A stretch of DNA of 64,000 bases from Crossiella cryophila (GTDB lineage: Bacteria > Actinomycetota > Actinomycetes > Mycobacteriales > Pseudonocardiaceae): assembly GCF_014204915.1 (NCBI RefSeq), contig NZ_JACHMH010000001.1, forward strand, positions 186,001-250,000, read 5' to 3'. Below, one piece after another: positions 1-64,000 of the stretch; the stretch's first letter is position 1; every line of letters starts with the position of its first letter. The position numbers and the translations under genes are program-made. The notes beneath the pieces are model-generated. The model saw nothing but the letters and a program-made list of their open reading frames with translations. It did no database searches and was not told the origin of the DNA.

Positions 1-401
1 GGATCATCATCGTGGGCGGCACCGAGGTGGTCTCGATCTCCGGCACCACGCTGCCGATCGGGGAGGCCCTCGGCAAGATCGGCCTCGCCGCGGGCTGGGC
101 CGCGTTCCAGATGATGGCGCTGGCCGCGATCGCACTGGCCGTCTCCGCGCTCACCGAACACCCGCTGGTGGTGCTGGCCGCCACCCTGGGCGGGCTGATC
201 GTGGTGCAGGTGCTGGGCGCGATCCCCGGCATGGAGTGGCTGCAGCCGTACCTGCTGCCCAACGGCTGGACCGCGGTGGCCGACGTGCTGCGCGACCCGA
301 TGCCATGGGACGGACTGGTGGACAGCACCGCGAAGGCCGCCTGCTACCTGGTGATCGGGTTGTCGCTGACCTTCCTGCGTATGTCCACAAAGGACGGATG
401 A
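1..401 (+). CDS. ABC-2 type transporter permease, C-terminal fragment
   Basis: The reading frame is open from the left window edge (Ile codons precede the first GTG at 12), so this is the 3' end of a longer gene. About 130 residues are visible. They contain at least three hydrophobic membrane segments (about residues 24-46, 51-72 and 105-122, counted from the GTG) joined by short polar loops. This resembles the last segments of ABC-2 permeases, which form the membrane channel of drug or lipid exporters and work with a separate ATPase. The partner ATPase should lie upstream of the window. The stop at 399-401 directly abuts the convergent stop of the next gene. The family call rests on topology and general resemblance only. 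Confidence 0.55.
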   Translation, partial: IIIVGGTEVVSISGTTLPIGEALGKIGLAAGWAAFQMMALAAIALAVSALTEHPLVVLAATLGGLIVVQVLGAIPGMEWLQPYLLPNGWTAVADVLRDPMPWDGLVDSTAKAACYLVIGLSLTFLRMSTKDG

Positions 402-1433
402 TCAGGCGGGCAGCACCGCGACCGCCTCGGGATCCAGGCGCAGCCGCACCGGATCCCCGGCGGGCGGTGCACCGAGGACCGGCCCGACCGCCTCGACCTC
501 GCTGATCTCCGGGAGATCGGCGAGGTCGAGGCGTACCACCAGCCTGATGTGATCGGTGCGGTGCACCCGGCGCACGACCAGCCCGCGCAGTGGCCCGTCG
601 GCGTCGGCGCGCAGCGCGGCCGCGCGCAGTCCGAGCCGGGCCGGGCCGTCCGGGAAGTCTTGGGCGGCAACGGATCCGACCGCGGATTCGGCAACGCCGT
701 CGCGCACCAGGGCCGGGATCAGCGTGCCGCAGCCCAGGAAGCGGGCCACCTCGGTGTCCGCGGGCGCGCGCCAGACCGACTCGGGGGTGCCGAACTGGCG
801 GATCCGCCCGGCCGACATCACCGCGACCCGATCGGCCAGGGTGAACGCCTCGTCGTGGTCGTGCGTGACCACCAGCGCGGTCGCGCCCGCCTTGCGCAGC
901 AAGGTGGCCAGGTCCATCGCCAGCTGTTCGCGCAGGGCCCGGTCCAGTGCGGAGAGCGGTTCGTCCAGCAGCAGCAACCGCGGCCGGGGCGCCAGCGCGC
1001 GGGCCAGTGCCACCCGCTGCTGCTCGCCGCCGGAGAGTTCGGTGACCCGCCGCGGGCCGTAACCGCTGAGCCCCACCAGTTCCAGCAGCTCGTCGATGCG
1101 GACCCGCTGCTCGGCCCTTGGCACCCCGTGCATGCGCAGGCCGAAGGCGATGTTGCCCGCGACATCGCGGTGCGGGAAGAGCTGGCCGTCCTGGAAGACC
1201 AGGCCGAAACCACGCCGGTGCACCGGGATCGGGGCCAGGTCGTCGCCGTCCCAGGACACCGTGCCCGCGGTGGGTTGCTCGAGTCCGGCGATGGCCCGCA
1301 GCAGGGTGGACTTGCCGCAGCCGGACGGGCCGAGCAGGGCGAGCACCTCACCCTCCACAATGGACAGATCAACCCGGTCCACCGCGGTGGCCGCGCCGTA
1401 GTTGACGGTCAGGCCGTCGACGTTGAGACCCAT
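402..1433 (-). CDS. ABC transporter ATP-binding protein, thiamine uptake (ThiQ-like)
   Basis: This is a 343-residue ABC ATPase, probably energising import of thiamine or a thiamine precursor. Visible motifs are Walker A GPSGCGKST (35-43), Q-loop in LVFQDGQLF (about 78-86), signature LSGGEQQR (133-140), Walker B LLLLDEP (153-159) and switch His191 in VVTHDHDE. A C-terminal extension of about 110 residues resembles the regulatory (TOBE-like) tail of iron and molybdate-type importers. E. coli ThiQ lacks this tail, so the protein is larger than classical ThiQ. The ATG at 1431-1433 overlaps the TGA of the permease gene (ATGA), so translation is probably coupled. It is the last gene of an operon behind a TPP riboswitch, which is the main reason for assigning thiamine as substrate. 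Confidence 0.85.
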   Translation of the reverse strand: MGLNVDGLTVNYGAATAVDRVDLSIVEGEVLALLGPSGCGKSTLLRAIAGLEQPTAGTVSWDGDDLAPIPVHRRGFGLVFQDGQLFPHRDVAGNIAFGLRMHGVPRAEQRVRIDELLELVGLSGYGPRRVTELSGGEQQRVALARALAPRPRLLLLDEPLSALDRALREQLAMDLATLLRKAGATALVVTHDHDEAFTLADRVAVMSAGRIRQFGTPESVWRAPADTEVARFLGCGTLIPALVRDGVAESAVGSVAAQDFPDGPARLGLRAAALRADADGPLRGLVVRRVHRTDHIRLVVRLDLADLPEISEVEAVGPVLGAPPAGDPVRLRLDPEAVAVLPA

Positions 1434-3028
1434 CAGAACTCCCCGGTGCCGACTCTGAGCTTCTCGATCACCAGCACCGCCAGGCCGGTCACCACCATGA
1501 GCAAGGTGCAGGCCGCGTAGGCCATGGCCTCGTTGAGTTCGCCGGGCCGGGCGATCAGCCGGGCGATGGCCACCGGCAGCGTGGGCGCCTCCGGCCGGGC
1601 CAGGAAGCTGGTCGCGCCGAATTCGCCAAGTGCCACCACGAATCCGAACCCGGCGGCGGCCAGCATGGACCGCAGCGCCAGTGGCAGGTCCACCTCCCGC
1701 CAGACCCGGAACGGTCCGGCGCCCAGGGTGGCGGCGGCCTGGCGCAGCCGGTCGTCGACGGCCCGCAGCACCGGCAGCACCAGCCGCACCACCAGCGGGG
1801 TGACCACCAGCGCCTGGGCCAGCGGGACCAGCAGCGGCGAGGTGCGGAAGTCCCCTGGCAGGGCGTCCATGGTGACCAGGTAGCCGAAACCGACGGTCAC
1901 CGCGGACACGCCCAGCGGCAGCATCAGCACCAGGTCCAGGGCCTCCCCCGCGCCGCGGCGGCGCACGCGGGAGAGCACGATCGCCGCCAGCAGGCCGATG
2001 ACCAGCGCGAGCAGGGTGGCATCGCCTGCCGCACGCAGCGAGTTGAGCGCGGCCTCGAACCCGGACACGGCCAGCGTGCCCTGGGTGCCGCCGGTGGCCA
2101 GCGCCCGGTAGCCGTCGAAGCTCCAACCGTCCGCTGTGGACAGTGAGCGGAGCAGCAGGCCGAAGATCGGCACCAGCAGGGCCAGCACCACCAGGGCGGC
2201 GCCCGCGACCACGAACCACTCGCCGCCGCGCGGCCTGCGCAGGCTTTCCTCGGCCGCGCGCAGTTTGAGCTGGGCCTCCCGGCGGCGGCGCGCGACCGCG
2301 CCGATGACCAGGGCGGCGATCACCGCGGCGAGTTGCAGCAGGGACAGCGCGGCCGCGCCGGAGAGGTCGAGCAGGTTGACCGTGCGCAGGTAGATCTCGG
2401 TTTCCAGGGTGCGCAGCCGGGAGCCGCCCAGGATCAGCACCACACCGAATGCGGTGGAGCAGAACAGGAACACCACCGCGGCGGCCGAGCCGATGGCCGG
2501 GCCGAGCGCGGGCAGGGTGACGCTGAGGAAGGTGCGCCAGCGGGAGGCGCCCAGCGCGCGGGCGGCGTCCTCGGCCCTGCGGTCCAGGTGCGCCCACAGG
2601 CCGCCGACGGTGCGCGCGACCACGGCCACGTTGAAGAAGGCGTTGGCCAGCACGATGCCCAGCGCGCCGGCGTCACCGAGCACCGCGCGGAAGGCCAGGC
2701 CCACCACCACGGTCGGCAGCACGAACGGGATGGTGATGGCCAGCCGGACGAAGCCGCGGCCGCGCACCTGGCAGCGGGCGAGCAGGTAGGCCACCGGCAT
2801 CCCGGCCAGCAGCGCGACCGCGGTGGCCGCGGCGGCCTGGCCGAGGGTGAAGGCGACCAGGTCCCAGGTGGCCGGGTCGGCGAGGGTCTTGCCGACCCCG
2901 GTCCGGCCAAGGCCGAGGCCGATGATCGCGGCCACCGGCCAGGCGAAGAAGACGGCCAGGAAACCCAGCGGCACCGCAGCCGCGGCCCCCAGGCCCAGCC
3001 GGGTCAGCCCTGAACGAGCTTGCGCCAC
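1433..3028 (-). CDS. thiP: ABC transporter permease, two-domain, thiamine uptake (ThiP-like)
   Basis: This 531-residue membrane protein is close in size to E. coli ThiP (about 536). It is an internal duplication: two binding-protein-dependent permease domains of about six helices each, with the EAA-type cytoplasmic loops at RALGASRWRTFLSVTLP (first half) and ATLGAGPFRVWREVDLP (second half). These loops contact the ATPase. I chose the GTG at 3028 because GGTGGAG lies 5 bases upstream and the frame upstream has no better start. The gene then overlaps the end of the binding-protein gene by 25 bp. Gene order and the upstream TPP riboswitch support thiamine or precursor import. Similar two-domain permeases carry iron, so specificity comes from context. 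Confidence 0.85.
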   Translation of the reverse strand: MAQARSGLTRLGLGAAAAVPLGFLAVFFAWPVAAIIGLGLGRTGVGKTLADPATWDLVAFTLGQAAAATAVALLAGMPVAYLLARCQVRGRGFVRLAITIPFVLPTVVVGLAFRAVLGDAGALGIVLANAFFNVAVVARTVGGLWAHLDRRAEDAARALGASRWRTFLSVTLPALGPAIGSAAAVVFLFCSTAFGVVLILGGSRLRTLETEIYLRTVNLLDLSGAAALSLLQLAAVIAALVIGAVARRRREAQLKLRAAEESLRRPRGGEWFVVAGAALVVLALLVPIFGLLLRSLSTADGWSFDGYRALATGGTQGTLAVSGFEAALNSLRAAGDATLLALVIGLLAAIVLSRVRRRGAGEALDLVLMLPLGVSAVTVGFGYLVTMDALPGDFRTSPLLVPLAQALVVTPLVVRLVLPVLRAVDDRLRQAAATLGAGPFRVWREVDLPLALRSMLAAAGFGFVVALGEFGATSFLARPEAPTLPVAIARLIARPGELNEAMAYAACTLLMVVTGLAVLVIEKLRVGTGEF

Positions 3029-4056
3029 TGCTCCACCCAGCGCTCCCGGCCTTCGGCGACCTTGGCCGCGGGCAGTGCGGCGGCCTGCCGCGGCTGCGGC
3101 GCGACCTGCTGCCACACCGCGGGCAGCGCCACGCCTTCCCGCGCCGGGTAGACGTACATCTGCTCGGCGACCTGGGCCTGGAACTTCTCCCCCAGCAGGA
3201 AGTCGACCAGCTTGCGCGCGGCCTCGGGCTGCTTGGCGCCCTTGAGCACGCCGGCGTACTCGACCTGGCGGTAGCAGGTGTCCAGCAGCGCCTTGGTCTT
3301 CGGCTTGCCGTCCTGGCCGACCTCGGCAGCCGGGGAGGAGGCGTAGGAGAGCACGATCGGCCGGTTTCCCTTGCCGCCCACCGAGAACTCCTGCTTGTAG
3401 GCGGTCTCCCAGCCGTTGACCACCTTGACCCCGTTGGCCTTCAACCGGTTCCAGTAGCCCGCCCAGCCGTCCTCGCCGAACTTGGCCACCGTGTTGAGCA
3501 GGAAGGCCAGGCCGGGTGAGGAGGTCGCCGGGTCGGAGACCACCAGCAGGTCCTTGTACTTCGGGTCGGCCAGCTCGTCCAGGGACTTCGGCTCGGCCAG
3601 GCCCTTCTGCGCGAAGTAGGCCAGGTCGACGTTCATGCACACATCGCCCAGGTCCACCGCGGACAGCGCGCCGGAGCCGTCGACGGCGTAGCGCTGCGGG
3701 CCCTTGGCCGCCTCCGGGCTCTGGTAGGGATCCAGCAGGCCGTTGTCGATGGCCCTGGAGGCGAAGGTGGAGTCCACGCCGAAGACCACGTCGCCGAGCG
3801 GGTTGGCCTTGGTGAGCACGAGCTGGTTGGTCAGCGCGCCCGCGTCGCCCAGCGCCCGCTGCTCCACGGTGATGCCGGTCTGCTTCTTGAACTCGGCGAA
3901 CAGCCCCTCGCTCACCGCGAAGGACTCGTGCGTGAGCAGCACCACCTTGGTCTCGCCGGGTGGGGCCGGGGTGGCCCCGGAACCGCCGATCAGCGAGCAG
4001 CCGGTGAGCATGGCAAGGGTGGTGACCAGCGCGAACGCGGCCGTGGTGCGACGCAA
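3004..4056 (-). CDS. thiB: Thiamine ABC transporter substrate-binding lipoprotein (ThiB-like)
   Basis: This 350-residue solute-binding protein is anchored outside the membrane as a lipoprotein. The N-terminus has arginines, a hydrophobic stretch and the lipobox LTGC with the lipidated Cys at residue 20. The mature part starts VVLLTHESF and includes GDVVFGVDSTFASRA, which matches the ThiB/TbpA layout of extracellular binding proteins. The start is a TTG at 4054-4056: an AGGAGG Shine-Dalgarno lies at 4061-4066 and no ATG or GTG is available in frame near it. The gene is the first of a thiB-thiP-thiQ operon directly downstream of a TPP riboswitch, so expression should fall when cellular thiamine diphosphate is high. 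Confidence 0.88.
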   Translation of the reverse strand: MRRTTAAFALVTTLAMLTGCSLIGGSGATPAPPGETKVVLLTHESFAVSEGLFAEFKKQTGITVEQRALGDAGALTNQLVLTKANPLGDVVFGVDSTFASRAIDNGLLDPYQSPEAAKGPQRYAVDGSGALSAVDLGDVCMNVDLAYFAQKGLAEPKSLDELADPKYKDLLVVSDPATSSPGLAFLLNTVAKFGEDGWAGYWNRLKANGVKVVNGWETAYKQEFSVGGKGNRPIVLSYASSPAAEVGQDGKPKTKALLDTCYRQVEYAGVLKGAKQPEAARKLVDFLLGEKFQAQVAEQMYVYPAREGVALPAVWQQVAPQPRQAAALPAAKVAEGRERWVEQWRKLVQG

Positions 4057-4060
4057 AGTT

Positions 4061-4066
4061 CCTCCT
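4061..4066 (-). promoter_or_regulatory. Shine-Dalgarno that fixes the TTG start of thiB
   Basis: On the minus strand this reads AGGAGG, four bases before the TTG at 4056. It sits only a few bases after the 3' end of the riboswitch core, so pairing between the aptamer flank and this site could hide it. That would give translational control by thiamine diphosphate. Confidence 0.75.
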
Positions 4067-4069
4067 GAC

Positions 4070-4158
4070 GCAATCCCTACACCGGCATGATCCGGATCAG
4101 GTGCGGACGGTCGAGAGCTGACCGCTCTCCTCTCAGCCCGGCTACACCGGACTCCCGT
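4070..4158 (-). promoter_or_regulatory. TPP (THI-box) riboswitch
   Basis: Read on the minus strand, the leader contains the conserved THI-box pieces in order: CTGAGAG, then a variable hairpin (GAGAGCGG with its partner around CAGCTCTC), then ACCTGATCCGGATCATGCC and GGTGTAGGGA. These are the pyrimidine-sensing and pyrophosphate-sensing segments of the TPP aptamer. The three transporter genes downstream fit the known regulon. No terminator hairpin with a T run separates aptamer and start codon, and the AGGAGG follows immediately, so I infer control at translation initiation. The outer P1 stem is not obvious by eye, so the ends are approximate. Confidence 0.93.
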
Positions 4159-4222
4159 GGCATCTAGGGGCATGACCTTACGCCGGGTCGCGCGGACGCA
4201 CCCGCACGAGGACCATGAAGGC

Positions 4223-4519
4223 ATGGCCGAACTGCTGAGCGACGACCAGATCCATGATCACCTGCAACGGCTGCCGCAGTGGCTGGCCGAGGGCCGCGAG
4301 CTGGTCCGCACGGTCGAACTGGACAGCTTCCCGCAGGCCATCCAGGTGGTGAACCGGGTGGCGGAGATCGCGGAGAACGACAACCACCACCCGGACATCG
4401 ACATCCGCTGGCGCACCCTGACCTTCCGCTGTTCAACCCATTCCAAGGGCGGCATCACCACGCTGGACGCGGCCCTGGCGCAGGAGATCGACGGCGTGAT
4501 CGAGGCGATCGCCGGTTAG
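4223..4519 (+). CDS. 4a-hydroxytetrahydrobiopterin (pterin-4-alpha-carbinolamine) dehydratase
   Basis: This 98-residue protein has the usual length for the PCD/DCoH family, which dehydrates 4a-hydroxytetrahydropterin formed by aromatic amino acid hydroxylases. The active-site block is clear: AENDNHHPDIDIRW with the His-His-Pro at 55-57, followed by the family-typical THSKGGIT. I prefer the ATG at 4223 (GAGGA about ten bases upstream) over longer in-frame starts at 4157 and 4172, which would place coding sequence opposite the riboswitch promoter. The gene is divergent from the thi operon, and its stop overlaps the stop of the convergent PhoX-like gene. No aromatic hydroxylase is nearby, so its partner is unknown. 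Confidence 0.9.
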   Translation: MAELLSDDQIHDHLQRLPQWLAEGRELVRTVELDSFPQAIQVVNRVAEIAENDNHHPDIDIRWRTLTFRCSTHSKGGITTLDAALAQEIDGVIEAIAG

Positions 4520-5676
4520 GTCCGGAACGGCCCGGTGACCTCGTAGGTGATGCCACCACTGCTGGACCCGCTGGTGCCGCGCTGGGAGGAGAAGTAGAGC
4601 CGGTTGCCCGCCGGGCTGAACGCGGGCCCGGTGATCTCCGACCCGCTCTGCCCGCTGATCCGCAGGAACGGCGCGACCACCCCGGCCGGGGTGATGATGC
4701 AGATCTCCATGTTGCCGCCGTCCTCGGCCACGAACAGGTCCCCGCTGCTGGTCCCGGTGACGTTGTCCACCCCGGTCAGCGGCGCGGCGCCGCCGGTGAC
4801 CAGGTTGTCGTCGTAGGTCAGGCTGATCGAGCTGGTGTCGGCGTTGTAGGCCCAGACCCGGTTGTCGCCCTTGGTGGTGAACCAGCAGGTGCCGCCGGCG
4901 TAGTAGCAGCCCTCGCCGCCGTTGAAGCGTTTCGCGCCGACGACCTGGTTGCGGGTCGCGGTCGGACTGCCGTCGACGTCGGAGACAACACCCCAGGTCA
5001 CCGGCCCACTGGTCTGCGAACTGCCACCCTTGAGGATCTCCAGGGTGCCACTGGAGAGGTCGCCCCAGGTGGTGGGTTTGAAGCGATAGAAGCAGCCGTC
5101 CGAGACGTCCTCGGTGAGGTAGACGTAGCCGTGGTCGGGGTCGGCGGCGCAGGCCTCGTGCTTGAACCGGCCCATCGCGGGCCGTCGGATGGCGGCCTTG
5201 ACGCCCCACGGGTCGGTCTCGTAGACGTAGCCGCGGTCGACCTCCTCGCAGGACAGCCAGGTGTTCCAGGGGGTGGCGCCCCCGGCACAGTTGACGTTGG
5301 TGTTGGCCAGCGTGCGATAAGCCCCGGTGATCTGGCCACTCGCGTTGAACTTGACCGCGCCGACCCCGCCGGTGCTGGAGACCTCGCTGTTGGAGACGTA
5401 GATCCAGCCACTGCCGTCGGTGAAACAGGCCCCGCCGTCCGGCGCCGGGTGCCAGGTGTAATTGGTCCCGGTCACCTTCTGCCCGGTCCGCGCGATGACC
5501 CGGCTGGTGAAGCCCTGCGGTAACTGGATGCCGTTGCCGTCCGCGGCCAGCAGTGGACCATACGGACTGGCCCCCGGCTGCGCCCCGTCGGCGAAGGCGT
5601 CCCGCCAGGCCGCCCCACCGAAGGCCGCGGCCGCGGCGCCGACCACGGCGACTCGCAGGAAGTTGCGTCGTTCCAC
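4516..5676 (-). CDS. PhoX-like (DUF839) Tat-exported protein
   Basis: This is a 386-residue protein with an N-terminal twin-arginine signal (ERRNFLRVAVVG, then an Ala-rich hydrophobic stretch to about residue 30), so it should be exported folded. The rest resembles the beta-propeller of the PhoX/DUF839 family, which includes calcium- and iron-dependent alkaline phosphatases. Typical blocks are TPWNTWLSCEE, GRFKHEACA, YLTEDVSDGCFYRF and GDLFVAEDGGNMEI. It is much shorter than classical PhoX (about 600 residues or more), so phosphatase activity is uncertain. The GTG start at 5676 has GGGAG about seven bases upstream. The stop overlaps that of the dehydratase gene. Confidence 0.8.
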   Translation of the reverse strand: MERRNFLRVAVVGAAAAAFGGAAWRDAFADGAQPGASPYGPLLAADGNGIQLPQGFTSRVIARTGQKVTGTNYTWHPAPDGGACFTDGSGWIYVSNSEVSSTGGVGAVKFNASGQITGAYRTLANTNVNCAGGATPWNTWLSCEEVDRGYVYETDPWGVKAAIRRPAMGRFKHEACAADPDHGYVYLTEDVSDGCFYRFKPTTWGDLSSGTLEILKGGSSQTSGPVTWGVVSDVDGSPTATRNQVVGAKRFNGGEGCYYAGGTCWFTTKGDNRVWAYNADTSSISLTYDDNLVTGGAAPLTGVDNVTGTSSGDLFVAEDGGNMEICIITPAGVVAPFLRISGQSGSEITGPAFSPAGNRLYFSSQRGTSGSSSGGITYEVTGPFRT

Positions 5677-5801
5677 GGTGAACTCCCGTCAGTTCGGGTG
5701 ACACTCAGGAGTCTTGCGAGCGCCAAGGGTCACCGGTACGGGCAAAAGTCCGGTGAACGAAAGATGAAGTGCGGCAAAAGGATGAGCGCCGTCGAGCGAC
5801 T

Positions 5802-5814
5802 GTCCACTGTGGAC
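5802..5814. repeat. Palindrome GTCCACTGTGGAC (dispersed family, copy 1)
   Basis: An exact 13-bp palindrome, extended by one T and one A to TGTCCACTGTGGACA. It lies in the space between the divergent PhoX-like and Nudix genes, 30 bp before the Nudix start. It is one of eight exact GTCCA-N3-TGGAC sites in the window. Confidence 0.7.
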
Positions 5815-5843
5815 ACAGGGGGACAGGCGCGCCGAGTTTGGCT

Positions 5844-6314
5844 ATGGTCGTGGACGTGTCTGAACCCGAGCGTCAACTCGTCAGGCCCACTGTCCACGCG
5901 GTCGTCCTGCACGGCGACCGCCTACTGGTGCGGCGATCCAGTGATTCCCCGGAGGGCACCGGCTACGCCTTCATCGGCGGCCCGTGCGCACCGGGCGAGA
6001 CCTTCGAGACCCGGCTGCGCCAGGCGATCGACGAGGAGACCACCACCCGGTTGGTCCAGTCCGAGTACCTGTTCGTGGTCGAGCACTTCAGCACCGAGGC
6101 GGACCAGCCCACCCACGCGGTCGAGCACTACCTGTGGGCCTCGGTGGACCGGGTCGCGGTGAGCAGCCGCACCCCCGGCCAGGACTACGAATGGCTGCCA
6201 CTGGCCACCCTGGCCGAGTCCGACCTGGCCCCACACCCGGTCCGCGACCTGATCGCGGCAGGCAGACACCGGGACCCCCGGCACCTGGTGGTGCGGGACG
6301 GCGAACTGGCCTGA
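5844..6314 (+). CDS. Nudix-fold hydrolase with degenerate Nudix box
   Basis: A 156-residue protein with the Nudix alpha/beta layout: TVHAVVLHGDRLLVRRS, then YAFIGGPCAPGETFETRLRQ, then AIDEETT. Compared with the consensus G-x5-E-x7-R-E-U-x-E-E-x-G-U, the first Gly and Glu and the two metal-binding Glu (DEET) are kept. The Arg-Glu pair is replaced by Gln-Ala and the last Gly by Thr. Hydrolysis of a nucleoside diphosphate derivative is therefore possible but not assured. The start is taken at ATG 5844. GTG 5856 is an alternative, and neither has a strong Shine-Dalgarno. The stop abuts the stop of the convergent regulator gene. No substrate can be named. Confidence 0.75.
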   Translation: MVVDVSEPERQLVRPTVHAVVLHGDRLLVRRSSDSPEGTGYAFIGGPCAPGETFETRLRQAIDEETTTRLVQSEYLFVVEHFSTEADQPTHAVEHYLWASVDRVAVSSRTPGQDYEWLPLATLAESDLAPHPVRDLIAAGRHRDPRHLVVRDGELA

Positions 6315-9287
6315 TCAGTTCACGCACGGGCAGGCCCACCGGCGGTGCCAGTGCGGGGCCTCGGCCGACTCCCGGATGCCCAGCCGGTCGAAGACCTCCC
6401 TGGCCTCCCGCCAGGCCCGGTGCGCCGCGGGCTCGTCCCCGGCCGCCGCGTGCGCCGCGCCCACGTCGCGCAACGTCCTGGCCCGCCACACCGGCAGGCG
6501 CAGCTCGGCCCAGCCGGTCAGCGCCAGGTCCAGGTAGCGCAGGGCGGGTTCGACCTGGCCCTGGGCCAGGCGGCTCTCGCCAAGGGTGCGGTGCAGCAGG
6601 GCCAGGCCGAAGGTGTCGTGCAGGGACTGGCTGGTCTGGGCGGCGGTGAGCAGGGCGGCCTCGGCCTGTTCGGGGCGATGCTGGCGGATCCAGACCTTGG
6701 CCAGGGCCTGGGTGGTGTAGCAGCCGAGCAGGTCGTCGGCGACCGCGCTGACGATGCGGTGGCTGCGGCGGCAGTAGTCCTCGGCCTCGTCCCAGCGGTC
6801 GGCGGCGCGGTGCACCAGGCCGATGCCACGCAGGGCCAGGGCCTCGCCGCGCTCGTTGCCCGCGGCGCGGTAGGAGCTGGCGGCGGCGGTCAGGGTGTCG
6901 ATGGCCTCGGGGTCCTCGCCGAGTTCGCGGTGGGCGTAGCCGATGCCGTACAGGGCGTGCGCGACGCCTTCCTCATCGCCGCTGGTGGCCAGCATGTCCC
7001 TGGCCCGGCGCAACGCGGGCAGCGCGGCGGCGTGGTCGGCGAGTTCGCGGCCGACCATGCCGATGCCGTTGAGCGCGACCGCCTCGCCCCTGGTGTCGCC
7101 GACCTCGGCGAAGAGCGCCCGCGCGGTGCGGAAGTGGGTGCGGGCCAGCTCGTAGCGGTCCCGTTTGTAGTGCAGCTGGCCCAGGCTGCACTCCAGCGCG
7201 GCCTCGCCCCTGCGGTGCCCGGTGCGGCGCAGTGCGCTGATCGCGGCCTCGTGCGTGCGGGCCCAGCCGTCGTAGCGGTTGCGCACCGCGAAGAAGCTGA
7301 ACACCAGCGCCTCGGCCAGTGCCGCGGCCAGCTCGGCCAGGTCCAGTTCGGCCGCCCTGGACACCGCGGCCACCAGCGCGGCCTCCTCCTGCTCGAACCA
7401 GCGCTCGGCGCCGGTGATCCGCGGCCGGGGCTGGGTGCTCAGGTCGGTGTGGCAGAGCCGGGGCACCGCGGGCGGCAGTGGCTCGGCCAGCTCGTCCACC
7501 GCGGCCAGCAGCGCGGTCACCGCCCGGCGCACCGCCTCCCGCCGCTCCCCGGCGGTGTCCTCCAGTTCGGCGCGTTCCCTGGCGTGCAGCCGGACCAGGT
7601 CGTGCATCCGGTACCGCAGTGGCTCGGCCGGTTCGCTGCTGACCTCGATCAGCTGGGCGTCCACCAGCTGGTCGAGCACGTCCTCCGCGGTCTCCTCCGG
7701 CTCGCCCAGCAGCGGCGCGGCCAGCCAGCCCGGCAGGTTGCCGTAACCCAGCGCGCCCAGCAGCCGGTACGCCCGGCGGCTCGCCTCGTCCAGGCCCAGG
7801 TAGCTCACGGCCAGCCCGGTGCGCACGGCCAGGTCGCCGACGGACAGCTCGTCCAGCCGCCGCTGCTCGTCCCGCAACCGGCCAAGCAGCCGGGACACCG
7901 GCCAGTGCGGGCGGGCGGCCAGCTTCGCCCCGGTGATCCGGATCGCCAGCGGCAGGTACCCGCACAGCTGCGCCACCTCGGCCACCGCCGCGGTCTCCGC
8001 GTGCACCCGCTCCGCGCCCAGCAGCCGCGTGAACAGCTCCCGCGCGTCCACCGGCGGCAGCACGTCCAGCGCGACCCGGCGCACCCCCTCCAGCCCGGAC
8101 ATCCGGTGCCTGCTGGTCACCAGCACCAGGCAGTCCGCGCCGCCGGCCAGCAGCGGCCGGACCTGGCCTGCCGCGGCCGCGTCGTCGAGCACCACCAGCA
8201 CCCGCCGCCCGGACAGCTCGGCCCGCCACAGCGCGACCCGCTCCCGCAGCCCCTCCGGGATCCGCTCCCCCGGCACCCGCAGCGCGCGCAGCAGCGCGTC
8301 CAGCACCTCCTCCGGCCCGAGCGAACCCAGTTCGACGAAGAGCTGCCCATCCGGATAGCGCGGGGCCAGCCGGTGCGCGGCCCGCACCGCCAGCGCGGTC
8401 TTGCCCACCCCGGTCGGCCCGTCCAGCCACCACACCGGCAGCACCCCGGAGTCCTGGCCGCCCACCGCGCACAGCCTGGTCAGCTCGGCGACGCGGCCGG
8501 TGAAGTCGGGCACGTCGCGCGGCAGGTGGTTGCGGCTGACCGGCGCGGGGGCAGCGGGCGCGGGCCGGGGTTCGGCGAGCAGTTCGCGGTGCAGGCGCTG
8601 TAGTTCCTGGCCGGGTTCCACGCCCAGTTCGGCCACGGTCAGCGCGCGGGCCTCGTGGAAGACCCGGAGTGCCTCGGCCCGCCGTCCGCTGTGGTGGAGC
8701 GCGGTCATCAGCTGGGCGCGCATCCGTTCCCGCAGCGGGTGCTCGGCCAGCAGCGCGGGCAGTTCGGTGACCAGTTCGGCGTGCCGGCCCAGCCGCAGGT
8801 CCGCGTCCATCCTGGCCTCCAGCGCGGCCAGTCGTTCCTCTTCCAGCCCGGCGAAGAACCGCTCCCGCATCCGGTCCGAACCGATGTCGGCCAGTGGTCT
8901 GCCCCGCCACAGCGAGAGCGCCCTGCGCAGCAGGATGCCCGCCTGTTCGGGGTCGGACTCCCGCCGGGCGGCCGCGGTCCAGGCCCGGAAGCGGTGCAGG
9001 TCGACCTGCTCCGGCCGGACGGACAACACGTAACCGGGTGGGCTGTGCCGCAGTGGCACGGCGAGCAGCTGACGCAGGTGCGAGATGTGCACCTGGAGCG
9101 CCTTGCGCGCGTTCGGCGGCGGCGCCTCGCCCCAGACCGCGTCGATCAGCCGGTCGGTCGAGGTGATCACGCCGGGGTTGAGCAACAGCAGGGCCAGGAT
9201 CTGCCGGGCGCGCGGCGGCGGCTGTTCCTTCGGCAGCCCGGACGCCCAGATCTCCACCGGACCGAGAATGCGAAATTCCTCCACCAT
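6315..9287 (-). CDS. SARP/AfsR-family transcriptional regulator (BTAD, NB-ARC, TPR)
   Basis: A 990-residue regulator. The N-terminus (1-95) is an OmpR-type winged helix (EEFRILGPVEIW ... ALQVHISHLRQLL). A bacterial transcriptional activation domain follows (about 100-240, VDLHRFRAW ... LHRELLAEP). Next is an NB-ARC ATPase with Walker A GPTGVGKTAL (about 288-297), Walker B VLVVLDD and sensor VLVTSRHR. The C-terminal third is TPR-rich (repeats such as GEALALRGIGLVHR). Proteins of this layout activate antibiotic or other specialised-metabolism genes, with the ATPase/TPR part as sensor. No biosynthetic cluster is visible here, so it is an orphan in this window. Downstream it meets the Nudix gene stop to stop, and upstream lies the CHAP gene on the same strand. 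Confidence 0.93.
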   Translation of the reverse strand: MVEEFRILGPVEIWASGLPKEQPPPRARQILALLLLNPGVITSTDRLIDAVWGEAPPPNARKALQVHISHLRQLLAVPLRHSPPGYVLSVRPEQVDLHRFRAWTAAARRESDPEQAGILLRRALSLWRGRPLADIGSDRMRERFFAGLEEERLAALEARMDADLRLGRHAELVTELPALLAEHPLRERMRAQLMTALHHSGRRAEALRVFHEARALTVAELGVEPGQELQRLHRELLAEPRPAPAAPAPVSRNHLPRDVPDFTGRVAELTRLCAVGGQDSGVLPVWWLDGPTGVGKTALAVRAAHRLAPRYPDGQLFVELGSLGPEEVLDALLRALRVPGERIPEGLRERVALWRAELSGRRVLVVLDDAAAAGQVRPLLAGGADCLVLVTSRHRMSGLEGVRRVALDVLPPVDARELFTRLLGAERVHAETAAVAEVAQLCGYLPLAIRITGAKLAARPHWPVSRLLGRLRDEQRRLDELSVGDLAVRTGLAVSYLGLDEASRRAYRLLGALGYGNLPGWLAAPLLGEPEETAEDVLDQLVDAQLIEVSSEPAEPLRYRMHDLVRLHARERAELEDTAGERREAVRRAVTALLAAVDELAEPLPPAVPRLCHTDLSTQPRPRITGAERWFEQEEAALVAAVSRAAELDLAELAAALAEALVFSFFAVRNRYDGWARTHEAAISALRRTGHRRGEAALECSLGQLHYKRDRYELARTHFRTARALFAEVGDTRGEAVALNGIGMVGRELADHAAALPALRRARDMLATSGDEEGVAHALYGIGYAHRELGEDPEAIDTLTAAASSYRAAGNERGEALALRGIGLVHRAADRWDEAEDYCRRSHRIVSAVADDLLGCYTTQALAKVWIRQHRPEQAEAALLTAAQTSQSLHDTFGLALLHRTLGESRLAQGQVEPALRYLDLALTGWAELRLPVWRARTLRDVGAAHAAAGDEPAAHRAWREAREVFDRLGIRESAEAPHWHRRWACPCVN

Positions 9288-9392
9288 TGGCCCCCGGCGC
9301 AGACGGCTGAACGGCCATTGTTGGGCCCGATTCAGCCGGTTGTCTGCCCCCGTGGGTCGCCCCGCGCACTCAAGAACCTGATATCGAAACGA

Positions 9393-9430
9393 TCAGCCGG
9401 GCGGATTTTCGACCCCAGCCGCCCGGCTGA
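9393..9430 (-). terminator. Hairpin terminator of the CHAP gene
   Basis: A perfect 12-bp stem (TCAGCCGGGCGG against CCGCCCGGCTGA) closes a 14-nt loop, 18 bp after the CHAP stop codon. There is no clear U tract, which is common in GC-rich actinomycetes. Confidence 0.65.
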
Positions 9431-9447
9431 CCATTCCCGCGCTGCCC

Positions 9448-10143
9448 TTACGGCCTGGTGCCGCCGTAGAAGGTGCTCCCGCTCAGCGTGCGGGTGACCC
9501 GGCGGACCGCGTTCTGCTGGTTGCCCTCGATCATCTTCACCGTGCTGCCGGAGCGGGATTCGATGATGCCGATGTGCGTGCTGGTGGACGGACTGGACGG
9601 CCCGGTGCCGAACAGCAGCACGTCACCCTTGACCGCCGAACCCAGGTTCGCCTTGCTGTAGGACTTGCCGTTGCGCTGGCCCCACTTGTAGACGTCGCCG
9701 GTGAACGGGTACTGCGGGATGCTCACCCCCGCCTTGCGCCAGACCCAGGTGCTGAACAGGGCGCACCAGGCCACACACTGCGAGGAGTACTTGGTGCAGT
9801 TGCTGCCGGCGGGCCGTTCCCCGTTGCCCAGCTCGGCCGCGGCGAACCGGACGATCTGGTCCCGGTCGGCCAGGGTGCCGGCCGGCGCGGCGGCCACCGG
9901 CACGGTGTCGGGCTGGGTGGCCGCCGTCCTGGCCGCGTCCTGGGCCAGGAACTCCCGCAGCGCCTCGCCGGTGAGCGGGCGGCCGTCCAGATCCTCGACC
10001 GCGAGCACGGCGGGCGCCACGGTGTCCGGATCCTCTGCCGCGATCGCCGGGCCGGTGACCACGGACGAGGCCAGCAACAGGCTGGCCCCGACCCCCAGTA
10101 CGGTCAGACCGCGAACGAGGCGCCGCGGGATGGTCTTCTCCAT
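9448..10143 (-). CDS. Secreted CHAP-domain peptidoglycan hydrolase-like protein
   Basis: A 231-residue protein with a Sec signal peptide (two arginines near the start, hydrophobic core to about residue 35, AIAAE cleavage region). A linker leads to a CHAP-type amidase/peptidase domain. The likely nucleophile Cys lies in VAWCALFSTWVW, the His in THIGIIES and the polar partner near MIEGN. Extra cysteines in NCTKYSSQC could form a disulfide. CHAP enzymes cut peptide or amide bonds in peptidoglycan, so a wall-remodelling role outside the cell is likely. AGGGG precedes the ATG by about nine bases. The 170 bp upstream show no riboswitch that I can name. Confidence 0.82.
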   Translation of the reverse strand: MEKTIPRRLVRGLTVLGVGASLLLASSVVTGPAIAAEDPDTVAPAVLAVEDLDGRPLTGEALREFLAQDAARTAATQPDTVPVAAAPAGTLADRDQIVRFAAAELGNGERPAGSNCTKYSSQCVAWCALFSTWVWRKAGVSIPQYPFTGDVYKWGQRNGKSYSKANLGSAVKGDVLLFGTGPSSPSTSTHIGIIESRSGSTVKMIEGNQQNAVRRVTRTLSGSTFYGGTRP

Positions 10144-10317
10144 GGCAGGTTTCCCCTCATCGGCATCACCGCGCTTTCCGCGGCGAGGTCAGGGTCGGCC
10201 AGCCCGCCTAATACCCGCCAAAGAAACGGTTAAGCTCTCGTTCTGGTGAATACCGGCAAGTTTGTGCACTGAAGAAGGACCAGTCCGCGAGAGCGCTCCC
10301 GCAATGGTTACCCATGC

Positions 10318-10352
10318 GTGCTCAGCGCGGTCCGTCACGCCGCGCTGAGCAC
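10318..10352 (-). terminator. 13-bp-stem terminator, probably the original ychF terminator
   Basis: A perfect 13-bp stem (GTGCTCAGCGCGG against CCGCGCTGAGCAC) closes a 9-nt loop. It lies 10 bp beyond the distal copy of the ychF 3' end. It now ends the Fic transcript, but its position relative to that copy suggests it served ychF before the Fic cassette arrived. Confidence 0.7.
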
Positions 10353-10362
10353 GTTGAGCGGG

Positions 10363-10392
10363 TCAGACGTTGAAGCGGAACTCCACCACGTC
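10363..10392 (-). repeat. 30-bp direct repeat, distal copy of the ychF 3' end
   Basis: Read on the minus strand, it begins GACGTGGTGG and ends AACGTCTGA. It is identical over 30 bp to the last nine codons plus stop of ychF at 11602-11631. The match stops abruptly at both edges. The Fic stop codon (10391-10393) overlaps its inner edge by two bases. Confidence 0.92.
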
Positions 10393-11527
10393 AGCGCTTG
10401 TACGGATCGATCAGTGTCAGTGGTGTCCGGGCTGATTCCAGGGCTGAAGCCGGAAAAGCGGAGCCGACGGTGTAGAAACGGGCGCGGGTACGACCGACCG
10501 GTGTCAGGATGCCTGCCATGACCAGGTCCCGCAGGTCACGTTGGGCTCGCTGCAACCCCAGGTCCTCGGCTCGTTCGTAGCGCGTCCGGCGCACCCGGCC
10601 CGACATCGCCACGTCATACAGCGCCGACACCACCCTCTGCTCCAGCCCTCGGGCCTCCGCGAACTCACCGAGCAGAACCCACACTTGGCTCGAACGATCC
10701 AGTCGGCCACGCACGGTCTGCGCCTGCTGGTGATACGCGGTGAGATTGAAGCGGACCCAGTCAGAAACGTCCTGGCCGGGGAGGTAGGTCGCCCCTCGGT
10801 GTTGCAGTTCGCGGTAGTACTCCCAGGTATTGCCAGGCCGCCCCAGCCAAGCCTCGATTGAGGAGAACTCCGGGGCCAGTTCTCCCTCTCTCGCGATCAT
10901 GAGTGTTTGGAGGGACCGGGACATGCGGCCGTTGCCGTCCGCCCACGGGTGAATGGAAACGAGATGCAGATGCGCCATGGCAGCCCGTACCAGCGGATGG
11001 CTGCCGTCATCCGTGTTCAGCCACTCGACCAGCTCACCCATCAACGACGGCACGTCGACCGCGTCCGGCGCCGTGTACACCGCGATGCTGGGGTCACGCG
11101 CGTCCGTCACGTACACCGCACCATGGCGCCATTGCCCGGCCGGCTTCCGCCGAGTGTGCCGGTGCCCCTGCAGCATCCAGTGGAGCGAGTTGAGGAACTC
11201 CTTGCCATAACGGAAGTCCGAGACATCGTGAAGCGTCTGAATGTAGGTCATCATCCGCTGATAGGCGAGCGTCTCGTCGCGATCTTCCTCGGAGACGTCG
11301 ACGTCCCGCTCGCCCTCCAGGAGGTCCTCGACATCGACTGTGGCCACCTTGAAGCCCTCGATCGAATTGGAGGCCGCAACCGCGTCAGCTGTCAAGAACT
11401 TGCGCAACCCCTCAGCCCATTTGGCCGGAGTGTTCCGCACCTGCTGGCGCAACGAGCGACGAAGGCCGTCGATCTCCCCAAGGACGCGCTGGTCCTCAGC
11501 GTTGAGAGCAGGTGTGGGGTAAAGCAT
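10391..11527 (-). CDS. Fic family protein (predicted AMPylase) with C-terminal winged helix
   Basis: A 378-residue protein starting MLYPTPALN. The Fic motif HPWADGNGRMSR (193-204) is complete, with catalytic His194. An N-terminal inhibitory motif of the S-x-x-x-E-G type (SNSIEG, 53-58) marks it as a class II, self-inhibited Fic enzyme. Such enzymes transfer AMP or another nucleotide moiety to a protein hydroxyl. The C-terminal about 70 residues (QRVVSALYDVA ... ARFYTVG) look like a winged helix, so the protein may bind DNA. The start at ATG 11527 is preferred. An in-frame ATG at 11554 lies inside the palindrome 11542-11562, which argues for the shorter form. No separate antitoxin gene accompanies it. 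Bounded by duplicated ychF ends. Confidence 0.9.
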   Translation of the reverse strand: MLYPTPALNAEDQRVLGEIDGLRRSLRQQVRNTPAKWAEGLRKFLTADAVAASNSIEGFKVATVDVEDLLEGERDVDVSEEDRDETLAYQRMMTYIQTLHDVSDFRYGKEFLNSLHWMLQGHRHTRRKPAGQWRHGAVYVTDARDPSIAVYTAPDAVDVPSLMGELVEWLNTDDGSHPLVRAAMAHLHLVSIHPWADGNGRMSRSLQTLMIAREGELAPEFSSIEAWLGRPGNTWEYYRELQHRGATYLPGQDVSDWVRFNLTAYHQQAQTVRGRLDRSSQVWVLLGEFAEARGLEQRVVSALYDVAMSGRVRRTRYERAEDLGLQRAQRDLRDLVMAGILTPVGRTRARFYTVGSAFPASALESARTPLTLIDPYKR

Positions 11528-11541
11528 GCCCCAACGATAGA

Positions 11542-11562
11542 TTGACGCAATCATTACGTCAA
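11542..11562. promoter_or_regulatory. 21-bp near-perfect palindrome at the Fic promoter (candidate operator)
   Basis: Arms TTGACG and CGTCAA enclose a nearly symmetric centre. Nine of the ten base pairs match around a single central base. On the Fic strand the arm TTGACG could also be the -35 element, so a bound protein would block transcription. The site is 14 bp from the preferred Fic start. The Fic protein's own winged helix is a plausible binder (inference). Confidence 0.6.
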
Positions 11563-11601
11563 TGCGTCAGGCCGGACCGCGAGGCCCGGCCCCTGCCGCC
11601 C

Positions 11602-12681
<1,080 letters not shown>

Positions 12682-12692
12682 GACCAGCCAGT

Positions 12693-13091
12693 CTAAGGGG
12701 TGGCCCGGAGCCACTCGTCCAGCAGGCCACGCAGGTGCTCGCACTCGGCGGCCGGGTGCTCGGCAACGCAGTTGAGCGGATGCCGGAGCAGGTCGCTGGC
12801 GCGCTGGGCGCGGGCGATCCTGGCCTGGAGTTCGGCCACGTGTGCCTCGATGATCCGCTGCCACTCCGCCCGGTCGGCCGTCAGCAGCGCGCCCAGGTCG
12901 TCCAGGCTCAGGCCGAGTTGCTGGCCGGCCTGGATGAAGGCCAGGCGACGCAGGCCGTCCTCGTCGTAGTAGCGCGCGTTGCCCCGGCGCTGGGCGGGTT
13001 CGAGCAGGCCACGGCGTTCGTAGTAGCGCAGCGCCGAGGTGGCCAGGCCGAGCCTGGCGGCGGCCGCGCCGATCGGGACCAGGGTGTCCAT
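12693..13091 (-). CDS. MerR-family transcriptional regulator
   Basis: A 132-residue protein. The N-terminal MerR winged helix reads VPIGAAAARLGLATSALRYYERRGLL (about 5-30), followed by the wing NARYYDEDGLRRLAFIQAG, the dimerisation helix, and a short tail with two cysteines (NCVAEHPAAEC, about 107-117). The spacing of these cysteines differs from the four-Cys iron-sulfur motif of SoxR, so a thiol or metal switch is possible but unproven. The ATG at 13091 lies 13 bp from an 18-bp palindrome shared with the divergent methyltransferase gene. It probably controls both genes. Confidence 0.9.
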   Translation of the reverse strand: MDTLVPIGAAAARLGLATSALRYYERRGLLEPAQRRGNARYYDEDGLRRLAFIQAGQQLGLSLDDLGALLTADRAEWQRIIEAHVAELQARIARAQRASDLLRHPLNCVAEHPAAECEHLRGLLDEWLRATP

Positions 13092-13104
13092 CCCGGCATC
13101 TTGA

Positions 13105-13122
13105 CTTGAACCTGGGTTCAAG
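13105..13122. promoter_or_regulatory. 18-bp palindrome CTTGAACCTGGGTTCAAG (MerR operator candidate)
   Basis: Perfect dyad of 8-bp arms around TG, between the divergent MerR and methyltransferase genes. On the plus strand it begins inside a TTGACT hexamer (13101-13106) that could be the -35 element. A lengthened spacer with the dyad inside it is how MerR proteins usually act. Confidence 0.7.
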
Positions 13123-13137
13123 CGGAAGCCTCGGGGC

Positions 13138-13719
13138 ATGTCGTGGATGACGGATCGCCCGCTGAACCAGTTCGCCCTGCCCCGTGGCTGGCGCGGCAGG
13201 CTCGCGGGCTGGGTGATGGCCAGGACGAACGGGACCGAGGTGGCCGAGGTGCTCGGGGAGCTGGGGCCGGTGCGCGGCCGGGCGGTGCTGGAGGTCGGGT
13301 TCGGTCCCGGGCTGCTCAGCAGGGCGCTGACCGGCGCGGGCGCCAGGGTGACCGGCGTTGATCCGTCCGGGGTGATGCTGCGGCAGGCCCGCCGCCGCGC
13401 CCCCGGCGCCCGGCTGCGGCTGGGCAGCGCGCAGCGGACCGGGGGTGCCGACGGCGAGTTCGAGGTGGTGGTGTCGATGAACAACCTGCCGATGTGGCCC
13501 GACCTGGACGCGGCGCTGGACGAGCTGCACCGGGTCGTCCGGCCTGGTGGGCGGCTGGTGCTGGCCTGGCACGGCGGCACCGAGCCGACCCGGCGGACCC
13601 TCGGCATGCTGCTGCCCGCCGCGGCCGCCGAGCGGGTGCTCGCGGGGTTGCGGGCCCGGTTCGCCAGCGCGGAGCTGAGCAGGACCAGGCACTGCGAGGT
13701 CTTCGCCGCCACCCGCTGA
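13138..13719 (+). CDS. Class I SAM-dependent methyltransferase
   Basis: A 193-residue protein with the Rossmann-type methyltransferase fold. Motif I is VLEVGFGPG (about 50-58), the acidic loop VTGVDPS follows, then a motif VVSMNNLPMW and LHRVVRPGGRLVLAW. The substrate cannot be told from sequence. It is divergent from the MerR gene and shares the palindromic operator region, so expression probably responds to the MerR effector. The ATG at 13138 has only a weak GGGG upstream. ATG 13147 is an alternative. The stop is two bases from the stop of the convergent ogt gene. Confidence 0.85.
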   Translation: MSWMTDRPLNQFALPRGWRGRLAGWVMARTNGTEVAEVLGELGPVRGRAVLEVGFGPGLLSRALTGAGARVTGVDPSGVMLRQARRRAPGARLRLGSAQRTGGADGEFEVVVSMNNLPMWPDLDAALDELHRVVRPGGRLVLAWHGGTEPTRRTLGMLLPAAAAERVLAGLRARFASAELSRTRHCEVFAATR

Positions 13720-13720
13720 G

Positions 13721-14224
13721 TCAGCTGCCCTCGTGGGTGAGCAGCCAGCGCTTGACCTCCGGCCCCCAGCGGAACCCGCCGAGGCCGCCGCCGGTGCGCA
13801 GCACCCGGTGGCAGGGCACGAACAGGGCCGCGGGGTTGCGGGCGCAGGCGGTGGCGGCGGCGCGCACCGCGGCCGGGCGGCCGGCCAGTGCGGCGTACTC
13901 GGCGTAGCTGACCGGGGACCCCGCCGGCACCGTGCGCAGGGCCAGCCAGGCGGCCTCCATGAACTCGCCGCCGCGCTGGCGGACCGGGGTCTGGGCCACC
14001 GCGGCCAGCTCGCCCTCGTGGTAGGCGATCACCGCCTTGGTGACCGCACCCAGGTCGGCCCGGGTGATCAGCTCGGCCGGGCGGATCGAGGCGTGGATGA
14101 GCGGGTGCAGGGCGCCGGGGTCGGCGGTCCAGCCCGAGGCCAGCACCGCGCCGTCGGTGTCGACGATGGTGGTGAACGGACCGGCCTCGGTGTCCACTGT
14201 GGACACAGCCGCGGTGGTGGTCAT
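13721..14224 (-). CDS. ogt: Methylated-DNA--[protein]-cysteine S-methyltransferase (Ogt)
   Basis: A 167-residue suicide repair protein that moves the methyl group of O6-methylguanine onto its own cysteine. The active site PCHRV is at 137-141 (Cys138), preceded by the helix-turn-helix region SPVSYAEYAALAGRPAAVRAAATACARNP with the conserved Asn. The ATG overlaps the TGA of the Ada-AlkA gene (ATGA), so both are co-translated as an alkylation-repair operon. The palindrome GTCCACTGTGGAC is embedded in codons 7-12. Confidence 0.95.
   Translation of the reverse strand: MTTTAAVSTVDTEAGPFTTIVDTDGAVLASGWTADPGALHPLIHASIRPAELITRADLGAVTKAVIAYHEGELAAVAQTPVRQRGGEFMEAAWLALRTVPAGSPVSYAEYAALAGRPAAVRAAATACARNPAALFVPCHRVLRTGGGLGGFRWGPEVKRWLLTHEGS
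14192..14204. repeat. Palindrome GTCCACTGTGGAC (copy 2, inside ogt)
   Basis: The flanks TGTCC and GGACACAG are the same as in copy 1 at 5802. It lies in the 5' coding part of ogt, where the encoded residues (STVDT) are not part of any known motif. Confidence 0.7.
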
Positions 14225-15582
14225 GCGGTTCTCCTGTCAACGTTCTCCGCACCGGGGGTGCGCAGCAGGTGGGCGGTGGCGTAGGAGCGCCAGGGCCGCC
14301 AGGCCCGGGAGCGGGCGGTCAGCGCGGGGTCGGACACCCGCCAGACATCCGGCGCGCCCAGCACCCTGGTGACGATCTCCGCGGCCATCATGGGGGTGAT
14401 CGCGGGGTAGCCGGACAACTCGGCGATCAGCTCGTCGGTGTCGCGGCCGGAGTGCACATCGAGGGAGCCGTCGGCCAGCGCGGCCACCACCTCGCGTCGC
14501 TCCGCGCTCAGCCCGGTCGCCAGCACGGCGGCCGGGGTCGGGAACAACGTGGTCAGCTGACCGTCCGAAGTGGACAGTTGTTCGCCAGGCGGCAGGTCCG
14601 GCAACAGGGTGCGCAGCACGGTTTCCGCGCCGTCGACGCTGCCGGGCACCCGGATGCCGGGGGCGGCGGTCACCAGCGGGGCCAGCAGCGGGTCGGCGCC
14701 GAGCAGTTCGTCCACCGCGCACGGGTCGGCGTCCAGGTCCAGCAGGCGCCGGACGCGGGACACCGCGCTGCCCAGGTCACGCAGGTCGGTCAGGGTGAGC
14801 GTGCAGGCCACGTGCGTCGGACCGGGTTCCAGCCACACCGTGGCCGGGCCGTGCGGCAGCCGCAGGGTGCGCCCGTACCGGCCGGGTTCGGCGTGTTCGA
14901 TGCCCGGGATGGCTTGGGCGGCCAGGGTTTCCAGCAGGCCGGCGGCGTCGAAGGGCGGCCGGAACGGCAGTCGCAGGTTGATCGCGCCGGGCGGGGCGGG
15001 CAGTTCCTTGCGGCGACGGCGCTGGGCTTCGGCGCGCAGCTGGGTCGGGTTGACCGCGAACACCGCGCGGATGGTGTCGTTGAACTGCCGCACGCTGGCG
15101 AACCCGGCCGCGAAGGCGACGTCGGCGAAGGTCAGTTCGGTGGTCTCGATCAGCAGCCGGGCCGCGTGCGCCCGGTGCGCGCGGGCCAGCGCGAGCGGAC
15201 CGGCGCCGAGTTCGGTGGTCAGCACCCTGGTCAGGTGCCGTTCGGAGTAGCCGAGCCGGGTGGCCAGGCCGGGCACGCCGTCGCGTTCGACCACCCCGTC
15301 GGTGATCAACCGCATGGCGCGGGCGGCCAGGTCGGCGCGCAGGTTCCACTCCGGGGAACCGGGCACCGCGTCCGGCAGGCAGCGGCGGCAGGCGCGGAAG
15401 CCCGCGGTCTGCGCGGCGGCCGCGGTCAGGTGGAATTCGACGTTGCGCCGCTTGGGGGTGACCGCGGGGCAGGACGGGCGGCAGTAGATGCCCGTGGTGC
15501 GCACCGCGAACACGAAGCAGCCGTCGAACCGGGCGTCGCGGGCGGCGACGGAGCGGTAGGCGCGTTCCGGATCGAGGAGCAT
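14221..15582 (-). CDS. alkA: Ada-AlkA fusion: methyl-sensing activator plus DNA-3-methyladenine glycosylase
   Basis: A 453-residue fusion. The Ada metal-binding domain has the four zinc cysteines Cys34 and Cys38 (YCRPSC) and Cys65 and Cys68 (ACRRC). Cys34 should accept methyl from phosphotriesters. An AraC-type helix-turn-helix follows (about 85-185). The AlkA glycosylase part (about 200-450) ends in SGYPAITPMMAAE ... WRPWRSYATAHLL. The aspartate in WRVSDPAL is in the place of the catalytic Asp, but the usual helix-hairpin-helix PGIGPWTA reads PAITPMMA, so DNA grip may differ. ATG 15582 is preceded by AGGA. Longer upstream starts are less likely. First gene of the operon with ogt; the protein is likely its own activator. 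Confidence 0.93.
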   Translation of the reverse strand: MLLDPERAYRSVAARDARFDGCFVFAVRTTGIYCRPSCPAVTPKRRNVEFHLTAAAAQTAGFRACRRCLPDAVPGSPEWNLRADLAARAMRLITDGVVERDGVPGLATRLGYSERHLTRVLTTELGAGPLALARAHRAHAARLLIETTELTFADVAFAAGFASVRQFNDTIRAVFAVNPTQLRAEAQRRRRKELPAPPGAINLRLPFRPPFDAAGLLETLAAQAIPGIEHAEPGRYGRTLRLPHGPATVWLEPGPTHVACTLTLTDLRDLGSAVSRVRRLLDLDADPCAVDELLGADPLLAPLVTAAPGIRVPGSVDGAETVLRTLLPDLPPGEQLSTSDGQLTTLFPTPAAVLATGLSAERREVVAALADGSLDVHSGRDTDELIAELSGYPAITPMMAAEIVTRVLGAPDVWRVSDPALTARSRAWRPWRSYATAHLLRTPGAENVDRRTA

Positions 15583-15666
15583 GACACCGATCCTGCCAGC
15601 GCCAACGCGGAGCCGCTGGCGGGAATCAGACACCACCCTCGGCGTGATCCGGGGCACCCTGAGTTG

Positions 15667-15688
15667 ACCTTGACACTAACGTCAAGGT
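15667..15688. promoter_or_regulatory. 22-bp palindrome upstream of the alpha/beta hydrolase (MerR-type operator)
   Basis: Perfect arms ACCTTGAC and GTCAAGGT flank ACTAAC. The layout is typical of MerR-family operators. TTGACA at 15670-15675, within the dyad, can act as -35 for the gene starting at 15702. The nearby MerR gene has a different operator sequence, so another regulator probably acts here. Confidence 0.65.
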
Positions 15689-15701
15689 TCAGGCTCACGG
15701 C

Positions 15702-16466
15702 ATGACTGACGCACCCCTTCCCTACCTCATCCGCGGTTCCGGCCCCGGCCTGCTGCTCGCCCACGGCGCGGGCGGCGGCGCGGTGTCGAACTGGACGCCG
15801 ATCCTGGACGGCCTGGCCGAGCACTTCACCGTGGTCGCCCCCGACTACCCCGGCTCCGGCGACAGCCCGCGCGCCACCGAACCCCTCCAGCTGGAGTCGC
15901 TCGCCGACGACCTGGTGGCCACCGCGGTCGCGGCCGGACTGGACGAGTTCGCCATCGCCGGGTACTCGCTGGGCACCGCGGTGGCCACCACCGCGGCGGT
16001 CCGGCACCCGGACCGGGTGCGCAGGCTCGCGCTGATCGCCGGGTTGACCCACGCCGATCCGTGGCTGAGCCAGGCGATCCGCACCTGGCAGGTGCTCTTC
16101 GACGGCGATCCGGTGCCGCTGGGCCACTTCAGCCTGCTGATGGCCGCGAGCCCGGACGCGCTGGCCGAGGGCGTCACGGACGAACTGGCCGCCACCGTGG
16201 GCAACTCGCTCGCGCCGGGCGCGCCAGAGCAGTTCGACCTGGTGTCCAGGGTGGACATCCGGCCGCTGCTGCCCAGGGTCACCGCACCCACGCTGGTGCT
16301 GGCCACCGGCCAGGACAGCCTGACCCAGCCGCACTTCTCCCGGGCGCTGGCCGAGGGCATCCCGGACGCGAAGCTGGTCGAACTGGCCGCCGGGCACAAC
16401 GTGTTCATCGAGGCCGGGCCGGAGCTGCTGGCCGCGCTGCTGGAGTTCCTGCCCGAGCCCGCCTAG
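15702..16466 (+). CDS. Alpha/beta hydrolase
   Basis: A 254-residue alpha/beta-hydrolase fold enzyme. Visible are the oxyanion region HGAGGGA (about 21-27), the nucleophile elbow GYSLG with Ser89, an acidic residue in LATGQDSL and the catalytic His in AAGHNVFIE near the C-terminus. The substrate is unknown; small esters are a general possibility. No signal peptide, so cytoplasmic. A 22-bp palindrome sits 14 bp before the start, so it is probably regulated and may be transcribed as a leaderless or short-leader mRNA. The stop overlaps the stop of convergent sbcC. Confidence 0.88.
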   Translation: MTDAPLPYLIRGSGPGLLLAHGAGGGAVSNWTPILDGLAEHFTVVAPDYPGSGDSPRATEPLQLESLADDLVATAVAAGLDEFAIAGYSLGTAVATTAAVRHPDRVRRLALIAGLTHADPWLSQAIRTWQVLFDGDPVPLGHFSLLMAASPDALAEGVTDELAATVGNSLAPGAPEQFDLVSRVDIRPLLPRVTAPTLVLATGQDSLTQPHFSRALAEGIPDAKLVELAAGHNVFIEAGPELLAALLEFLPEPA

Positions 16467-19420
16467 ACGGTGATCTCCAGGGTGGAGCCGGTGCGTGCCT
16501 TGCGCACCCGCAGCCGGGTGGGGATCCGGCTGCGCAGCTCCTCCACGTGCGAGACCAGGCCGACCACCCTGCCCCCGGCCCGCAGCTCGTCCAGGGTGTC
16601 CATGACCAGGTCCAGGGTGTCCGCGTCCAGGGTGCCGAAGCCCTCGTCAACGAACAGGGTGTCCAGCACCGCGCCGCCGGTCTCCGCGGCCACCACGTCG
16701 GCCAGGCCCAGTGCCAGCGAGAGCGAGGCCAGGAAGGACTCGCCGCCGGAGAGGGTCTTGGCCGGACGCTCCTTACCGGAGTACTCGTCCAGCACGTCCA
16801 GCCCGAGCCCGCCACGGGTGCCGCGCGGACCGGCCTCAACGCTGTGTTTGAAGGAATACCGTCCCTGGCTCATCCGCCGCAGTCGGTGCGTGGCCGCCTC
16901 GGCGACCTCCTCCAGCCGGGCCGCCAGCACGTAGGAATGCAGCGACATCTTGCGGTTGTTCTGGCCGCGCCCGTTGACCACGTCGGCGAGCGCGGCCAGT
17001 TCGGCGTGCGCGGCCTGCACCGGGGCCAGCGCCGCCAGCGCGTTGGTCAGCCGCGCGGCCAACTCGTCGACCTGCCGTTTCCGATCCGCGGCCGCACTGG
17101 CCAGCGCGACGGCCGCTTCGGCTGCCTCGCGGGCCAGCCGGGCGGCTTCCCTCGGGGCATCCAGTTCGACCTCGGTGTCCGGGCTGACCTCGGCGAGTTC
17201 GGTCAGCACCGCCCTGGCCGCGGCCTCCCGGTCGTCGAACCCGCGCAGCCGCCGTTCGACCTCGGCCAGCTCGGCCTCGGCCCGCACCGCGGCCAAAGCC
17301 GTTGGCAGGTCGGGGAATCCGGCCGCGCTGACCGCCTCGGCCAGTTCCCGCCGCTGGTCCTCGGCCCGCCGCCGGGTGTCCGCGAGGGTGGCGCGAGCCT
17401 GGGCGAGGGCCTCGACGGCGGTGGCGAAGTCCAGCAGGTGCTGCCGCCGGGCCGCCACATCGGGGTGCTCACCACGCGCCGCGGTCAGCCGATCCGCCCG
17501 TGTCGCAACGGTTTCGGTCAGCGAAGCGTGCTCGGTCTCGGCCGTGGCCACCGCCTTCTCCGCCACCGCCAGCCGCTCCCGCAGTCGCTCCGCCTCGGCC
17601 TCCAGCTCGGCCACCGCGGCGACCTTGGCCGGCACGGTGGCCTTGGCCGCGGTCACCAGCCGCAGCGCGGTCTCGGCCTCGGCGAAGTCCGTCTCCAGTG
17701 CGGCGGGTTCGTTGTCCCCCAGGCGTTCGCGCAACGCGGCCAGGTCCTGCTCGGCCTGCTGGGCGGCGCGCGCGGTCTGGTCCCGGCGTTCACCGGTGCG
17801 GGTCTCGGCGACCTCGGCGGTGCGCTCGTCCTGCGCGCGCACCCGGTCGGCCACCGCACCCGCGGGCGCCGGGTGCTCGGTGCCACCGCACACCGGGCAG
17901 GACTCCCCCGCCCGCAGCCCTTCGGCGAGTTCGGCGGCCATGCCGTCCAACCGCCGCTGCCGCAACAGCTGCCGCCTGTCCCTGGCCGCCTGGTGCTCGT
18001 CCACCGCGTGCCGGTGCTCATCGGCCAGCCTGGCGGCCAGGGTCGCCGCCGCGGGCAGCCGCCGGGCGTCCTCGCGCAACGCGGCCAATTCGGCTCGCCG
18101 GGCCGCCACCCCGTCCAGCCGCGCCGTGGCCTCCTGGGCGGCCTCCAGGGCCGTCCTGACCGTGCGCAGCCGCTCGGGCAACGTGCCCAGGGCCGCGCCG
18201 ACCTGCTTGACCTGCCCCCGCGCCTGGTCGGCCTCGGTCCGCAGCTGGATCAGCCGCCGCTGGTCGACCTGCTGCCGCTGCGCCTCGGCCACCAGCCCGG
18301 CCAGCTCACCGGCCGACTCCCGATGCCCGGCGGCCAGTGCCCGCAGCTCCGCAGCTTCACTGTCCACAATGGACTCGTCAAAGCGAGCCACCGCCGCTCT
18401 GCCCCTGGTCGCCTCGCCGTCGGCAGCGCCCAGGTCCCGCTCGATCCGGACCAGCACCCGCTGCGCTGCCTGCGCCGGCAGTGCCCGCCGGGCCTGGGCC
18501 AGCTCCGCGGCCCAGTTGGCCCGGTTCGCCGCGGCGGCCTTGATCTCGGCCAGGTCCGCACCGGCCCGCCGGACCCGGCGCACCCGCTCGGCCAGTGCGG
18601 TCCGCTCAGCCAGCAGCTGCTCGGCCGCCTCCCGCTCGGCGTGCGCTTTCCCTTCCACCGCAACGGTCTCCGCGAGTCGATCGGCCGCATCGGCGGTGAC
18701 CGCGCCCAGCCAGTCCTGCTCGCTCTGCCCCTCGGCCGGATCACTGCCAGCAGCCTGACCGAGCCGGGCGATCAGCGCCCTGGTGTCCTGCTGCCGCTCC
18801 TCCAGCTTGTCCGCGGAGTCCTTGCGTCGCTTGGTGAACCACTGCTCGATCTCACCGAAGCGTTCGGTGCCGAACAACTTCTCCAGCAGCTTCTGCCGCT
18901 CGTCGGTGTCCGAGCGCAGGAACCGGGCGAACTCGCCCTGCGGCAGCAGCACCACCTGGAAGAACTGCTCGGCGGTCATGCCGATCAGGCGTTCCACCGT
19001 GCGTGCGATCTCGTCGATCCGGGACAGGCCCTCGGCGCTCTGCCCGGAGGGCACCTGGTCGATCCAGGTCAGCGAGGCTTTGGCCTGCTGCTTGGTGACC
19101 CCGGTGCCGCGGGACTTGGGCCGCTGGTACTCCGGTGAGCGGGCCAGCCGCAGCCGGTGGCCCTGCACGGTGAGTTCCAGCGCGACCTCGGTGGGATCGC
19201 CGGGGTCGGCGTAGTCGCAGCGCAGCCGTTTGGCCTCGTTGCGCGCGCCGGGGACCTTGCCGAAGAGGGCGAAGGCGACCGCGTCCAGCAGCGTGGTCTT
19301 GCCCGCGCCGGTGTCGCCGTGCAGCAGGAACAACCCGTCGATGCCTAGCGCCTCGAAGTTGACGGTCTCCCGTCGCGGGTAGGGGCCGAACGCCTCGATC
19401 TCCAGCACGTGCAGCCTCAT
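16463..19420 (-). CDS. sbcC: Exonuclease subunit SbcC (Rad50-like ATPase)
   Basis: A 985-residue SMC-like ATPase. Walker A GDTGAGKTT lies at 35-43 and the Rad50-type Q-loop region near LLPQGEFARFL. Long coiled-coil arms follow, with a zinc hook CPVC around residue 508. The C-terminal half has the ABC signature LSGGESFLASLSLALGLA and Walker B LDTLFVDEGFGTLD. With SbcD it cuts hairpins and protein-blocked DNA ends. The ATG overlaps the sbcD stop (ATGA). The palindrome GTCCACAATGGAC lies within the second coiled-coil segment's half of the gene (18362). Confidence 0.96.
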   Translation of the reverse strand: MRLHVLEIEAFGPYPRRETVNFEALGIDGLFLLHGDTGAGKTTLLDAVAFALFGKVPGARNEAKRLRCDYADPGDPTEVALELTVQGHRLRLARSPEYQRPKSRGTGVTKQQAKASLTWIDQVPSGQSAEGLSRIDEIARTVERLIGMTAEQFFQVVLLPQGEFARFLRSDTDERQKLLEKLFGTERFGEIEQWFTKRRKDSADKLEERQQDTRALIARLGQAAGSDPAEGQSEQDWLGAVTADAADRLAETVAVEGKAHAEREAAEQLLAERTALAERVRRVRRAGADLAEIKAAAANRANWAAELAQARRALPAQAAQRVLVRIERDLGAADGEATRGRAAVARFDESIVDSEAAELRALAAGHRESAGELAGLVAEAQRQQVDQRRLIQLRTEADQARGQVKQVGAALGTLPERLRTVRTALEAAQEATARLDGVAARRAELAALREDARRLPAAATLAARLADEHRHAVDEHQAARDRRQLLRQRRLDGMAAELAEGLRAGESCPVCGGTEHPAPAGAVADRVRAQDERTAEVAETRTGERRDQTARAAQQAEQDLAALRERLGDNEPAALETDFAEAETALRLVTAAKATVPAKVAAVAELEAEAERLRERLAVAEKAVATAETEHASLTETVATRADRLTAARGEHPDVAARRQHLLDFATAVEALAQARATLADTRRRAEDQRRELAEAVSAAGFPDLPTALAAVRAEAELAEVERRLRGFDDREAAARAVLTELAEVSPDTEVELDAPREAARLAREAAEAAVALASAAADRKRQVDELAARLTNALAALAPVQAAHAELAALADVVNGRGQNNRKMSLHSYVLAARLEEVAEAATHRLRRMSQGRYSFKHSVEAGPRGTRGGLGLDVLDEYSGKERPAKTLSGGESFLASLSLALGLADVVAAETGGAVLDTLFVDEGFGTLDADTLDLVMDTLDELRAGGRVVGLVSHVEELRSRIPTRLRVRKARTGSTLEITV
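18362..18374. repeat. Palindrome GTCCACAATGGAC (copy 3, inside sbcC)
   Basis: Central triplet region differs from copies 1 and 2 (CAA instead of CTG) while both GTCCA and TGGAC arms are exact. The site encodes part of a coiled-coil arm, where sequence constraint is low. Confidence 0.65.
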
Positions 19421-20562
19421 GCCTCCCGCCCCCGCACCGATTCGATGGCCGAGGTGAGCAGGGACAGTTCGCGTTCGCCGGGTGGCGCGCCGCGGCAGTC
19501 GTCGACGAAGCGTTCGGCGATCTGGTGGTCGGTGCGGCCGCGCACTGCCTCCCGGTAACACAGCTGGCTCGCGCCGCCGCCGTCCGGCCGGAAGTCCAGG
19601 TGCACCGCGTGCGGGAAGCGTTGCTGCAGGCGGCGCATGGCTTCCAGCGGGCGGACCGGGTCGGTGAGGGTGAGCGAGAGGTAGCAGTCCTCCAGCTCGG
19701 CGTAGTCCGGTTCGGTGAGCAGCTCGTCGATCCGCCCGGTCGCGGTGGCCAGTTTCCTCGGTACCGGCAACGCCTTGCGCTCCACCCCGGCCAGACCGCT
19801 GGCGTCCAGTTCGACCAGCCAGACCGCCTTGTGGTGGCGGGCCTCGGAGAAGGAGTAGGCTAGCGGACTGCCCGAGTAGCGCAGGTGTTCGGCCAGCACC
19901 TGCGGGCCGTGCAGGTGACCCAGTGCCACGTAGTCCACACCGCTGAAGGTGCCGCCCGGCACGTGTTCCACCCCGCCGACGGTGATCCGCCGCTCGGACT
20001 CCGATACCTCGCCGCCGACCACGAACGCGTGCGAGAGCACCACCGAGCGCACGCCCTCGCCGCGGCCTGCCAGGTCGGCGCGGATGCGGCGCATGGCCTC
20101 GCCGAGCACCGCCTCATGCCCGCGGCAGCCGGTGAGTTCGAGTGCGTGCAGGGCCGGATCCGGGTCCAGGTAAGGGATTCCGTAGCAGGCGACCGGTCCG
20201 TGCGCGTCGGCCAGCAGTACCGGCGCGCTCAGTGTGGCGATCCGGGTGCACAGGTGCAGGCCGCCCGCGCTGGCGAAGCCGCCGAACGCGCCCAGCCGCT
20301 GCGCCGAATCGTGGTTGCCGCTGATCAGCACGATGTCCGCGCCAGCGGCCCTGATCGCGGTGAGGATCCGCACGCAGGTCTCCACCGCCTCGGCCGAGGG
20401 CACCGCGCGGTCGTAGAGATCGCCCGCGATCAGCACCGCGTCGATCCGCTCGTCCACCACCACATCGGCCAGCCCGGTGAGCACCGCCTCCTGCTCGGCC
20501 AGCAGATCGCGGCCGTGGAAGGTGCGACCGACATGCCAGTCCGAGGTGTGCAGGAGCCGCAT
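19417..20562 (-). CDS. sbcD: Exonuclease subunit SbcD (Mre11-like nuclease)
   Basis: A 381-residue calcineurin-like phosphoesterase. The metal-binding motifs are all present in order: SDWHVG (7-12), AGDLYDR (about 46-52), SGNHDS, LSHAF and GHLHGPQ. It forms the nuclease of the SbcCD complex in the cytoplasm. The gene order is sbcD then sbcC with a 4-bp overlap. ATG 20562 was chosen because the protein then begins with MRLLHTSDWH, the usual start of the family. Divergent from rmuC, with only 57 bp between them. Confidence 0.96.
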   Translation of the reverse strand: MRLLHTSDWHVGRTFHGRDLLAEQEAVLTGLADVVVDERIDAVLIAGDLYDRAVPSAEAVETCVRILTAIRAAGADIVLISGNHDSAQRLGAFGGFASAGGLHLCTRIATLSAPVLLADAHGPVACYGIPYLDPDPALHALELTGCRGHEAVLGEAMRRIRADLAGRGEGVRSVVLSHAFVVGGEVSESERRITVGGVEHVPGGTFSGVDYVALGHLHGPQVLAEHLRYSGSPLAYSFSEARHHKAVWLVELDASGLAGVERKALPVPRKLATATGRIDELLTEPDYAELEDCYLSLTLTDPVRPLEAMRRLQQRFPHAVHLDFRPDGGGASQLCYREAVRGRTDHQIAERFVDDCRGAPPGERELSLLTSAIESVRGREA

Positions 20563-20619
20563 GACAGACAAGGTAGGCCGCCCGCGAACACTGTCGGTGG
20601 GTGGGTCCATCATCGTGGG

Positions 20620-21576
20620 GTGACCGAAGTGATCACCACCGCGCTGGTCGTCCTGACGCTGGTTCTCGTTGGGGCGCTGGTGCTTCTGTGGCGGCTGTAC
20701 AACGACTCCGTGCGCCGCACCGACGCCGCGATGGCCATGGTCGAGGGTGAGCGGGAGCGGGCCGCGCAGCACCAGCGAGCCCTGCACCGGTGGGAGGTGG
20801 CGTTCTCCTCGGTCACCGGAAGGGGTGAACTTGGCGAGCAGGTGCTGGTGGAGACCGCCCGCGCGCTGGGGTTGCGGGAGGGGCTGCACTTCTCCGTGCA
20901 GGCGGATCTGGCCGGTGGTGGCGCGGCAAAACCCGACCTGGTGCTGAACGTCGGCGGCGGGCGGCAGGTGCCGGTGGACGCCAAGGCCAGCCTCGCGGTG
21001 TGGATGGAGGCGGCCGAGACCGACGACGCGGGCGAGCGGGCCGAGGCGTTGCGGGTGCACGTGCGCAACATCCGGTCCAGGGCGGCGGATCTGGCAGGCA
21101 AGGGCTACCAGCGCTGGGCGGACGCCATCTACGGCACGATCATGTTCGTGCCCTCGGACGCGGCCGTGGTCTCGGCCATGGACACCGATCCGAACCTGTT
21201 GCCCTGGCTGCTGGACCGGCGGATCTTCCTGTGCGGGCCGACCGGGTTCGCGGTGCTGGCCTCGGCCGCGCTGTTCGCGGCCACCGAGCGCACGCTGGCC
21301 GAGGACGTGGAGGCGGTGCGCGGGCAGGCGGCCAAGGCGCACCGGGCGGCCACCGGCGCGGTGGACGCGGTGAACCTGTCCAGCACGCACCTGCAGCGGT
21401 TCCTCTCCGCCCGGCGGCGGGAGCTGGACGCGCTGGAGAGCTTCCGCAGCGCGGCCCAGCCGCTGACCGAGGCGGCGGCCAGTCCGACACCCGTTCCGGG
21501 GATCCGCCGGGCCGAGGAATTGACCGTGGGTGGTGTCACCAATGAGGGGGACGAGGTGGACCGACTGGAAAGTTGA
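20620..21576 (+). CDS. rmuC: DNA recombination protein RmuC homologue
   Basis: A 318-residue protein. One N-terminal membrane helix (about 5-26) leads into a short coiled coil (about 28-55), then the RmuC nuclease-like core with GKGYQRWADAIYGTIMFVPSDAAV and RIFLCGPTGFAVLASAAL. RmuC limits recombination at inverted repeats. The GTG start at 20620 gives a protein beginning VTEVITTALVV and has GGTGGG-type sequence upstream. Shorter than E. coli RmuC (475 residues). Next to sbcDC, so hairpin and inverted-repeat processing functions are grouped here. Confidence 0.88.
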   Translation: MTEVITTALVVLTLVLVGALVLLWRLYNDSVRRTDAAMAMVEGERERAAQHQRALHRWEVAFSSVTGRGELGEQVLVETARALGLREGLHFSVQADLAGGGAAKPDLVLNVGGGRQVPVDAKASLAVWMEAAETDDAGERAEALRVHVRNIRSRAADLAGKGYQRWADAIYGTIMFVPSDAAVVSAMDTDPNLLPWLLDRRIFLCGPTGFAVLASAALFAATERTLAEDVEAVRGQAAKAHRAATGAVDAVNLSSTHLQRFLSARRRELDALESFRSAAQPLTEAAASPTPVPGIRRAEELTVGGVTNEGDEVDRLES

Positions 21577-21741
21577 TCTTCTAATTGAATATCGACGCTG
21601 GTCAGGGCGTTCTGGACTCGCTGACTGAGGTCCGATTCGTGCCTGTTGGGTGGAAGCCGGTTGCCCTACTCGGCGGTTACCCAGCAGACTCGATCGCACC
21701 CAGTCCAGCGCGCGTCCGGGCACACCCCTTACCGGACGGGC

Positions 21742-21747
21742 TAACGT
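21742..21747 (+). promoter_or_regulatory. Candidate -10 element (TAACGT) for the DUF6542 gene
   Basis: TAACGT lies eight bases before the GTG start, which suits a leaderless transcript. No convincing -35 is needed or seen. The rest of the 178-bp gap after rmuC holds nothing I can identify. Confidence 0.45.
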
Positions 21748-21754
21748 GTCACGC

Positions 21755-22645
21755 GTGACCACCACCCGCGACCGTCGAGGCGACGTGGAACAGGACCGCG
21801 CGGAGTCCGACTGGGCCTATCTGTCCCTGTTCGGCTCCTCCCGGGGCGTGCCCTGGTGGGCAGCGGCGTTGCTCGCCTTCGGGGTGTCCATCCTGACCGC
21901 CTTCGTCAGCCGGGCGCCCAACGGCGAACTCGGCTGGCTGTTCAAGGGCGGCTACTTCCTCAGTTGCGTGCTCGGGGTGTGCTGGGTACAGCGCAAGAGC
22001 CTGTTCGGGCCGATGGTGCAACCGCCGCTGGTCGCGGTGGTCGTGGTGCCGACGGTCGCCCTGCTGACCGCCAACGCCTCGCCGACCGGCGGGATGGCCG
22101 CGCGCCTGCTGACCGTGGCCCAGCCGCTGGTCACCTCGTTCCCGGCGATGGCGGTCACCACCGCGGCCACGGTGCTGCTGGGCGTGGTCCGGATCTTCCT
22201 GCAGAAGCGCCCGGCCGCCCCGGCCGAGCCCGCGCGCGGTGCCAAGCCGCGCAGCACCCGTGACGAGGACGAACCCGTGCGCCGCCCGGCCCGGCCGGTG
22301 GCCGAGGAGCGCCGTCCGGCCGGTGGCCGCGCGCCCGCGCCGCGTCCGCAGTCCGGCGGCCGTCCGGCGCCCCGGGACGGCGGCCCCGCCCCGCGTGGTG
22401 GCGGCGGCGCGCCCCGTGGCGGTGCGGCAGGCGGTGGTGGCGCGGCAGGCGGCGGTGCCGCTGGCCGAGGTGGTGCCGCGGGTGGCGCGGGCGGTGGCCG
22501 TCCGGTGCCGCCGCGCGGTGGCCAGCCCGGCCGTCAGCAGCCGCCCCCGCCGCAGCGCGGTGGTCCCGCGCCCCGTGGCGGCGGTCAGCCGCGGCAGCAG
22601 CCGCCCGCACCCCGTCGCCGCCCGCCCCGCGAGGACGACTACTAA
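21755..22645 (+). CDS. DUF6542 membrane protein with Gly/Arg/Pro-rich tail
   Basis: A 296-residue protein with a membrane-embedded N-terminal half: about four hydrophobic helices between residues 32 and 150 (VPWWAAALLAFGVSILTAF, GYFLSCVLGVCWV, LVAVVVVPTVALL and a last one ending near VVRIF). The C-terminal half is a low-complexity, positively charged tail of Gly-Gly-Ala, Arg-Gly-Gly and Pro runs ending REDDY. In M. tuberculosis the similarly placed gene (Rv1111c) lies beside lytB2/ispH. Function unknown; the tail could bind RNA, nucleotides or the membrane surface (inference). GTG start. Confidence 0.8.
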   Translation: MTTTRDRRGDVEQDRAESDWAYLSLFGSSRGVPWWAAALLAFGVSILTAFVSRAPNGELGWLFKGGYFLSCVLGVCWVQRKSLFGPMVQPPLVAVVVVPTVALLTANASPTGGMAARLLTVAQPLVTSFPAMAVTTAATVLLGVVRIFLQKRPAAPAEPARGAKPRSTRDEDEPVRRPARPVAEERRPAGGRAPAPRPQSGGRPAPRDGGPAPRGGGGAPRGGAAGGGGAAGGGAAGRGGAAGGAGGGRPVPPRGGQPGRQQPPPPQRGGPAPRGGGQPRQQPPAPRRRPPREDDY

Positions 22646-22831
22646 ACGCACTCCTGGTGACCGGGACGGTGCCGTACGTGATCGCCAGGCACGGCCGCTG
22701 AACTGGGGAAATCCCGGTAAATCGGTCAGTTATGCTGCCGGTCCGCCAACCAGCACCACGTGGCGCGGCCCCCTTGGAATGCGCTTACCACCGGAGCCGC
22801 GGCACGGCTCCCGAAGGGTAAGAAGCCTCAG

Positions 22832-23767
22832 ATGGGTCCGAGTTCCCGGCCGGTACGCAATCCGGCGCTCAAAGTGATCGTGTTCGCGATCGTCATCGCA
22901 CTGCTCACCGCGGGCAGCATCGTGGTCTACCTGCTCGAACGGCAGGACGGCCAGAGTCAGATCACCCTGGGCGATCAGAACTCCGCCGACCGCATCGACA
23001 TCAGCGTCTTCGTGCAGAAGACCGACCCGGTGCTGCAGGAACTCTCCGCGCAGGTGGAGATCGACCCGGTCGGCTCGCTGGCCGATGAGGACGGGTTCCC
23101 GCGCCAGGACATCACCGTGCACACCAACGGCGTCCGCGGCGACACCCTGGCGTTCAAGGCGGGCCGCAGCCCGAGCGTGGCCGACCTGCGGGTGGCGCTG
23201 AACGACGGCGTGATCACCGACTACCCGTTCGACAGCTACCAGATCGACTTCGGCTTCGCCGCCGAGGTGGCTGGCAAGAACGTGCCGATCAGCCTGAGTT
23301 TCGTCAACGCCGACTCGTTCTTCAAGATCAAGCCCAAGGACGTCAAGGACCTCGGCGGCGGGCTGGTCTTCTCCGCCCAGGCCGTCCGTTCCACCGGCAC
23401 TTTCGCCTTCGCGCTGTTCGTGATGGCGTTCATGTGGTTCCTGAGCCTGGCCGCGGTCATCGCCGCCTGGTTCGTGATCAGGGACCGGCGCGGCCTGCTG
23501 TGGCCGTCGATGAGCTTCATGGGCGCGCTGCTGTTCGCGCTGGTGCCGCTGCGCAACGCGGTGCCGGGGTCGCCGCCGATCGGCTCGGTGGTCGACTTCG
23601 CCTCGTTCTTCATGGCCGAGGCGCTGGTCTCGCTGTCCCTGATCACCACCGTGATCACCGGTTACCGGGTGGAGCGGGCCAACGCGCGCGCCGCGGCCGC
23701 TGAGGCCGAGGCTGCCGCCGCGGCGGCTGCGGCGGAGACGCCGCCGCTGGCCACCGCCGCGAAGTGA
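22832..23767 (+). CDS. DUF4436 family membrane protein
   Basis: A 311-residue protein. A first membrane helix (about 14-36) is followed by an extracytoplasmic domain of about 150 residues (DISVFVQKTDP ... NADSFFKIKPKD) and three further helices (about 190-290), then an Ala/Glu-rich tail. This matches the DUF4436 family, whose function is not known. ATG 22832 has a purine-rich stretch (AGAAG) upstream. The 186-bp gap before it contains no recognisable gene. A strong bidirectional terminator separates it from convergent ispH. Confidence 0.78.
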   Translation: MGPSSRPVRNPALKVIVFAIVIALLTAGSIVVYLLERQDGQSQITLGDQNSADRIDISVFVQKTDPVLQELSAQVEIDPVGSLADEDGFPRQDITVHTNGVRGDTLAFKAGRSPSVADLRVALNDGVITDYPFDSYQIDFGFAAEVAGKNVPISLSFVNADSFFKIKPKDVKDLGGGLVFSAQAVRSTGTFAFALFVMAFMWFLSLAAVIAAWFVIRDRRGLLWPSMSFMGALLFALVPLRNAVPGSPPIGSVVDFASFFMAEALVSLSLITTVITGYRVERANARAAAAEAEAAAAAAAAETPPLATAAK

Positions 23768-23785
23768 CCGGCCCCTGAACGCGAA

Positions 23786-23815
23786 CCGCCCGGCTGGGAG
23801 ACCCCAGCCGGGCGG
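23786..23815. terminator. Bidirectional terminator between the DUF4436 gene and ispH
   Basis: Perfect 13-bp stem (CCGCCCGGCTGGG against CCCAGCCGGGCGG) with the 4-nt loop AGAC, centred between two convergent stop codons. Confidence 0.85.
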
Positions 23816-23837
23816 CGCGAAACCTCAGGAAGGCCGG

Positions 23838-24812
23838 TCAGGACTCCTTGGCCGCCTTCTCCTTCATTTCCTTGCGCAGCTCCCGCGGCAGCGAGAAGGT
23901 GATCTTCTCGTTGGCGGTGGTGACGGTTTCCACGTCGGCCCAGCCACGCTCTTCCAGGTGCACGAGCAGCTTCATCACCAGCTCGTCCGGCACCGAGGCG
24001 CCCGAGGTGACGCCGATGGTGCCGACGCCCTCCAGCCAGGCGTCGTCGACCTCGTGCGCGAAGTCGACCAGGTAGGAGGCCTTGGCGCCGTAGTCGAGCG
24101 CGACGTCGACCAGCCGGAGCGAGTTGGAGGAGTTCTTGGAGCCGACCACCAGGACCAGGTCGCACTGCGGCGCCATCACCTTGACCGCGGTCTGCCGGTT
24201 GGAGGTGGCGTAGCAGATGTCGTCACTCGGCGGGGCCTGCAGCTCGGGGAACCGGCCCTTGAGCTGGTTCACCCGCACCATGGTCTCGTCGACCGACAGC
24301 GTGGTCTGGGACAGCCAGATGACCTTGTTGGGGTCGCGGACGGTGACCTTGTCCACGTCCTCGGCGGTGTCCACGAGCTGCACGTGGTCGGGGGCCTCAC
24401 CAGCGGTGCCCTCGACCTCCTCGTGCCCCTCGTGGCCGATCAGGAGGATGTCGTAATCCTCCTTGGCGAAGCGCTTGGCCTCCTGGTGCACCTTGGTGAC
24501 CAGAGGGCAGGTGGCGTCGATGGTGCGGAGGTTCCGGTCTGCCGCCTCCGCGTGCACCATCGGGGACACGCCGTGTGCCGAGAAGACCACCATGGCGCCC
24601 TCGGGCACCTCGTCGGTCTGGTCGACGAAGATCGCGCCGCGCTCGCGCAGCGTGTCCACGACGTGCTTGTTGTGCACGATTTCCTTGCGGACGTAGATGG
24701 GAGCGCCGTAGGTCTCCAACGCCTTCTCGACGGTGATCACGGCCCGGTCCACGCCGGCGCAGTAGCCGCGAGGGTTGGCCAGCAGCACGCGCTTGGGCTT
24801 GGCAGTGGTCAT
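23838..24812 (-). CDS. ispH: 4-hydroxy-3-methylbut-2-enyl diphosphate reductase
   Basis: A 324-residue iron-sulfur enzyme that makes IPP and DMAPP in the last step of the MEP isoprenoid pathway. The three cluster cysteines are seen in NPRGYCAGV (about 18), DATCPLV (about 106) and [11 protein letters not shown] (about 199). The conserved HGVSP and EGHEEVEGT blocks are also present. ATG 24812 has GGAG six bases upstream. The M. tuberculosis counterpart is lytB2/ispH (Rv1110), and the neighbours match. Its product supplies the prenyl diphosphates used by the isoprenyl transferase at 47573. Confidence 0.97.
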
Positions 24813-24952
24813 GGTCTCCAGGGTACGGAGCGTTTTGGCGGCAAGTCGATTCGATCGGTTGACCAGAAGAATTAGGGTGCACCCCGCCCAGTCACCCGGA
24901 TGGCCCAGCGAAGAGTTTCCCTGATCCGCCGGACTGCGGCAGGCTGTACCAC

Positions 24953-25657
24953 ATGAAACCGCTGCCACTGCCGGTCCGCGTGGCCGCCGGGCTCGCCGCG
25001 GCCGCCGTGGAGCAGGCCCGCAAGCTGCCGCGTTCACTCGCCGGACTGCCCGTCACGGTGGCCAGCACCGCGATGCAACTGTCCATGCGAGCCCAGCAAC
25101 ACGTGACCGAACTCGCCATCAAGGGCGATGAGATCCTGGCCACGCTGCGCCCAGCCGAGGAAACCCCCGAATGGGCGACCTTCGACGAGGACCTGGACGA
25201 CGCGCCCGCGCCACCCGCCGTTGCCGAGGGCCTGCCCGGCCGGAAGAAGGCCGGTGAGGTGACCGTCGAGCGTCCGGACGAGCCTGCCGCCAACGGCGCC
25301 GCGCGCCTGCCCGGCCGCCCCAAGGCGGGCGAGGTCACCGGCACCGACGAGGCCGAACGGCTGCCAGGCCGACCGAAGGCCGGCGAGGTCACCGGCGGAG
25401 TCGAGCGGCTGCCCGGCCGGCAGAAGGCCGGCGAGGTCACCTCCGCGGCCGAGCCGTCCGATGTGGACGAACCCGCCGACGGACCGGCAGGTGTGCCCGG
25501 TTACGACGACCTCTCCCTGGCCCAGGTGCGCGCCCGGCTGCGCTGGCTCTCCGTCGACCAGCTCGAGGAGCTGCTCGCCTACGAGCTGACCGGTCGTGGC
25601 CGCGAGGAGTTCGTCCGGATGCTGACCCGGCGGATCGCCACCGTGCGCGAGTCGTGA
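24953..25657 (+). CDS. Rv1109c-like (lipid droplet-associated type) protein with four LPGRxKAGEVT repeats
   Basis: A 234-residue protein. The N-terminus (1-65) is amphipathic and Ala-rich, of the kind that could lie on a lipid surface. The middle is acidic and Pro-rich and carries four near-identical copies of LPGRxKAGEVT (residues 94-104, 119-129, 137-147 and 153-163). The C-terminus (about 180-234, [27 protein letters not shown]) is helical. In mycobacteria the gene between ispH and xseA (Rv1109c) occupies this place. The stop overlaps the xseA start (GTGA), so it is co-translated with the exonuclease VII genes. Function unknown. Confidence 0.75.
25232..25441 (+). repeat. Four in-frame copies of a 33-bp coding repeat
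   Basis: The units are at 25232-25264, 25307-25339, 25361-25393 and 25409-25441, separated by 42, 21 and 15 bp of unrelated acidic codons. Only the fifth residue varies (Lys, Pro, Pro, Gln), while synonymous positions differ between copies. This implies selection on the peptide rather than a very recent DNA duplication. Confidence 0.9.
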
Positions 25658-26919
25658 CCGCGCCCAGCACCGCGGAGCAGCCGTGGCCGGTCCGCACGGT
25701 GGCGCGCAAGATCGCGGAGTGGATCGCGCGGCTGGGCTCGGTGTGGGTGGAGGGCGAGGTCACCCAGATCTCCAACCGGCCGAACACCTCGACCGCGTTC
25801 ATCACCCTGCGGGACCCCTCCGCCAACTTCTCGGTGACGGTGACCTGCGCGACCGCGCTGCTGCGGAGCCTGGACACGCCGCTGACCGAGGGCGCGCGGG
25901 TGATCATGCACGGGCGGCCGGTGTTCTACGAGGGCCGCGGCACGATCAGCCTGCGGGTGGACGAGATCCGCGCGGTGGGCATCGGCGAGCTGCTGGCCCG
26001 GATCGAACGCCTGCGTCGGCTGCTGGCCGCCGAGGGCCTGTTCGAGCCGGGGCGGAAGCGGAAACCGCCGTTCCTGCCGCAGTGCGTCGGGCTGATCACC
26101 GGCCGGGCCTCCGCGGCCGAGCGGGACGTGCTCACCAATGCCAAACACCGTTGGCCCGCGGTGCACTTCCGGGTGATCAACGTTGCGGTGCAAGGACATC
26201 TGGCCGTGCCGCAGGTGCTGGAAGCGCTGTCCACGCTGGCGTCCGACCCCGAGGTCGACGTGATCGTGATCGCCCGCGGCGGCGGCAGCGTGGAGGACCT
26301 GCTGCCCTTCTCCGACGAGGCGCTCTGCCGGGCGGTCGCGGCCTGCCGCACCCCGGTGCTCAGCGCGATCGGCCACGAGCCGGACACCCCGCTGCTGGAC
26401 CACGTCGCCGACCTGCGCTGCTCTACTCCGACGGACGCGGGCAAACGGGTGGTTCCGGACGTGGCGGAGGAAACGACCAGAATCGGTCAGCTCCGCGACC
26501 GGGCCCGCCGGGCACTACACGGTTGGGTGGATCGGGAACACCGGTTGCTCGCTCAATTGCGTTCCCGCCCAGTGCTTTCCGACCCGTTCGGTCCCTTGCA
26601 GCGCCGAATGGAGGACGTGCACGCGTTGCTCGAGCGGGCCCGCCGGGCCACGCTCTCCCGGCTCGGGCACGAACAGAGCCGGTTGGACGGTGTCAAAGCA
26701 CGCTTGACGACCCTGGGACCGGCGGCCACTCTGGCCCGCGGATACGCAGTCGTGCAGCGCGTCGCCGACGGCGCCCCGGACGGGGTGCTCCGCTCGGTCG
26801 CCGACGCGCCGCCGGGAACGCTGCTGCGGGTCCGAGTCGTTGACGGAGCGGTGCACGCGATCGTGCCCGAAGACACCGATGCGGTGAACGGAGGTAGCGG
26901 TGGCGTCGCTGGCCCATGA
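25654..26919 (+). CDS. xseA: Exodeoxyribonuclease VII large subunit
   Basis: A 421-residue nuclease subunit. The N-terminal OB-fold ([26 protein letters not shown]) binds single-stranded DNA. The catalytic core has the conserved [30 protein letters not shown] and [17 protein letters not shown] blocks, and a coiled C-terminal part binds the small subunit. The GTG start at 25654 overlaps the upstream stop. The family's usual length is about 410-450 residues. The small subunit gene follows after one intervening gene. Confidence 0.96.
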
Positions 26920-27334
26920 GCCGACCTTTCTCCCGCTGACCGTCGCCGCGGCCAGGACGGCGGCGCAGAGCCAGGCCGACCCGCCCGCGCGGATGGCGGC
27001 CGGGGTGGTGCAGCGCAGGGCCGAGGAGGCCAACTCCGCCGCGGCCGAGTGCTGGGCCGCGCTGCTGGCGGGCTGCGACGCCCCCGGCAGGCGGGCCCTG
27101 CCGTCCCGGTTGCGCGCGCTCTCCGAGGCCACCTCGGGCTACGTGGGCAGCCACTGGTGGTTCAGCACGGGGTCCCCGCACCGCCGCCGGGTGAGCGAGG
27201 CGGAGAATCGCATCGACGAAGCCGCCATGGAGGGCGACGGCGCCGAGTTCGCCGAGGCCTTCATCGGCTACGACCAGGCGGTGGCCACCGCCGTGGTCCG
27301 GGTGCAGAGCACGATGGGGAGCCCCACCGCGTGA
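26900..27334 (+). CDS. Unknown helical protein encoded between xseA and xseB
   Basis: I do not recognise this family. The 144 residues are mostly Ala-rich helix, with a distinctive centre around [24 protein letters not shown] and no signal peptide or membrane segment. The GTG at 26900 has a good GGAGG six bases upstream, overlapping the end of xseA by 20 bp. Its stop overlaps the GTG of xseB by 4 bp. The two-sided overlap means it is co-translated with both exonuclease VII subunits, so a role linked to that enzyme is possible (inference from position only). Confidence 0.75.
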
Positions 27335-27558
27335 CACAGAACAACACCGACGCCGCGCTCGGCTACGAGGCGGCGCGCGACGAGCTGGTCGAGGTCGTCC
27401 GCAAGCTGGAGGCCGGCGGTCTCTCGCTGGAGGACTCACTCGCGCTCTGGGAGCGTGGCGAGACCCTCGCGAAGGTCTGCGAGAAGCATCTCGCCGGGGC
27501 GCGGGACCGGGTCGAGCAGGCACTGGCCACTGTGGACAACGCTGAGCCGAACGGTTGA
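27331..27558 (+). CDS. xseB: Exodeoxyribonuclease VII small subunit
   Basis: A 75-residue helical protein of normal length for XseB. The family block [45 protein letters not shown] is complete. It binds the coiled C-terminus of XseA and restrains the nuclease. The GTG start overlaps the preceding stop (GTGA). Confidence 0.95.
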
Positions 27559-27697
27559 CCTGACTCGGTTCAGCAATCGGTTCAGTGAGTGCGAATCGTC
27601 ACTGTCCCCCCTGCTCAGCTCACGCTCCGTCGTCAAGGTCTGCCAGGATCGGTAAGCAGTTTCAGCGTCGACCTGCGCAGACCTCTGGAGGCGGAAC

Positions 27698-28735
27698 ATG
27701 GCCGCGAACACTGCCCCGCGACGTCGTGAGGCACCCGATCGCAACCTCGCCCTGGAACTGGTCCGGGTCACCGAAGCCGCCGCGATCGCGGCAGGCCGCT
27801 GGGTCGGCCGCGGTGACAAGAACGGCGGCGACGGCGCGGCGGTGGACGCCATGCGCAAGCTGATCGGCACCGTCTCCATGCGTGGCGTGGTGGTCATCGG
27901 GGAGGGCGAGAAGGACGAGGCCCCGATGCTGTTCAACGGCGAGCAGGTGGGCAACGGCGACGGCCCGGACTGCGATGTCGCGGTGGACCCGATCGACGGC
28001 ACCACGCTGATGGCCAAGGGCATGCCCAACGCGCTGGCCGTGCTGGCGGTGGCCGAGCGGGGCGCGATGTACGACCCGTCCGCGGTGTTCTACATGCAGA
28101 AGCTCGCGGTCGGCCCGGACGCCGCGGACGTGGTGGACCTGGACGCGCCGGTGGCGGAGAACATCCGCCGGGTGGCCAAGGCCAAGCAGACCGACGTGGC
28201 CGACGTGACCGTGTGCATCCTGGACCGGCCCCGGCACGAGTCGCTGGTCAAGGAGGTCCGCGAGGCGGGCGCCCGGATCCACTTCATCAGCGACGGCGAT
28301 GTGGCGGGCGCGATCTCCGCGGCCCGGCCGAGCACCGGCGTGGACATGCTGCTGGGCATCGGCGGCACCCCGGAGGGCATCATCGCCGCGGCCGCGCTCA
28401 AGTGCATGGGCGGGGCGATCCAGGCCCGGCTCTGGCCGAAGGACGACGAGGAGCGCGAGCGCGCGCTGGCCGCCGGGCACGACCTGGACCGGGTGCTGAC
28501 CACCGACGACCTGGTGCGCGGGGACAACGTGTTCTTCTGCGCCACCGGCATCACCGACGGCGACCTGCTGCGCGGCGTGCACTACCGCTCCGGCGGCTGC
28601 ACCACCCAGTCCATCGTGATGCGGTCCAAGTCCGGCACGCTGCGGATGATCGACGGCTACCACCGGCTGACCAAGCTGCGCGAGTACTCCTCGGTCGACT
28701 TCGGCGGCGACCCGGAAGTCCCGCCGCTGCCCTGA
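27698..28735 (+). CDS. glpX: Class II fructose-1,6-bisphosphatase
   Basis: A 345-residue enzyme of gluconeogenesis. Metal and substrate motifs are seen in [14 protein letters not shown], the DPIDGTT block and [11 protein letters not shown]. The ATG has a strong GGAGG eight bases upstream, and a 139-bp gap before it should hold the promoter. The mycobacterial orthologue (Rv1099c) is the essential FBPase and lies next to fum, as here, though five minus- and plus-strand genes now separate the two. A classical terminator follows. Confidence 0.96.
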
Positions 28736-28745
28736 ACGAGCCGAT

Positions 28746-28788
28746 GAACCGGGCCGCCAGTCAGTCGACGGGCAGCCCGGTTCTTTTT
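28746..28788 (+). terminator. Intrinsic terminator of glpX with T run
   Basis: The stem GAACCGGGC against GCCCGGTTC is extended by an inner GCC/GGC pairing and followed directly by TTTTT. It is the only classical U-tract terminator noted in the window. It ends one base before the stop of the convergent small gene, so it may serve both strands. Confidence 0.9.
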
Positions 28789-28789
28789 G

Positions 28790-28984
28790 TCAGTCCTGCC
28801 GCGGCGCGGCCCCCGCGTCAACAGCCTCGGCCTCGGCCACCGCGAGGCTCACCGGCGCCGCACCCGCGTCCTGGTCCTCGACGAGCACCTGGGCCGCGGC
28901 CTGCTGACCGGTCCGCTCCCGGCCGATCCGGATCACCAGACCGGCCGCGACCTCGGCGCTGTCCAGCTCGATCTCGATGCGCAT
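28790..28984 (-). CDS. Small acidic protein, third gene of the glutaminase-like operon
   Basis: I do not recognise this 64-residue protein. It begins MRIEIELDSAEVAAG, continues with a basic stretch (IRIGRERTGQQ) and ends in an Ala/Glu/Asp-rich tail. The start has GGGGAGA about nine bases upstream and lies 14 bp after the stop of the preceding gene, so it belongs to the same transcript. It could be an accessory or inhibitor of the enzyme encoded first, as small partners often sit at this position (inference only). Confidence 0.65.
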   Translation of the reverse strand: MRIEIELDSAEVAAGLVIRIGRERTGQQAAAQVLVEDQDAGAAPVSLAVAEAEAVDAGAAPRQD

Positions 28985-28998
28985 GCTCTTCTCCCCGT

Positions 28999-29256
28999 TC
29001 ACGCGTTCAGGACCGCGTAGCGGCCCTCGAAGGTGACCGGGATCCCGGTCAGGTTCCGGACGGTGATCCAGTACGTGCACAGCGCCGCGCTGGTCCGCTC
29101 GACCGCGACGTCCCAGTCCAGCTCGGGTCCGCCGGTCTGCGGGGTGATCGGCATCAGGTACCAGACCACGTGCTGGGCGGCGTTCCAGCTGTGGTTGAAG
29201 TAGCGCACGGTGGCCCCGGCGCCGATGGTGACGGTGAACGCTGTTCCGGTTCTCAT
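28999..29256 (-). CDS. Stand-alone paralogue of the C-terminal domain of the glutaminase-like protein
   Basis: An 85-residue protein that is essentially one beta-rich domain: VRYFNHSWNAAQHVVW ... GGPELDWDVAVERT ... [22 protein letters not shown]. Aligned by eye with the C-terminal 68 residues of the upstream protein, about 39 positions are identical, including HSWNAA, the Cys-Thr-Tyr-Trp block and NLTG. No signal peptide. ATG 29256 lies 13 bp after the preceding stop. The shared domain may bind a ligand or let the two proteins associate; I cannot name the family. Confidence 0.75.
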   Translation of the reverse strand: MRTGTAFTVTIGAGATVRYFNHSWNAAQHVVWYLMPITPQTGGPELDWDVAVERTSAALCTYWITVRNLTGIPVTFEGRYAVLNA

Positions 29257-29269
29257 CAACGGCTCCAGG

Positions 29270-30565
29270 TCAGTTGAGGTAGTCGAAGCGGGCCTCGAAC
29301 CGCACGGTTCGCCCGGTGAGGTTCTGCACGGTGATCCAGTAGGTGCACAGGTTCCCGTCGGTGCGCTGCACCGCGACCTCGTGCCGCACCTGCGGGCCAC
29401 CGGAGCAGATCGAGGTGGGCATGACCGTCCAGAGCACGTGCCGGGCGGCGTTCCAGCTGTGCGTGAACCAGCGCGCGGTCTGCCCGCCGGCCAGGCTGGC
29501 CCGGAACTGCACCCCCGGCGCGGCAGGCTGGCAGTTCGCGTACGGCGGCGGGCCGGTCGCGGAGTTGGACCGCAGCTGCAGGTCACCGCGGTACTTGGCC
29601 AGCACCTCGTTGGTGAGGCGGTAGTCCGGGTCGTAGCGGTGCGGGGCGTAGTGGTTGTGGAAGATGTCCCAGCCGGTGGGCTGCAGCCGGGCGGCGGGAT
29701 CGCCCTGCACGCCCTTCCAGGTGTCCTGGGTGACCGGGCCGTCGAACAGCGCGGGGTCGATCACGTAGGTGACCCCGTCGGCCACCAGCGTCGGGGCCAC
29801 GTGCCAGCCCCAGCCGACCACGCAGTCCGGCTTGTTCGCGCTGTTGACCCGCAGGCTGCCGTAGATCCAGACCTTGTCCGGGGTGATGCCGTTGGCGATC
29901 ATCAGCCGGGCCATCTCGTGCGCCCGGCCCCAGCAGCCGTCGTCGGGGTAGGTGAACGGGATGCCGGGTGCGGTCGGGTTGGCCGAGCAGGCGGTCTGAC
30001 CGGCCACCAGGCGATACATCTGCACGACCTGGGCGTAGCTGACCGGGGTGCCGAGTGCTTCCGGAACGCCCTCGGTGAGCTGCTCAGGCGCGGCCTCTTT
30101 TGGGGCCGGGCGGACATCGATGATCGCGTGCTTGTCGAGGGTCTCGGTGACCAGCACGGTGTCCTGGCCGGCCATGGCCGCTTCGAGCAGGGCCAGCAGT
30201 TCGGCGAAGTCCGGGTTGTCCCGGCGCAGGTAGTGGTGGGCCTGCGAGGGTTCGAGGTCGACCTCGACCAGGTCCTCGCCGGGGTTCAGCGCGATCACGG
30301 CGACCCGGTGCGGCACCAGCACCTCGGTGACCAGCCCGGTGTCCGGATCGAGTTCGACGTAGACGTCCAGACCGGCCGCGCGCAGCTCGCCGATCGCGCC
30401 GGTCCAGCCGCGCGCCCGGGGGTCCCGCAGGTCCACCCGCGCCGCCCGGCCACTGGAGAATGCGATGTCCAGGTAATTTCCCGCCGACTCCGCGGCGGCC
30501 GTCATGGCCGCCGGCGGATCGACCACAGTGTCGACCAATGCATTTATTCGGGGCACGGGATCCAC
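29270..30565 (-). CDS. Protein-glutaminase-like protein with C-terminal HSWNA domain
   Basis: A 431-residue protein in three parts. Residues 1 to about 145 are an unassigned domain. The middle (about 150-310) resembles protein-glutamine glutaminases, papain-like enzymes that deamidate protein side chains. The triad can be read as Cys in [11 protein letters not shown], His in [10 protein letters not shown] and Asp in VIDPALFDG. The last about 70 residues form a beta-rich domain duplicated in the next gene. There is no signal peptide or membrane helix, so cytoplasmic or non-classically exported. The GTG at 30565 has no clear Shine-Dalgarno, and GTG 30556 is possible. First gene of a three-gene operon, divergent from a secreted protease. 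Confidence 0.72.
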
Positions 30566-30783
30566 GATTTTGCACCCGGCGAGATCAAATCAACCGAATG
30601 CCCCAACCGCTGACCACCTGTTTGCCTTATCGCGCTATTCACCTAACATCGGGCCTTTGCCCACACGACCGCCCGAAGAGGCATCCAACAGCGGCCATCA
30701 GGCGGTACCACGCTCTGATTACGTACGATTACCGTCCGTGTCAGCCTCGGCAGAGGGCGCCGGGGCTGAGAGGAGAAATCCCT

Positions 30784-31551
30784 GTGCGAGCGAAAAGAAT
30801 GGTCGTCGGGTTACTCGCGGCCGTGGCCACCGCGTTTGCCGGGTTGACCGGGACCGCCACCGCGTCCCCGAACACCTCATCCGATGTCGATCCACTCATT
30901 GTCGGCGGCGTCAACGCCACCCAGGTCTACAGCTTCATGGTGTCCTTGCAGAACACCACCGGCGGCCACTTCTGCGGTGGTTCGCTGATCAAGTCGAACT
31001 GGGTGGTCACCGCCAAGCACTGCGTCCAGGGCAAGGCGCCTGCCTCCGTCCGGGCGCGGATCGGCACCACCAACCGCACCGCCGGCGGCAGTTACGTCGC
31101 CGCCGCGGCCATCCACCTCAACCCGACCAGGGACATCGCGCTGGTCCGACTGGCCGCGGCGGTGCCGCAGGCGCCGATCGCGGTGGCCGCGGCCTCCGGC
31201 CCGGTCGGCACCGGGACCCGGCTGCTCGGCTGGGGCCAGACCTGTCCGGCTCCCGGCGGGTGTGGCGCGCCGGTGATCCTGCAGCAGCTGAACACCTCGA
31301 TCGTGGCCGACGGCCTGTGCAGCGGGATCTTCGGCGCCCAGGAAATCTGTACCAATAACCCAGGTGGGACCAGGGGCGCCTGCTACGGCGACTCCGGCGG
31401 CCCGCAGATCAAGCTGGTCGGCAACGTGTGGCAGCTGATCGGGGCCACCAGCCGTTCCGGCGGCGGCGCGACCTGCGCGGTGAACCCGTCGATCTACGTG
31501 GACGTGCCGGTCTTCCGCCCGTGGATCAGCGGAATCGCCGGTCCCGTATAA
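30784..31551 (+). CDS. Secreted trypsin-fold serine protease 1
   Basis: A 255-residue chymotrypsin-family (S1) protease. A Sec signal (about 1-28) and a short propeptide precede the mature N-terminus IVGGVNAT. The triad is His in VVTAKHC, Asp in RDIALVRL and Ser in [10 protein letters not shown]. Position 189 (chymotrypsin numbering) is Gly, not Asp, so trypsin-like Arg/Lys specificity is unlikely. Six cysteines can form disulfides. GTG 30784 has GAGAGGAG about eight bases upstream. A paralogue follows in tandem. The 218-bp gap to the divergent glutaminase-like gene is AT-richer than the neighbourhood and should hold both promoters. Confidence 0.93.
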
Positions 31552-31564
31552 CGAATCGATAGCC

Positions 31565-31597
31565 AACGGGCCCGCGGTGTTTCGCCGCGGGCCCGTT
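31565..31597 (+). terminator. Terminator after protease 1
   Basis: Perfect 13-bp stem (AACGGGCCCGCGG against CCGCGGGCCCGTT) with a 7-nt loop, 13 bp after the stop codon. It indicates that the two tandem proteases are separate transcripts. Confidence 0.85.
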
Positions 31598-31702
31598 CGG
31601 TCAGCGGCCATACACCGTTTTATGGGGACCCAAAGCCGGTCGGCCGCCCTACTTATGCAGGGTTCTCGGTTGTGATCAGCGGTACTTACGGTGCACCTCA
31701 CC

Positions 31703-31720
31703 TCCGGCGGATCCGCCGGA
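31703..31720. promoter_or_regulatory. 18-bp perfect palindrome in the protease 2 leader
   Basis: TCCGGCGGATCCGCCGGA ends just before the Shine-Dalgarno GAGAGGAGA of protease 2. As RNA it would fold into a stem next to the ribosome site; as DNA it could be an operator. The protease 1 leader lacks it although the Shine-Dalgarno context is shared. Confidence 0.5.
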
Positions 31721-31738
31721 AGTTGAGAGGAGAGAACC

Positions 31739-32509
31739 GTGAGGGCACGTTCTCTGATCGTCGGAATCCTGGCCGCGGCCGCTACCGCGCTTGGCGGGCT
31801 CGCGATGCCGGCCGCCGCGGCGCCGGCGACCACCGCCGGTGACGTCGATCCGTTGATCGTCGGCGGCACGAACGCGACCGAGACCTACAGCTTCATGGTG
31901 TCCCTGCAGAGCACCTCCGGCAGCCACTTCTGTGGTGGCTCGCTGGTCAAGGCGAACTGGGTGGTGACGGCCAAGCACTGCGTGCAGGGCCGCCAGCCGT
32001 CCTCGATCCGCACCAGGATCGCCACCACCAACCGCACCACCGGTGGCGTCACCGCTGGCGTGTCCCGGATCATCAACCACCCGAGCGCCGACCTGTCCGT
32101 GCTGCAGCTGTCCAGCTCGGTGACGGTCAAGCCGATCTCCATCGCGCCGGAGTCCGGCCCGGTCGGCACCGCGACCCGCATCATCGGCTGGGGCCAGACC
32201 TGTCCCACCCGCGGCTGTGGCTCCGCGCCGATCAACCTGCAGGAACTCAACACCTCGATCGTGGCTGACAGCCGGTGCTCCGGCATCAGCGCCGCCTCGG
32301 AGATCTGCACCAACAACACCGGCGGCAACAAGGGCGCCTGCTACGGCGACTCCGGCGGCCCGCAGGTGAAGGGCACGGCGGGCAACTGGACGCTGGTCGG
32401 CGCGACCAGCCGCTCCGGCGGTGGCGCGACCTGCGCGACCGCGCCGTCGATCTACGTCGACGTGTCGTTCTACCGCTCCTGGATCAGCACGAACGTGGGC
32501 GGGCTCTGA
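31739..32509 (+). CDS. Secreted trypsin-fold serine protease 2
   Basis: A 256-residue S1 protease closely related to its upstream neighbour, from the signal peptide through [18 protein letters not shown] to [13 protein letters not shown]. The triad is His in VVTAKHC, Asp in SADLSVLQL and Ser in GDSGGP. Position 189 is again Gly. The DPLIVGG activation site suggests a zymogen processed by another protease. The GTG start has GAGAGGAGA six bases upstream. Its promoter lies in the 140 bp after the protease 1 terminator, together with an 18-bp palindrome, so the two copies may respond to different signals. Confidence 0.93.
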
Positions 32510-32530
32510 CCCCTCCGCAGCACCTGACCG

Positions 32531-32564
32531 AACGGCCCGCCGCCTCCTGTAGCGGCGGGCCGTT
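32531..32564 (+). terminator. Terminator after protease 2
   Basis: Perfect 13-bp stem (AACGGCCCGCCGC against GCGGCGGGCCGTT) with an 8-nt loop and a short run of T after it, 21 bp beyond the stop. Confidence 0.85.
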
Positions 32565-32682
32565 TTGTCACAGTTCGAAACGGGTAGGCCGGTAGGGCAA
32601 CCTCGGGATCCCAAGTGACGTCATTGTGTGTGCTGGAGTGATTAGCCGCCCGCGATGCCGGGCGAAGAACTTGGGGTGAGCG

Positions 32683-33321
32683 ATGCGAGGCAGGAAAAGC
32701 TCTTTGGTGCTGGCGGTGACCGCGACCTTCGGTCTGCTGCTGGCCGCGTGCGGCACGCCGGAACAGCCGCAGCTGGCCGGGAACACCGGATCGGCCACGA
32801 GCAGCAGCTCGTCGTCGAGCGCGGCCCCCGCACCGTCCACTTCGGAGCCGGCGAGCAGTCAGCCGTCCTCCTCGACCACCAAACCGGCGCCGGCCACGAC
32901 CACGCCGCCCAAGCCGAAGCCCAAGCCGGAGGCGAAGAAGGACACCCCGGAACCGGTGTCGGACAACGCCACCCCGTGCAAGAACGCGGCCGCGCGGGCC
33001 TGCATCGACCTCTCCGCCAACAAGGCGTGGATCATGTCAGAGGGCAAGGTCGTGCTCGGCCCGGTGCCGATCACGCACGGCCGCAAGGGCTGGCTGACCC
33101 CGCCCGGCACCTTCAAGGTGAGCTTCAAGAACCGCAACCACAAGAGCAGCATCTTCGCCAACGCGCCGATGCCGTGGTCGGTCTTCTTCAACGGCGGCAT
33201 CGCCTTCCACCAGGGCAGCCTGCGGGAGAAGTCGCACGGCTGCATCCACCTGTCGCCCTCGGCGGCGCAGCGCTTCTTCGGCCACCTGTCGGTCCACGAC
33301 ATCGTCCAGGTCGTGCCCTGA
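32683..33321 (+). CDS. L,D-transpeptidase (YkuD) lipoprotein
   Basis: A 212-residue cell-wall enzyme. The lipobox LAAC (Cys23) anchors it outside the membrane. A long Ser/Thr/Pro/Lys linker (about 30-90) spans part of the wall. The YkuD catalytic domain (about 105-212) has the motif SHGCIHLS with the nucleophile Cys, and the preceding His in IAFHQGSL. Such enzymes make 3-3 cross-links in peptidoglycan or attach proteins to it. GGGGTGAG lies just before the ATG. It stands alone between two terminators. Confidence 0.93.
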   Translation: MRGRKSSLVLAVTATFGLLLAACGTPEQPQLAGNTGSATSSSSSSSAAPAPSTSEPASSQPSSSTTKPAPATTTPPKPKPKPEAKKDTPEPVSDNATPCKNAAARACIDLSANKAWIMSEGKVVLGPVPITHGRKGWLTPPGTFKVSFKNRNHKSSIFANAPMPWSVFFNGGIAFHQGSLREKSHGCIHLSPSAAQRFFGHLSVHDIVQVVP

Positions 33322-33337
33322 TCACTCCACAATGGAC

Positions 33338-33370
33338 GAACGGCCCCGGTCAGTGCGACCGGGGCCGTTC
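33338..33370. terminator. Bidirectional terminator between the L,D-transpeptidase and flavoprotein genes
   Basis: Perfect 14-bp stem (GAACGGCCCCGGTC against GACCGGGGCCGTTC) with a 5-nt loop between convergent genes. Confidence 0.88.
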
Positions 33371-33381
33371 TCCGTTGTGGC

Positions 33382-34377
33382 TCAGGGCAGGTTGCTGGAG
33401 TGCCCTGGGAACAGGTGCGCGTCCGGGTTGAGCGCGACCGCGATGTTGTTCACCGCGGTGGCCGCCTCGCCGAAACCGGTGGCGATCAGCTTGACCTTGC
33501 CGGGGTAGTTGGCCACATCGCCGGCGGCGTAGACCAGCTCCCGGCTGGTGCGGCAGGTGCTGTCCACCTCCACCATCCGCTTCTCCAGGGTCAGGCCCCA
33601 GCTCTCCAGCGGACCGAGGTCGGCGAGGAAACCGAGCGCGGCCACCACGGCCTGGGCTGGCAGCACCTTGCGGTCACCGTCCTTGAAGGACAGTTCGACC
33701 TCGGTGATGGTCTCGCCACCGCGGATCCCGGCCACCTCGGCGTCGGTCAGGATGGCCACGCCCAGCTCGCGGACCTGCCGGACGGTCGCCTCGTGCGCGC
33801 GGAAGAGCGCCCGCCGGTGCACCAGGGTCACGCTGCGCGCGATCGGGTGCAGGGCCAGTGCCCAGTCGAAGGCGGAGTCACCGCCGCCGACCACCACCAC
33901 GTCCTGGTCCCGGTGCACCTCCAGTGAGGGCACGAAATACGACAGCCCGCGCCCGGCCCAGTCCTCACCCACCGGTAGTGGCCGGGGACGGAACTCGCCC
34001 ATCCCGGCGGTGATGAGGATCGCGGCCGCGCGGATCGTGCTGCCGTCGGCCAGCCCGACGTCGAACCCGCCTCCGTCCACTGTGGACAGGGTGCGGGCCT
34101 TGCGGCCCAACAGGTAGTTGGGTTTGTACTGGGCAGCCTGCTCGACCAGCGCGCTGATCAGGTCCCGGCCGCGGACCGCGGGGAAACCGGCCACGTCGAA
34201 GATCATCTTCTCCGGGTACATCGCGGTGACCTGACCACCCGGTTCGGGCAGCGAGTCCACCAGTGCGATGGACAGGTCCCGGAAGCCCGCGTAATAGGCC
34301 GCGAACAGCCCGGTTGGCCCGGCGCCGACGATCAACAGGTCTACCTCGGTATGGCTGTGCTCGGACGGTGCGCTCAT
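33382..34377 (-). CDS. NAD(P)/FAD-dependent oxidoreductase, ferredoxin-NADP reductase type
   Basis: A 331-residue flavoprotein of the thioredoxin-reductase fold. The FAD site is LLIVGAGPTGLFAAYYA (about 14-30), the NADPH site VVVVGGGDSAFDWA (about 170-183), and the C-terminal FAD block is VYAAGDVANYPG. The redox Cys-x-x-Cys of thioredoxin reductase is missing, which points to the TrxR-like ferredoxin/flavodoxin-NADP reductases (YumC type). It would pass electrons between NADPH and ferredoxin. No ferredoxin gene is adjacent. The palindrome GTCCACTGTGGAC lies inside the gene. ATG 34377 is preceded by AAGG. Confidence 0.85.
   Translation of the reverse strand: MSAPSEHSHTEVDLLIVGAGPTGLFAAYYAGFRDLSIALVDSLPEPGGQVTAMYPEKMIFDVAGFPAVRGRDLISALVEQAAQYKPNYLLGRKARTLSTVDGGGFDVGLADGSTIRAAAILITAGMGEFRPRPLPVGEDWAGRGLSYFVPSLEVHRDQDVVVVGGGDSAFDWALALHPIARSVTLVHRRALFRAHEATVRQVRELGVAILTDAEVAGIRGGETITEVELSFKDGDRKVLPAQAVVAALGFLADLGPLESWGLTLEKRMVEVDSTCRTSRELVYAAGDVANYPGKVKLIATGFGEAATAVNNIAVALNPDAHLFPGHSSNLP
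34075..34087. repeat. Palindrome GTCCACTGTGGAC (copy 4, inside the flavoprotein gene)
   Basis: Exact copy of the same 13-mer as copies 1, 2 and 7. It encodes Ser-Thr-Val-Asp in a surface region between the FAD and NADPH domains. Confidence 0.7.
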
Positions 34378-34476
34378 CGACACCTTCTCGCTCTCTGCCA
34401 GTCCTGGGAACCCGATCCAGCGTAGGTGGTGCGCACCACGGTGCCCAGCAATGCGCAGTAAGCGCAGAATTCGGGT

Positions 34477-35874
34477 ATGAGCGACGAGGCATTCCGGATC
34501 GAGCACGACACCATGGGCGAGGTCAGGGTGCCCGCCGACGCGCTGTGGCGGGCGCAGACCCAGCGCGCGGTGGAGAACTTCCCGATCTCCGGACGCGGCC
34601 TGGAGCGGGCCCAGATCCGGGCCCTTGGCCTGGTCAAGGCGGCCGCGGCCCGGGTCAACGGGCGGCTGGGCGTGCTCAGCCCCGAGGTGGCCGCGGCCAT
34701 CGCGACCGCCGCGGACGAGGTCGCCGCCGGCGGGCACGACGCGCACTTCCCGATCGACGTCTTCCAGACCGGCTCGGGCACCTCCTCCAACATGAACGCC
34801 AACGAGGTCATCGCCACCCTGGCCACCAGGGCCCTCGGCGCCGACGTGCACCCGAACGACCACGTCAACGCCTCGCAGTCGTCCAACGACGTCTTCCCGA
34901 CCACCATCCACCTCGCCGCCACCGAGGCCGTGCTGCGGGAGACCATCCCCGGCCTGGCGCACCTGGCGCAGACCCTGGAGCGGCGGGCGGCGGACTGGGC
35001 CGAGCTGGTCAAGGCCGGGCGCACGCACCTGATGGACGCGGTGCCGATCACGCTGGGCCAGCAGGTCGGCGGCTGGGCCCGGCAGGTCCGGCTGGGCGTG
35101 GACCGGCTCGACGGCACGCTGCCCCGGCTGGCCGAACTGCCCATCGGCGGCACCGCGGTCGGCACCGGCATCAACACCCCGGCCGGTTTCGGCGCGGCCG
35201 TGGTGGAGGAGCTGATCAAGTCCACCGCGCTGCCGGTGACCGAGGCGGTGGACCACTTCGAGGCCCAGGGCGCCCGCGATGGCCTGGTCGAGGTCTCCGG
35301 GCAGCTCAAGACGGTCGCGGTGAGCCTGTTCAAGATCGCCAACGACCTGCGCTGGATGGGTTCCGGCCCGCGCACCGGCCTGGGTGAGCTGCACCTGCCG
35401 GACCTGCAGCCGGGCTCCTCGATCATGCCGGGCAAGGTCAACCCGGTGATCTGCGAGGCGGCCATGATGGTGGCCGCCCAGGTGATCGGCAACGACGGCA
35501 CGGTGGCCTTCGCCGGCGCGGCTGGCAACTTCGAGCTGAACGTGATGATGCCGGTGATGGCCCGCAACGTGCTGGAGTCGGCCCGGCTGCTCGCCGCGGT
35601 GGCCCGGCTGCTCGCGGACAAGGTCATCGTGGGCGCGGAACCCGATGTCGAGCGGCTGCGCGAGTACGCCGAGTCCTCGCCCTCGGTGGTCACCCCGCTC
35701 AACCGCTACATCGGCTACGAGGAGGCCGCCGCGATCGCCAAGCAGTCGCTCAAGGAGCGCAAGACCATCCGCGAGGTGGTCCTGGAACGCGGGCACGTGG
35801 ACAACGGCAAGCTCACACTCGCTCAACTGGACGAGGCGCTGGACGTGCTGAAGATGGCGCACGGCGGCCGCTGA
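34477..35874 (+). CDS. fumC: Fumarate hydratase class II
   Basis: A 465-residue iron-independent fumarase of the TCA cycle, normal in length. Family blocks are [35 protein letters not shown] and the signature [12 protein letters not shown]. It is homotetrameric in the cytoplasm. In M. tuberculosis fum (Rv1098c) directly adjoins glpX; here about 5.7 kb of accessory genes separate them. The 3' end overlaps the convergent transporter gene by about 62 bp. Confidence 0.97.
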
Positions 35875-36739
35875 CCAGCCGGGCGCGCTGACCAAGGGCA
35901 CAGCCCACGGCAACGGTCAGCGCGCCCGCCACCGCGGTCATCGTCAGCGGCTGCGCGCCAAGCAGCACCGAGACCGCGAGACCGGACACCGGGATCACCC
36001 CGGCCAGCACCCCGGAACGCTCCGGGCCGACCACCGACACGCACCGGTAGTACAGGCCGAAGGCCACCGCGGTGACCAGCAGCCCGAGCACCACCAGCGC
36101 GCTCCACTCCACCGCGGTCGGCATCGGCCACGGGTCCGCGGCGAAGAACGGGCTCAGCAGCGCACTGCCCACCGCCGCGACCACACAGGCGTAGGCGGAG
36201 GTGGCGATCCCGCCGATCCGGCGCACCACCCCCACCGCGAACAGGGTGAACCCGGCCTCGCCGAGCATGGCCAGCAACGCCAGGCCCAGTCCAGGCAGCG
36301 ACCAGCGCCCGCCGCCGGAGATCACCAGCACCCCGGCGAAGACCAGCCCGGCGCCCAGCACCGCGGTCAGTCGCGGCCGCCTGCCCAGCGCCAGCGGCAC
36401 CACCAGCGCGATGACCAGCGGCGATCCGCCGATGATGGCCGCGACGAACCCGGGCTCGGCGTAGCGCTGGCCCTCGATGATGGCCACGTTGAAACCGACC
36501 ATCCCGGTCACCGCCAGCGCGAGCAGTGCCAGCAGGTCCCGCCCGCCGACCCTGGGCAGTCCGCCGCGGCACAGCAGCCAGCCGAGCAGCACCAGCGCGC
36601 CGATGGCGTACCGGATCGCCTGCGCGGACAGCACCGGGTAGCCGCTCAGCAACCCGTTCACCGGCACCGCGCCACCCACCAGGCACAGCGCGGCGATGCC
36701 GCCGCCAATGGCCAGCGCCGGAGACTTCGAGGTGGTCAT
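35813..36739 (-). CDS. EamA/DMT-family transporter
   Basis: A 308-residue protein with ten predicted membrane helices in two EamA halves (for example [18 protein letters not shown] and [13 protein letters not shown]). DMT proteins usually export small metabolites or amino acids. The gene is divergent from a MocR-type regulator with only 48 bp between the starts, and half-sites lie in that gap, so the regulator very probably controls it. The substrate may relate to a vitamin B6 or amino-acid signal sensed by that regulator (inference). The 3' end overlaps fumC. No clear Shine-Dalgarno before ATG 36739. Confidence 0.88.
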
Positions 36740-36758
36740 GCCGGACAGCCTGGACCGG

Positions 36759-36810
36759 AAAGTGGTCTGGCCATAAGCTCCACTTCAATGGCGAAGGATT
36801 GGACCACTTT
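36759..36810. promoter_or_regulatory. Inverted AAAGTGGTC half-sites between the transporter and MocR genes
   Basis: AAAGTGGTC at 36759-36767 is repeated inverted (GACCACTTT) at 36802-36810, 34 bp apart. A partial third site TCCACTT lies between them at about 36779-36785. The distal half-site is inside the MocR coding sequence. Spaced half-sites are typical for MocR dimers. Confidence 0.6.
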
Positions 36811-38218
36811 GCGGGAGCTGCTGCTCCCGGCCGTGTCCGGACCGGGCGCCCGCGGCAAGGCCCTGGAGCAGGCGATCCGGGAGGCGGTGCGGGAGGGCCG
36901 GTTGCGGCCGGGTGTGCGGCTGCCCTCCAGCCGGGACCTGGCCGCCCAGCTCGGGCTGGCCAGGGGCACCGTGACCGCGAGCTACGAGCAGCTGGTGGCC
37001 GAGGGCTACCTCACCGCCCGGCACGGCTCCGGCACCCGGATCGCCGAGGCGGTCGGCGCGGCCGAGTCCCCGGCGCCCGCGCCCGAGACCGACCGGCAGT
37101 GGCGGTTCGACCTGCGGCCTGGCCTGCCCGCGCTGGGCGCCTTCCCGCGCGCGGCCTGGCTGGCCGCGACCAAGGCGGCGCTGACCGAGATGCCGGATGC
37201 CGCACTCGGCTACCCCGACCCGTGCGGCCTGGCCGAACTGCGGGCCGAGCTGGCCGGGTACCTGGGCCGGGTGCGCTCGGTGGTCACCGATCCGGCCGGG
37301 ATCACCGTCACGCACGGGGCCGCCGAGGCCCTGTCACTGCTCGCCCAGGTGCTGCGGGACCGCGGCCTGCGCGAGATCGCGGTGGAGAACCCCAGCCACC
37401 ACGGCCAGGCCGAACTCCTTGCCGCCCAAGGACTCCAGCCGGTCCCGGTGCCGGTGGACTGCGACGGCGTGCGGGTCGACGCGCTGGCCCGCACCGGCGT
37501 GCGCGCGGTGCTGGTCACCGCCGCGCACCAGTTCCCGCTGGGCACCGCGCTGACCGCGGCACGCAGGCACGCGCTGCTGGCCTGGGCCCGTGAGCGGGAC
37601 GCGGTGGTGATCGAGGACGACTACGACGCCGAGCACCGCTACGACCGGCCCGCGGTGTGCGCCACCCAGTCCCTGGACCCGAGCCGGGTGGCCTACATCG
37701 GCAGCGTCAGCAAGATCCTCGCGCCCGCGTTGCGGCTGGGCTGGCTGGTGCTGCCAGCCGAACTGCGCGGCGCCATCGCGGACCGGAAACGCCTGCACGA
37801 CCTGGGCTGCGGGCCGATCCCGCAGGCCGCGCTGGCCCGGTTCCTGCGCGAGGGCGGCTACGACCGGCACCTGCGGCGCACCCGGCTGCTCTACCGCGGC
37901 CGCCGGGACGCGCTGCTGACCGCACTGGCCGAGCACCTGCCGGACTGGCGCACCGTGGGCATCGCGGCCGGGCTGCACCTGGTGGTCCGGCTGCCCGAGG
38001 GTTTGGACGACGCGGCGCTGTCCGCCCGGCTGGCCGCGGCCGGGATCAACGCGCCCGCGCTCTCCGGCTACGCGCACCCGCCGGTGCCCGCGCCCTACCC
38101 GGGGCTGGTGCTCGGCTACGCCGCGCTCAGCCCGGACCGGCTGCGCGCGGCGGTCGGCGAGATCGCGCGGATTGTCGGTGCCGTGGCGAAGATGGAGGCA
38201 TGCGCCTCGCCGAGCTAG
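36788..38218 (+). CDS. MocR-family (GntR/aminotransferase) transcriptional regulator
   Basis: A 476-residue fusion. A GntR winged helix (about 20-85, LEQAIREAVREGRLRPGVRLPSSR ... GTVTASYEQLVAEGYL) joins a class I aminotransferase-like domain. The PLP-binding Lys is in SVSKILAPALRLGW (about 307). Such regulators (PdxR, GabR, TauR types) sense PLP or an amino compound. The start has no Shine-Dalgarno and may be leaderless. Divergent from the DMT transporter. The gene overlaps the DNA ligase start by 19 bp. Confidence 0.92.
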   Translation: MAKDWTTLRELLLPAVSGPGARGKALEQAIREAVREGRLRPGVRLPSSRDLAAQLGLARGTVTASYEQLVAEGYLTARHGSGTRIAEAVGAAESPAPAPETDRQWRFDLRPGLPALGAFPRAAWLAATKAALTEMPDAALGYPDPCGLAELRAELAGYLGRVRSVVTDPAGITVTHGAAEALSLLAQVLRDRGLREIAVENPSHHGQAELLAAQGLQPVPVPVDCDGVRVDALARTGVRAVLVTAAHQFPLGTALTAARRHALLAWARERDAVVIEDDYDAEHRYDRPAVCATQSLDPSRVAYIGSVSKILAPALRLGWLVLPAELRGAIADRKRLHDLGCGPIPQAALARFLREGGYDRHLRRTRLLYRGRRDALLTALAEHLPDWRTVGIAAGLHLVVRLPEGLDDAALSARLAAAGINAPALSGYAHPPVPAPYPGLVLGYAALSPDRLRAAVGEIARIVGAVAKMEACASPS

Positions 38219-39702
38219 TGCACACCTCCGCCACGGTCGCGGGCACCCGCGGGCGCAAGGCGAAGATCGAGACCCTGGCCGCCCTGCTGCGCGGTGCCAC
38301 CGACGCCCGCGACGTCCGGCTGGCCACCGCCTACCTGATCGGCGTGCCACCCCAGGGCCGCACCGGCGTGGGCTGGCGGGCGCTGTCCACCCTGGACACC
38401 CCACCGGCCGCGGCATCGAACCTGACCCTGCACGCGGTGGACGACACCCTGGCGGCACTGGCCAGCACCTCCGGCAGCGGGTCGGCCCAGCGGCGCAAGG
38501 ACCTGCTCACCGCGTTGTTCGCCCAGGCCGGGCAGCCCGAACAGGACTTCCTGATCCGGCTGCTCACCGGCGAACTGCGCCAGGGCGCCCTCGAAGGCGT
38601 GATGGCCGACGCGGTGGCCGCCGCCTTCGAGGTGCCCGCGGCCGTGGTGCGCCGGGCGCACATGCTGCGCGGCGACCTGGCCGCGGTGGCCGAGGCCGCC
38701 CGCGACGGTGGCGAGGCGGTGCTGAGCGAGTTCCGGTTGCAGGTCGGGCGGGCGGTCCGGCCGATGCTGGCCTCCCCGGCCGAATCCCTGGACAGCGCGC
38801 TGGCCGAGCTGGGCGAGGTCAGCGTGGAGTACAAACTGGACGGCGCCCGGATCCAGGTGCACCGCGACGGCGATGAAGTGCGCGTGTTCACCAGGACCCT
38901 GCGCGAGATCACCGCCTCCGTGCCCGAACTCGTCGAGGTGGTCCGCGGCCTGCCCTGCACCTCGGTGGTGCTCGACGGCGAGACCCTGGCGCTGACCGAC
39001 GACGGCCGACCGCGCCCGTTCCAGGAGACGATGAGCCGCTTCGGCGCGACCTCCGCCCGGGAACTGTTGCTGCACCCGTATTTCTTCGACCTGCTGCACC
39101 TGGACGGCGTGGACTACCTTGACGCGCCCCTGCGCGAAAGACTGTCCACATTGGACAAACTTGCTGGCAGCCACCGCATACCGTCCACAATGGACCCAGC
39201 AGCCGCGGCAACGCTGCTCGACGACGCACTGGCCGCCGGGCACGAGGGCGTGATGGTCAAGGCGCTGGACTCCGCCTACGCCGCGGGCAGGCGCGGGAAG
39301 TCCTGGCAGAAGGTCAAACCCGTGCACACCCTGGACCTGGTGGTGCTGGCCGCGGAATGGGGGCACGGCCGCCGCACCGGCTCGCTGTCCAACCTGCACC
39401 TGGGCGCCCGCGACCCGGACGGCGGGCCGCCGGTGATGGTGGGCAAGACCTTCAAGGGCCTCACCGACGAACTGCTGGCCTGGCAGACCGCGGCCCTGCG
39501 CGAACTGGCCACCGGCACGGACGACTACACCGTGCACGTGCGGCCGGAACTGGTGGTGGAGATCGAACTGGACGGGGTGCAGGTCAGTCCGCGTTATCCC
39601 GGCGGGGTGGCACTGCGTTTCGCCAGGGTGCTGCGGTACCGGCCGGACAAGGAAGCGGCCGAGGCGGACACCATCGATTCGGTCCGGGATTTGCTGCCCT
39701 GA
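38200..39702 (+). CDS. lig: ATP-dependent DNA ligase
   Basis: A 500-residue ligase, similar in length to mycobacterial LigB. The N-terminal DNA-binding domain (about 1-190) precedes the adenylation domain with motif I EYKLDGARIQ (Lys about 213), motif III region VVLDGETLAL, motif IV EGVMVKAL and motif V SWQKVKPV. The OB-fold (about 380-500) closes the enzyme on DNA. It seals nicks in repair, backing the NAD-dependent replicative ligase. The ATG at 38200 has GGAGG only one base before it, an unusually tight spacing. It carries two copies of the GTCCA-N3-TGGAC palindrome 26 bp apart. Confidence 0.94.
   Translation: MRLAELVHTSATVAGTRGRKAKIETLAALLRGATDARDVRLATAYLIGVPPQGRTGVGWRALSTLDTPPAAASNLTLHAVDDTLAALASTSGSGSAQRRKDLLTALFAQAGQPEQDFLIRLLTGELRQGALEGVMADAVAAAFEVPAAVVRRAHMLRGDLAAVAEAARDGGEAVLSEFRLQVGRAVRPMLASPAESLDSALAELGEVSVEYKLDGARIQVHRDGDEVRVFTRTLREITASVPELVEVVRGLPCTSVVLDGETLALTDDGRPRPFQETMSRFGATSARELLLHPYFFDLLHLDGVDYLDAPLRERLSTLDKLAGSHRIPSTMDPAAAATLLDDALAAGHEGVMVKALDSAYAAGRRGKSWQKVKPVHTLDLVVLAAEWGHGRRTGSLSNLHLGARDPDGGPPVMVGKTFKGLTDELLAWQTAALRELATGTDDYTVHVRPELVVEIELDGVQVSPRYPGGVALRFARVLRYRPDKEAAEADTIDSVRDLLP
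39144..39156. repeat. Palindrome GTCCACATTGGAC (copy 5, inside the ligase gene)
   Basis: Flanked by T and A as TGTCCACATTGGACA. It lies 26 bp before copy 6. Two copies this close are the densest occurrence in the window. Confidence 0.65.
39183..39195. repeat. Palindrome GTCCACAATGGAC (copy 6, inside the ligase gene)
   Basis: Same core as copy 3. It lies in the variable linker between adenylation motifs of the ligase. Confidence 0.65.
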
Positions 39703-39715
39703 TAGGTTGGCCGCA

Positions 39716-40039
39716 ATGCGCAGGATTCCGGTGGTATTCGCGGTGCTCATCGCACTCGTGCTGGCCGCCGTGCCGTTCGCGCCCGCCGCCTGCCCGGTGG
39801 CACTGGCCGCGGCCAAGTCCGCTGGCCTGCACCTCAGCCAGCCCCAGCCCGTGCCGGACTGCGCAGCGGCCGAGGTAAACCCGCAGGTCAAGGCCGCCGC
39901 ACCGCACAGTCCGGACAAGGTGGTCGCGGTGTTGTCCGCGCCCACCACACCGGTTCCACCCGCCCTACCCGCCCCGCCACAGGCCAGGGGCACCCCGCAC
40001 GCCGTGGATCTGCACGTCCTGTCTGTCTTGCGGATTTAA
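39716..40039 (+). CDS. Small secreted Pro/Ala-rich protein of unknown function
   Basis: I do not recognise this 107-residue protein. It starts MRRIPVVFAVLIALVLAAV, a clear signal peptide, with cleavage probable near FAPAA. The mature part has two cysteines and a long Pro/Ala-rich stretch (SAPTTPVPPALPAPPQ). The ATG is 14 bp after the ligase stop, and a DoxX gene follows after 55 bp, so it may be co-transcribed with either. A TTG at 39707 is also in frame. Confidence 0.55.
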   Translation: MRRIPVVFAVLIALVLAAVPFAPAACPVALAAAKSAGLHLSQPQPVPDCAAAEVNPQVKAAAPHSPDKVVAVLSAPTTPVPPALPAPPQARGTPHAVDLHVLSVLRI

Positions 40040-40094
40040 ACCGACCCGGTTTTCCGCAAGTACCTGACGACGCCCTTTTCCACTGGAGTGTGTG

Positions 40095-40520
40095 ATGAAA
40101 CTCGACAATTTCGCCTGGCTGCCCAATCTGTTCGCCCGCCTGACCGTCGGCTTCATGTTCGCCAGCGGGGCGGTGGGCAAACTCGGCGGACTCGGCAAGT
40201 TCACCGCCGACTTCCGCGAGTGGGGCATCCCGCTGCCCGAGATCGCCGCCCCGGCCACCGCGGTGGTCGAGCTGGTCGGCGGGCTGGCGCTGATGCTCGG
40301 CCTGGCCACCCGGATCGCCGCCCTGCTGCTGGCCGCGACCATGGTCGGCGCGCTGGTCGTGGTGGTCGCGCCGCCGCTGCTGGCCAAGTACCCGGACGCG
40401 TTCCACTTCCCGAGCTATCTCTTCTACAGCCCCGAATGGCTGTTGATCTGCCTGCTCGGCCTGCTGGCCTGCGTCGGAGCCGGGAAGGCGAGCCTGGACG
40501 GCCTACTGTCCCGGACATGA
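40095..40520 (+). CDS. DoxX family membrane protein
   Basis: A 141-residue protein with four membrane helices (about 10-28, 52-72, 76-96, 115-133) and the DoxX layout LFARLTVGFMFASGAVGKL. DoxX-like proteins are membrane redox or quinone-associated subunits, several linked to oxidative stress. ATG 40095 is chosen because GGAG lies six bases before it; the GTG at 40092 is closer than normal. The stop overlaps the next start (ATGA). Confidence 0.88.
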   Translation: MKLDNFAWLPNLFARLTVGFMFASGAVGKLGGLGKFTADFREWGIPLPEIAAPATAVVELVGGLALMLGLATRIAALLLAATMVGALVVVVAPPLLAKYPDAFHFPSYLFYSPEWLLICLLGLLACVGAGKASLDGLLSRT

Positions 40521-40837
40521 CACGGTACTGCGCGGTGATCATCCTGTCCGCCCACATCGGGGACACCGCGACGCTGCACCAGGAGAACATCGTGCTGCTC
40601 GACGCCGACTCGCTCGAGTCGGCGCGGGCACGCGCGCAGGCCCACGGCCGGGCAGGCGAGCACGAGTACCGCAACGGCGACGGCGAACTGGTGGTCTGGC
40701 GGCTGACCGCGGTGGTGGACGTGGCCGAGGTGGACGACCAGGCCCTCGGCGACGGCGCCGAGGTCTACACCCGCCATTTCCGCGACTACGCCGCCTATCG
40801 CCGATTCGAGCCGCTCCTGGACGGCGAACCGCTCTGA
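40517..40837 (+). CDS. DUF4288 domain-containing protein
   Basis: A 106-residue cytoplasmic protein with the DUF4288 pattern: N-terminal YCAVIILSAHIGD, central SARARAQAHGRAGEHEYRNGDGELVVWRL and GAEVYTRHFRDY. The function of the family is not known. It overlaps the DoxX stop by 4 bp and is therefore translated with it. Confidence 0.75.
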   Translation: MTRYCAVIILSAHIGDTATLHQENIVLLDADSLESARARAQAHGRAGEHEYRNGDGELVVWRLTAVVDVAEVDDQALGDGAEVYTRHFRDYAAYRRFEPLLDGEPL

Positions 40838-40975
40838 CACACACCCGCAGACAGCATAAATCGCGATCTGTCAAATAGTTCGGCCGGATTTGTTTTAGCA
40901 AAGTCCTATGTGCGTGTGGACTTCTTTTTCCTCTACGGTCGGCGGCCGAGGGAAATCGAAAGCACTGGAGGACTC

Positions 40976-43301
<2,326 letters not shown>

Positions 43302-43325
43302 CCGAATTTGGTACACGAAAACGGA

Positions 43326-43356
43326 CCCCATGCCTCCCCCCGAAGGAGGCATGGGG
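43326..43356 (+). terminator. Terminator of guaB1
   Basis: Perfect 12-bp stem (CCCCATGCCTCC against GGAGGCATGGGG) with a 7-nt loop, 24 bp after the stop codon. It may also stop the convergent small gene at 43403. Confidence 0.85.
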
Positions 43357-43402
43357 CCCGTGGGTGGCGGGCCGCCCCGAGCGGCCCTGTTGGTTCCTAC
43401 CC

Positions 43403-43588
43403 TCAGACGGTGACCGGACCCGCGGCGCGAACCACGGGCTGCACCCCGGTGTGCTCTTCCGGCCCCCGAGCCGGCTTGGCGAGCTTGACCGTCCGGCCCG
43501 TGCCGGAGACGACGACCGGGAGCAGCATGAGCAGCACCACGAGCACGCTCAGCACGGCTCCGGTCCAGGTCAGCACCATCTCGATCAT
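43403..43588 (-). CDS. Small single-span membrane protein
   Basis: I do not recognise this 61-residue protein. It has one membrane helix (about 8-26, GAVLSVLVVLLMLLPVVV), then a basic cytoplasmic-type tail (GRTVKLAKPARGPEEHT). ATG 43588 was chosen over an upstream in-frame ATG because GAGGAGA lies seven bases before it. It is downstream of phoH on the same strand, but a strong palindromic hairpin separates them. Confidence 0.65.
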   Translation of the reverse strand: MIEMVLTWTGAVLSVLVVLLMLLPVVVSGTGRTVKLAKPARGPEEHTGVQPVVRAAGPVTV

Positions 43589-43689
43589 CGGTTCTCCTCG
43601 GGCTCGCTGTGTTGTGAACCCAGCTTCGCCCAGGACCGGGGACCGGCGGATCGGCACTACGGCCACTGTGCACCCGGCCGATCGGCCAC

Positions 43690-43723
43690 CCTGCTCAGCC
43701 GATCGGCCGATCGGCTGAGCAGG
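43690..43723 (-). terminator. 34-bp perfect palindrome after the PhoH gene
   Basis: Arms CCTGCTCAGCCGATC and GATCGGCTGAGCAGG flank the self-complementary GGCC, giving an uninterrupted 34-bp palindrome 10 bp beyond the phoH stop. The simplest role is terminator. A further CGATCGGCC copy lies just outside it on the left (43678-43686). Confidence 0.7.
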
Positions 43724-43733
43724 GGCGCGACGA

Positions 43734-45101
43734 TCAGCTCAGGTAGTCGCCCTCCAGCATCTCGGTGACCAGGGCCGCGATCGGGGAGCGTTCCGAGCGG
43801 GTGAGGGTGACATGCGCGAACAGCGGATGCCCCTTCAGCTTCTCGATCACCGCGGCGATGCCGTCATGCCTGCCGACCCGCAGGTTGTCCCGCTGCGCCA
43901 CGTCGTGGGTCAGCACCACCCTGGAACCGGTGCCCAGCCGCGAGAGCACGGTGAGCAGCACGTTGCGCTCCAGCGACTGCGCCTCGTCCACGATCACGAA
44001 CGAGTCGTGCAGCGACCGCCCTCGGATGTGGGTCAGCGGCAGCACCTCCAGCATGCCGCGGTCGAGCACCTCGTCGATGACGTCCTTGCTGACCATCGCG
44101 CCCAGGGTGTCGAACACGGCCTGGGCCCAGGGCATCATCTTCTCGTTCTCGCTGCCCGGCAGGTACCCGAGTTCCTGCCCGCCGACGGCGTAGACCGGCC
44201 GGAAGACCACCACCTTGCGGTGCAGTCGCCGCTCCATCACGGCTTCCAGCCCGGCGCACAGCGCCAGCGCGGACTTGCCGGTGCCCGCTCGCCCGCCGAG
44301 CGAGACGATGCCGACCTCGGGGTCCAGCAACAGATCCAGCGCGATCCGCTGCTCGGCCGAGCGGCCGTGCAGCCCGAATGCCTCCCGGTCGCCGCGGACC
44401 AGCCGCACCCGCTTGTCCGGGGTGACCCTGGCCAGCGCGCTCGCGGTGCCGGCCAGCAGGCGCAACCCGGTGTGGCAGGGCAGATCCCTTGCCTCGTCCA
44501 GGTCGACCACGCTCTCCTTGTAGAGCGTGTCCACGATGTGCGGGCCGACCTCCAGGTCAGCCGTGCCGGTCCAGCCGGACGGGGTGACGTCCTGGGCCCG
44601 GTACTCATCGGCCGCCAGACCCACCGCGCTGGCCTTGACCCGCAGCGGCATGTCCTTGGTGACCAGGGTGACCTGGTTGTTCTCCGCCGCCAGGTTCAAC
44701 GCGCAGGCGAGGATCCTGGCGTCGTTGGAATCGGTGCGGAATCCGGAGGGCAAGACCTCCGGGTCCGAGTGGTTCAGCTCCACATGGAGGGTGCCGCCGT
44801 CCTCGCCGATCGGAACTGGCGAGTCCAACCTCCCGTGCAGGACGCGGAGGTCATCGAGCAAGCGCAGTGCCTCGCGAGCGAACCAGCCCAGCTCCGGGTG
44901 GTGTCGTTTCCCCTCCAGCTCGCTGATCACCACGAGCGGCAGCACCACCTGGTGCTCCGCGAACCGGGTGATCGCCCAGGGGTCGGACAGCAGCACCGAG
45001 GTGTCCAGCACGTACAAACAGCCCTTGTTGGCTGTCGCACGGCGGGCACCGCTGCGGGAGGAACGGGTCGAGGACTGTGCTGGGGACCGTCGTGCGCTCA
45101 C
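43734..45101 (-). CDS. PIN-PhoH protein (PhoH2 type, RNA helicase/RNase)
   Basis: A 455-residue two-domain protein. After about 25 disordered residues comes a PIN nuclease domain ([16 protein letters not shown] ... [15 protein letters not shown], to about 170), with the acidic residues in place. The PhoH ATPase has P-loop [12 protein letters not shown] (about 280) and DEAQ-type [12 protein letters not shown]. Mycobacterial PhoH2 (Rv1095) unwinds and cleaves RNA and is paired with a small antitoxin, PhoAT. The GTG at 45101 has GAGGGAG six bases upstream. I find no overlapping phoAT-like frame before it. The leader is long and structured. Confidence 0.92.
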
Positions 45102-45414
45102 GGCAACTCCCTCACGAACGCGGCACCCGCGTTCGGTGCTCGGTGGGCCAGGCACTACCCTGCGGGTCGGTGTTCCCACGCCGATGGCTTCGGCGCCGGG
45201 AACACGCGGCCTCGAGGGCCGGGTGCCGGCCCCCGCGTGCGCGTCAACGTCACGACCAGGGCCTCCCTGGACGAGTCGATCGGGTCGACCCGTCATTGGC
45301 AAGCTACCTGCGGGCACTGACAATCGGCACGAAGCCACACAGGTGATTTGTTTAATTGTCACCGCAACGCTACGTACTGCACACATACCGCGACCGCGAG
45401 CAGCGATGATGTCC
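45102..45414 (-). other. 313-bp phoH leader without a convincing gene
   Basis: Both flanking genes are on the minus strand. The phoH frame happens to stay open through this region (to 45386), but the translation is Pro/Arg/Gly-rich without family features. The part at 45330-45400 is AT-richer and probably carries the promoter. Closer to phoH there are two stable hairpins, one at 45170-45205 and one at 45116-45134 just upstream of the Shine-Dalgarno. Confidence 0.6.
45170..45205 (-). other. Long hairpin in the phoH leader
   Basis: Outer arms GTGTTCCC and GGGAACAC and inner arms CGCCGA and TCGGCG form a two-part stem of 14 pairs with small internal mismatches and a 5-nt loop. It could be a terminator for the upstream kinase transcript or an RNA element controlling phoH. 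Confidence 0.5.
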
Positions 45415-46311
45415 TTATTGTCGGATTTTCGTCACTCTCGGTACGTGTTCCAGCCAGTCCCGCGGCCCGATGCTCCGCACCCGGATCGCCGCCACCGCCG
45501 CCGCGAAGTCCAGGTGCCGGACGAACTCCGCCGGGTCCCAGCCGCTGTGCGCGACCGAGGCCGCGAACGCACCGTGGAAGGCGTCGCCAGCCCCCAGCGT
45601 GTCCCGCACCGGCACCCGCGGCACGGCCAGCTCGCCGGTCCCGTGCTCGCGGTCCCAGTAGGCGATCGGCTCGCCACCACGGGTCATCGCGCCGGTGCGG
45701 GTGATCCGCCGGAGTCCGGCGACGGTGCCCTCGCGACTGTCCTGACCTGGTAGTCGGTAGTCGCCGGAGCAGATCACCACGGTGGCCGCGGCCAGCAGCT
45801 CGTCGTGGTGCGGGCGGTGGCGACCGGCGTCGAAGACCACCGGTGCGCTGCCCCGGACGGCGGCCGCGGCCAGGGCCGGATGGTGGCCGTCGATGAGCAC
45901 CGCGTCGGCATCGGCGAGCAGCTCGGGCAGGTCGGCCGGCGGCTGGGCGGTGACGCCACCGGCGTCGGTGGAGACGATGCTGCGGTCCCCGGTCCGCTCG
46001 TGCACGGTGATCGCGGAGACCGCGGGCGAGTCGTGCCGGTCCGGCGTGCAGTCACGCACGGTTATGCCGAAACCAGCCAGTTCCTGATGCACGAGACGTG
46101 CCAACGGGTGATCTCCGAGTGCGGTCAGGAGAGTGACGGCCGATCCGGCCACCGCGGCGGTAACCGCGGCGTTACATGCCGGACCACCTGCGGCAATGTC
46201 CTGTCGATGTGCCGTGACCTTTTCGTTGCCCGCCGGGAATCGCGGCACCCGGTGCAGCAGGTCGACGGTGGCCAGTCCAACGCAGAGCAGGCGGCCGCGG
46301 ACCGGGTTCAT
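45415..46311 (-). CDS. PfkB-family carbohydrate kinase
   Basis: A 298-residue sugar or nucleoside kinase of the ribokinase fold. The N-terminal block is [15 protein letters not shown] with substrate loop [11 protein letters not shown], and the C-terminal signature [13 protein letters not shown] contains the catalytic Asp. The substrate cannot be deduced. The ATG overlaps the stop of the DUF885 gene (ATGA), so the two are co-translated. Confidence 0.9.
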
Positions 46312-47543
46312 CCGACCCGCGGCACGGCCGGGATGTCCGCGGCGATCTCGGCGCGCACCCCCGCCGGGATCAACGGCTCGTCCAGCAACCGGTGGTACCG
46401 CTGGGCCACGGTCTGGCCGGAGGGCCGGGCGTTCAGCCAGGTCCGCAGCAGCCGGTACCCCTCGACGTAGGTGGTGGTGTAGGCCCGCCACAACGGATCG
46501 GACAGGAACCGGATCATCTGCCGGGCCCGCGCGTCCGTGCACAGCAGCCAGCGGCGCAGGAACATGGCCACCTCGTCCACGTCCGCGCCGCGGTCGTGCA
46601 GCATCAGCGCGGCGTCCTGGCGCACACTGGCCAGCTTGCCGAGCGCGCCTTCCATCCGCTCCTGCTGCTCGCCCTCCATCCGCAGCCCCAGATCGCCGAC
46701 GATCTCCTGGGTCCACCGGCCCCAGCCGGCGCCGATCACCGCGTGCAGGCCCAGATCGGCGAGTCCCTCGGCCATCAGGCACTGCGGGGTGTTGACCAGG
46801 AAGATGGTCTGCTCGGCCTGGCCCAGCTTGTCCACCAGCCCGGATTCCTTGCGGCAGTGCTCGGTGTGGTGGCCCGGATAGGACTCGTGCGCGACCAGGT
46901 GCGGCAGGTTGGCCATCCGGTGGCCCAGATCGGCGTTGATGGCGACCTTGGAGTGGTAGCCGCCGAGGTAGTAGTTGAAGCCGCTCCAGGGTTTGTCCGT
47001 GACGATCTCGTACTCGACCAGCTCCTGCTCCGGCAGGCCGAAGGTACCGCGAACGGTGTCCCGCAACGCGCTGGAGAGGGCGTGCACCACCGTTGCCAGC
47101 TTCTCCGGCGGCACCAGGTCCCGGCCGCGGAAGGTGTTCAGCCGGGTCTCCAGCGAGGACTCACCGGGCAGCAGCGCGGACAGCTCGGCGTGCGCGGCCC
47201 GGTACTCGTCCTGGTCGCCGGGGGTGATGCGGACCTGGAAGTAGGACTCGACCTCCGTGACGAAGGAGACCGCCTCCCCGGCCAGCTTGCGGCCGGAGCA
47301 CTCCAGCGCGATCAGGTGCGAGTCCAGGAAGGCGATGCGTTCCGGCGCCAGGTTGATGCCCGGCAGCTCGGCCCGCAGTTCCCTCGCCCTGGCCGCCAGC
47401 GCGGCGGGGTCGGGCCGGGGTTCGTCGCCGACCTGCCTGCGCAGCAACGGATCGCCGGTGTAGGCGTCGACGAAACCGTCGACCAGGCGGTCGAAGCGCA
47501 GGCCGAGCAACAGGTACTCGCGTACGAGCTGGTGTCCCTCCAC
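46308..47543 (-). CDS. DUF885 family protein (putative metallopeptidase)
   Basis: A 411-residue protein of the DUF885 group. The diagnostic motif HESYPGHH (in LVAHESYPGHHTEHC, about residue 220) resembles a zinc-peptidase HExxH site. A C-terminal block DVDEVAMFLRRWLLC is typical of the family. No signal peptide. Family members are often longer (about 550), with an N-terminal extension missing here. GTG 47543 is the first plausible start, with AGGG upstream. Substrate unknown; translationally coupled to the PfkB kinase. Confidence 0.8.
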   Translation of the reverse strand: MEGHQLVREYLLLGLRFDRLVDGFVDAYTGDPLLRRQVGDEPRPDPAALAARARELRAELPGINLAPERIAFLDSHLIALECSGRKLAGEAVSFVTEVESYFQVRITPGDQDEYRAAHAELSALLPGESSLETRLNTFRGRDLVPPEKLATVVHALSSALRDTVRGTFGLPEQELVEYEIVTDKPWSGFNYYLGGYHSKVAINADLGHRMANLPHLVAHESYPGHHTEHCRKESGLVDKLGQAEQTIFLVNTPQCLMAEGLADLGLHAVIGAGWGRWTQEIVGDLGLRMEGEQQERMEGALGKLASVRQDAALMLHDRGADVDEVAMFLRRWLLCTDARARQMIRFLSDPLWRAYTTTYVEGYRLLRTWLNARPSGQTVAQRYHRLLDEPLIPAGVRAEIAADIPAVPRVG

Positions 47544-47572
47544 CGCGCGGACCCTACGCCAGCGCGGCCGGA

Positions 47573-48352
47573 CTACGAGCCGAAACGCCGGTGCCGGACC
47601 GCGTAGGCGCGCAGCGCGCGCAGGAAGTCGATGCGGCGGAACTCCGGCCAGTACGCCTCGCAGAACCAGAACTCCGAGTGCGCGGACTGCCAGAGCAGGA
47701 AACCGGAGAGGCGCTGTTCGCCGGAGGTGCGGATGAGCAGGTCCGGGTCGGGCTGGCCGGAGGTGTAGAGGTGTTCGGCGATGTGGTCGACATCGAGCAC
47801 CTCGGCCAGTTCCTCGATGGTGGTGCCGGCCTCGGCGTGCTGCAGCAACAGTTTGCGCACCGCGTCGGCGATCTCCCGGCGGCCGCCGTAGCCGACCGCG
47901 ACGTTGACCTCCATGCCCTTGCGGTCCCTGGTGCGCAGGGCGGCGGCGGAGAGCCGGGCCGCGGTCTCGGTGGGCAGCAGGTCCAGCGCGCCCACTATCC
48001 GCACCCGCAGGCCGGTGGCGGGTTCGGTCAGCTCGTCCACCACGCCGGCGATGATCTCCAGCAGGGGGTGCAGCTCCTCCGGCGGGCGATCCAGGTTGTC
48101 GGTGGAGAGCAGCCACAGGGTGACCACCTCGACACCGACCTCACGGCACCAGCCGAGCATCTGCTCGATCTTCATCGCGCCGATCCGGTGCCCGTCGTTG
48201 ACGTCGGCGAACCCGGCTTCCTTGGCCCATCTGCGATTGCCGTCCAGAATCACCCCGACGTGGCGGGGATGTTCCATCCCGACCATGCCGCGGCGCAGTC
48301 GCCATTCGTAGCCGATTTCGAGAAGGTCGCGGACCCGCTGACGTACACCCAC
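47573..48352 (-). CDS. Z-isoprenyl diphosphate synthase (isoprenyl transferase)
   Basis: A 259-residue cis-prenyltransferase. Motifs are VILDGNRRWAKEAG (catalytic Asp), VTLWLLSTDNL, NVAVGYGGRREI and DLLIRTSGEQRLSGFLLWQ. It closely follows the pattern of M. tuberculosis Rv1086, the short-chain Z,E-farnesyl diphosphate synthase, rather than long-chain UppS. It would draw on IspH products to make precursors of polyprenyl lipid carriers. The GTG at 48352 gives the family-like start VGVRQRVRDLLEIGYEWRLRRG. The hemolysin III neighbour matches the mycobacterial order. Confidence 0.93.
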   Translation of the reverse strand: MGVRQRVRDLLEIGYEWRLRRGMVGMEHPRHVGVILDGNRRWAKEAGFADVNDGHRIGAMKIEQMLGWCREVGVEVVTLWLLSTDNLDRPPEELHPLLEIIAGVVDELTEPATGLRVRIVGALDLLPTETAARLSAAALRTRDRKGMEVNVAVGYGGRREIADAVRKLLLQHAEAGTTIEELAEVLDVDHIAEHLYTSGQPDPDLLIRTSGEQRLSGFLLWQSAHSEFWFCEAYWPEFRRIDFLRALRAYAVRHRRFGS

Positions 48353-48392
48353 GTCCGCGCAGCGTACGCCGACACCCGGGCACACTGTTCGT

Positions 48393-48809
48393 GTGCACCC
48401 CCAGTGGCAGGACCCCGAGGTGATCGCGCGACTCGTGCGCACCGCCCGCACCGTGGCCGTGGTCGGCGTCAGCGCGCGACCGGACCGGCCGAGTCACCAG
48501 ATCGCGCACTACCTGCACCGGCAGGGAATCCGGGTGTTCCCGGTGAACCCGGCGCTGCAGGAGGTGTTCGGTCTCCAGGTCTACCCGGACCTGGCCGCGG
48601 TGCCCGAGCACATCGACATCGTGGACGTCTTCCGCCGCTCCGAGGTGGTGGCGCCGGTGGCCGAGCAGGCGATCGCGGTGCAAGCGGGCGCGCTGTGGCT
48701 GCAACTGGGCATCGAGGACGAAGCCTCCTGTGCCAAGGCCGCGGCGGCCGGACTGGACGTGGTGGTGAACCGCTGCCTGATGGTCGACCACCGCGACCGC
48801 ACCGGCTGA
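48393..48809 (+). CDS. CoA-binding domain protein
   Basis: A 138-residue single-domain protein of the CoA_binding_2 family. The Rossmann motif VAVVGVSARPDRPSH is followed by GIRVFPVNPALQEVFG, YPDLAAVPEHIDIVDVFRRSE and LWLQLGIEDEA. The family binds CoA or nucleotide, and its biological role is largely unknown. Divergent from the isoprenyl transferase with 40 bp between starts. The GTG start has no Shine-Dalgarno, so it may be leaderless. Confidence 0.88.
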   Translation: MHPQWQDPEVIARLVRTARTVAVVGVSARPDRPSHQIAHYLHRQGIRVFPVNPALQEVFGLQVYPDLAAVPEHIDIVDVFRRSEVVAPVAEQAIAVQAGALWLQLGIEDEASCAKAAAAGLDVVVNRCLMVDHRDRTG

Positions 48810-48838
48810 GCGCGTGTGGACCTGACCACAACATAACC

Positions 48839-48865
48839 GGTGCGTAACCTACGGTGCCGTAACCT
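48839..48865 (+). promoter_or_regulatory. Tandem GGTGC(C)GTAACCT repeat before the hemolysin III gene
   Basis: GGTGCGTAACCT (48839-48850) and GGTGCCGTAACCT (48853-48865) are near-identical and lie six bases before the GTG. Each TAACCT could be a -10 hexamer, or the pair could be a regulator's direct repeat. Confidence 0.45.
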
Positions 48866-48871
48866 TGACAG

Positions 48872-49552
48872 GTGCCAGCTGCGACCCTCCCGCCCACTGC
48901 CCCGGCCCAGTACGACAAGCCGTTGATGCGTGGCCGGATCCACCAGTGGTCGTTCTTCATCTCGCTGGTCGCCGGCGCCACCCTGATCGCGATGGCCGCC
49001 AGCACGGTCTCCGCCCGCGCCGCCCTCGCCACCTCGATCTACACGGTGACCATCCTGGGCCTGTTCGGCATCAGCGCGCTCTACCACCGGCGCACCTGGC
49101 TGACCGAGGGCGCACTGCGCTGGATGCGCCGCCTGGACCACTCGATGATCTTCCTGTTCATCGCGGGCACCTACACCCCGTTCTGCCTGCTGGCGATGGA
49201 TCCGGGGCTGGGCAACGTGATCCTGGCCGTGGTCTGGGGCGGCGCGCTGGCAGGCGTGACGCTGAAACTGGCCTGGCCGGAGGCCCCGCGCTGGCTGGGC
49301 GTGCCGATCTACATCGCACTGGGCTGGGTCGCGGTCTTCGTCCTGCCCGAACTCGGCGCCCGCGGCGGCGTGACCGCCCTGGTGCTGCTGCTGGTCGGCG
49401 GCCTGTTCTACACCGTGGGCGGGATCATGTACGGCATCCGCAGGCCCAACCCGTGGCCGAAGGTCTTCGGCTTCCACGAGTTCTTCCACGCCGCCACCGC
49501 ACTGGCCGCGCTGAGCCACTACATCGCGGTCTGGCTGGTGCTCTACCCCTGA
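48872..49552 (+). CDS. Hemolysin III family (PAQR-type) membrane protein
   Basis: A 226-residue protein with seven membrane helices. Family residues appear in SALYHRRTW, RRLDHSMIFLFIAGTYTPFCL and FGFHEFFHAATALAALSHYIAV, whose histidines bind zinc in PAQR proteins. The real function in bacteria is unclear; the haemolysin name is historical. In M. tuberculosis Rv1085c sits beside Rv1086, as here beside the isoprenyl transferase region. Confidence 0.93.
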   Translation: MPAATLPPTAPAQYDKPLMRGRIHQWSFFISLVAGATLIAMAASTVSARAALATSIYTVTILGLFGISALYHRRTWLTEGALRWMRRLDHSMIFLFIAGTYTPFCLLAMDPGLGNVILAVVWGGALAGVTLKLAWPEAPRWLGVPIYIALGWVAVFVLPELGARGGVTALVLLLVGGLFYTVGGIMYGIRRPNPWPKVFGFHEFFHAATALAALSHYIAVWLVLYP

Positions 49553-49556
49553 TGCC

Positions 49557-49597
49557 TGCCGGGGTGCGGGCGCCCGCCGCCTGCCCGCACCCCGGCA
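49557..49597. terminator. Bidirectional terminator after the hemolysin III gene
   Basis: Perfect 15-bp stem (TGCCGGGGTGCGGGC against GCCCGCACCCCGGCA) with an 11-nt loop between convergent genes. Confidence 0.85.
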
Positions 49598-49611
49598 ACC
49601 TCTTCCGGTGA

Positions 49612-50133
49612 CTACAGCCCAGGGCCCTTCGCGCGCAGCTCGTCCACCTTGGTCATCGCCTCGCGCAGCTCGCCCAGCCACTCGTCCGCGTGCTTGCCGA
49701 CCAGCCGCACCGCCCAGGCCAGTGCCTCCGAGCGGGAGCGGGCCACGCCCGCGTCCACCAGGGTGTCCAGGATCAGGCGTTCTGGCTGGCGGAGGCGGGT
49801 CATGACCGGGACGGACAGGCGGGTGAAGCGTTCCTCGGTGCCGCCCAGGCGGGCCGCCCAGGCGACCTTGCGGCCGTAGCGGTGCTCGGCCTGGCGGGCG
49901 ATGTCGATGCGTTCCTCGCGGGTCTGCTCGCGCCAGCGGGCGATCCGGCCCGCCTCGGCGGCGGCGCGTTCGGCGTCGTCGGTGTACTCGCCGTCCAGGG
50001 CCGGGAGTTCGCCCAGGATGGTGATCTCCTCGCGGTCGACGATGACCTCGGGGGCGCTGGTGAACCAGCCGTCGGGGAGTCTCCCGGCGAACCAGCCTGC
50101 TGCTTCCTTGCCACTCTCGTATCGGTGCCCCAT
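49612..50133 (-). CDS. Unknown protein with a possible ribbon-helix-helix C-terminus
   Basis: A 173-residue soluble protein. The N-terminal part (about 1-50) is Trp-containing (AAGWFAGRLPDGWF), the middle is a charged helix, and the C-terminal part has FTRLSVPVMTRLRQPERLIL followed by DAGVARSRSEALAWAVRLV. The pattern of a strand then two helices with R-S-R-S-E-A-L recalls ribbon-helix-helix repressors. GAGGAG lies before the ATG. Three TTACA direct repeats are found in its promoter region, consistent with self-regulation. Not assigned to a named family. Confidence 0.6.
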   Translation of the reverse strand: MGHRYESGKEAAGWFAGRLPDGWFTSAPEVIVDREEITILGELPALDGEYTDDAERAAAEAGRIARWREQTREERIDIARQAEHRYGRKVAWAARLGGTEERFTRLSVPVMTRLRQPERLILDTLVDAGVARSRSEALAWAVRLVGKHADEWLGELREAMTKVDELRAKGPGL

Positions 50134-50163
50134 GGCTTGCTCCTCTTGTCCTCGTTGCTCTGA

Positions 50164-50185
50164 TTACATGCTTACACCCCTTACA
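50164..50185. promoter_or_regulatory. Three TTACA direct repeats between divergent genes
   Basis: TTACA occurs at 50164-50168, 50172-50176 and 50181-50185, a spacing of 8 and 9 bp. On the minus strand they read TGTAA. Regularly spaced short direct repeats suit a ribbon-helix-helix regulator, which the adjacent minus-strand gene may encode. Confidence 0.5.
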
Positions 50186-50250
50186 ACACGGTTGGCGAGT
50201 ACTTCGTTTCGCGGTCGCGTTCGCCCGTGGAGAACAGCGAAGATGAGGTC

Positions 50251-50907
50251 ATGGGGTCGGACTGGGACTGGGAGATGCACCACGCCGTGCCGTGGACGCC
50301 TGCCCGGATCGAGCGGATGCTGGGGCTGTTCGCCGACGGCGGCTGGCGGCTCGCGCCGCGCCTGCACCCGCTGTGCCCCGAGGACGGTCCGGAGGACGGA
50401 CTCCGGGAGGTCGGCCGGGCGGAACTGGTCATCGGGCTGGCCGAGGCACGCTGGGGCATCTCGCTGTGGGACGCCGAGGAAGACTCGGTCTTCCTGCACA
50501 CCAGCCCCACCTCGGTGCGCGTGAACCTCTCCGGTGGGAACTGGCGTGAGCCCCGGCCCGAGGCGGACGGGTACCGGCTGCGGCACCGGGGGCTGACCGA
50601 GTTGTGGGTGGAGCTGGGTGAGCGGTTCGACGGGTTGTTCGGGCGGGTCGAGGACGAGTGGTCGCTGGAGCAGGTGTGGTCGCTGCTGCCCGATCCCCTC
50701 GGGGACGATGTGCCGCCGCCCGGTCAGTGGCCGCACCGGCTGGGCTGGTGGACCTACTTCAACGCCGAGCGCGCCGACCTGCTGCCCAACCCGCCTGCCG
50801 GGCTGCGGCTGACCCCGAGCGGGGCGGTGCTGGCGCTGCTGGACGATCCGGCGGCGGTGGACGCGCTGGAGTTCGAGCGCATTCACCTGGGCATGCTGGC
50901 CCGCTGA
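50251..50907 (+). CDS. Unknown protein, immunity-protein-like (possibly Imm52)
   Basis: A 218-residue acidic, Trp-rich soluble protein (MGSDWDWEMHHAVPW ... HRGLTELWVELGERFDGLF ... GWWTYFNAERADLLPNPPAG). The pattern resembles Imm52-type immunity or related proteins that neutralise polymorphic toxins. This is only a resemblance, and no toxin gene is adjacent. The start is ambiguous: ATG 50251 has GAGG two bases upstream, GTG 50227 has no Shine-Dalgarno. It precedes the PE/PPE-like set on the same strand, separated by 126 bp. Confidence 0.5.
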   Translation: MGSDWDWEMHHAVPWTPARIERMLGLFADGGWRLAPRLHPLCPEDGPEDGLREVGRAELVIGLAEARWGISLWDAEEDSVFLHTSPTSVRVNLSGGNWREPRPEADGYRLRHRGLTELWVELGERFDGLFGRVEDEWSLEQVWSLLPDPLGDDVPPPGQWPHRLGWWTYFNAERADLLPNPPAGLRLTPSGAVLALLDDPAAVDALEFERIHLGMLAR

Positions 50908-51033
50908 GGAAATTCGATCAAGGAATTGTTGGTCATTCAACTTGATGACCGGCCGGTAACCCGATGGGGTTGTTTTGATTGTCGGGGGCGTGTCGTAGTG
51001 TCTCTACTCTCGACCGTCGAGAAAGGACACCGG

Positions 51034-51375
51034 ATGGCACCTCCCGATTCCGGGGCCACCATGCGGATCAGTCCGGAAAGCGCGGCCAGACTGGCGGCGC
51101 GACTCCGGCTGCTACTCGATCGCCTTGAGGTGCTGCGCAGCAGGGGGCTGCAGGCGACCAGGCTCGCGCCACCGGCGAAAGACCCGGTCAGCGCGCTGGC
51201 CATGGCCAGGTACCGGGATCTGGTCGACCGCGGGCCGGACTCCTTCCTGGCCGAGATGGACCAGGCGATCATCGAACTGCGGCGGCAACTCACTGCCGCC
51301 ACGACCATGGCAACCGATTACCGGACTGTTGAGCGTGACAATTCGCACGTTCAGGGTTTACCGGGTGACAAATAA
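51034..51375 (+). CDS. PE-like / small type VII secretion substrate-like protein
   Basis: A 113-residue protein of two helices (about 11-40 and 70-95) joined by a short turn. It ends with YRTVERDN, a Y-x-x-x-E export signal at the end of the second helix as in PE and Esx substrates. There is no classical signal peptide. AAAGGA lies six bases before the ATG. The PPE-like gene follows after 26 bp and an EspG-like gene after that, the same set found in ESX loci. The assignment relies on this set; sequence similarity alone is weak. Confidence 0.65.
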   Translation: MAPPDSGATMRISPESAARLAARLRLLLDRLEVLRSRGLQATRLAPPAKDPVSALAMARYRDLVDRGPDSFLAEMDQAIIELRRQLTAATTMATDYRTVERDNSHVQGLPGDK

Positions 51376-51401
51376 GCAGAGAACCTGGGCTGGGGGAAAT
51401 C

Positions 51402-52190
51402 TTGACCACCTGGAACGAGGGAATTACCTGGTGGCCGGAAGCGCCGATCGCGCGAATCTGCGCTGATGTGCACACCGGCGACGGCGCGGGTCCGCTGTAC
51501 CTGACCGCGGAGCACTGGCACCGGATCTGGGCCGAGCTGGAGGAGCTGCGCCGGGACTACGACCGCGCCTTCGCCGAGTTCACCCGGCACAACACCGACC
51601 GCGGCGCCTCGGTGGCCACCGACCTCGCCTCGACCACCAGCGCGCTGCTGGTCGACGCGCACGCCCAGGCCGCCGCGGCCAGGAACCTGCTGTCCACCGT
51701 GGCCACCGAGTTCGACCTGGTGCGCACCAGCGTGCCCAGCCAGTTGCCGCCGCCGCCCGCGCACAGCACCGGGTTCCTGGACACCACCAGCGCGGCCTGG
51801 TTGCACACCCCGGACCTGCACGGGGCGGAACTCCAGGTCCGGCAGGTCACCGACCGGGCGCGGGATGTGCTCGGCGGGTACGAGCGGGCGGTGCTGTTCG
51901 GACTGCCCACCCGGCCCGCGATGACCAGGGTGCGCCCGGCCCCGCCGCCCCCACCGGTGCCCCGGGTGGTGCGCGCGGCGGAGGCGGCGACCGAACCGAT
52001 CCCGCTGCCGGGCAACTTCGGGCCCCGGGGTTCGCGGCCGATCGCGCCCCCGCGACCGCCCGCCCCCGCCACCGCTCCGCCACCGCGCTGGGAGGAGCCG
52101 GAACAGCACTATCTGCGGCACCTGGTGGCGGACCCGGACGATCCGTTCAGCCCGGACCTGACCGTCGCGCCCCCGGTGATCGGCGAATAG
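51402..52190 (+). CDS. PPE-like type VII secretion substrate-like protein
   Basis: A 262-residue protein. The N-terminal part (WWPEAP ... GDGAGPLYLTAEHWHRIWAELEEL) resembles the PPE-domain pattern G-x-G-x3-L-x2-A-x3-W. Helices follow to about residue 175 and pair with the PE-like partner. The last third is Pro-rich and disordered (PPPPPVPRVV, RPPAPATAPPP), a likely surface-exposed tail. The start is a TTG at 51402 with GGGGGAAA upstream, as there is no ATG or GTG in frame nearby. Confidence 0.62.
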   Translation: MTTWNEGITWWPEAPIARICADVHTGDGAGPLYLTAEHWHRIWAELEELRRDYDRAFAEFTRHNTDRGASVATDLASTTSALLVDAHAQAAAARNLLSTVATEFDLVRTSVPSQLPPPPAHSTGFLDTTSAAWLHTPDLHGAELQVRQVTDRARDVLGGYERAVLFGLPTRPAMTRVRPAPPPPPVPRVVRAAEAATEPIPLPGNFGPRGSRPIAPPRPPAPATAPPPRWEEPEQHYLRHLVADPDDPFSPDLTVAPPVIGE

Positions 52191-52193
52191 GCC

Positions 52194-52940
52194 ATGTCGT
52201 ACTTCAGCCGAGAACCGTTGTCCCGCCTGGGTTTCAGCACGCTCTGGCAGGCGGTGCACGAGGACCGGCCGCAACCGGTGGTGCTGGACCTGGCACCGGA
52301 GACCGGCGACTACCCGGACCGGGCGGCCAGCCTGCGCCAGGGCATGGCGGAGCTGGCCGCCAAGGGGTACCGGGACGATCGGCGGATCGCCGAGGACGTG
52401 CTGGCGCTGCTCCGGCTGCTCGCCGAGCCCAGCCGGTCGCTGGACCTGCGGCTGGTCGGCCGGGGTGGCTGGGTGCGCGCGCTGGCCGCCGCCGGCGGGC
52501 CGGACCGGGCCGGACTGGCGGTGCTGTCCCCCGCCGGACTGAGCCTGCGGGAGGTGCGGGACACCGGGCTGGCCACCGCGTTGCTGGCCGAGCTGCCCGA
52601 GCACCCGCGCGGCACGCTGCGCCAGCTCTCCGTGCCCACCAGCCAGCTGCGCGCGTTCACCGTGGGCGGCCCCGATCCGTGGGACCGGCCGCTGTCCAGG
52701 GCGGACCGGGGTGTGCTGGCCCCGCTGGTGGCCGATCCGGTGGTGCGCCGCGCGCAGATCGGCGGCACCGTGCGGGCCGGCTGGGACACCCCTCGGCGGG
52801 TCGAGCGGCAGCTGCTGGTCAACGACGGCGAGCACTGCGGCAGGCACCTGGTCTACACCGCGGGCACGCACACCACGCTGGTCAGGGCCGATCCGAAACT
52901 GCTGGCCCGCACGGTCGCGGAACTGCTGGAGCCGCGGTGA
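52194..52940 (+). CDS. ESX secretion-associated protein EspG-like chaperone
   Basis: A 248-residue cytoplasmic protein with the EspG pattern: an N-terminal LGFSTLWQAVHEDRPQPVVL, several AELAAKGY and LRLLAEPSRSLDLRL segments in the middle, and RADRGVLAPLV plus a closing VRADPKLLARTVAELL. EspG proteins bind PPE proteins and keep them soluble until export through ESX. The ATG is four bases after the PPE-like stop. The stop overlaps the next start (GTGA). Confidence 0.8.
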   Translation: MSYFSREPLSRLGFSTLWQAVHEDRPQPVVLDLAPETGDYPDRAASLRQGMAELAAKGYRDDRRIAEDVLALLRLLAEPSRSLDLRLVGRGGWVRALAAAGGPDRAGLAVLSPAGLSLREVRDTGLATALLAELPEHPRGTLRQLSVPTSQLRAFTVGGPDPWDRPLSRADRGVLAPLVADPVVRRAQIGGTVRAGWDTPRRVERQLLVNDGEHCGRHLVYTAGTHTTLVRADPKLLARTVAELLEPR

Positions 52941-54007
52941 CCGGGCGGTGGGCGCCGGGGCGCTGGCGGCGGGAGCGGCTGCCGCTGGCGGTGATCGGGG
53001 TGACCTTCCTGCCGCTGCTGGTCGTGGTGGCCTGGCTGCTGATCACCGGCCAGGAGTTCGGCCAGAGCCCGATGCTGACCAGTACCGCGCTGGCCACCAT
53101 GGTGCTGACCGGGTACACCGCCTGGCTGGCCGACCGGCGCAGGCGGGTGGAGGAGGAACGCGCGCAGCTGGACCGGGAGAAGGCCGAGACCGAACGGCAG
53201 AAGCAGGCGCTGGAACTCCAGCGGCACGAGCTGGACCAGCTCAAACACGAGCAGGAGCGGCAGCGGGTGGCCGATGAGAGCTTCGTCGGCACGGTGGAAC
53301 TGCTGGGCAACGCGGCCGCGCAGGTGCGGGTCGGCGCGCTGTACGCGCTGGCCGGGATCGCCGCGGCCCGCCCGGCGATGGCGCAGCAGGTGGTCGACAT
53401 CGTGTGCGTGTTCCTGCGGCAGGCGATCCCGGCGCAGGAGCCGGGCGCGCGGCACCTGCGCCGGGAGACGCAGAAGGTGCTGGACCGGGTGCTGCGGTCG
53501 GCGCCGGGTCAGCTGGTGCTGGACCTGTCCGACACGGTGCTGGACGGGCTGACCCTGACCAGGCTGTCCTTCACCAGCGTGGACCTCAGCCGCGCGGAGC
53601 TGCACGGCCCGACCAGCCTGCGCGAGATCCAGGTGAGCAGGCGGCTCGCCCTCTGCGACGCGGTCTTCCACGGTCCGGCGCACTTCGAGCAGGCGCGGCT
53701 GGGCGAGCTGACCGCGGACCGGGCCGAGTTCCGGCAGGCCGCCGGGTTCGCCTCGATCAGGGTGCGCGAGCAGGTGAAACTCGCCCAGACCCGGTTCGAG
53801 CGGGCCGCGGAGTTCCGGCAGGCCGGCTTCGACGGCCCGGTGCACTGCATGGCCGGGTTCGCCGACCGGACCGACTTCACCGACTGCCGGTTCGCCGGAC
53901 TGGTCAGCCTGACCGGTTCCTGGTTCGCCCACCGGCCGGACTTCGCCGGCACCTTCTTCGCCGCGCCACTGCGGCTGGACGGGGTGCGGATCGGCCCGGC
54001 CCCCGGC

Positions 54008-56035
<2,028 letters not shown>

Positions 56036-56065
56036 GAGTGCGTCTCCCGAGCGTCGGTGGCGAGT

Positions 56066-57568
56066 TCAGTCTGGCCGATGCAGGTGCAGGGCGAGCCACA
56101 GCTCGGCGCGGATTCCGGGTGATTCCAGGTCCTTGCCCAGCAGATCGGCCACCCTACGCATTCGGTTACGCAAGGTGTGCCGGTGGACACCAAGCTGTTG
56201 CGCGGCCGGGTCCCACTGTCCATGGTGGCCCAGCCACACCCGCAGGGAGGTCAGCAAGTCGCCGCGGCCGGTGGCATCGTGCGTGCTCAGCGGACTGAGC
56301 AGGGCCTGCGCGAAGGCGGCGGCGCGGCGCGGGTCGAGCAGCCCGAGCAGTCCGGAACCCCCGAGATCGGCGAATTCCAGGACCACCCGGCCGTGTCCGC
56401 GGGCGGCGTCGGCGGCCGCGAGTGCCTGCCGGTGGCCTTCGGCGACCTCGGTGACCGGGTCGGAGATGCCCAGGGTCAGGCCGGGCACCCGGACGGGCAG
56501 TTCGCGGCACCAGGCCAGCAGCGCGGGTGATTCGGCCAGCACCAGGACCCGGTCGTCGACCTCGGCGAAGAAGCAGGGTTCGGCCACGCCCTGGGCGCTG
56601 AGCAGGTCGGCAGCGGCGGTGCGGGCCGGGGCGGCGCCGGTGAGCGCGAGCACCCGCAGCGGCGGCGCGGGCAGCGCGCCCCACAGCGGCCGGACCACCT
56701 CGGCGACCAGGTCCCGCTGCCCGGCGGCGAGCAGCTCGAACAGTCCGGCCCGCAACCGGCGGGCGGCCGAGTCCAGGCCGCCGGTCTGTTCCATGGCCAG
56801 CGCGAGCAGGGAGGCGGCCGCGCCGAGCAGGTGCTGTTCGGCCACAGTCCAGGCGCGTTCGCTGCCCAGCAGCAGGAAGGCCCTGGTCCGGCGACCGGCG
56901 CCGAGGGCCTGCGCGGTGACCCGCTCGCCGTGCGCCTGCACGGTGACCGCGGCCGGTGGCCGGGCCGCGCGCAGCCGGTCCAGCAGTTCGGCGGCCCCGG
57001 CCACCCGGCCACGGGCACTGGCCGGGGCGGCCCGCAGCGGTTCACCGGCGACGTCGAGCAGCACCACCCAGGCGTCGAGTTCGCGGGCCAGCCTGCGCAG
57101 CACCGCGCCGAGTCCGTCCACGCCGGTGGCCGCGCCCGCCAGGGCCTGTAGCGCGCCGCTCATCCGGGTCGCCTCGGCGTGCGAGTCGGCGGCCAGCGAC
57201 CGGCTGACCGCCTTGGTGACCGCGATGAACGGGGTCGCCCTCGGCACCTCCAGCAGCGGGAAATCCCGCGCCCGCGCGGCTTTCACCAGTTCGGCGGGCA
57301 CCTGCTGGTGACTCAGCCCGGTGCCGAAGGCCAGCCCGGCCGCCCCGGCCTCGGCCAGCCGGTCCAGGTAGCAGCGCCGCTCCCGCGCCCCGGCAGGCAA
57401 CGCCAGCCCGGTGCTCAGCAGCAGTTCGCCGCCCTCCAGGAACGGGGTGGGATCGGCCAGTTCGCTGACGTGCGCCCAGGGCAGCGGCCGGTCCAGGCCC
57501 GGCTCGCCCGCCAGCAGCCGGAGGCCCAGTTCGGGCAGCTCCAGCAGCGCACGCAGGGTCAGCGGCAC
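56066..57568 (-). CDS. PucR-family transcriptional regulator (GabR-like)
   Basis: A 500-residue regulator. The N-terminal purine-catabolism-type domain (about 1-130, LRALLELPELGLRLL ... LLSTGLAL) is followed by a GGDEF-like middle and a C-terminal helix-turn-helix (QQLGVHRHTLRNRMRRV). PucR-type regulators such as GabR of Corynebacterium control GABA use. The gene is divergent from a GABA-type permease and gabT, which makes that role likely. GTG 57568 has AGAGG upstream. The 90-bp divergent region contains GTGG/CCAC half-sites but no clean palindrome. Confidence 0.92.
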   Translation of the reverse strand: MPLTLRALLELPELGLRLLAGEPGLDRPLPWAHVSELADPTPFLEGGELLLSTGLALPAGARERRCYLDRLAEAGAAGLAFGTGLSHQQVPAELVKAARARDFPLLEVPRATPFIAVTKAVSRSLAADSHAEATRMSGALQALAGAATGVDGLGAVLRRLARELDAWVVLLDVAGEPLRAAPASARGRVAGAAELLDRLRAARPPAAVTVQAHGERVTAQALGAGRRTRAFLLLGSERAWTVAEQHLLGAAASLLALAMEQTGGLDSAARRLRAGLFELLAAGQRDLVAEVVRPLWGALPAPPLRVLALTGAAPARTAAADLLSAQGVAEPCFFAEVDDRVLVLAESPALLAWCRELPVRVPGLTLGISDPVTEVAEGHRQALAAADAARGHGRVVLEFADLGGSGLLGLLDPRRAAAFAQALLSPLSTHDATGRGDLLTSLRVWLGHHGQWDPAAQQLGVHRHTLRNRMRRVADLLGKDLESPGIRAELWLALHLHRPD

Positions 57569-57658
57569 GGGAACCTCTACACAGTGGAGTGATGGCCAGC
57601 CCAACCTAGCCACTTTGTCGACTTCCCGCCGACTGTGGCGGCTCGCACACTCGGGCCC

Positions 57659-58969
57659 ATGGCCACCCTGGAACGCACCCTGCGACAGCGGCACCTGTCG
57701 ATGATCGCCATCGCCGGGGTGATCGGCGCCGGGCTGTTCGTCGGCTCCGGCGCGGCCATCGCCAAGGCCGGTCCGGCCGTGCTGATCTCCTACGCGGTGG
57801 CCGGGCTGCTGGTCGTGCTGGTGATGCGGATGCTCGGTGAGATGGCCGCGGCCACCCCGGAGACCGGCTCCTTCTCCACCTACGCCGACCGCGCGATCGG
57901 CCGCTGGGCCGGGTTCTCCATCGGCTGGCTGTACTGGTGGTTCTGGGTGGTCACGGTGGGCATCGAGGCCACCGCGGGCGCGGCCATCGTGCACCGCTGG
58001 CTGCCCGCGATCCCGCAGTGGGGCTGGGCGCTGGCGCTGATGGTGCTGCTCACCGCGACCAACCTGTTCTCGGTGCGCTCCTACGGCGAGTTCGAGTTCT
58101 GGTTCGCCTCGGTCAAGGTCGCCGCGATCACGGTGTTCCTGCTGCTGGGCGTGGCCGCCATCGCGGGCACCCTGCCCGGGATCAGCTCCCCCGGCACGGA
58201 CAACCTCCTTGGCCACGGCGGGTTCTTCCCGAACGGGGCCGCGCCGGTGTTCTCCGCGATGCTGGTGGTGGTGTTCTCCTTCTTCGGCGCGGAGATCGCC
58301 ACCGTGGCCGCGGGCGAGTCGGCCGACCCGCAGCGCGCGGTGCGGATCGCGGTGCGCTCGGTGGTGTGGCGGATCCTGGTGTTCTACCTGGGTTCCATCG
58401 CGGTGGTGGTGACCCTGCTGCCCTACGACGACGCCAGCGTGGCCACCAGTCCCTACGTCGCGGTGCTGGCCAGGCTCGGCCTGCCGGGGGCGGCCACCGT
58501 GATGGACGTGGTGGTGCTGACCTCGGTGCTGTCCTGCCTCAACTCCGGCCTGTACACCGCGTCCCGGATGGCCTTCTCGCTGGCTGGACGCGGCGAGGCG
58601 CCCCGCTCCTGGCAGAAACTCAGCCGCAGTGGCTCGCCGCGCCGGGCGGTGCTGGTCTCCACCGTGTTCGGCTTCGGCACCGTGGCGCTCAACTACTTCG
58701 CGCCGCAGGACGTGTTCACCTTCCTGGTCAACTCCTCCGGCGCGATCGCACTGCTGGTGTGGCTGGTGATCGCGGTGTCGCACCTGCGGTCGGTCCGGTC
58801 GAGGGCGGCGCTGACCTGGCTGAGCATCCTGGCCATGGTCGCGCTGCTGATCGGCATGCTCTTCGACCCCGGCGCCCGCCCGCAGCTGCTGGTCAGCCTC
58901 GGGGTCGCCGCCATCGTGCTGGTTGTTTCCCTTCTGCGCCAACGAAACCAGAGGAGCGTCACGTCATGA
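57659..58969 (+). CDS. gabP: Amino acid permease, probably GABA permease
   Basis: A 436-residue APC-superfamily transporter with about twelve membrane helices and the family start MIAIAGVIGAGLFVGSG. The GEMAAATPETGSF block after the second helix is typical of GabP and relatives. The stop overlaps the gabT start (ATGA), and a PucR regulator is divergent, so GABA or a similar omega-amino acid is the likely substrate. ATG 57659 is the start used here; GTG 57635 is also in frame, and neither has a clear Shine-Dalgarno. Confidence 0.88.
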   Translation: MATLERTLRQRHLSMIAIAGVIGAGLFVGSGAAIAKAGPAVLISYAVAGLLVVLVMRMLGEMAAATPETGSFSTYADRAIGRWAGFSIGWLYWWFWVVTVGIEATAGAAIVHRWLPAIPQWGWALALMVLLTATNLFSVRSYGEFEFWFASVKVAAITVFLLLGVAAIAGTLPGISSPGTDNLLGHGGFFPNGAAPVFSAMLVVVFSFFGAEIATVAAGESADPQRAVRIAVRSVVWRILVFYLGSIAVVVTLLPYDDASVATSPYVAVLARLGLPGAATVMDVVVLTSVLSCLNSGLYTASRMAFSLAGRGEAPRSWQKLSRSGSPRRAVLVSTVFGFGTVALNYFAPQDVFTFLVNSSGAIALLVWLVIAVSHLRSVRSRAALTWLSILAMVALLIGMLFDPGARPQLLVSLGVAAIVLVVSLLRQRNQRSVTS

Positions 58970-60306
58970 CCCGACAGGCCGGACCGCCCCAGCAGCGCAC
59001 GCTGGCCACCGCCCTGCCCGGCCCCAAGTCCCAGGAGCTGTTGGCGCGCAAGGAGAACGCGGTCGCCCCCGGCATCGGGGTGACCGTGCCCGCCTTCGCC
59101 GCCGAGGCCGGTGGTGGGGTGCTGGTGGACGTGGACGGCAACTCGCTGATCGACCTGGCCTCCGGCATCGCGGTGACCGGGGTGGGCAACGCGGACCCGG
59201 TGGTGGTCGCGGCCGTGGCCGAGCAGGCCGCCCGGTTCACCCACACCTGCGTGATGATCAACCCCTACGAGAGCTACGTCGAGGTGTGCGAGCAGCTCAA
59301 CGCGATCACCCCCGGCGAGTTCGACAAGCGCTCGGCGCTGTTCAACTCCGGCGCGGAGGCGGTGGAGAACGCGGTCAAGATCGCCCGCTACGCCACCGGC
59401 CGGGCCGCGGTGATCGTCTTCGACCACGCCTACCACGGCCGCACCAACCTCACCATGGCGCTGACCGCCAAGAACATGCCGTACAAGCAGGGCTTCGGCC
59501 CGTTCGCACCCGAGGTCTACCGGGTGCCGATGTCCTACCCGTACCGGGACGGGCTCACCGGCCCGGAGGCCGCGACCAGGGCGATCGAGGCCATCGAGAC
59601 CCAGGTCGGCGCACAGAACGTGGCCGCGGTGCTGATCGAACCCATCCAGGGCGAGGGCGGCTTCGTGGTCCCCGCGCCGGGTTTCCTGCCCGCGCTGTCG
59701 GCCTGGTGCACCGAATCCGGCGCGCTGTTCATCGCCGATGAGATCCAGACCGGCTTCTGCCGCACCGGCGACTGGTTCGCGGTCAACCACGAGAACGTGG
59801 TCCCCGACCTGATCACCACCGCCAAGGGCATCGCGGGCGGCCTGCCGCTGGCCGCGGTCACCGGCCGCGCCGACGTCATGTCCGCGGTGCACCCCGGCGG
59901 CCTTGGCGGCACCTACGGCGGCAACCCCCTCGCCTGCGCCGCGGGCCTGGCCACCATCAGCCGGATGCGCGAACTCGACCTGGCCGCCGCCGCCCGCCGC
60001 ATCGAAGCCCTGGCCGGCACCCGGCTGCGCGCACTGGCCGCCACCACGCCGAGCATCGGCGAGGTCCGCGGGCAGGGCGCGATGCTGGCGATCGAGTTCG
60101 TCCGCGACGGCGGCGAACCGGACGCGGCGCTGGCCAAGCGGGTCGCCGCGGACTGCCACGCGGCCGGGGTGATCGTGCTCACCTGCGGCACCTTCGGCAA
60201 CGTCATCCGGCTGCTGCCGCCACTGGTGATCGGCGAGGACCTGTTGGCCGAGGGACTCGACGTGCTGGAGACGGCGATCCGCGAAGCGGCTTCAGAAGCC
60301 GCTTAA
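58966..60306 (+). CDS. gabT: 4-aminobutyrate--2-oxoglutarate transaminase
   Basis: A 446-residue class III aminotransferase. The PLP Lys is in TTAKGIAGGLPLAA (about 289), the substrate region SGAEAVENAVKIARYATGR is present, and LFIADEIQTGFCRTG contains the PLP-binding Asp. It converts GABA to succinate semialdehyde. GAGGAG lies ten bases before the ATG, inside the permease gene. The next step enzyme, GabD, is not in the window. Confidence 0.95.
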   Translation: MTRQAGPPQQRTLATALPGPKSQELLARKENAVAPGIGVTVPAFAAEAGGGVLVDVDGNSLIDLASGIAVTGVGNADPVVVAAVAEQAARFTHTCVMINPYESYVEVCEQLNAITPGEFDKRSALFNSGAEAVENAVKIARYATGRAAVIVFDHAYHGRTNLTMALTAKNMPYKQGFGPFAPEVYRVPMSYPYRDGLTGPEAATRAIEAIETQVGAQNVAAVLIEPIQGEGGFVVPAPGFLPALSAWCTESGALFIADEIQTGFCRTGDWFAVNHENVVPDLITTAKGIAGGLPLAAVTGRADVMSAVHPGGLGGTYGGNPLACAAGLATISRMRELDLAAAARRIEALAGTRLRALAATTPSIGEVRGQGAMLAIEFVRDGGEPDAALAKRVAADCHAAGVIVLTCGTFGNVIRLLPPLVIGEDLLAEGLDVLETAIREAASEAA

Positions 60307-60334
60307 TGCGGGAGCGGTGGGCAGCGCGAGCGGG

Positions 60335-60340
60335 AATACT
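60335..60340 (+). promoter_or_regulatory. Candidate -10 element (AATACT) for hen1
   Basis: AATACT lies eight bases before the GTG start at 60349, in a 42-bp gap after gabT. The arrangement suits a leaderless hen1-pnkp transcript independent of gabT. Confidence 0.45.
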
Positions 60341-60348
60341 CCCTGCTC

Positions 60349-61749
60349 GTGCTGTTCACCCTGACCACGACCCATCAGCCGGCCACGGACCTCGGCTTCC
60401 TGCTGCACAAGCATCCCGGCAAGGTGCAGACCTTCGAGGTCGCCGCCGGGACCGCGCACGTGTTCTACCCACAGGCGGAAGAGCATCAGTGCACGGTCGG
60501 GCTGCTGCTGGAACTCGACCCGATCGAGCTGGTGCGGCGGGGCAGGGAGAACACCGCGTTCAGCCTGGGCCGCTACGTCAACGACCGGCCCTACGTGGCC
60601 TCCTCGATGCTCGCGGTGGCGCTGGGCAAGGTCTTCCGCACCGCGCTGGGCGGTCGCTGCGAGGCCAAGCCGGAACTGGCCGCCACCCCGCTGCCACTCC
60701 AAGTGCACCTGCCGGCGGTGCCCTGTCACGGGCCGGCCGACCTGGTGGCCAGGCTGTTCGAGCCGCTGGGCTGGACCGTGGACGCCCGGCCGATCCCGAT
60801 GACCGGCTGGGGCGACTCGCCCTACGTCGACCTGCGGCTCACCGGCACGCTGCGGCTGGCCGAGGCGCTCAACCACCTCTACGTGCTGCTCCCGGTGCTG
60901 GACAACGTCAAGCACTACTGGGTGGCCGAGGACGAGGTGGAGAAGCTGCTGCGGGCTGGCGCCGACTGGCTGGCCGGGCACCCGGAGCGCGAACTGGTCA
61001 GCCGTCGCTACCTGCGGCACCGCCGCGGGCTGGTGGACGCCGCGCTGACCAGGCTGGCCGAGGCCGAGGACACCGATCCCGAGGCGCTGGACAACGCGCT
61101 GGACGCGGCCGTGATCACCGAGACCCCGGCCAGGGAACCGCTCGCGGCCACCCGGCGGGACACGATCCTGGCGCTGCTCAAGGAGATCGGCGCCAGGCAG
61201 GTGGTCGACCTCGGCTGTGGTGGCGGGGCGCTGCTGCGCGGTCTGCTGGCGGACCTGCACTTCACCCGCGTCCTCGGCGTGGACGTCTCCGCGCAGGCGC
61301 TGGCCAAGGCCGAACGCGGGCTCAACCTGGACCGGATGTCCGAGCACGTGGCGGCCCGGCTCACCCTGCGCCAGTCCGCGCTGACCTATGTGGACGCCGG
61401 GCTGCGCGGCTTCGACGCGGCGGTGCTGATGGAGGTGGTCGAACACGTCGACCCGCCGCGGCTGCCCGCGCTGGCCCGTGCCGTCTTCGGCGCGGCCCAG
61501 CCGGCGTCGGTGCTGGTCACCACGCCCAACGTGGAGTACAACGTGCGCTTCCCCGACCTGCCGGCCGGTGAGTTCCGGCATCCGGACCACCGTTTCGAGT
61601 GGACCCGCGCGGAGTTCCGGGACTGGGCACAGGACATCGCCCAGCGCTACGGCTACCTCGTGGAGTTCCGCCCGGTCGGACCGGAGGACCCCGAGGTCGG
61701 ACCGCCCACCCAGCTCGCCCTGTTCCGCCGCACGGAGGTGGCCCGATGA
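60349..61749 (+). CDS. hen1: 3'-terminal RNA ribose 2'-O-methyltransferase Hen1
   Basis: A 466-residue protein. The N-terminal half (about 1-240) is specific to bacterial Hen1 and serves RNA repair. The C-terminal half is a SAM methyltransferase with motif I VVDLGCGGGALL (about 284-295) and the metal-binding EVVEHVDPPR block plus HPDHRFEW. It adds a 2'-O-methyl group at the 3' end of cut RNA before ligation, so that the repaired site resists the same ribotoxin. The GTG start probably gives a leaderless mRNA. Its stop overlaps the pnkp start (ATGA). Confidence 0.95.
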   Translation: MLFTLTTTHQPATDLGFLLHKHPGKVQTFEVAAGTAHVFYPQAEEHQCTVGLLLELDPIELVRRGRENTAFSLGRYVNDRPYVASSMLAVALGKVFRTALGGRCEAKPELAATPLPLQVHLPAVPCHGPADLVARLFEPLGWTVDARPIPMTGWGDSPYVDLRLTGTLRLAEALNHLYVLLPVLDNVKHYWVAEDEVEKLLRAGADWLAGHPERELVSRRYLRHRRGLVDAALTRLAEAEDTDPEALDNALDAAVITETPAREPLAATRRDTILALLKEIGARQVVDLGCGGGALLRGLLADLHFTRVLGVDVSAQALAKAERGLNLDRMSEHVAARLTLRQSALTYVDAGLRGFDAAVLMEVVEHVDPPRLPALARAVFGAAQPASVLVTTPNVEYNVRFPDLPAGEFRHPDHRFEWTRAEFRDWAQDIAQRYGYLVEFRPVGPEDPEVGPPTQLALFRRTEVAR

Positions 61750-64000
61750 CCGAACTGTCCATCCCGGACAAGGCGCTGGTGCTGCTCATCGGCGTGTCAG
61801 GCTCCGGCAAGTCCAGCTTCGCCGCCAAGCACTTCAAGCCGACCCAGGTGCTCTCCAGCGACTACTTCCGCGGTCTGGTCAGCGATGACGAGAACCGGCA
61901 GGAGGCCACCGCGGACGCCTTCGACGCGCTGAACTACGTGGCAGGCAAACGACTGGCCGCCGGACTGCTCACCGTCGTGGACGCCACCAACGTGCAGCCC
62001 GGCGCCCGCGCCACCCTGATCGCACTGGCCAAACAGCACCACGTGCTGCCGGTGGGCATCGTGCTGGACGTGCCGGAGGCGGTGTGCGTGCAGCGCAACG
62101 CCGAGCGCGCTGACCGGACCTTCGGCGCGGACGTGATCGCCCGGCAGCGTTCCCAGCTGCGCCGCTCGCAGAAGCACCTGGTCCGCGAGGGCCTGAAGAA
62201 GGTGCACACCCTGCACGGCCAGGAGGAGATCGACGCGGCCACCATCGTGATGCAGCCGCTGATCAACGACCGGACCGGACTGACCGGGCCGTTCGACGTG
62301 ATCGGCGACGTGCACGGCTGCCGGGCCGAGCTGGAGTCGCTGCTGGTCGAGCTGGGCTGGGAGCTGGAGTGGGAGAACAAGAAGGCGGTCGGCGCCAGCC
62401 ACCCGGCTGGCCGGATCGCGGTCTTCGTCGGCGACCTGGTCGACCGCGGCCCGGACACCCCCGGCGTGCTCCGGCTGGTGATGAACATGGTCGAGGCCGG
62501 CACCGCGATCTGCGTCTGCGGCAACCACGAGCAGAAGCTGCACCGCGCGCTCACCGGCCGCAAGGTCACCGTCTCGCACGGCCTGGCCGAATCCCTCGAC
62601 CAGCTCGCCGGGCAGCCGGATGAGTTCCGGGCCAAGGTGGCGGAGTTCTGCTACAGCCTGGTCTCGCACTACCTGCTCGACGGCGGTGACCTGGTGGTCG
62701 CGCACGCCGGGCTGCCGGAACGCTTCCACGGCCGCGCCTCCAGCCGGGTGCGCAGCTTCGCGCTCTACGGCGACACCACCGGCGAGACCGACGAGTACGG
62801 GCTGCCGGTGCGTTATCCGTGGGCCAAGGACTATCGCGGCCGGGCCATGGTGCTCTACGGGCACACCCCCACCCCGGAGGTGGAGTGGATCAACAACACC
62901 ATGTGCCTGGACACCGGCGCGGTCTTCGGCAACAAGCTGACCGCGCTGCGCTACCCGGAGCGCGAGATCGTCTCGGTACCTTCGGCGAAGGTCTGGTACG
63001 AGCCGACCAAACCGCTGCTCCCGCCCGCGCCGCCGGAGCGTGAGCCGGACCTGCTGGAACTCTCCGACGTGGCGGGCAAGCGGGTGATCGAGACCAAGCT
63101 GCACGGCCGGGTCACGGTGACCGCGGAGCACGCCGCGGCCGCGCTGGAGGTGATGAGCCGGTTCGCGCTGGACCCGCGCTGGCTGCTCTACCTGCCGCCG
63201 ACCATGGCCCCGGTGAACACCTCGGCCGTGCCGGACCTGCTGGAGCACCCGGCCGAGGCGTTCACCGCCTACCTGGCCGACGGCGTGCGTGAGCTGCTGT
63301 GCGAGGAGAAGCACATGGGCTCACGCGCGGTGGTGCTGGTCTGCCGCGATGAGGACACCGCGCTCAAGCGGTTCGGCGTGGCCGGACCTGGCGTGATCCA
63401 CACCCGCACCGGGCGCGCCTTCTTCGCCGACAACCGCGGCGACGAGCTGCTCTCCGGGGTGCGGGACGCGATCGGCAAGGCCGGGCTGTGGGCCGAACTG
63501 GACACCGACTGGCTGCTGCTGGACGCCGAACTGCTGCCGTGGAGCGCCAAGGCCGGTGGGCTGATCCGCGAGCAGTACGCCGCGGTCGGCGCCGCGGCCA
63601 CCGCCGCGCTGCCGGTGGCCGCCGACACCCTGCGCCAGGCCGCCGGACGCGGGCTGGACGTGGCGGAGTTGCTGGCCCGCACCGAATCCCGGCTGGCCAA
63701 CGCGGCCGCCTTCGACGTGGTGCACCAGCGTTACTGCTGGCCGACCGACGGCCTGGACGGGCTGCGGCTGGCCCCGTTCCAGCTGCTGGCCTCCGAGGGC
63801 CGCAACCACGCTGGCACCGCGCACGCCTGGCACCTGGCCCAGGCTGACAAGATGATCTCCGTGGCGCCCGGTCTGTTCACCGCCACCCGCACCATCGCGG
63901 TGGACGCCGAGGATCCGGTGTCCGTGGCCAAGGCCGTCGCGTGGTGGGAGGAGCTGACCGCCACCGGGGGCGAGGGCATGGTGGTCAAACCGGCGGCGAA
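61746..64000 (+). CDS. pnkp: Polynucleotide kinase-phosphatase-ligase Pnkp (3' end beyond the window)
   Basis: 751 codons are visible and the frame is open at the right edge, so the gene is partial by window. The kinase domain has P-loop GVSGSGKSS (16-24). The calcineurin-like phosphatase has GDVHGCRAE (about 188), GDLVDRGPD and GNHEQK. The adenylyltransferase has the nucleotidyl Lys in EEKHMGSRA (about 521) and reaches motif GEGMVVKP at the very end. With Hen1 it heals, methylates and seals RNA broken by ribotoxins. The window cut is only shortly before the normal end (family about 850 residues). Confidence 0.96.
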   Translation, partial: MTELSIPDKALVLLIGVSGSGKSSFAAKHFKPTQVLSSDYFRGLVSDDENRQEATADAFDALNYVAGKRLAAGLLTVVDATNVQPGARATLIALAKQHHVLPVGIVLDVPEAVCVQRNAERADRTFGADVIARQRSQLRRSQKHLVREGLKKVHTLHGQEEIDAATIVMQPLINDRTGLTGPFDVIGDVHGCRAELESLLVELGWELEWENKKAVGASHPAGRIAVFVGDLVDRGPDTPGVLRLVMNMVEAGTAICVCGNHEQKLHRALTGRKVTVSHGLAESLDQLAGQPDEFRAKVAEFCYSLVSHYLLDGGDLVVAHAGLPERFHGRASSRVRSFALYGDTTGETDEYGLPVRYPWAKDYRGRAMVLYGHTPTPEVEWINNTMCLDTGAVFGNKLTALRYPEREIVSVPSAKVWYEPTKPLLPPAPPEREPDLLELSDVAGKRVIETKLHGRVTVTAEHAAAALEVMSRFALDPRWLLYLPPTMAPVNTSAVPDLLEHPAEAFTAYLADGVRELLCEEKHMGSRAVVLVCRDEDTALKRFGVAGPGVIHTRTGRAFFADNRGDELLSGVRDAIGKAGLWAELDTDWLLLDAELLPWSAKAGGLIREQYAAVGAAATAALPVAADTLRQAAGRGLDVAELLARTESRLANAAAFDVVHQRYCWPTDGLDGLRLAPFQLLASEGRNHAGTAHAWHLAQADKMISVAPGLFTATRTIAVDAEDPVSVAKAVAWWEELTATGGEGMVVKPAA

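Follow-up and report, generated by a model that had tools for sequence, protein, structure and literature searches.

We found that the Fic gene behind ychF in Crossiella cryophila is probably a one-gene cassette, placed at a gene end that would serve one clade of large serine recombinases (LSRs) as attB and cassettes without an LSR of their own as landing site. In our judgement, this cassette is a member, now immobile or remodelled, of a cassette system that is driven by LSRs and resembles SCC elements and integrons. The evidence comes from the window, the whole analysed stretch of 64,000 nucleotides, and from comparison with genomes of the same family and class.

The Fic unit behind ychF

On the minus strand of the window, ychF is followed by the Fic gene and then by a second, distal copy of its own last nine codons and stop (Table 1). 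The two copies are identical over 30 bp, have the same orientation and lie 1,239 bp apart from start to start. In the 10.06-Mb genome, searched with up to three mismatches, this sequence is present twice and nowhere else. The Fic stop codon and the distal copy overlap by 2 bp, and a hairpin with a perfect 14-bp stem (arms 10317-10330 and 10340-10353) lies 9 bp beyond that copy. Fic is the one convincing gene between the copies according to the open reading frames and Pfam, and no integration or transfer gene is found there. The first-pass annotation of this DNA had described the repeat with Fic in between, the intact ychF and the contact of the Fic stop with the distal copy, all of which we confirmed. 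An assembly artefact or a chance repeat is ruled out by the exact 30 bp, the single contig and the relatives that are arranged alike.

Table 1. Features at the ychF locus of the window
Feature	Position	Strand	Domain or model match
ychF (engD), 359 aa, intact; 3' end as putative attachment site	11602..12681	-	Pfam YchF-GTPase_C 1.8e-38
Proximal 30-bp copy (last nine ychF codons and stop); 24-bp core = 11602-11625	11602..11631	-	
G+C-rich short inverted repeat, 8/9 pairs, inside the cassette just past the ychF stop; possible terminator	11570..11591		
Inverted repeat spanning the Fic start codon; possible autoregulatory operator	11542..11562		
Fic-domain protein, 387 aa, SoFic-like	10391..11554	-	Pfam Fic 3.1e-15; PADLOC SoFic 2.4e-42
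Distal 30-bp copy of the ychF end; upstream arm not of the LSR P-type	10363..10392	-	
Strong hairpin past the distal copy; not present at the empty sites in G003 and G004	10317..10353		
Gene with a CHAP domain, native neighbour on the downstream side; shows where the empty sites of congeners are joined	9448..10143	-	

The Fic unit at the ychF of the window is an insertion, because two congeners (G003 and G004) have a single copy of the core joined to the genes that flank the unit here. In both, the core is followed by about 24 bp, a stretch 85% identical to part of the distal flank of the window, the CHAP gene (95 and 94% amino-acid identity) and the same regulator (87%). The four other genomes of the genus in our comparison contain one copy of the core each. 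In G001, about 1 kb of other sequence separates ychF from the CHAP gene (77%); in G002, the ychF of which is 99% identical to that of the window, the CHAP gene was not found within the 3.8 kb examined. The regulator immediately follows ychF in G245, from the genus of G237. An insertion at a ychF attachment site, as proposed in the first-pass annotation, is supported by the empty sites in relatives, by close Fic genes at ychF in another genus, by different genes between duplicated ychF ends in further genomes and by an LSR clade at the site. The hairpin fared differently: it had been described as lying where the native ychF terminator would be expected, but G003 and G004 lack it at their empty sites, so it is no conserved ychF terminator.

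Among 390 family genomes, eight have a Fic match at 1e-80 and three a close one: the window (100%), G237 (88% amino-acid identity) and G242 (88%, measured over a fragment of a broken gene). All three close genes sit at ychF, G237 and G242 being two genomes of another genus. In G237, Fic is placed after a second, longer copy of the ychF end, and G242 has a 17-kb LSR element, directly beyond whose distal core the broken gene begins. A stretch similar to the inverted repeat at the Fic start is present in both of these cassettes. At four-fold sites, the window and G237 agree in 59% of positions in Fic and in 68% in ychF, and between the genera Fic divergence equals or exceeds that of ychF. Amino-acid identity between G237 and G242 is 95.0% for ychF and, over a fragment of 193 residues, 86.5% for Fic; within their genus, Fic therefore does not track the species. 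A recent transfer of Fic is not supported by these divergences; the Fic sequences are old.

The between-genus divergence would fit vertical inheritance, in which Fic is an old gene after ychF that most relatives have lost and the repeat is incidental. We consider this highly improbable in view of the two single-copy congeners with joined flanks, the restriction of close Fic to 3 of 390 genomes, the exactness of the 30-bp repeat, and the other genus pair, which differs more in Fic than in ychF. A wider occurrence of Fic at ychF was also considered and rejected: in the five relatives fetched from other families (70-77% identity), the roughly 1.5 kb of available flank contains no core of the ychF type.

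The Fic protein of the window matches the SoFic model PDLC03963 of PADLOC over residues 17-362. It contains the Fic motif HPWADGNGR and, N-terminally, a motif of the inhibitory type, SNSIEG. The earlier description as toxin-like is therefore better replaced by that of a SoFic-type defence candidate, as far as the model match can tell.

Large serine recombinases at the ychF end

A 14.7-kb element is inserted at ychF in G144, and the start of its LSR gene adjoins the distal core. This LSR matches Pfam Resolvase and Recombinase; the element also encodes a Prim-Pol protein, which fits an AICE-like element, and no clear transfer genes were identified in it. Searching the family with this LSR gave matches at 1e-40 in 37 of 390 genomes. 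As scoring covered the few best-ranked candidates in each genome, weaker LSRs may have gone unnoticed; in the genome of the window, no match at E<=1e-40 was obtained among the 4 of 42 candidates scored. At the 30 LSR loci fetched, the seven most similar genes (48-100% identity) have a ychF-type core beside them, and the other 23 (at most 41%) have none. A tyrosine recombinase was considered and rejected as the agent: the G242 element does contain a tyrosine integrase, but the core-adjacent gene is an LSR in 7/7 cases. In three genomes (G192, G193 and G194), LSR and ychF are on different contigs. One LSR appears twice and inverted on a 33.7-kb metagenome contig of G193 (C58; L124/L139), probably an assembly palindrome, and was counted once.

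The native tail of YchF, EFRFNV, is altered in all seven genomes with a core-adjacent LSR, the replacements including EFRTGITSGSKK, EFRHGATSSLTKKA and EFRFSPTSGSTK. A wider scan gave 102 LSR relatives, of which 80, from many actinobacterial genera, were kept; ychF or the core is present in the locus of 63 of them. Among the 48 loci that hold ychF, the tail is altered in 38, reads FNVT in nine and is native in one. The 95 native tails of our family survey are not independent evidence in this respect, because its loci were selected for a single FNV-type core match. LSR-integrated loci of the scan (L155-L234) show a YchF C-terminal tail of the EFR..TSGGKK type in 38 of the 48 cases with ychF, and G557 likewise has an altered tail of the LSR type. 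The annotated variation of actinobacterial YchF tails may thus be largely element-encoded.

Several loci of the scan show further arrangements. In L192, L195-L197 and L200-L204, from Corynebacterium, Actinotignum, Varibaculum and Arcanobacterium, the LSR begins 31-33 bp past ychF and the tail is FNVT. Two different ychF-type element ends stand in tandem behind a single ychF in L223 (about 7463-10001), the first with the tail TGLTSGAKR, the second of the FNVT type and accompanied by an LSR about 2.5 kb further. L161 combines an LSR with a native ychF tail and core copies 9.8 kb apart; this element seems to preserve ychF as the cassettes do.

We joined the ends of 11 LSR elements, and the best palindrome is centred between the G and the T at the start of the core in 11/11. 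The palindrome match lies above the shuffle maximum in three joined sites (G144 with 21 of 24 positions, G322 with 18, L156 with 17), equals it in one (G156, 14) and stays below it in seven (G242, L162, L190, L207, L228, L161 and L233, with 7-13), among which L228 was joined at the wrong place. At the same centre, attB sites are non-palindromic (6-9 of 24). An attR profile was built from 22 LSR-adjacent training sites and used to score 108 loci with 859 kb in total, after four of 112 had been dropped for want of a native core. On the plus strand, it matches exclusively at loci with a second copy or a P arm; on the minus strand, it has no match in the 859 kb.

Cassettes, arrays and their cargo

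A second core or a P arm follows ychF in fourteen further genomes of the family that gave no LSR match at 1e-40 (G045, G051, G059, G088, G093, G096, G108, G133, G149, G217, G237, G344, G346 and G381; G051 tentatively, with a P arm only). Six of 93 loci that were picked blind to a second copy (L067-L079 and 80 more) are occupied at ychF, one of them tentatively. The 93 also include G009, which was left out of this count as no ychF was found beside its sites. On its stretch (L236/L009), three att-like sites follow one another and no ychF was found, so that they are either an array fragment or sites outside ychF. Four loci with a weaker second copy of 4-5 mismatches (L245, L260, L269 and L280) were likewise left uncounted. 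The ychF end was read in ten cassette genomes (window, G045, G108, G133, G149, G217, G237, G344, G346 and G381), nine of which have the native tail; G381 reads FSN.

Many of these units contain candidate defence or toxin-antitoxin genes. A HipA-like and HIRAN pair (PDC-M03A/B) is found in G045 and again at ychF in G096. Other cargo comprises an AbiEii-like gene in G108, barely over the Pfam cut-off, to which the insert of G149 is homologous by DNA; an Mrr-type mREase_IV gene (G133); ApeA (G344); AbiD (G088); a Doc-like Fic gene after a small gene (G093); and, from G876, a GajA/OLD-like gene together with a PIN-domain gene behind a ribbon-helix-helix gene. Non-defence cargo is present, too, with an AraC regulator, a methyltransferase, an alpha/beta hydrolase, NUDIX, a phosphatase and F420-related genes. 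Several cargoes matched nothing: the G346 cargo and the small G237 gene have no Pfam match, and G217 has helix-turn-helix matches alone. The cargo scan leaves out most genes of the G381 array.

We divided the left arms of the distal ends at a score of 7.3, a cut that was chosen after the scores had been seen. Thirteen of 21 distal end-arms reach it and resemble the LSR-type arm (G108, G133, G217, the third of G344, three of G381, G149, two of G009, G093, G096 and G051); the arms of the window, the G237 Fic end, G045, the second copies of G237 and G344, G346, G059 and G088 score lower. The distal arm of the window (-18.7) is background-like, i.e., no P-type arm. Native ychF arms range from -11.6 to 4.8 in a family sample (n=7), with the window's own ychF arm at 4.8, and reach 10.5 in other families (G949), so the arm score does not cleanly separate native from LSR-type arms; eight of the 21 end-arms exceed 10.5. 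Of 36 non-ychF sites at the class-level loci, ten have a score of at least 7.3 and eight exceed 10.5.

For the window copy, homologous or illegitimate recombination could account for such an arm: an incoming ychF end with Fic would have been joined inside the older ychF, leaving a 30-bp remnant. This would agree with the lack of a P arm in the window, G045, G346, G059, G088 and the second copies of G237 and G344, with the cargo stop codon that abuts or overlaps the remnant in the window and in G045, and with the varying length of the remnant, which extends from 30 bp (window) to 52 codons (G344) and 54-55 codons (G881 and G817). However, a close Fic gene is also found beside the core of the G242 LSR element at ychF, and G096 has the PDC-M03 pair of G045 at its ychF, too, where the arm scores 9.6; both cargoes are therefore linked to the site. 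We consider recombination of this kind rather unlikely as the origin of the window copy, although, with no recognisable P arm, an eroded site-specific cassette and one joined by other recombination look alike there.

In the class as a whole, the 24-bp core pattern (up to two mismatches) was found in 334 of 394 genomes, and 37 genomes, that of the window included, have at least two copies on one strand; a control with the reversed pattern gave one match in the table. Positions were evaluated for 32 of these 37: in 23, the copies share a contig and lie at most about 8.3 kb apart, one has an overlapping pair, and eight have copies on separate contigs. The largest array, in G876, consists of six sites, the ychF core and five more within 5.7 kb; its best LSR match is 30%, i.e., it has no close LSR. 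Four sites are found within 1.7 kb in G492, the first two ychF cores of which lie 204 bp apart (L326), possibly a gene-less cassette. Some second copies of the ychF end near or inside arrays are longer, with 52 codons in L062 (G344) and 54-55 in L344 (G881) and L328 (G817). These lengths exceed a site-specific core and thus suggest that homologous exchange takes place at ychF as well. The stretches of G836 and G982 gave no ychF match.

The strongest evidence at class level comes from two genomes of different families, G381 (f1) and G1045 (f51), which have in common a stretch of 1,503 bp that is 95.0% identical, starts about 10 bp before the left core and ends in the right core, with 1,471 bp from core to core in both. 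In G1045 this cassette lies directly at ychF, the last codons of which its left half-site appears to supply; in G381 the same cassette is part of the array, and the neighbours differ. It has a hybrid site that combines a P-like left arm (distal arm score 6.1 in G1045 and 8.2 in G381) with a right half encoding EFRFNV-stop. By its sequence, this is a cassette that moves as a unit.

Alternatively, the cassettes may be remnants of LSR elements from which the recombinase and most other genes have disappeared while the ends persisted, as in CIMEs; they would then move solely as passengers of a related element that has integrated next to them. The G133 insert has a left end, past the ychF stop, that resembles that of the G156 LSR element, and the G242 LSR element directly adjoins the Fic cassette, as such a descent would predict; the native ychF tail in nine of ten cassette genomes would be expected if the element had exited via the nearest distal site. 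Yet most units are compact inserts of one or two genes, and the cassette of G381 and G1045 looks like a unit of its own. Moreover, no second att-like site was found beside the LSR element in 34 loci, which represent about 30 different genomes as four of them repeat a genome, and G242 is the one known tandem of element and cassette. Decay as the general origin of the cassettes is thus unlikely in our view.

A small mobile cassette without recombinase, as the first-pass annotation had envisaged, fits the whole set, including the one cassette in two families. It does not fit the window copy equally well, which has no LSR-type arm, an old Fic gene and a genome with no LSR match at the above threshold. 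The window cassette belongs to the ychF locus and now looks fixed, because both the P-type arm and an LSR match in the genome are missing.

Proposed mechanism and related systems

We propose that the LSR exchanges strands at the GT dinucleotide with which the 24-bp core starts; both the catalysis and this crossover point are predicted. The right half-site of a cassette would encode the last residues of YchF, EFRFNV-stop, so that the host ychF would survive and the core would be duplicated. Insertion at ychF would in this way keep the gene and re-create the entry site, allowing cassettes to stack into arrays. LSR-encoding elements mostly swap the ychF tail instead, e.g., for EFRTGITSGSKK. The family genomes with cassettes only have no LSR match at 1e-40 and G876 has none that is close, so the recombinase has to be supplied from outside; cassettes may be mobilised in trans by LSR elements or carried along with them.

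Taken together, these steps would describe an integron-like serine-recombinase system in Actinomycetes, with ychF as a standing entry site and small cassettes with hybrid sites, many of them with putative phage-defence genes, that stack, spread between families and use the LSR of visiting elements. We put this general system forward tentatively, as a possibility that is somewhat less secure than the cassette nature of the Fic unit itself.

In integrons, small gene units form arrays with a recombination site between neighbouring units, and the enzyme is the tyrosine integrase IntI. The ychF arrays share this layout, but the site is a ychF-derived core, the associated enzyme is a serine recombinase rather than IntI, and the cargo lies on both strands. 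The staphylococcal recombinases CcrAB and CcrC are large serine recombinases, and pseudo-SCC elements exist without ccr.

The nearest known arrangements are SCC composite islands and CIME accretion. As described in the accessible part of PMC7029136, SCC elements occupy a conserved housekeeping gene (orfX/rlmH), are flanked by direct repeats, form composite islands and encode the recombinase in some cases, all of which is also found here; in contrast, the site is ychF and not rlmH (orfX), the hosts are Actinomycetes, and the units often measure 0.2-2 kb, with one or two genes. In CIME and IME accretion, elements without integration genes but with attachment ends stack with integrase-bearing elements (accessible text of PMC5704250). 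The window unit, too, has no integration or transfer genes; at its ends, both core copies are kept and the P arm is missing. The ychF units are, however, smaller than CIMEs, their cargo is often a single module, and a likely descent from an integrative element is visible for G133 alone.

Among AICEs, 19 of 144 have serine recombinases, and some integrate in protein-coding genes (PMC3218068, accessible part). The G144 element with its Prim-Pol and LSR genes resembles them, but ychF is not named as a site in that part of the source, and transfer genes are not clearly identified here. In Streptococcus, pneumococcal prophages and satellite prophages integrate next to ychF, according to the accessible parts of PMC8637289 and PMC10383233; those are prophages upstream of ychF or between the genes next to it, with other att sequences, whereas we describe gene cassettes. 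Our literature search, which excluded most subscription papers and all bioRxiv preprints, found no earlier description of this ychF site in actinobacteria.

If the proposed system holds true, small modules for defence or of the toxin-antitoxin kind would share one port across a large bacterial class, the end of a widely conserved gene, and new defence systems could be sought among its contents. The system would represent a serine-recombinase counterpart to integrons and explain much of the variation of actinobacterial ychF tails as element-encoded. Furthermore, it would make a new LSR/attB pair available for engineering the genomes of actinomycetes.
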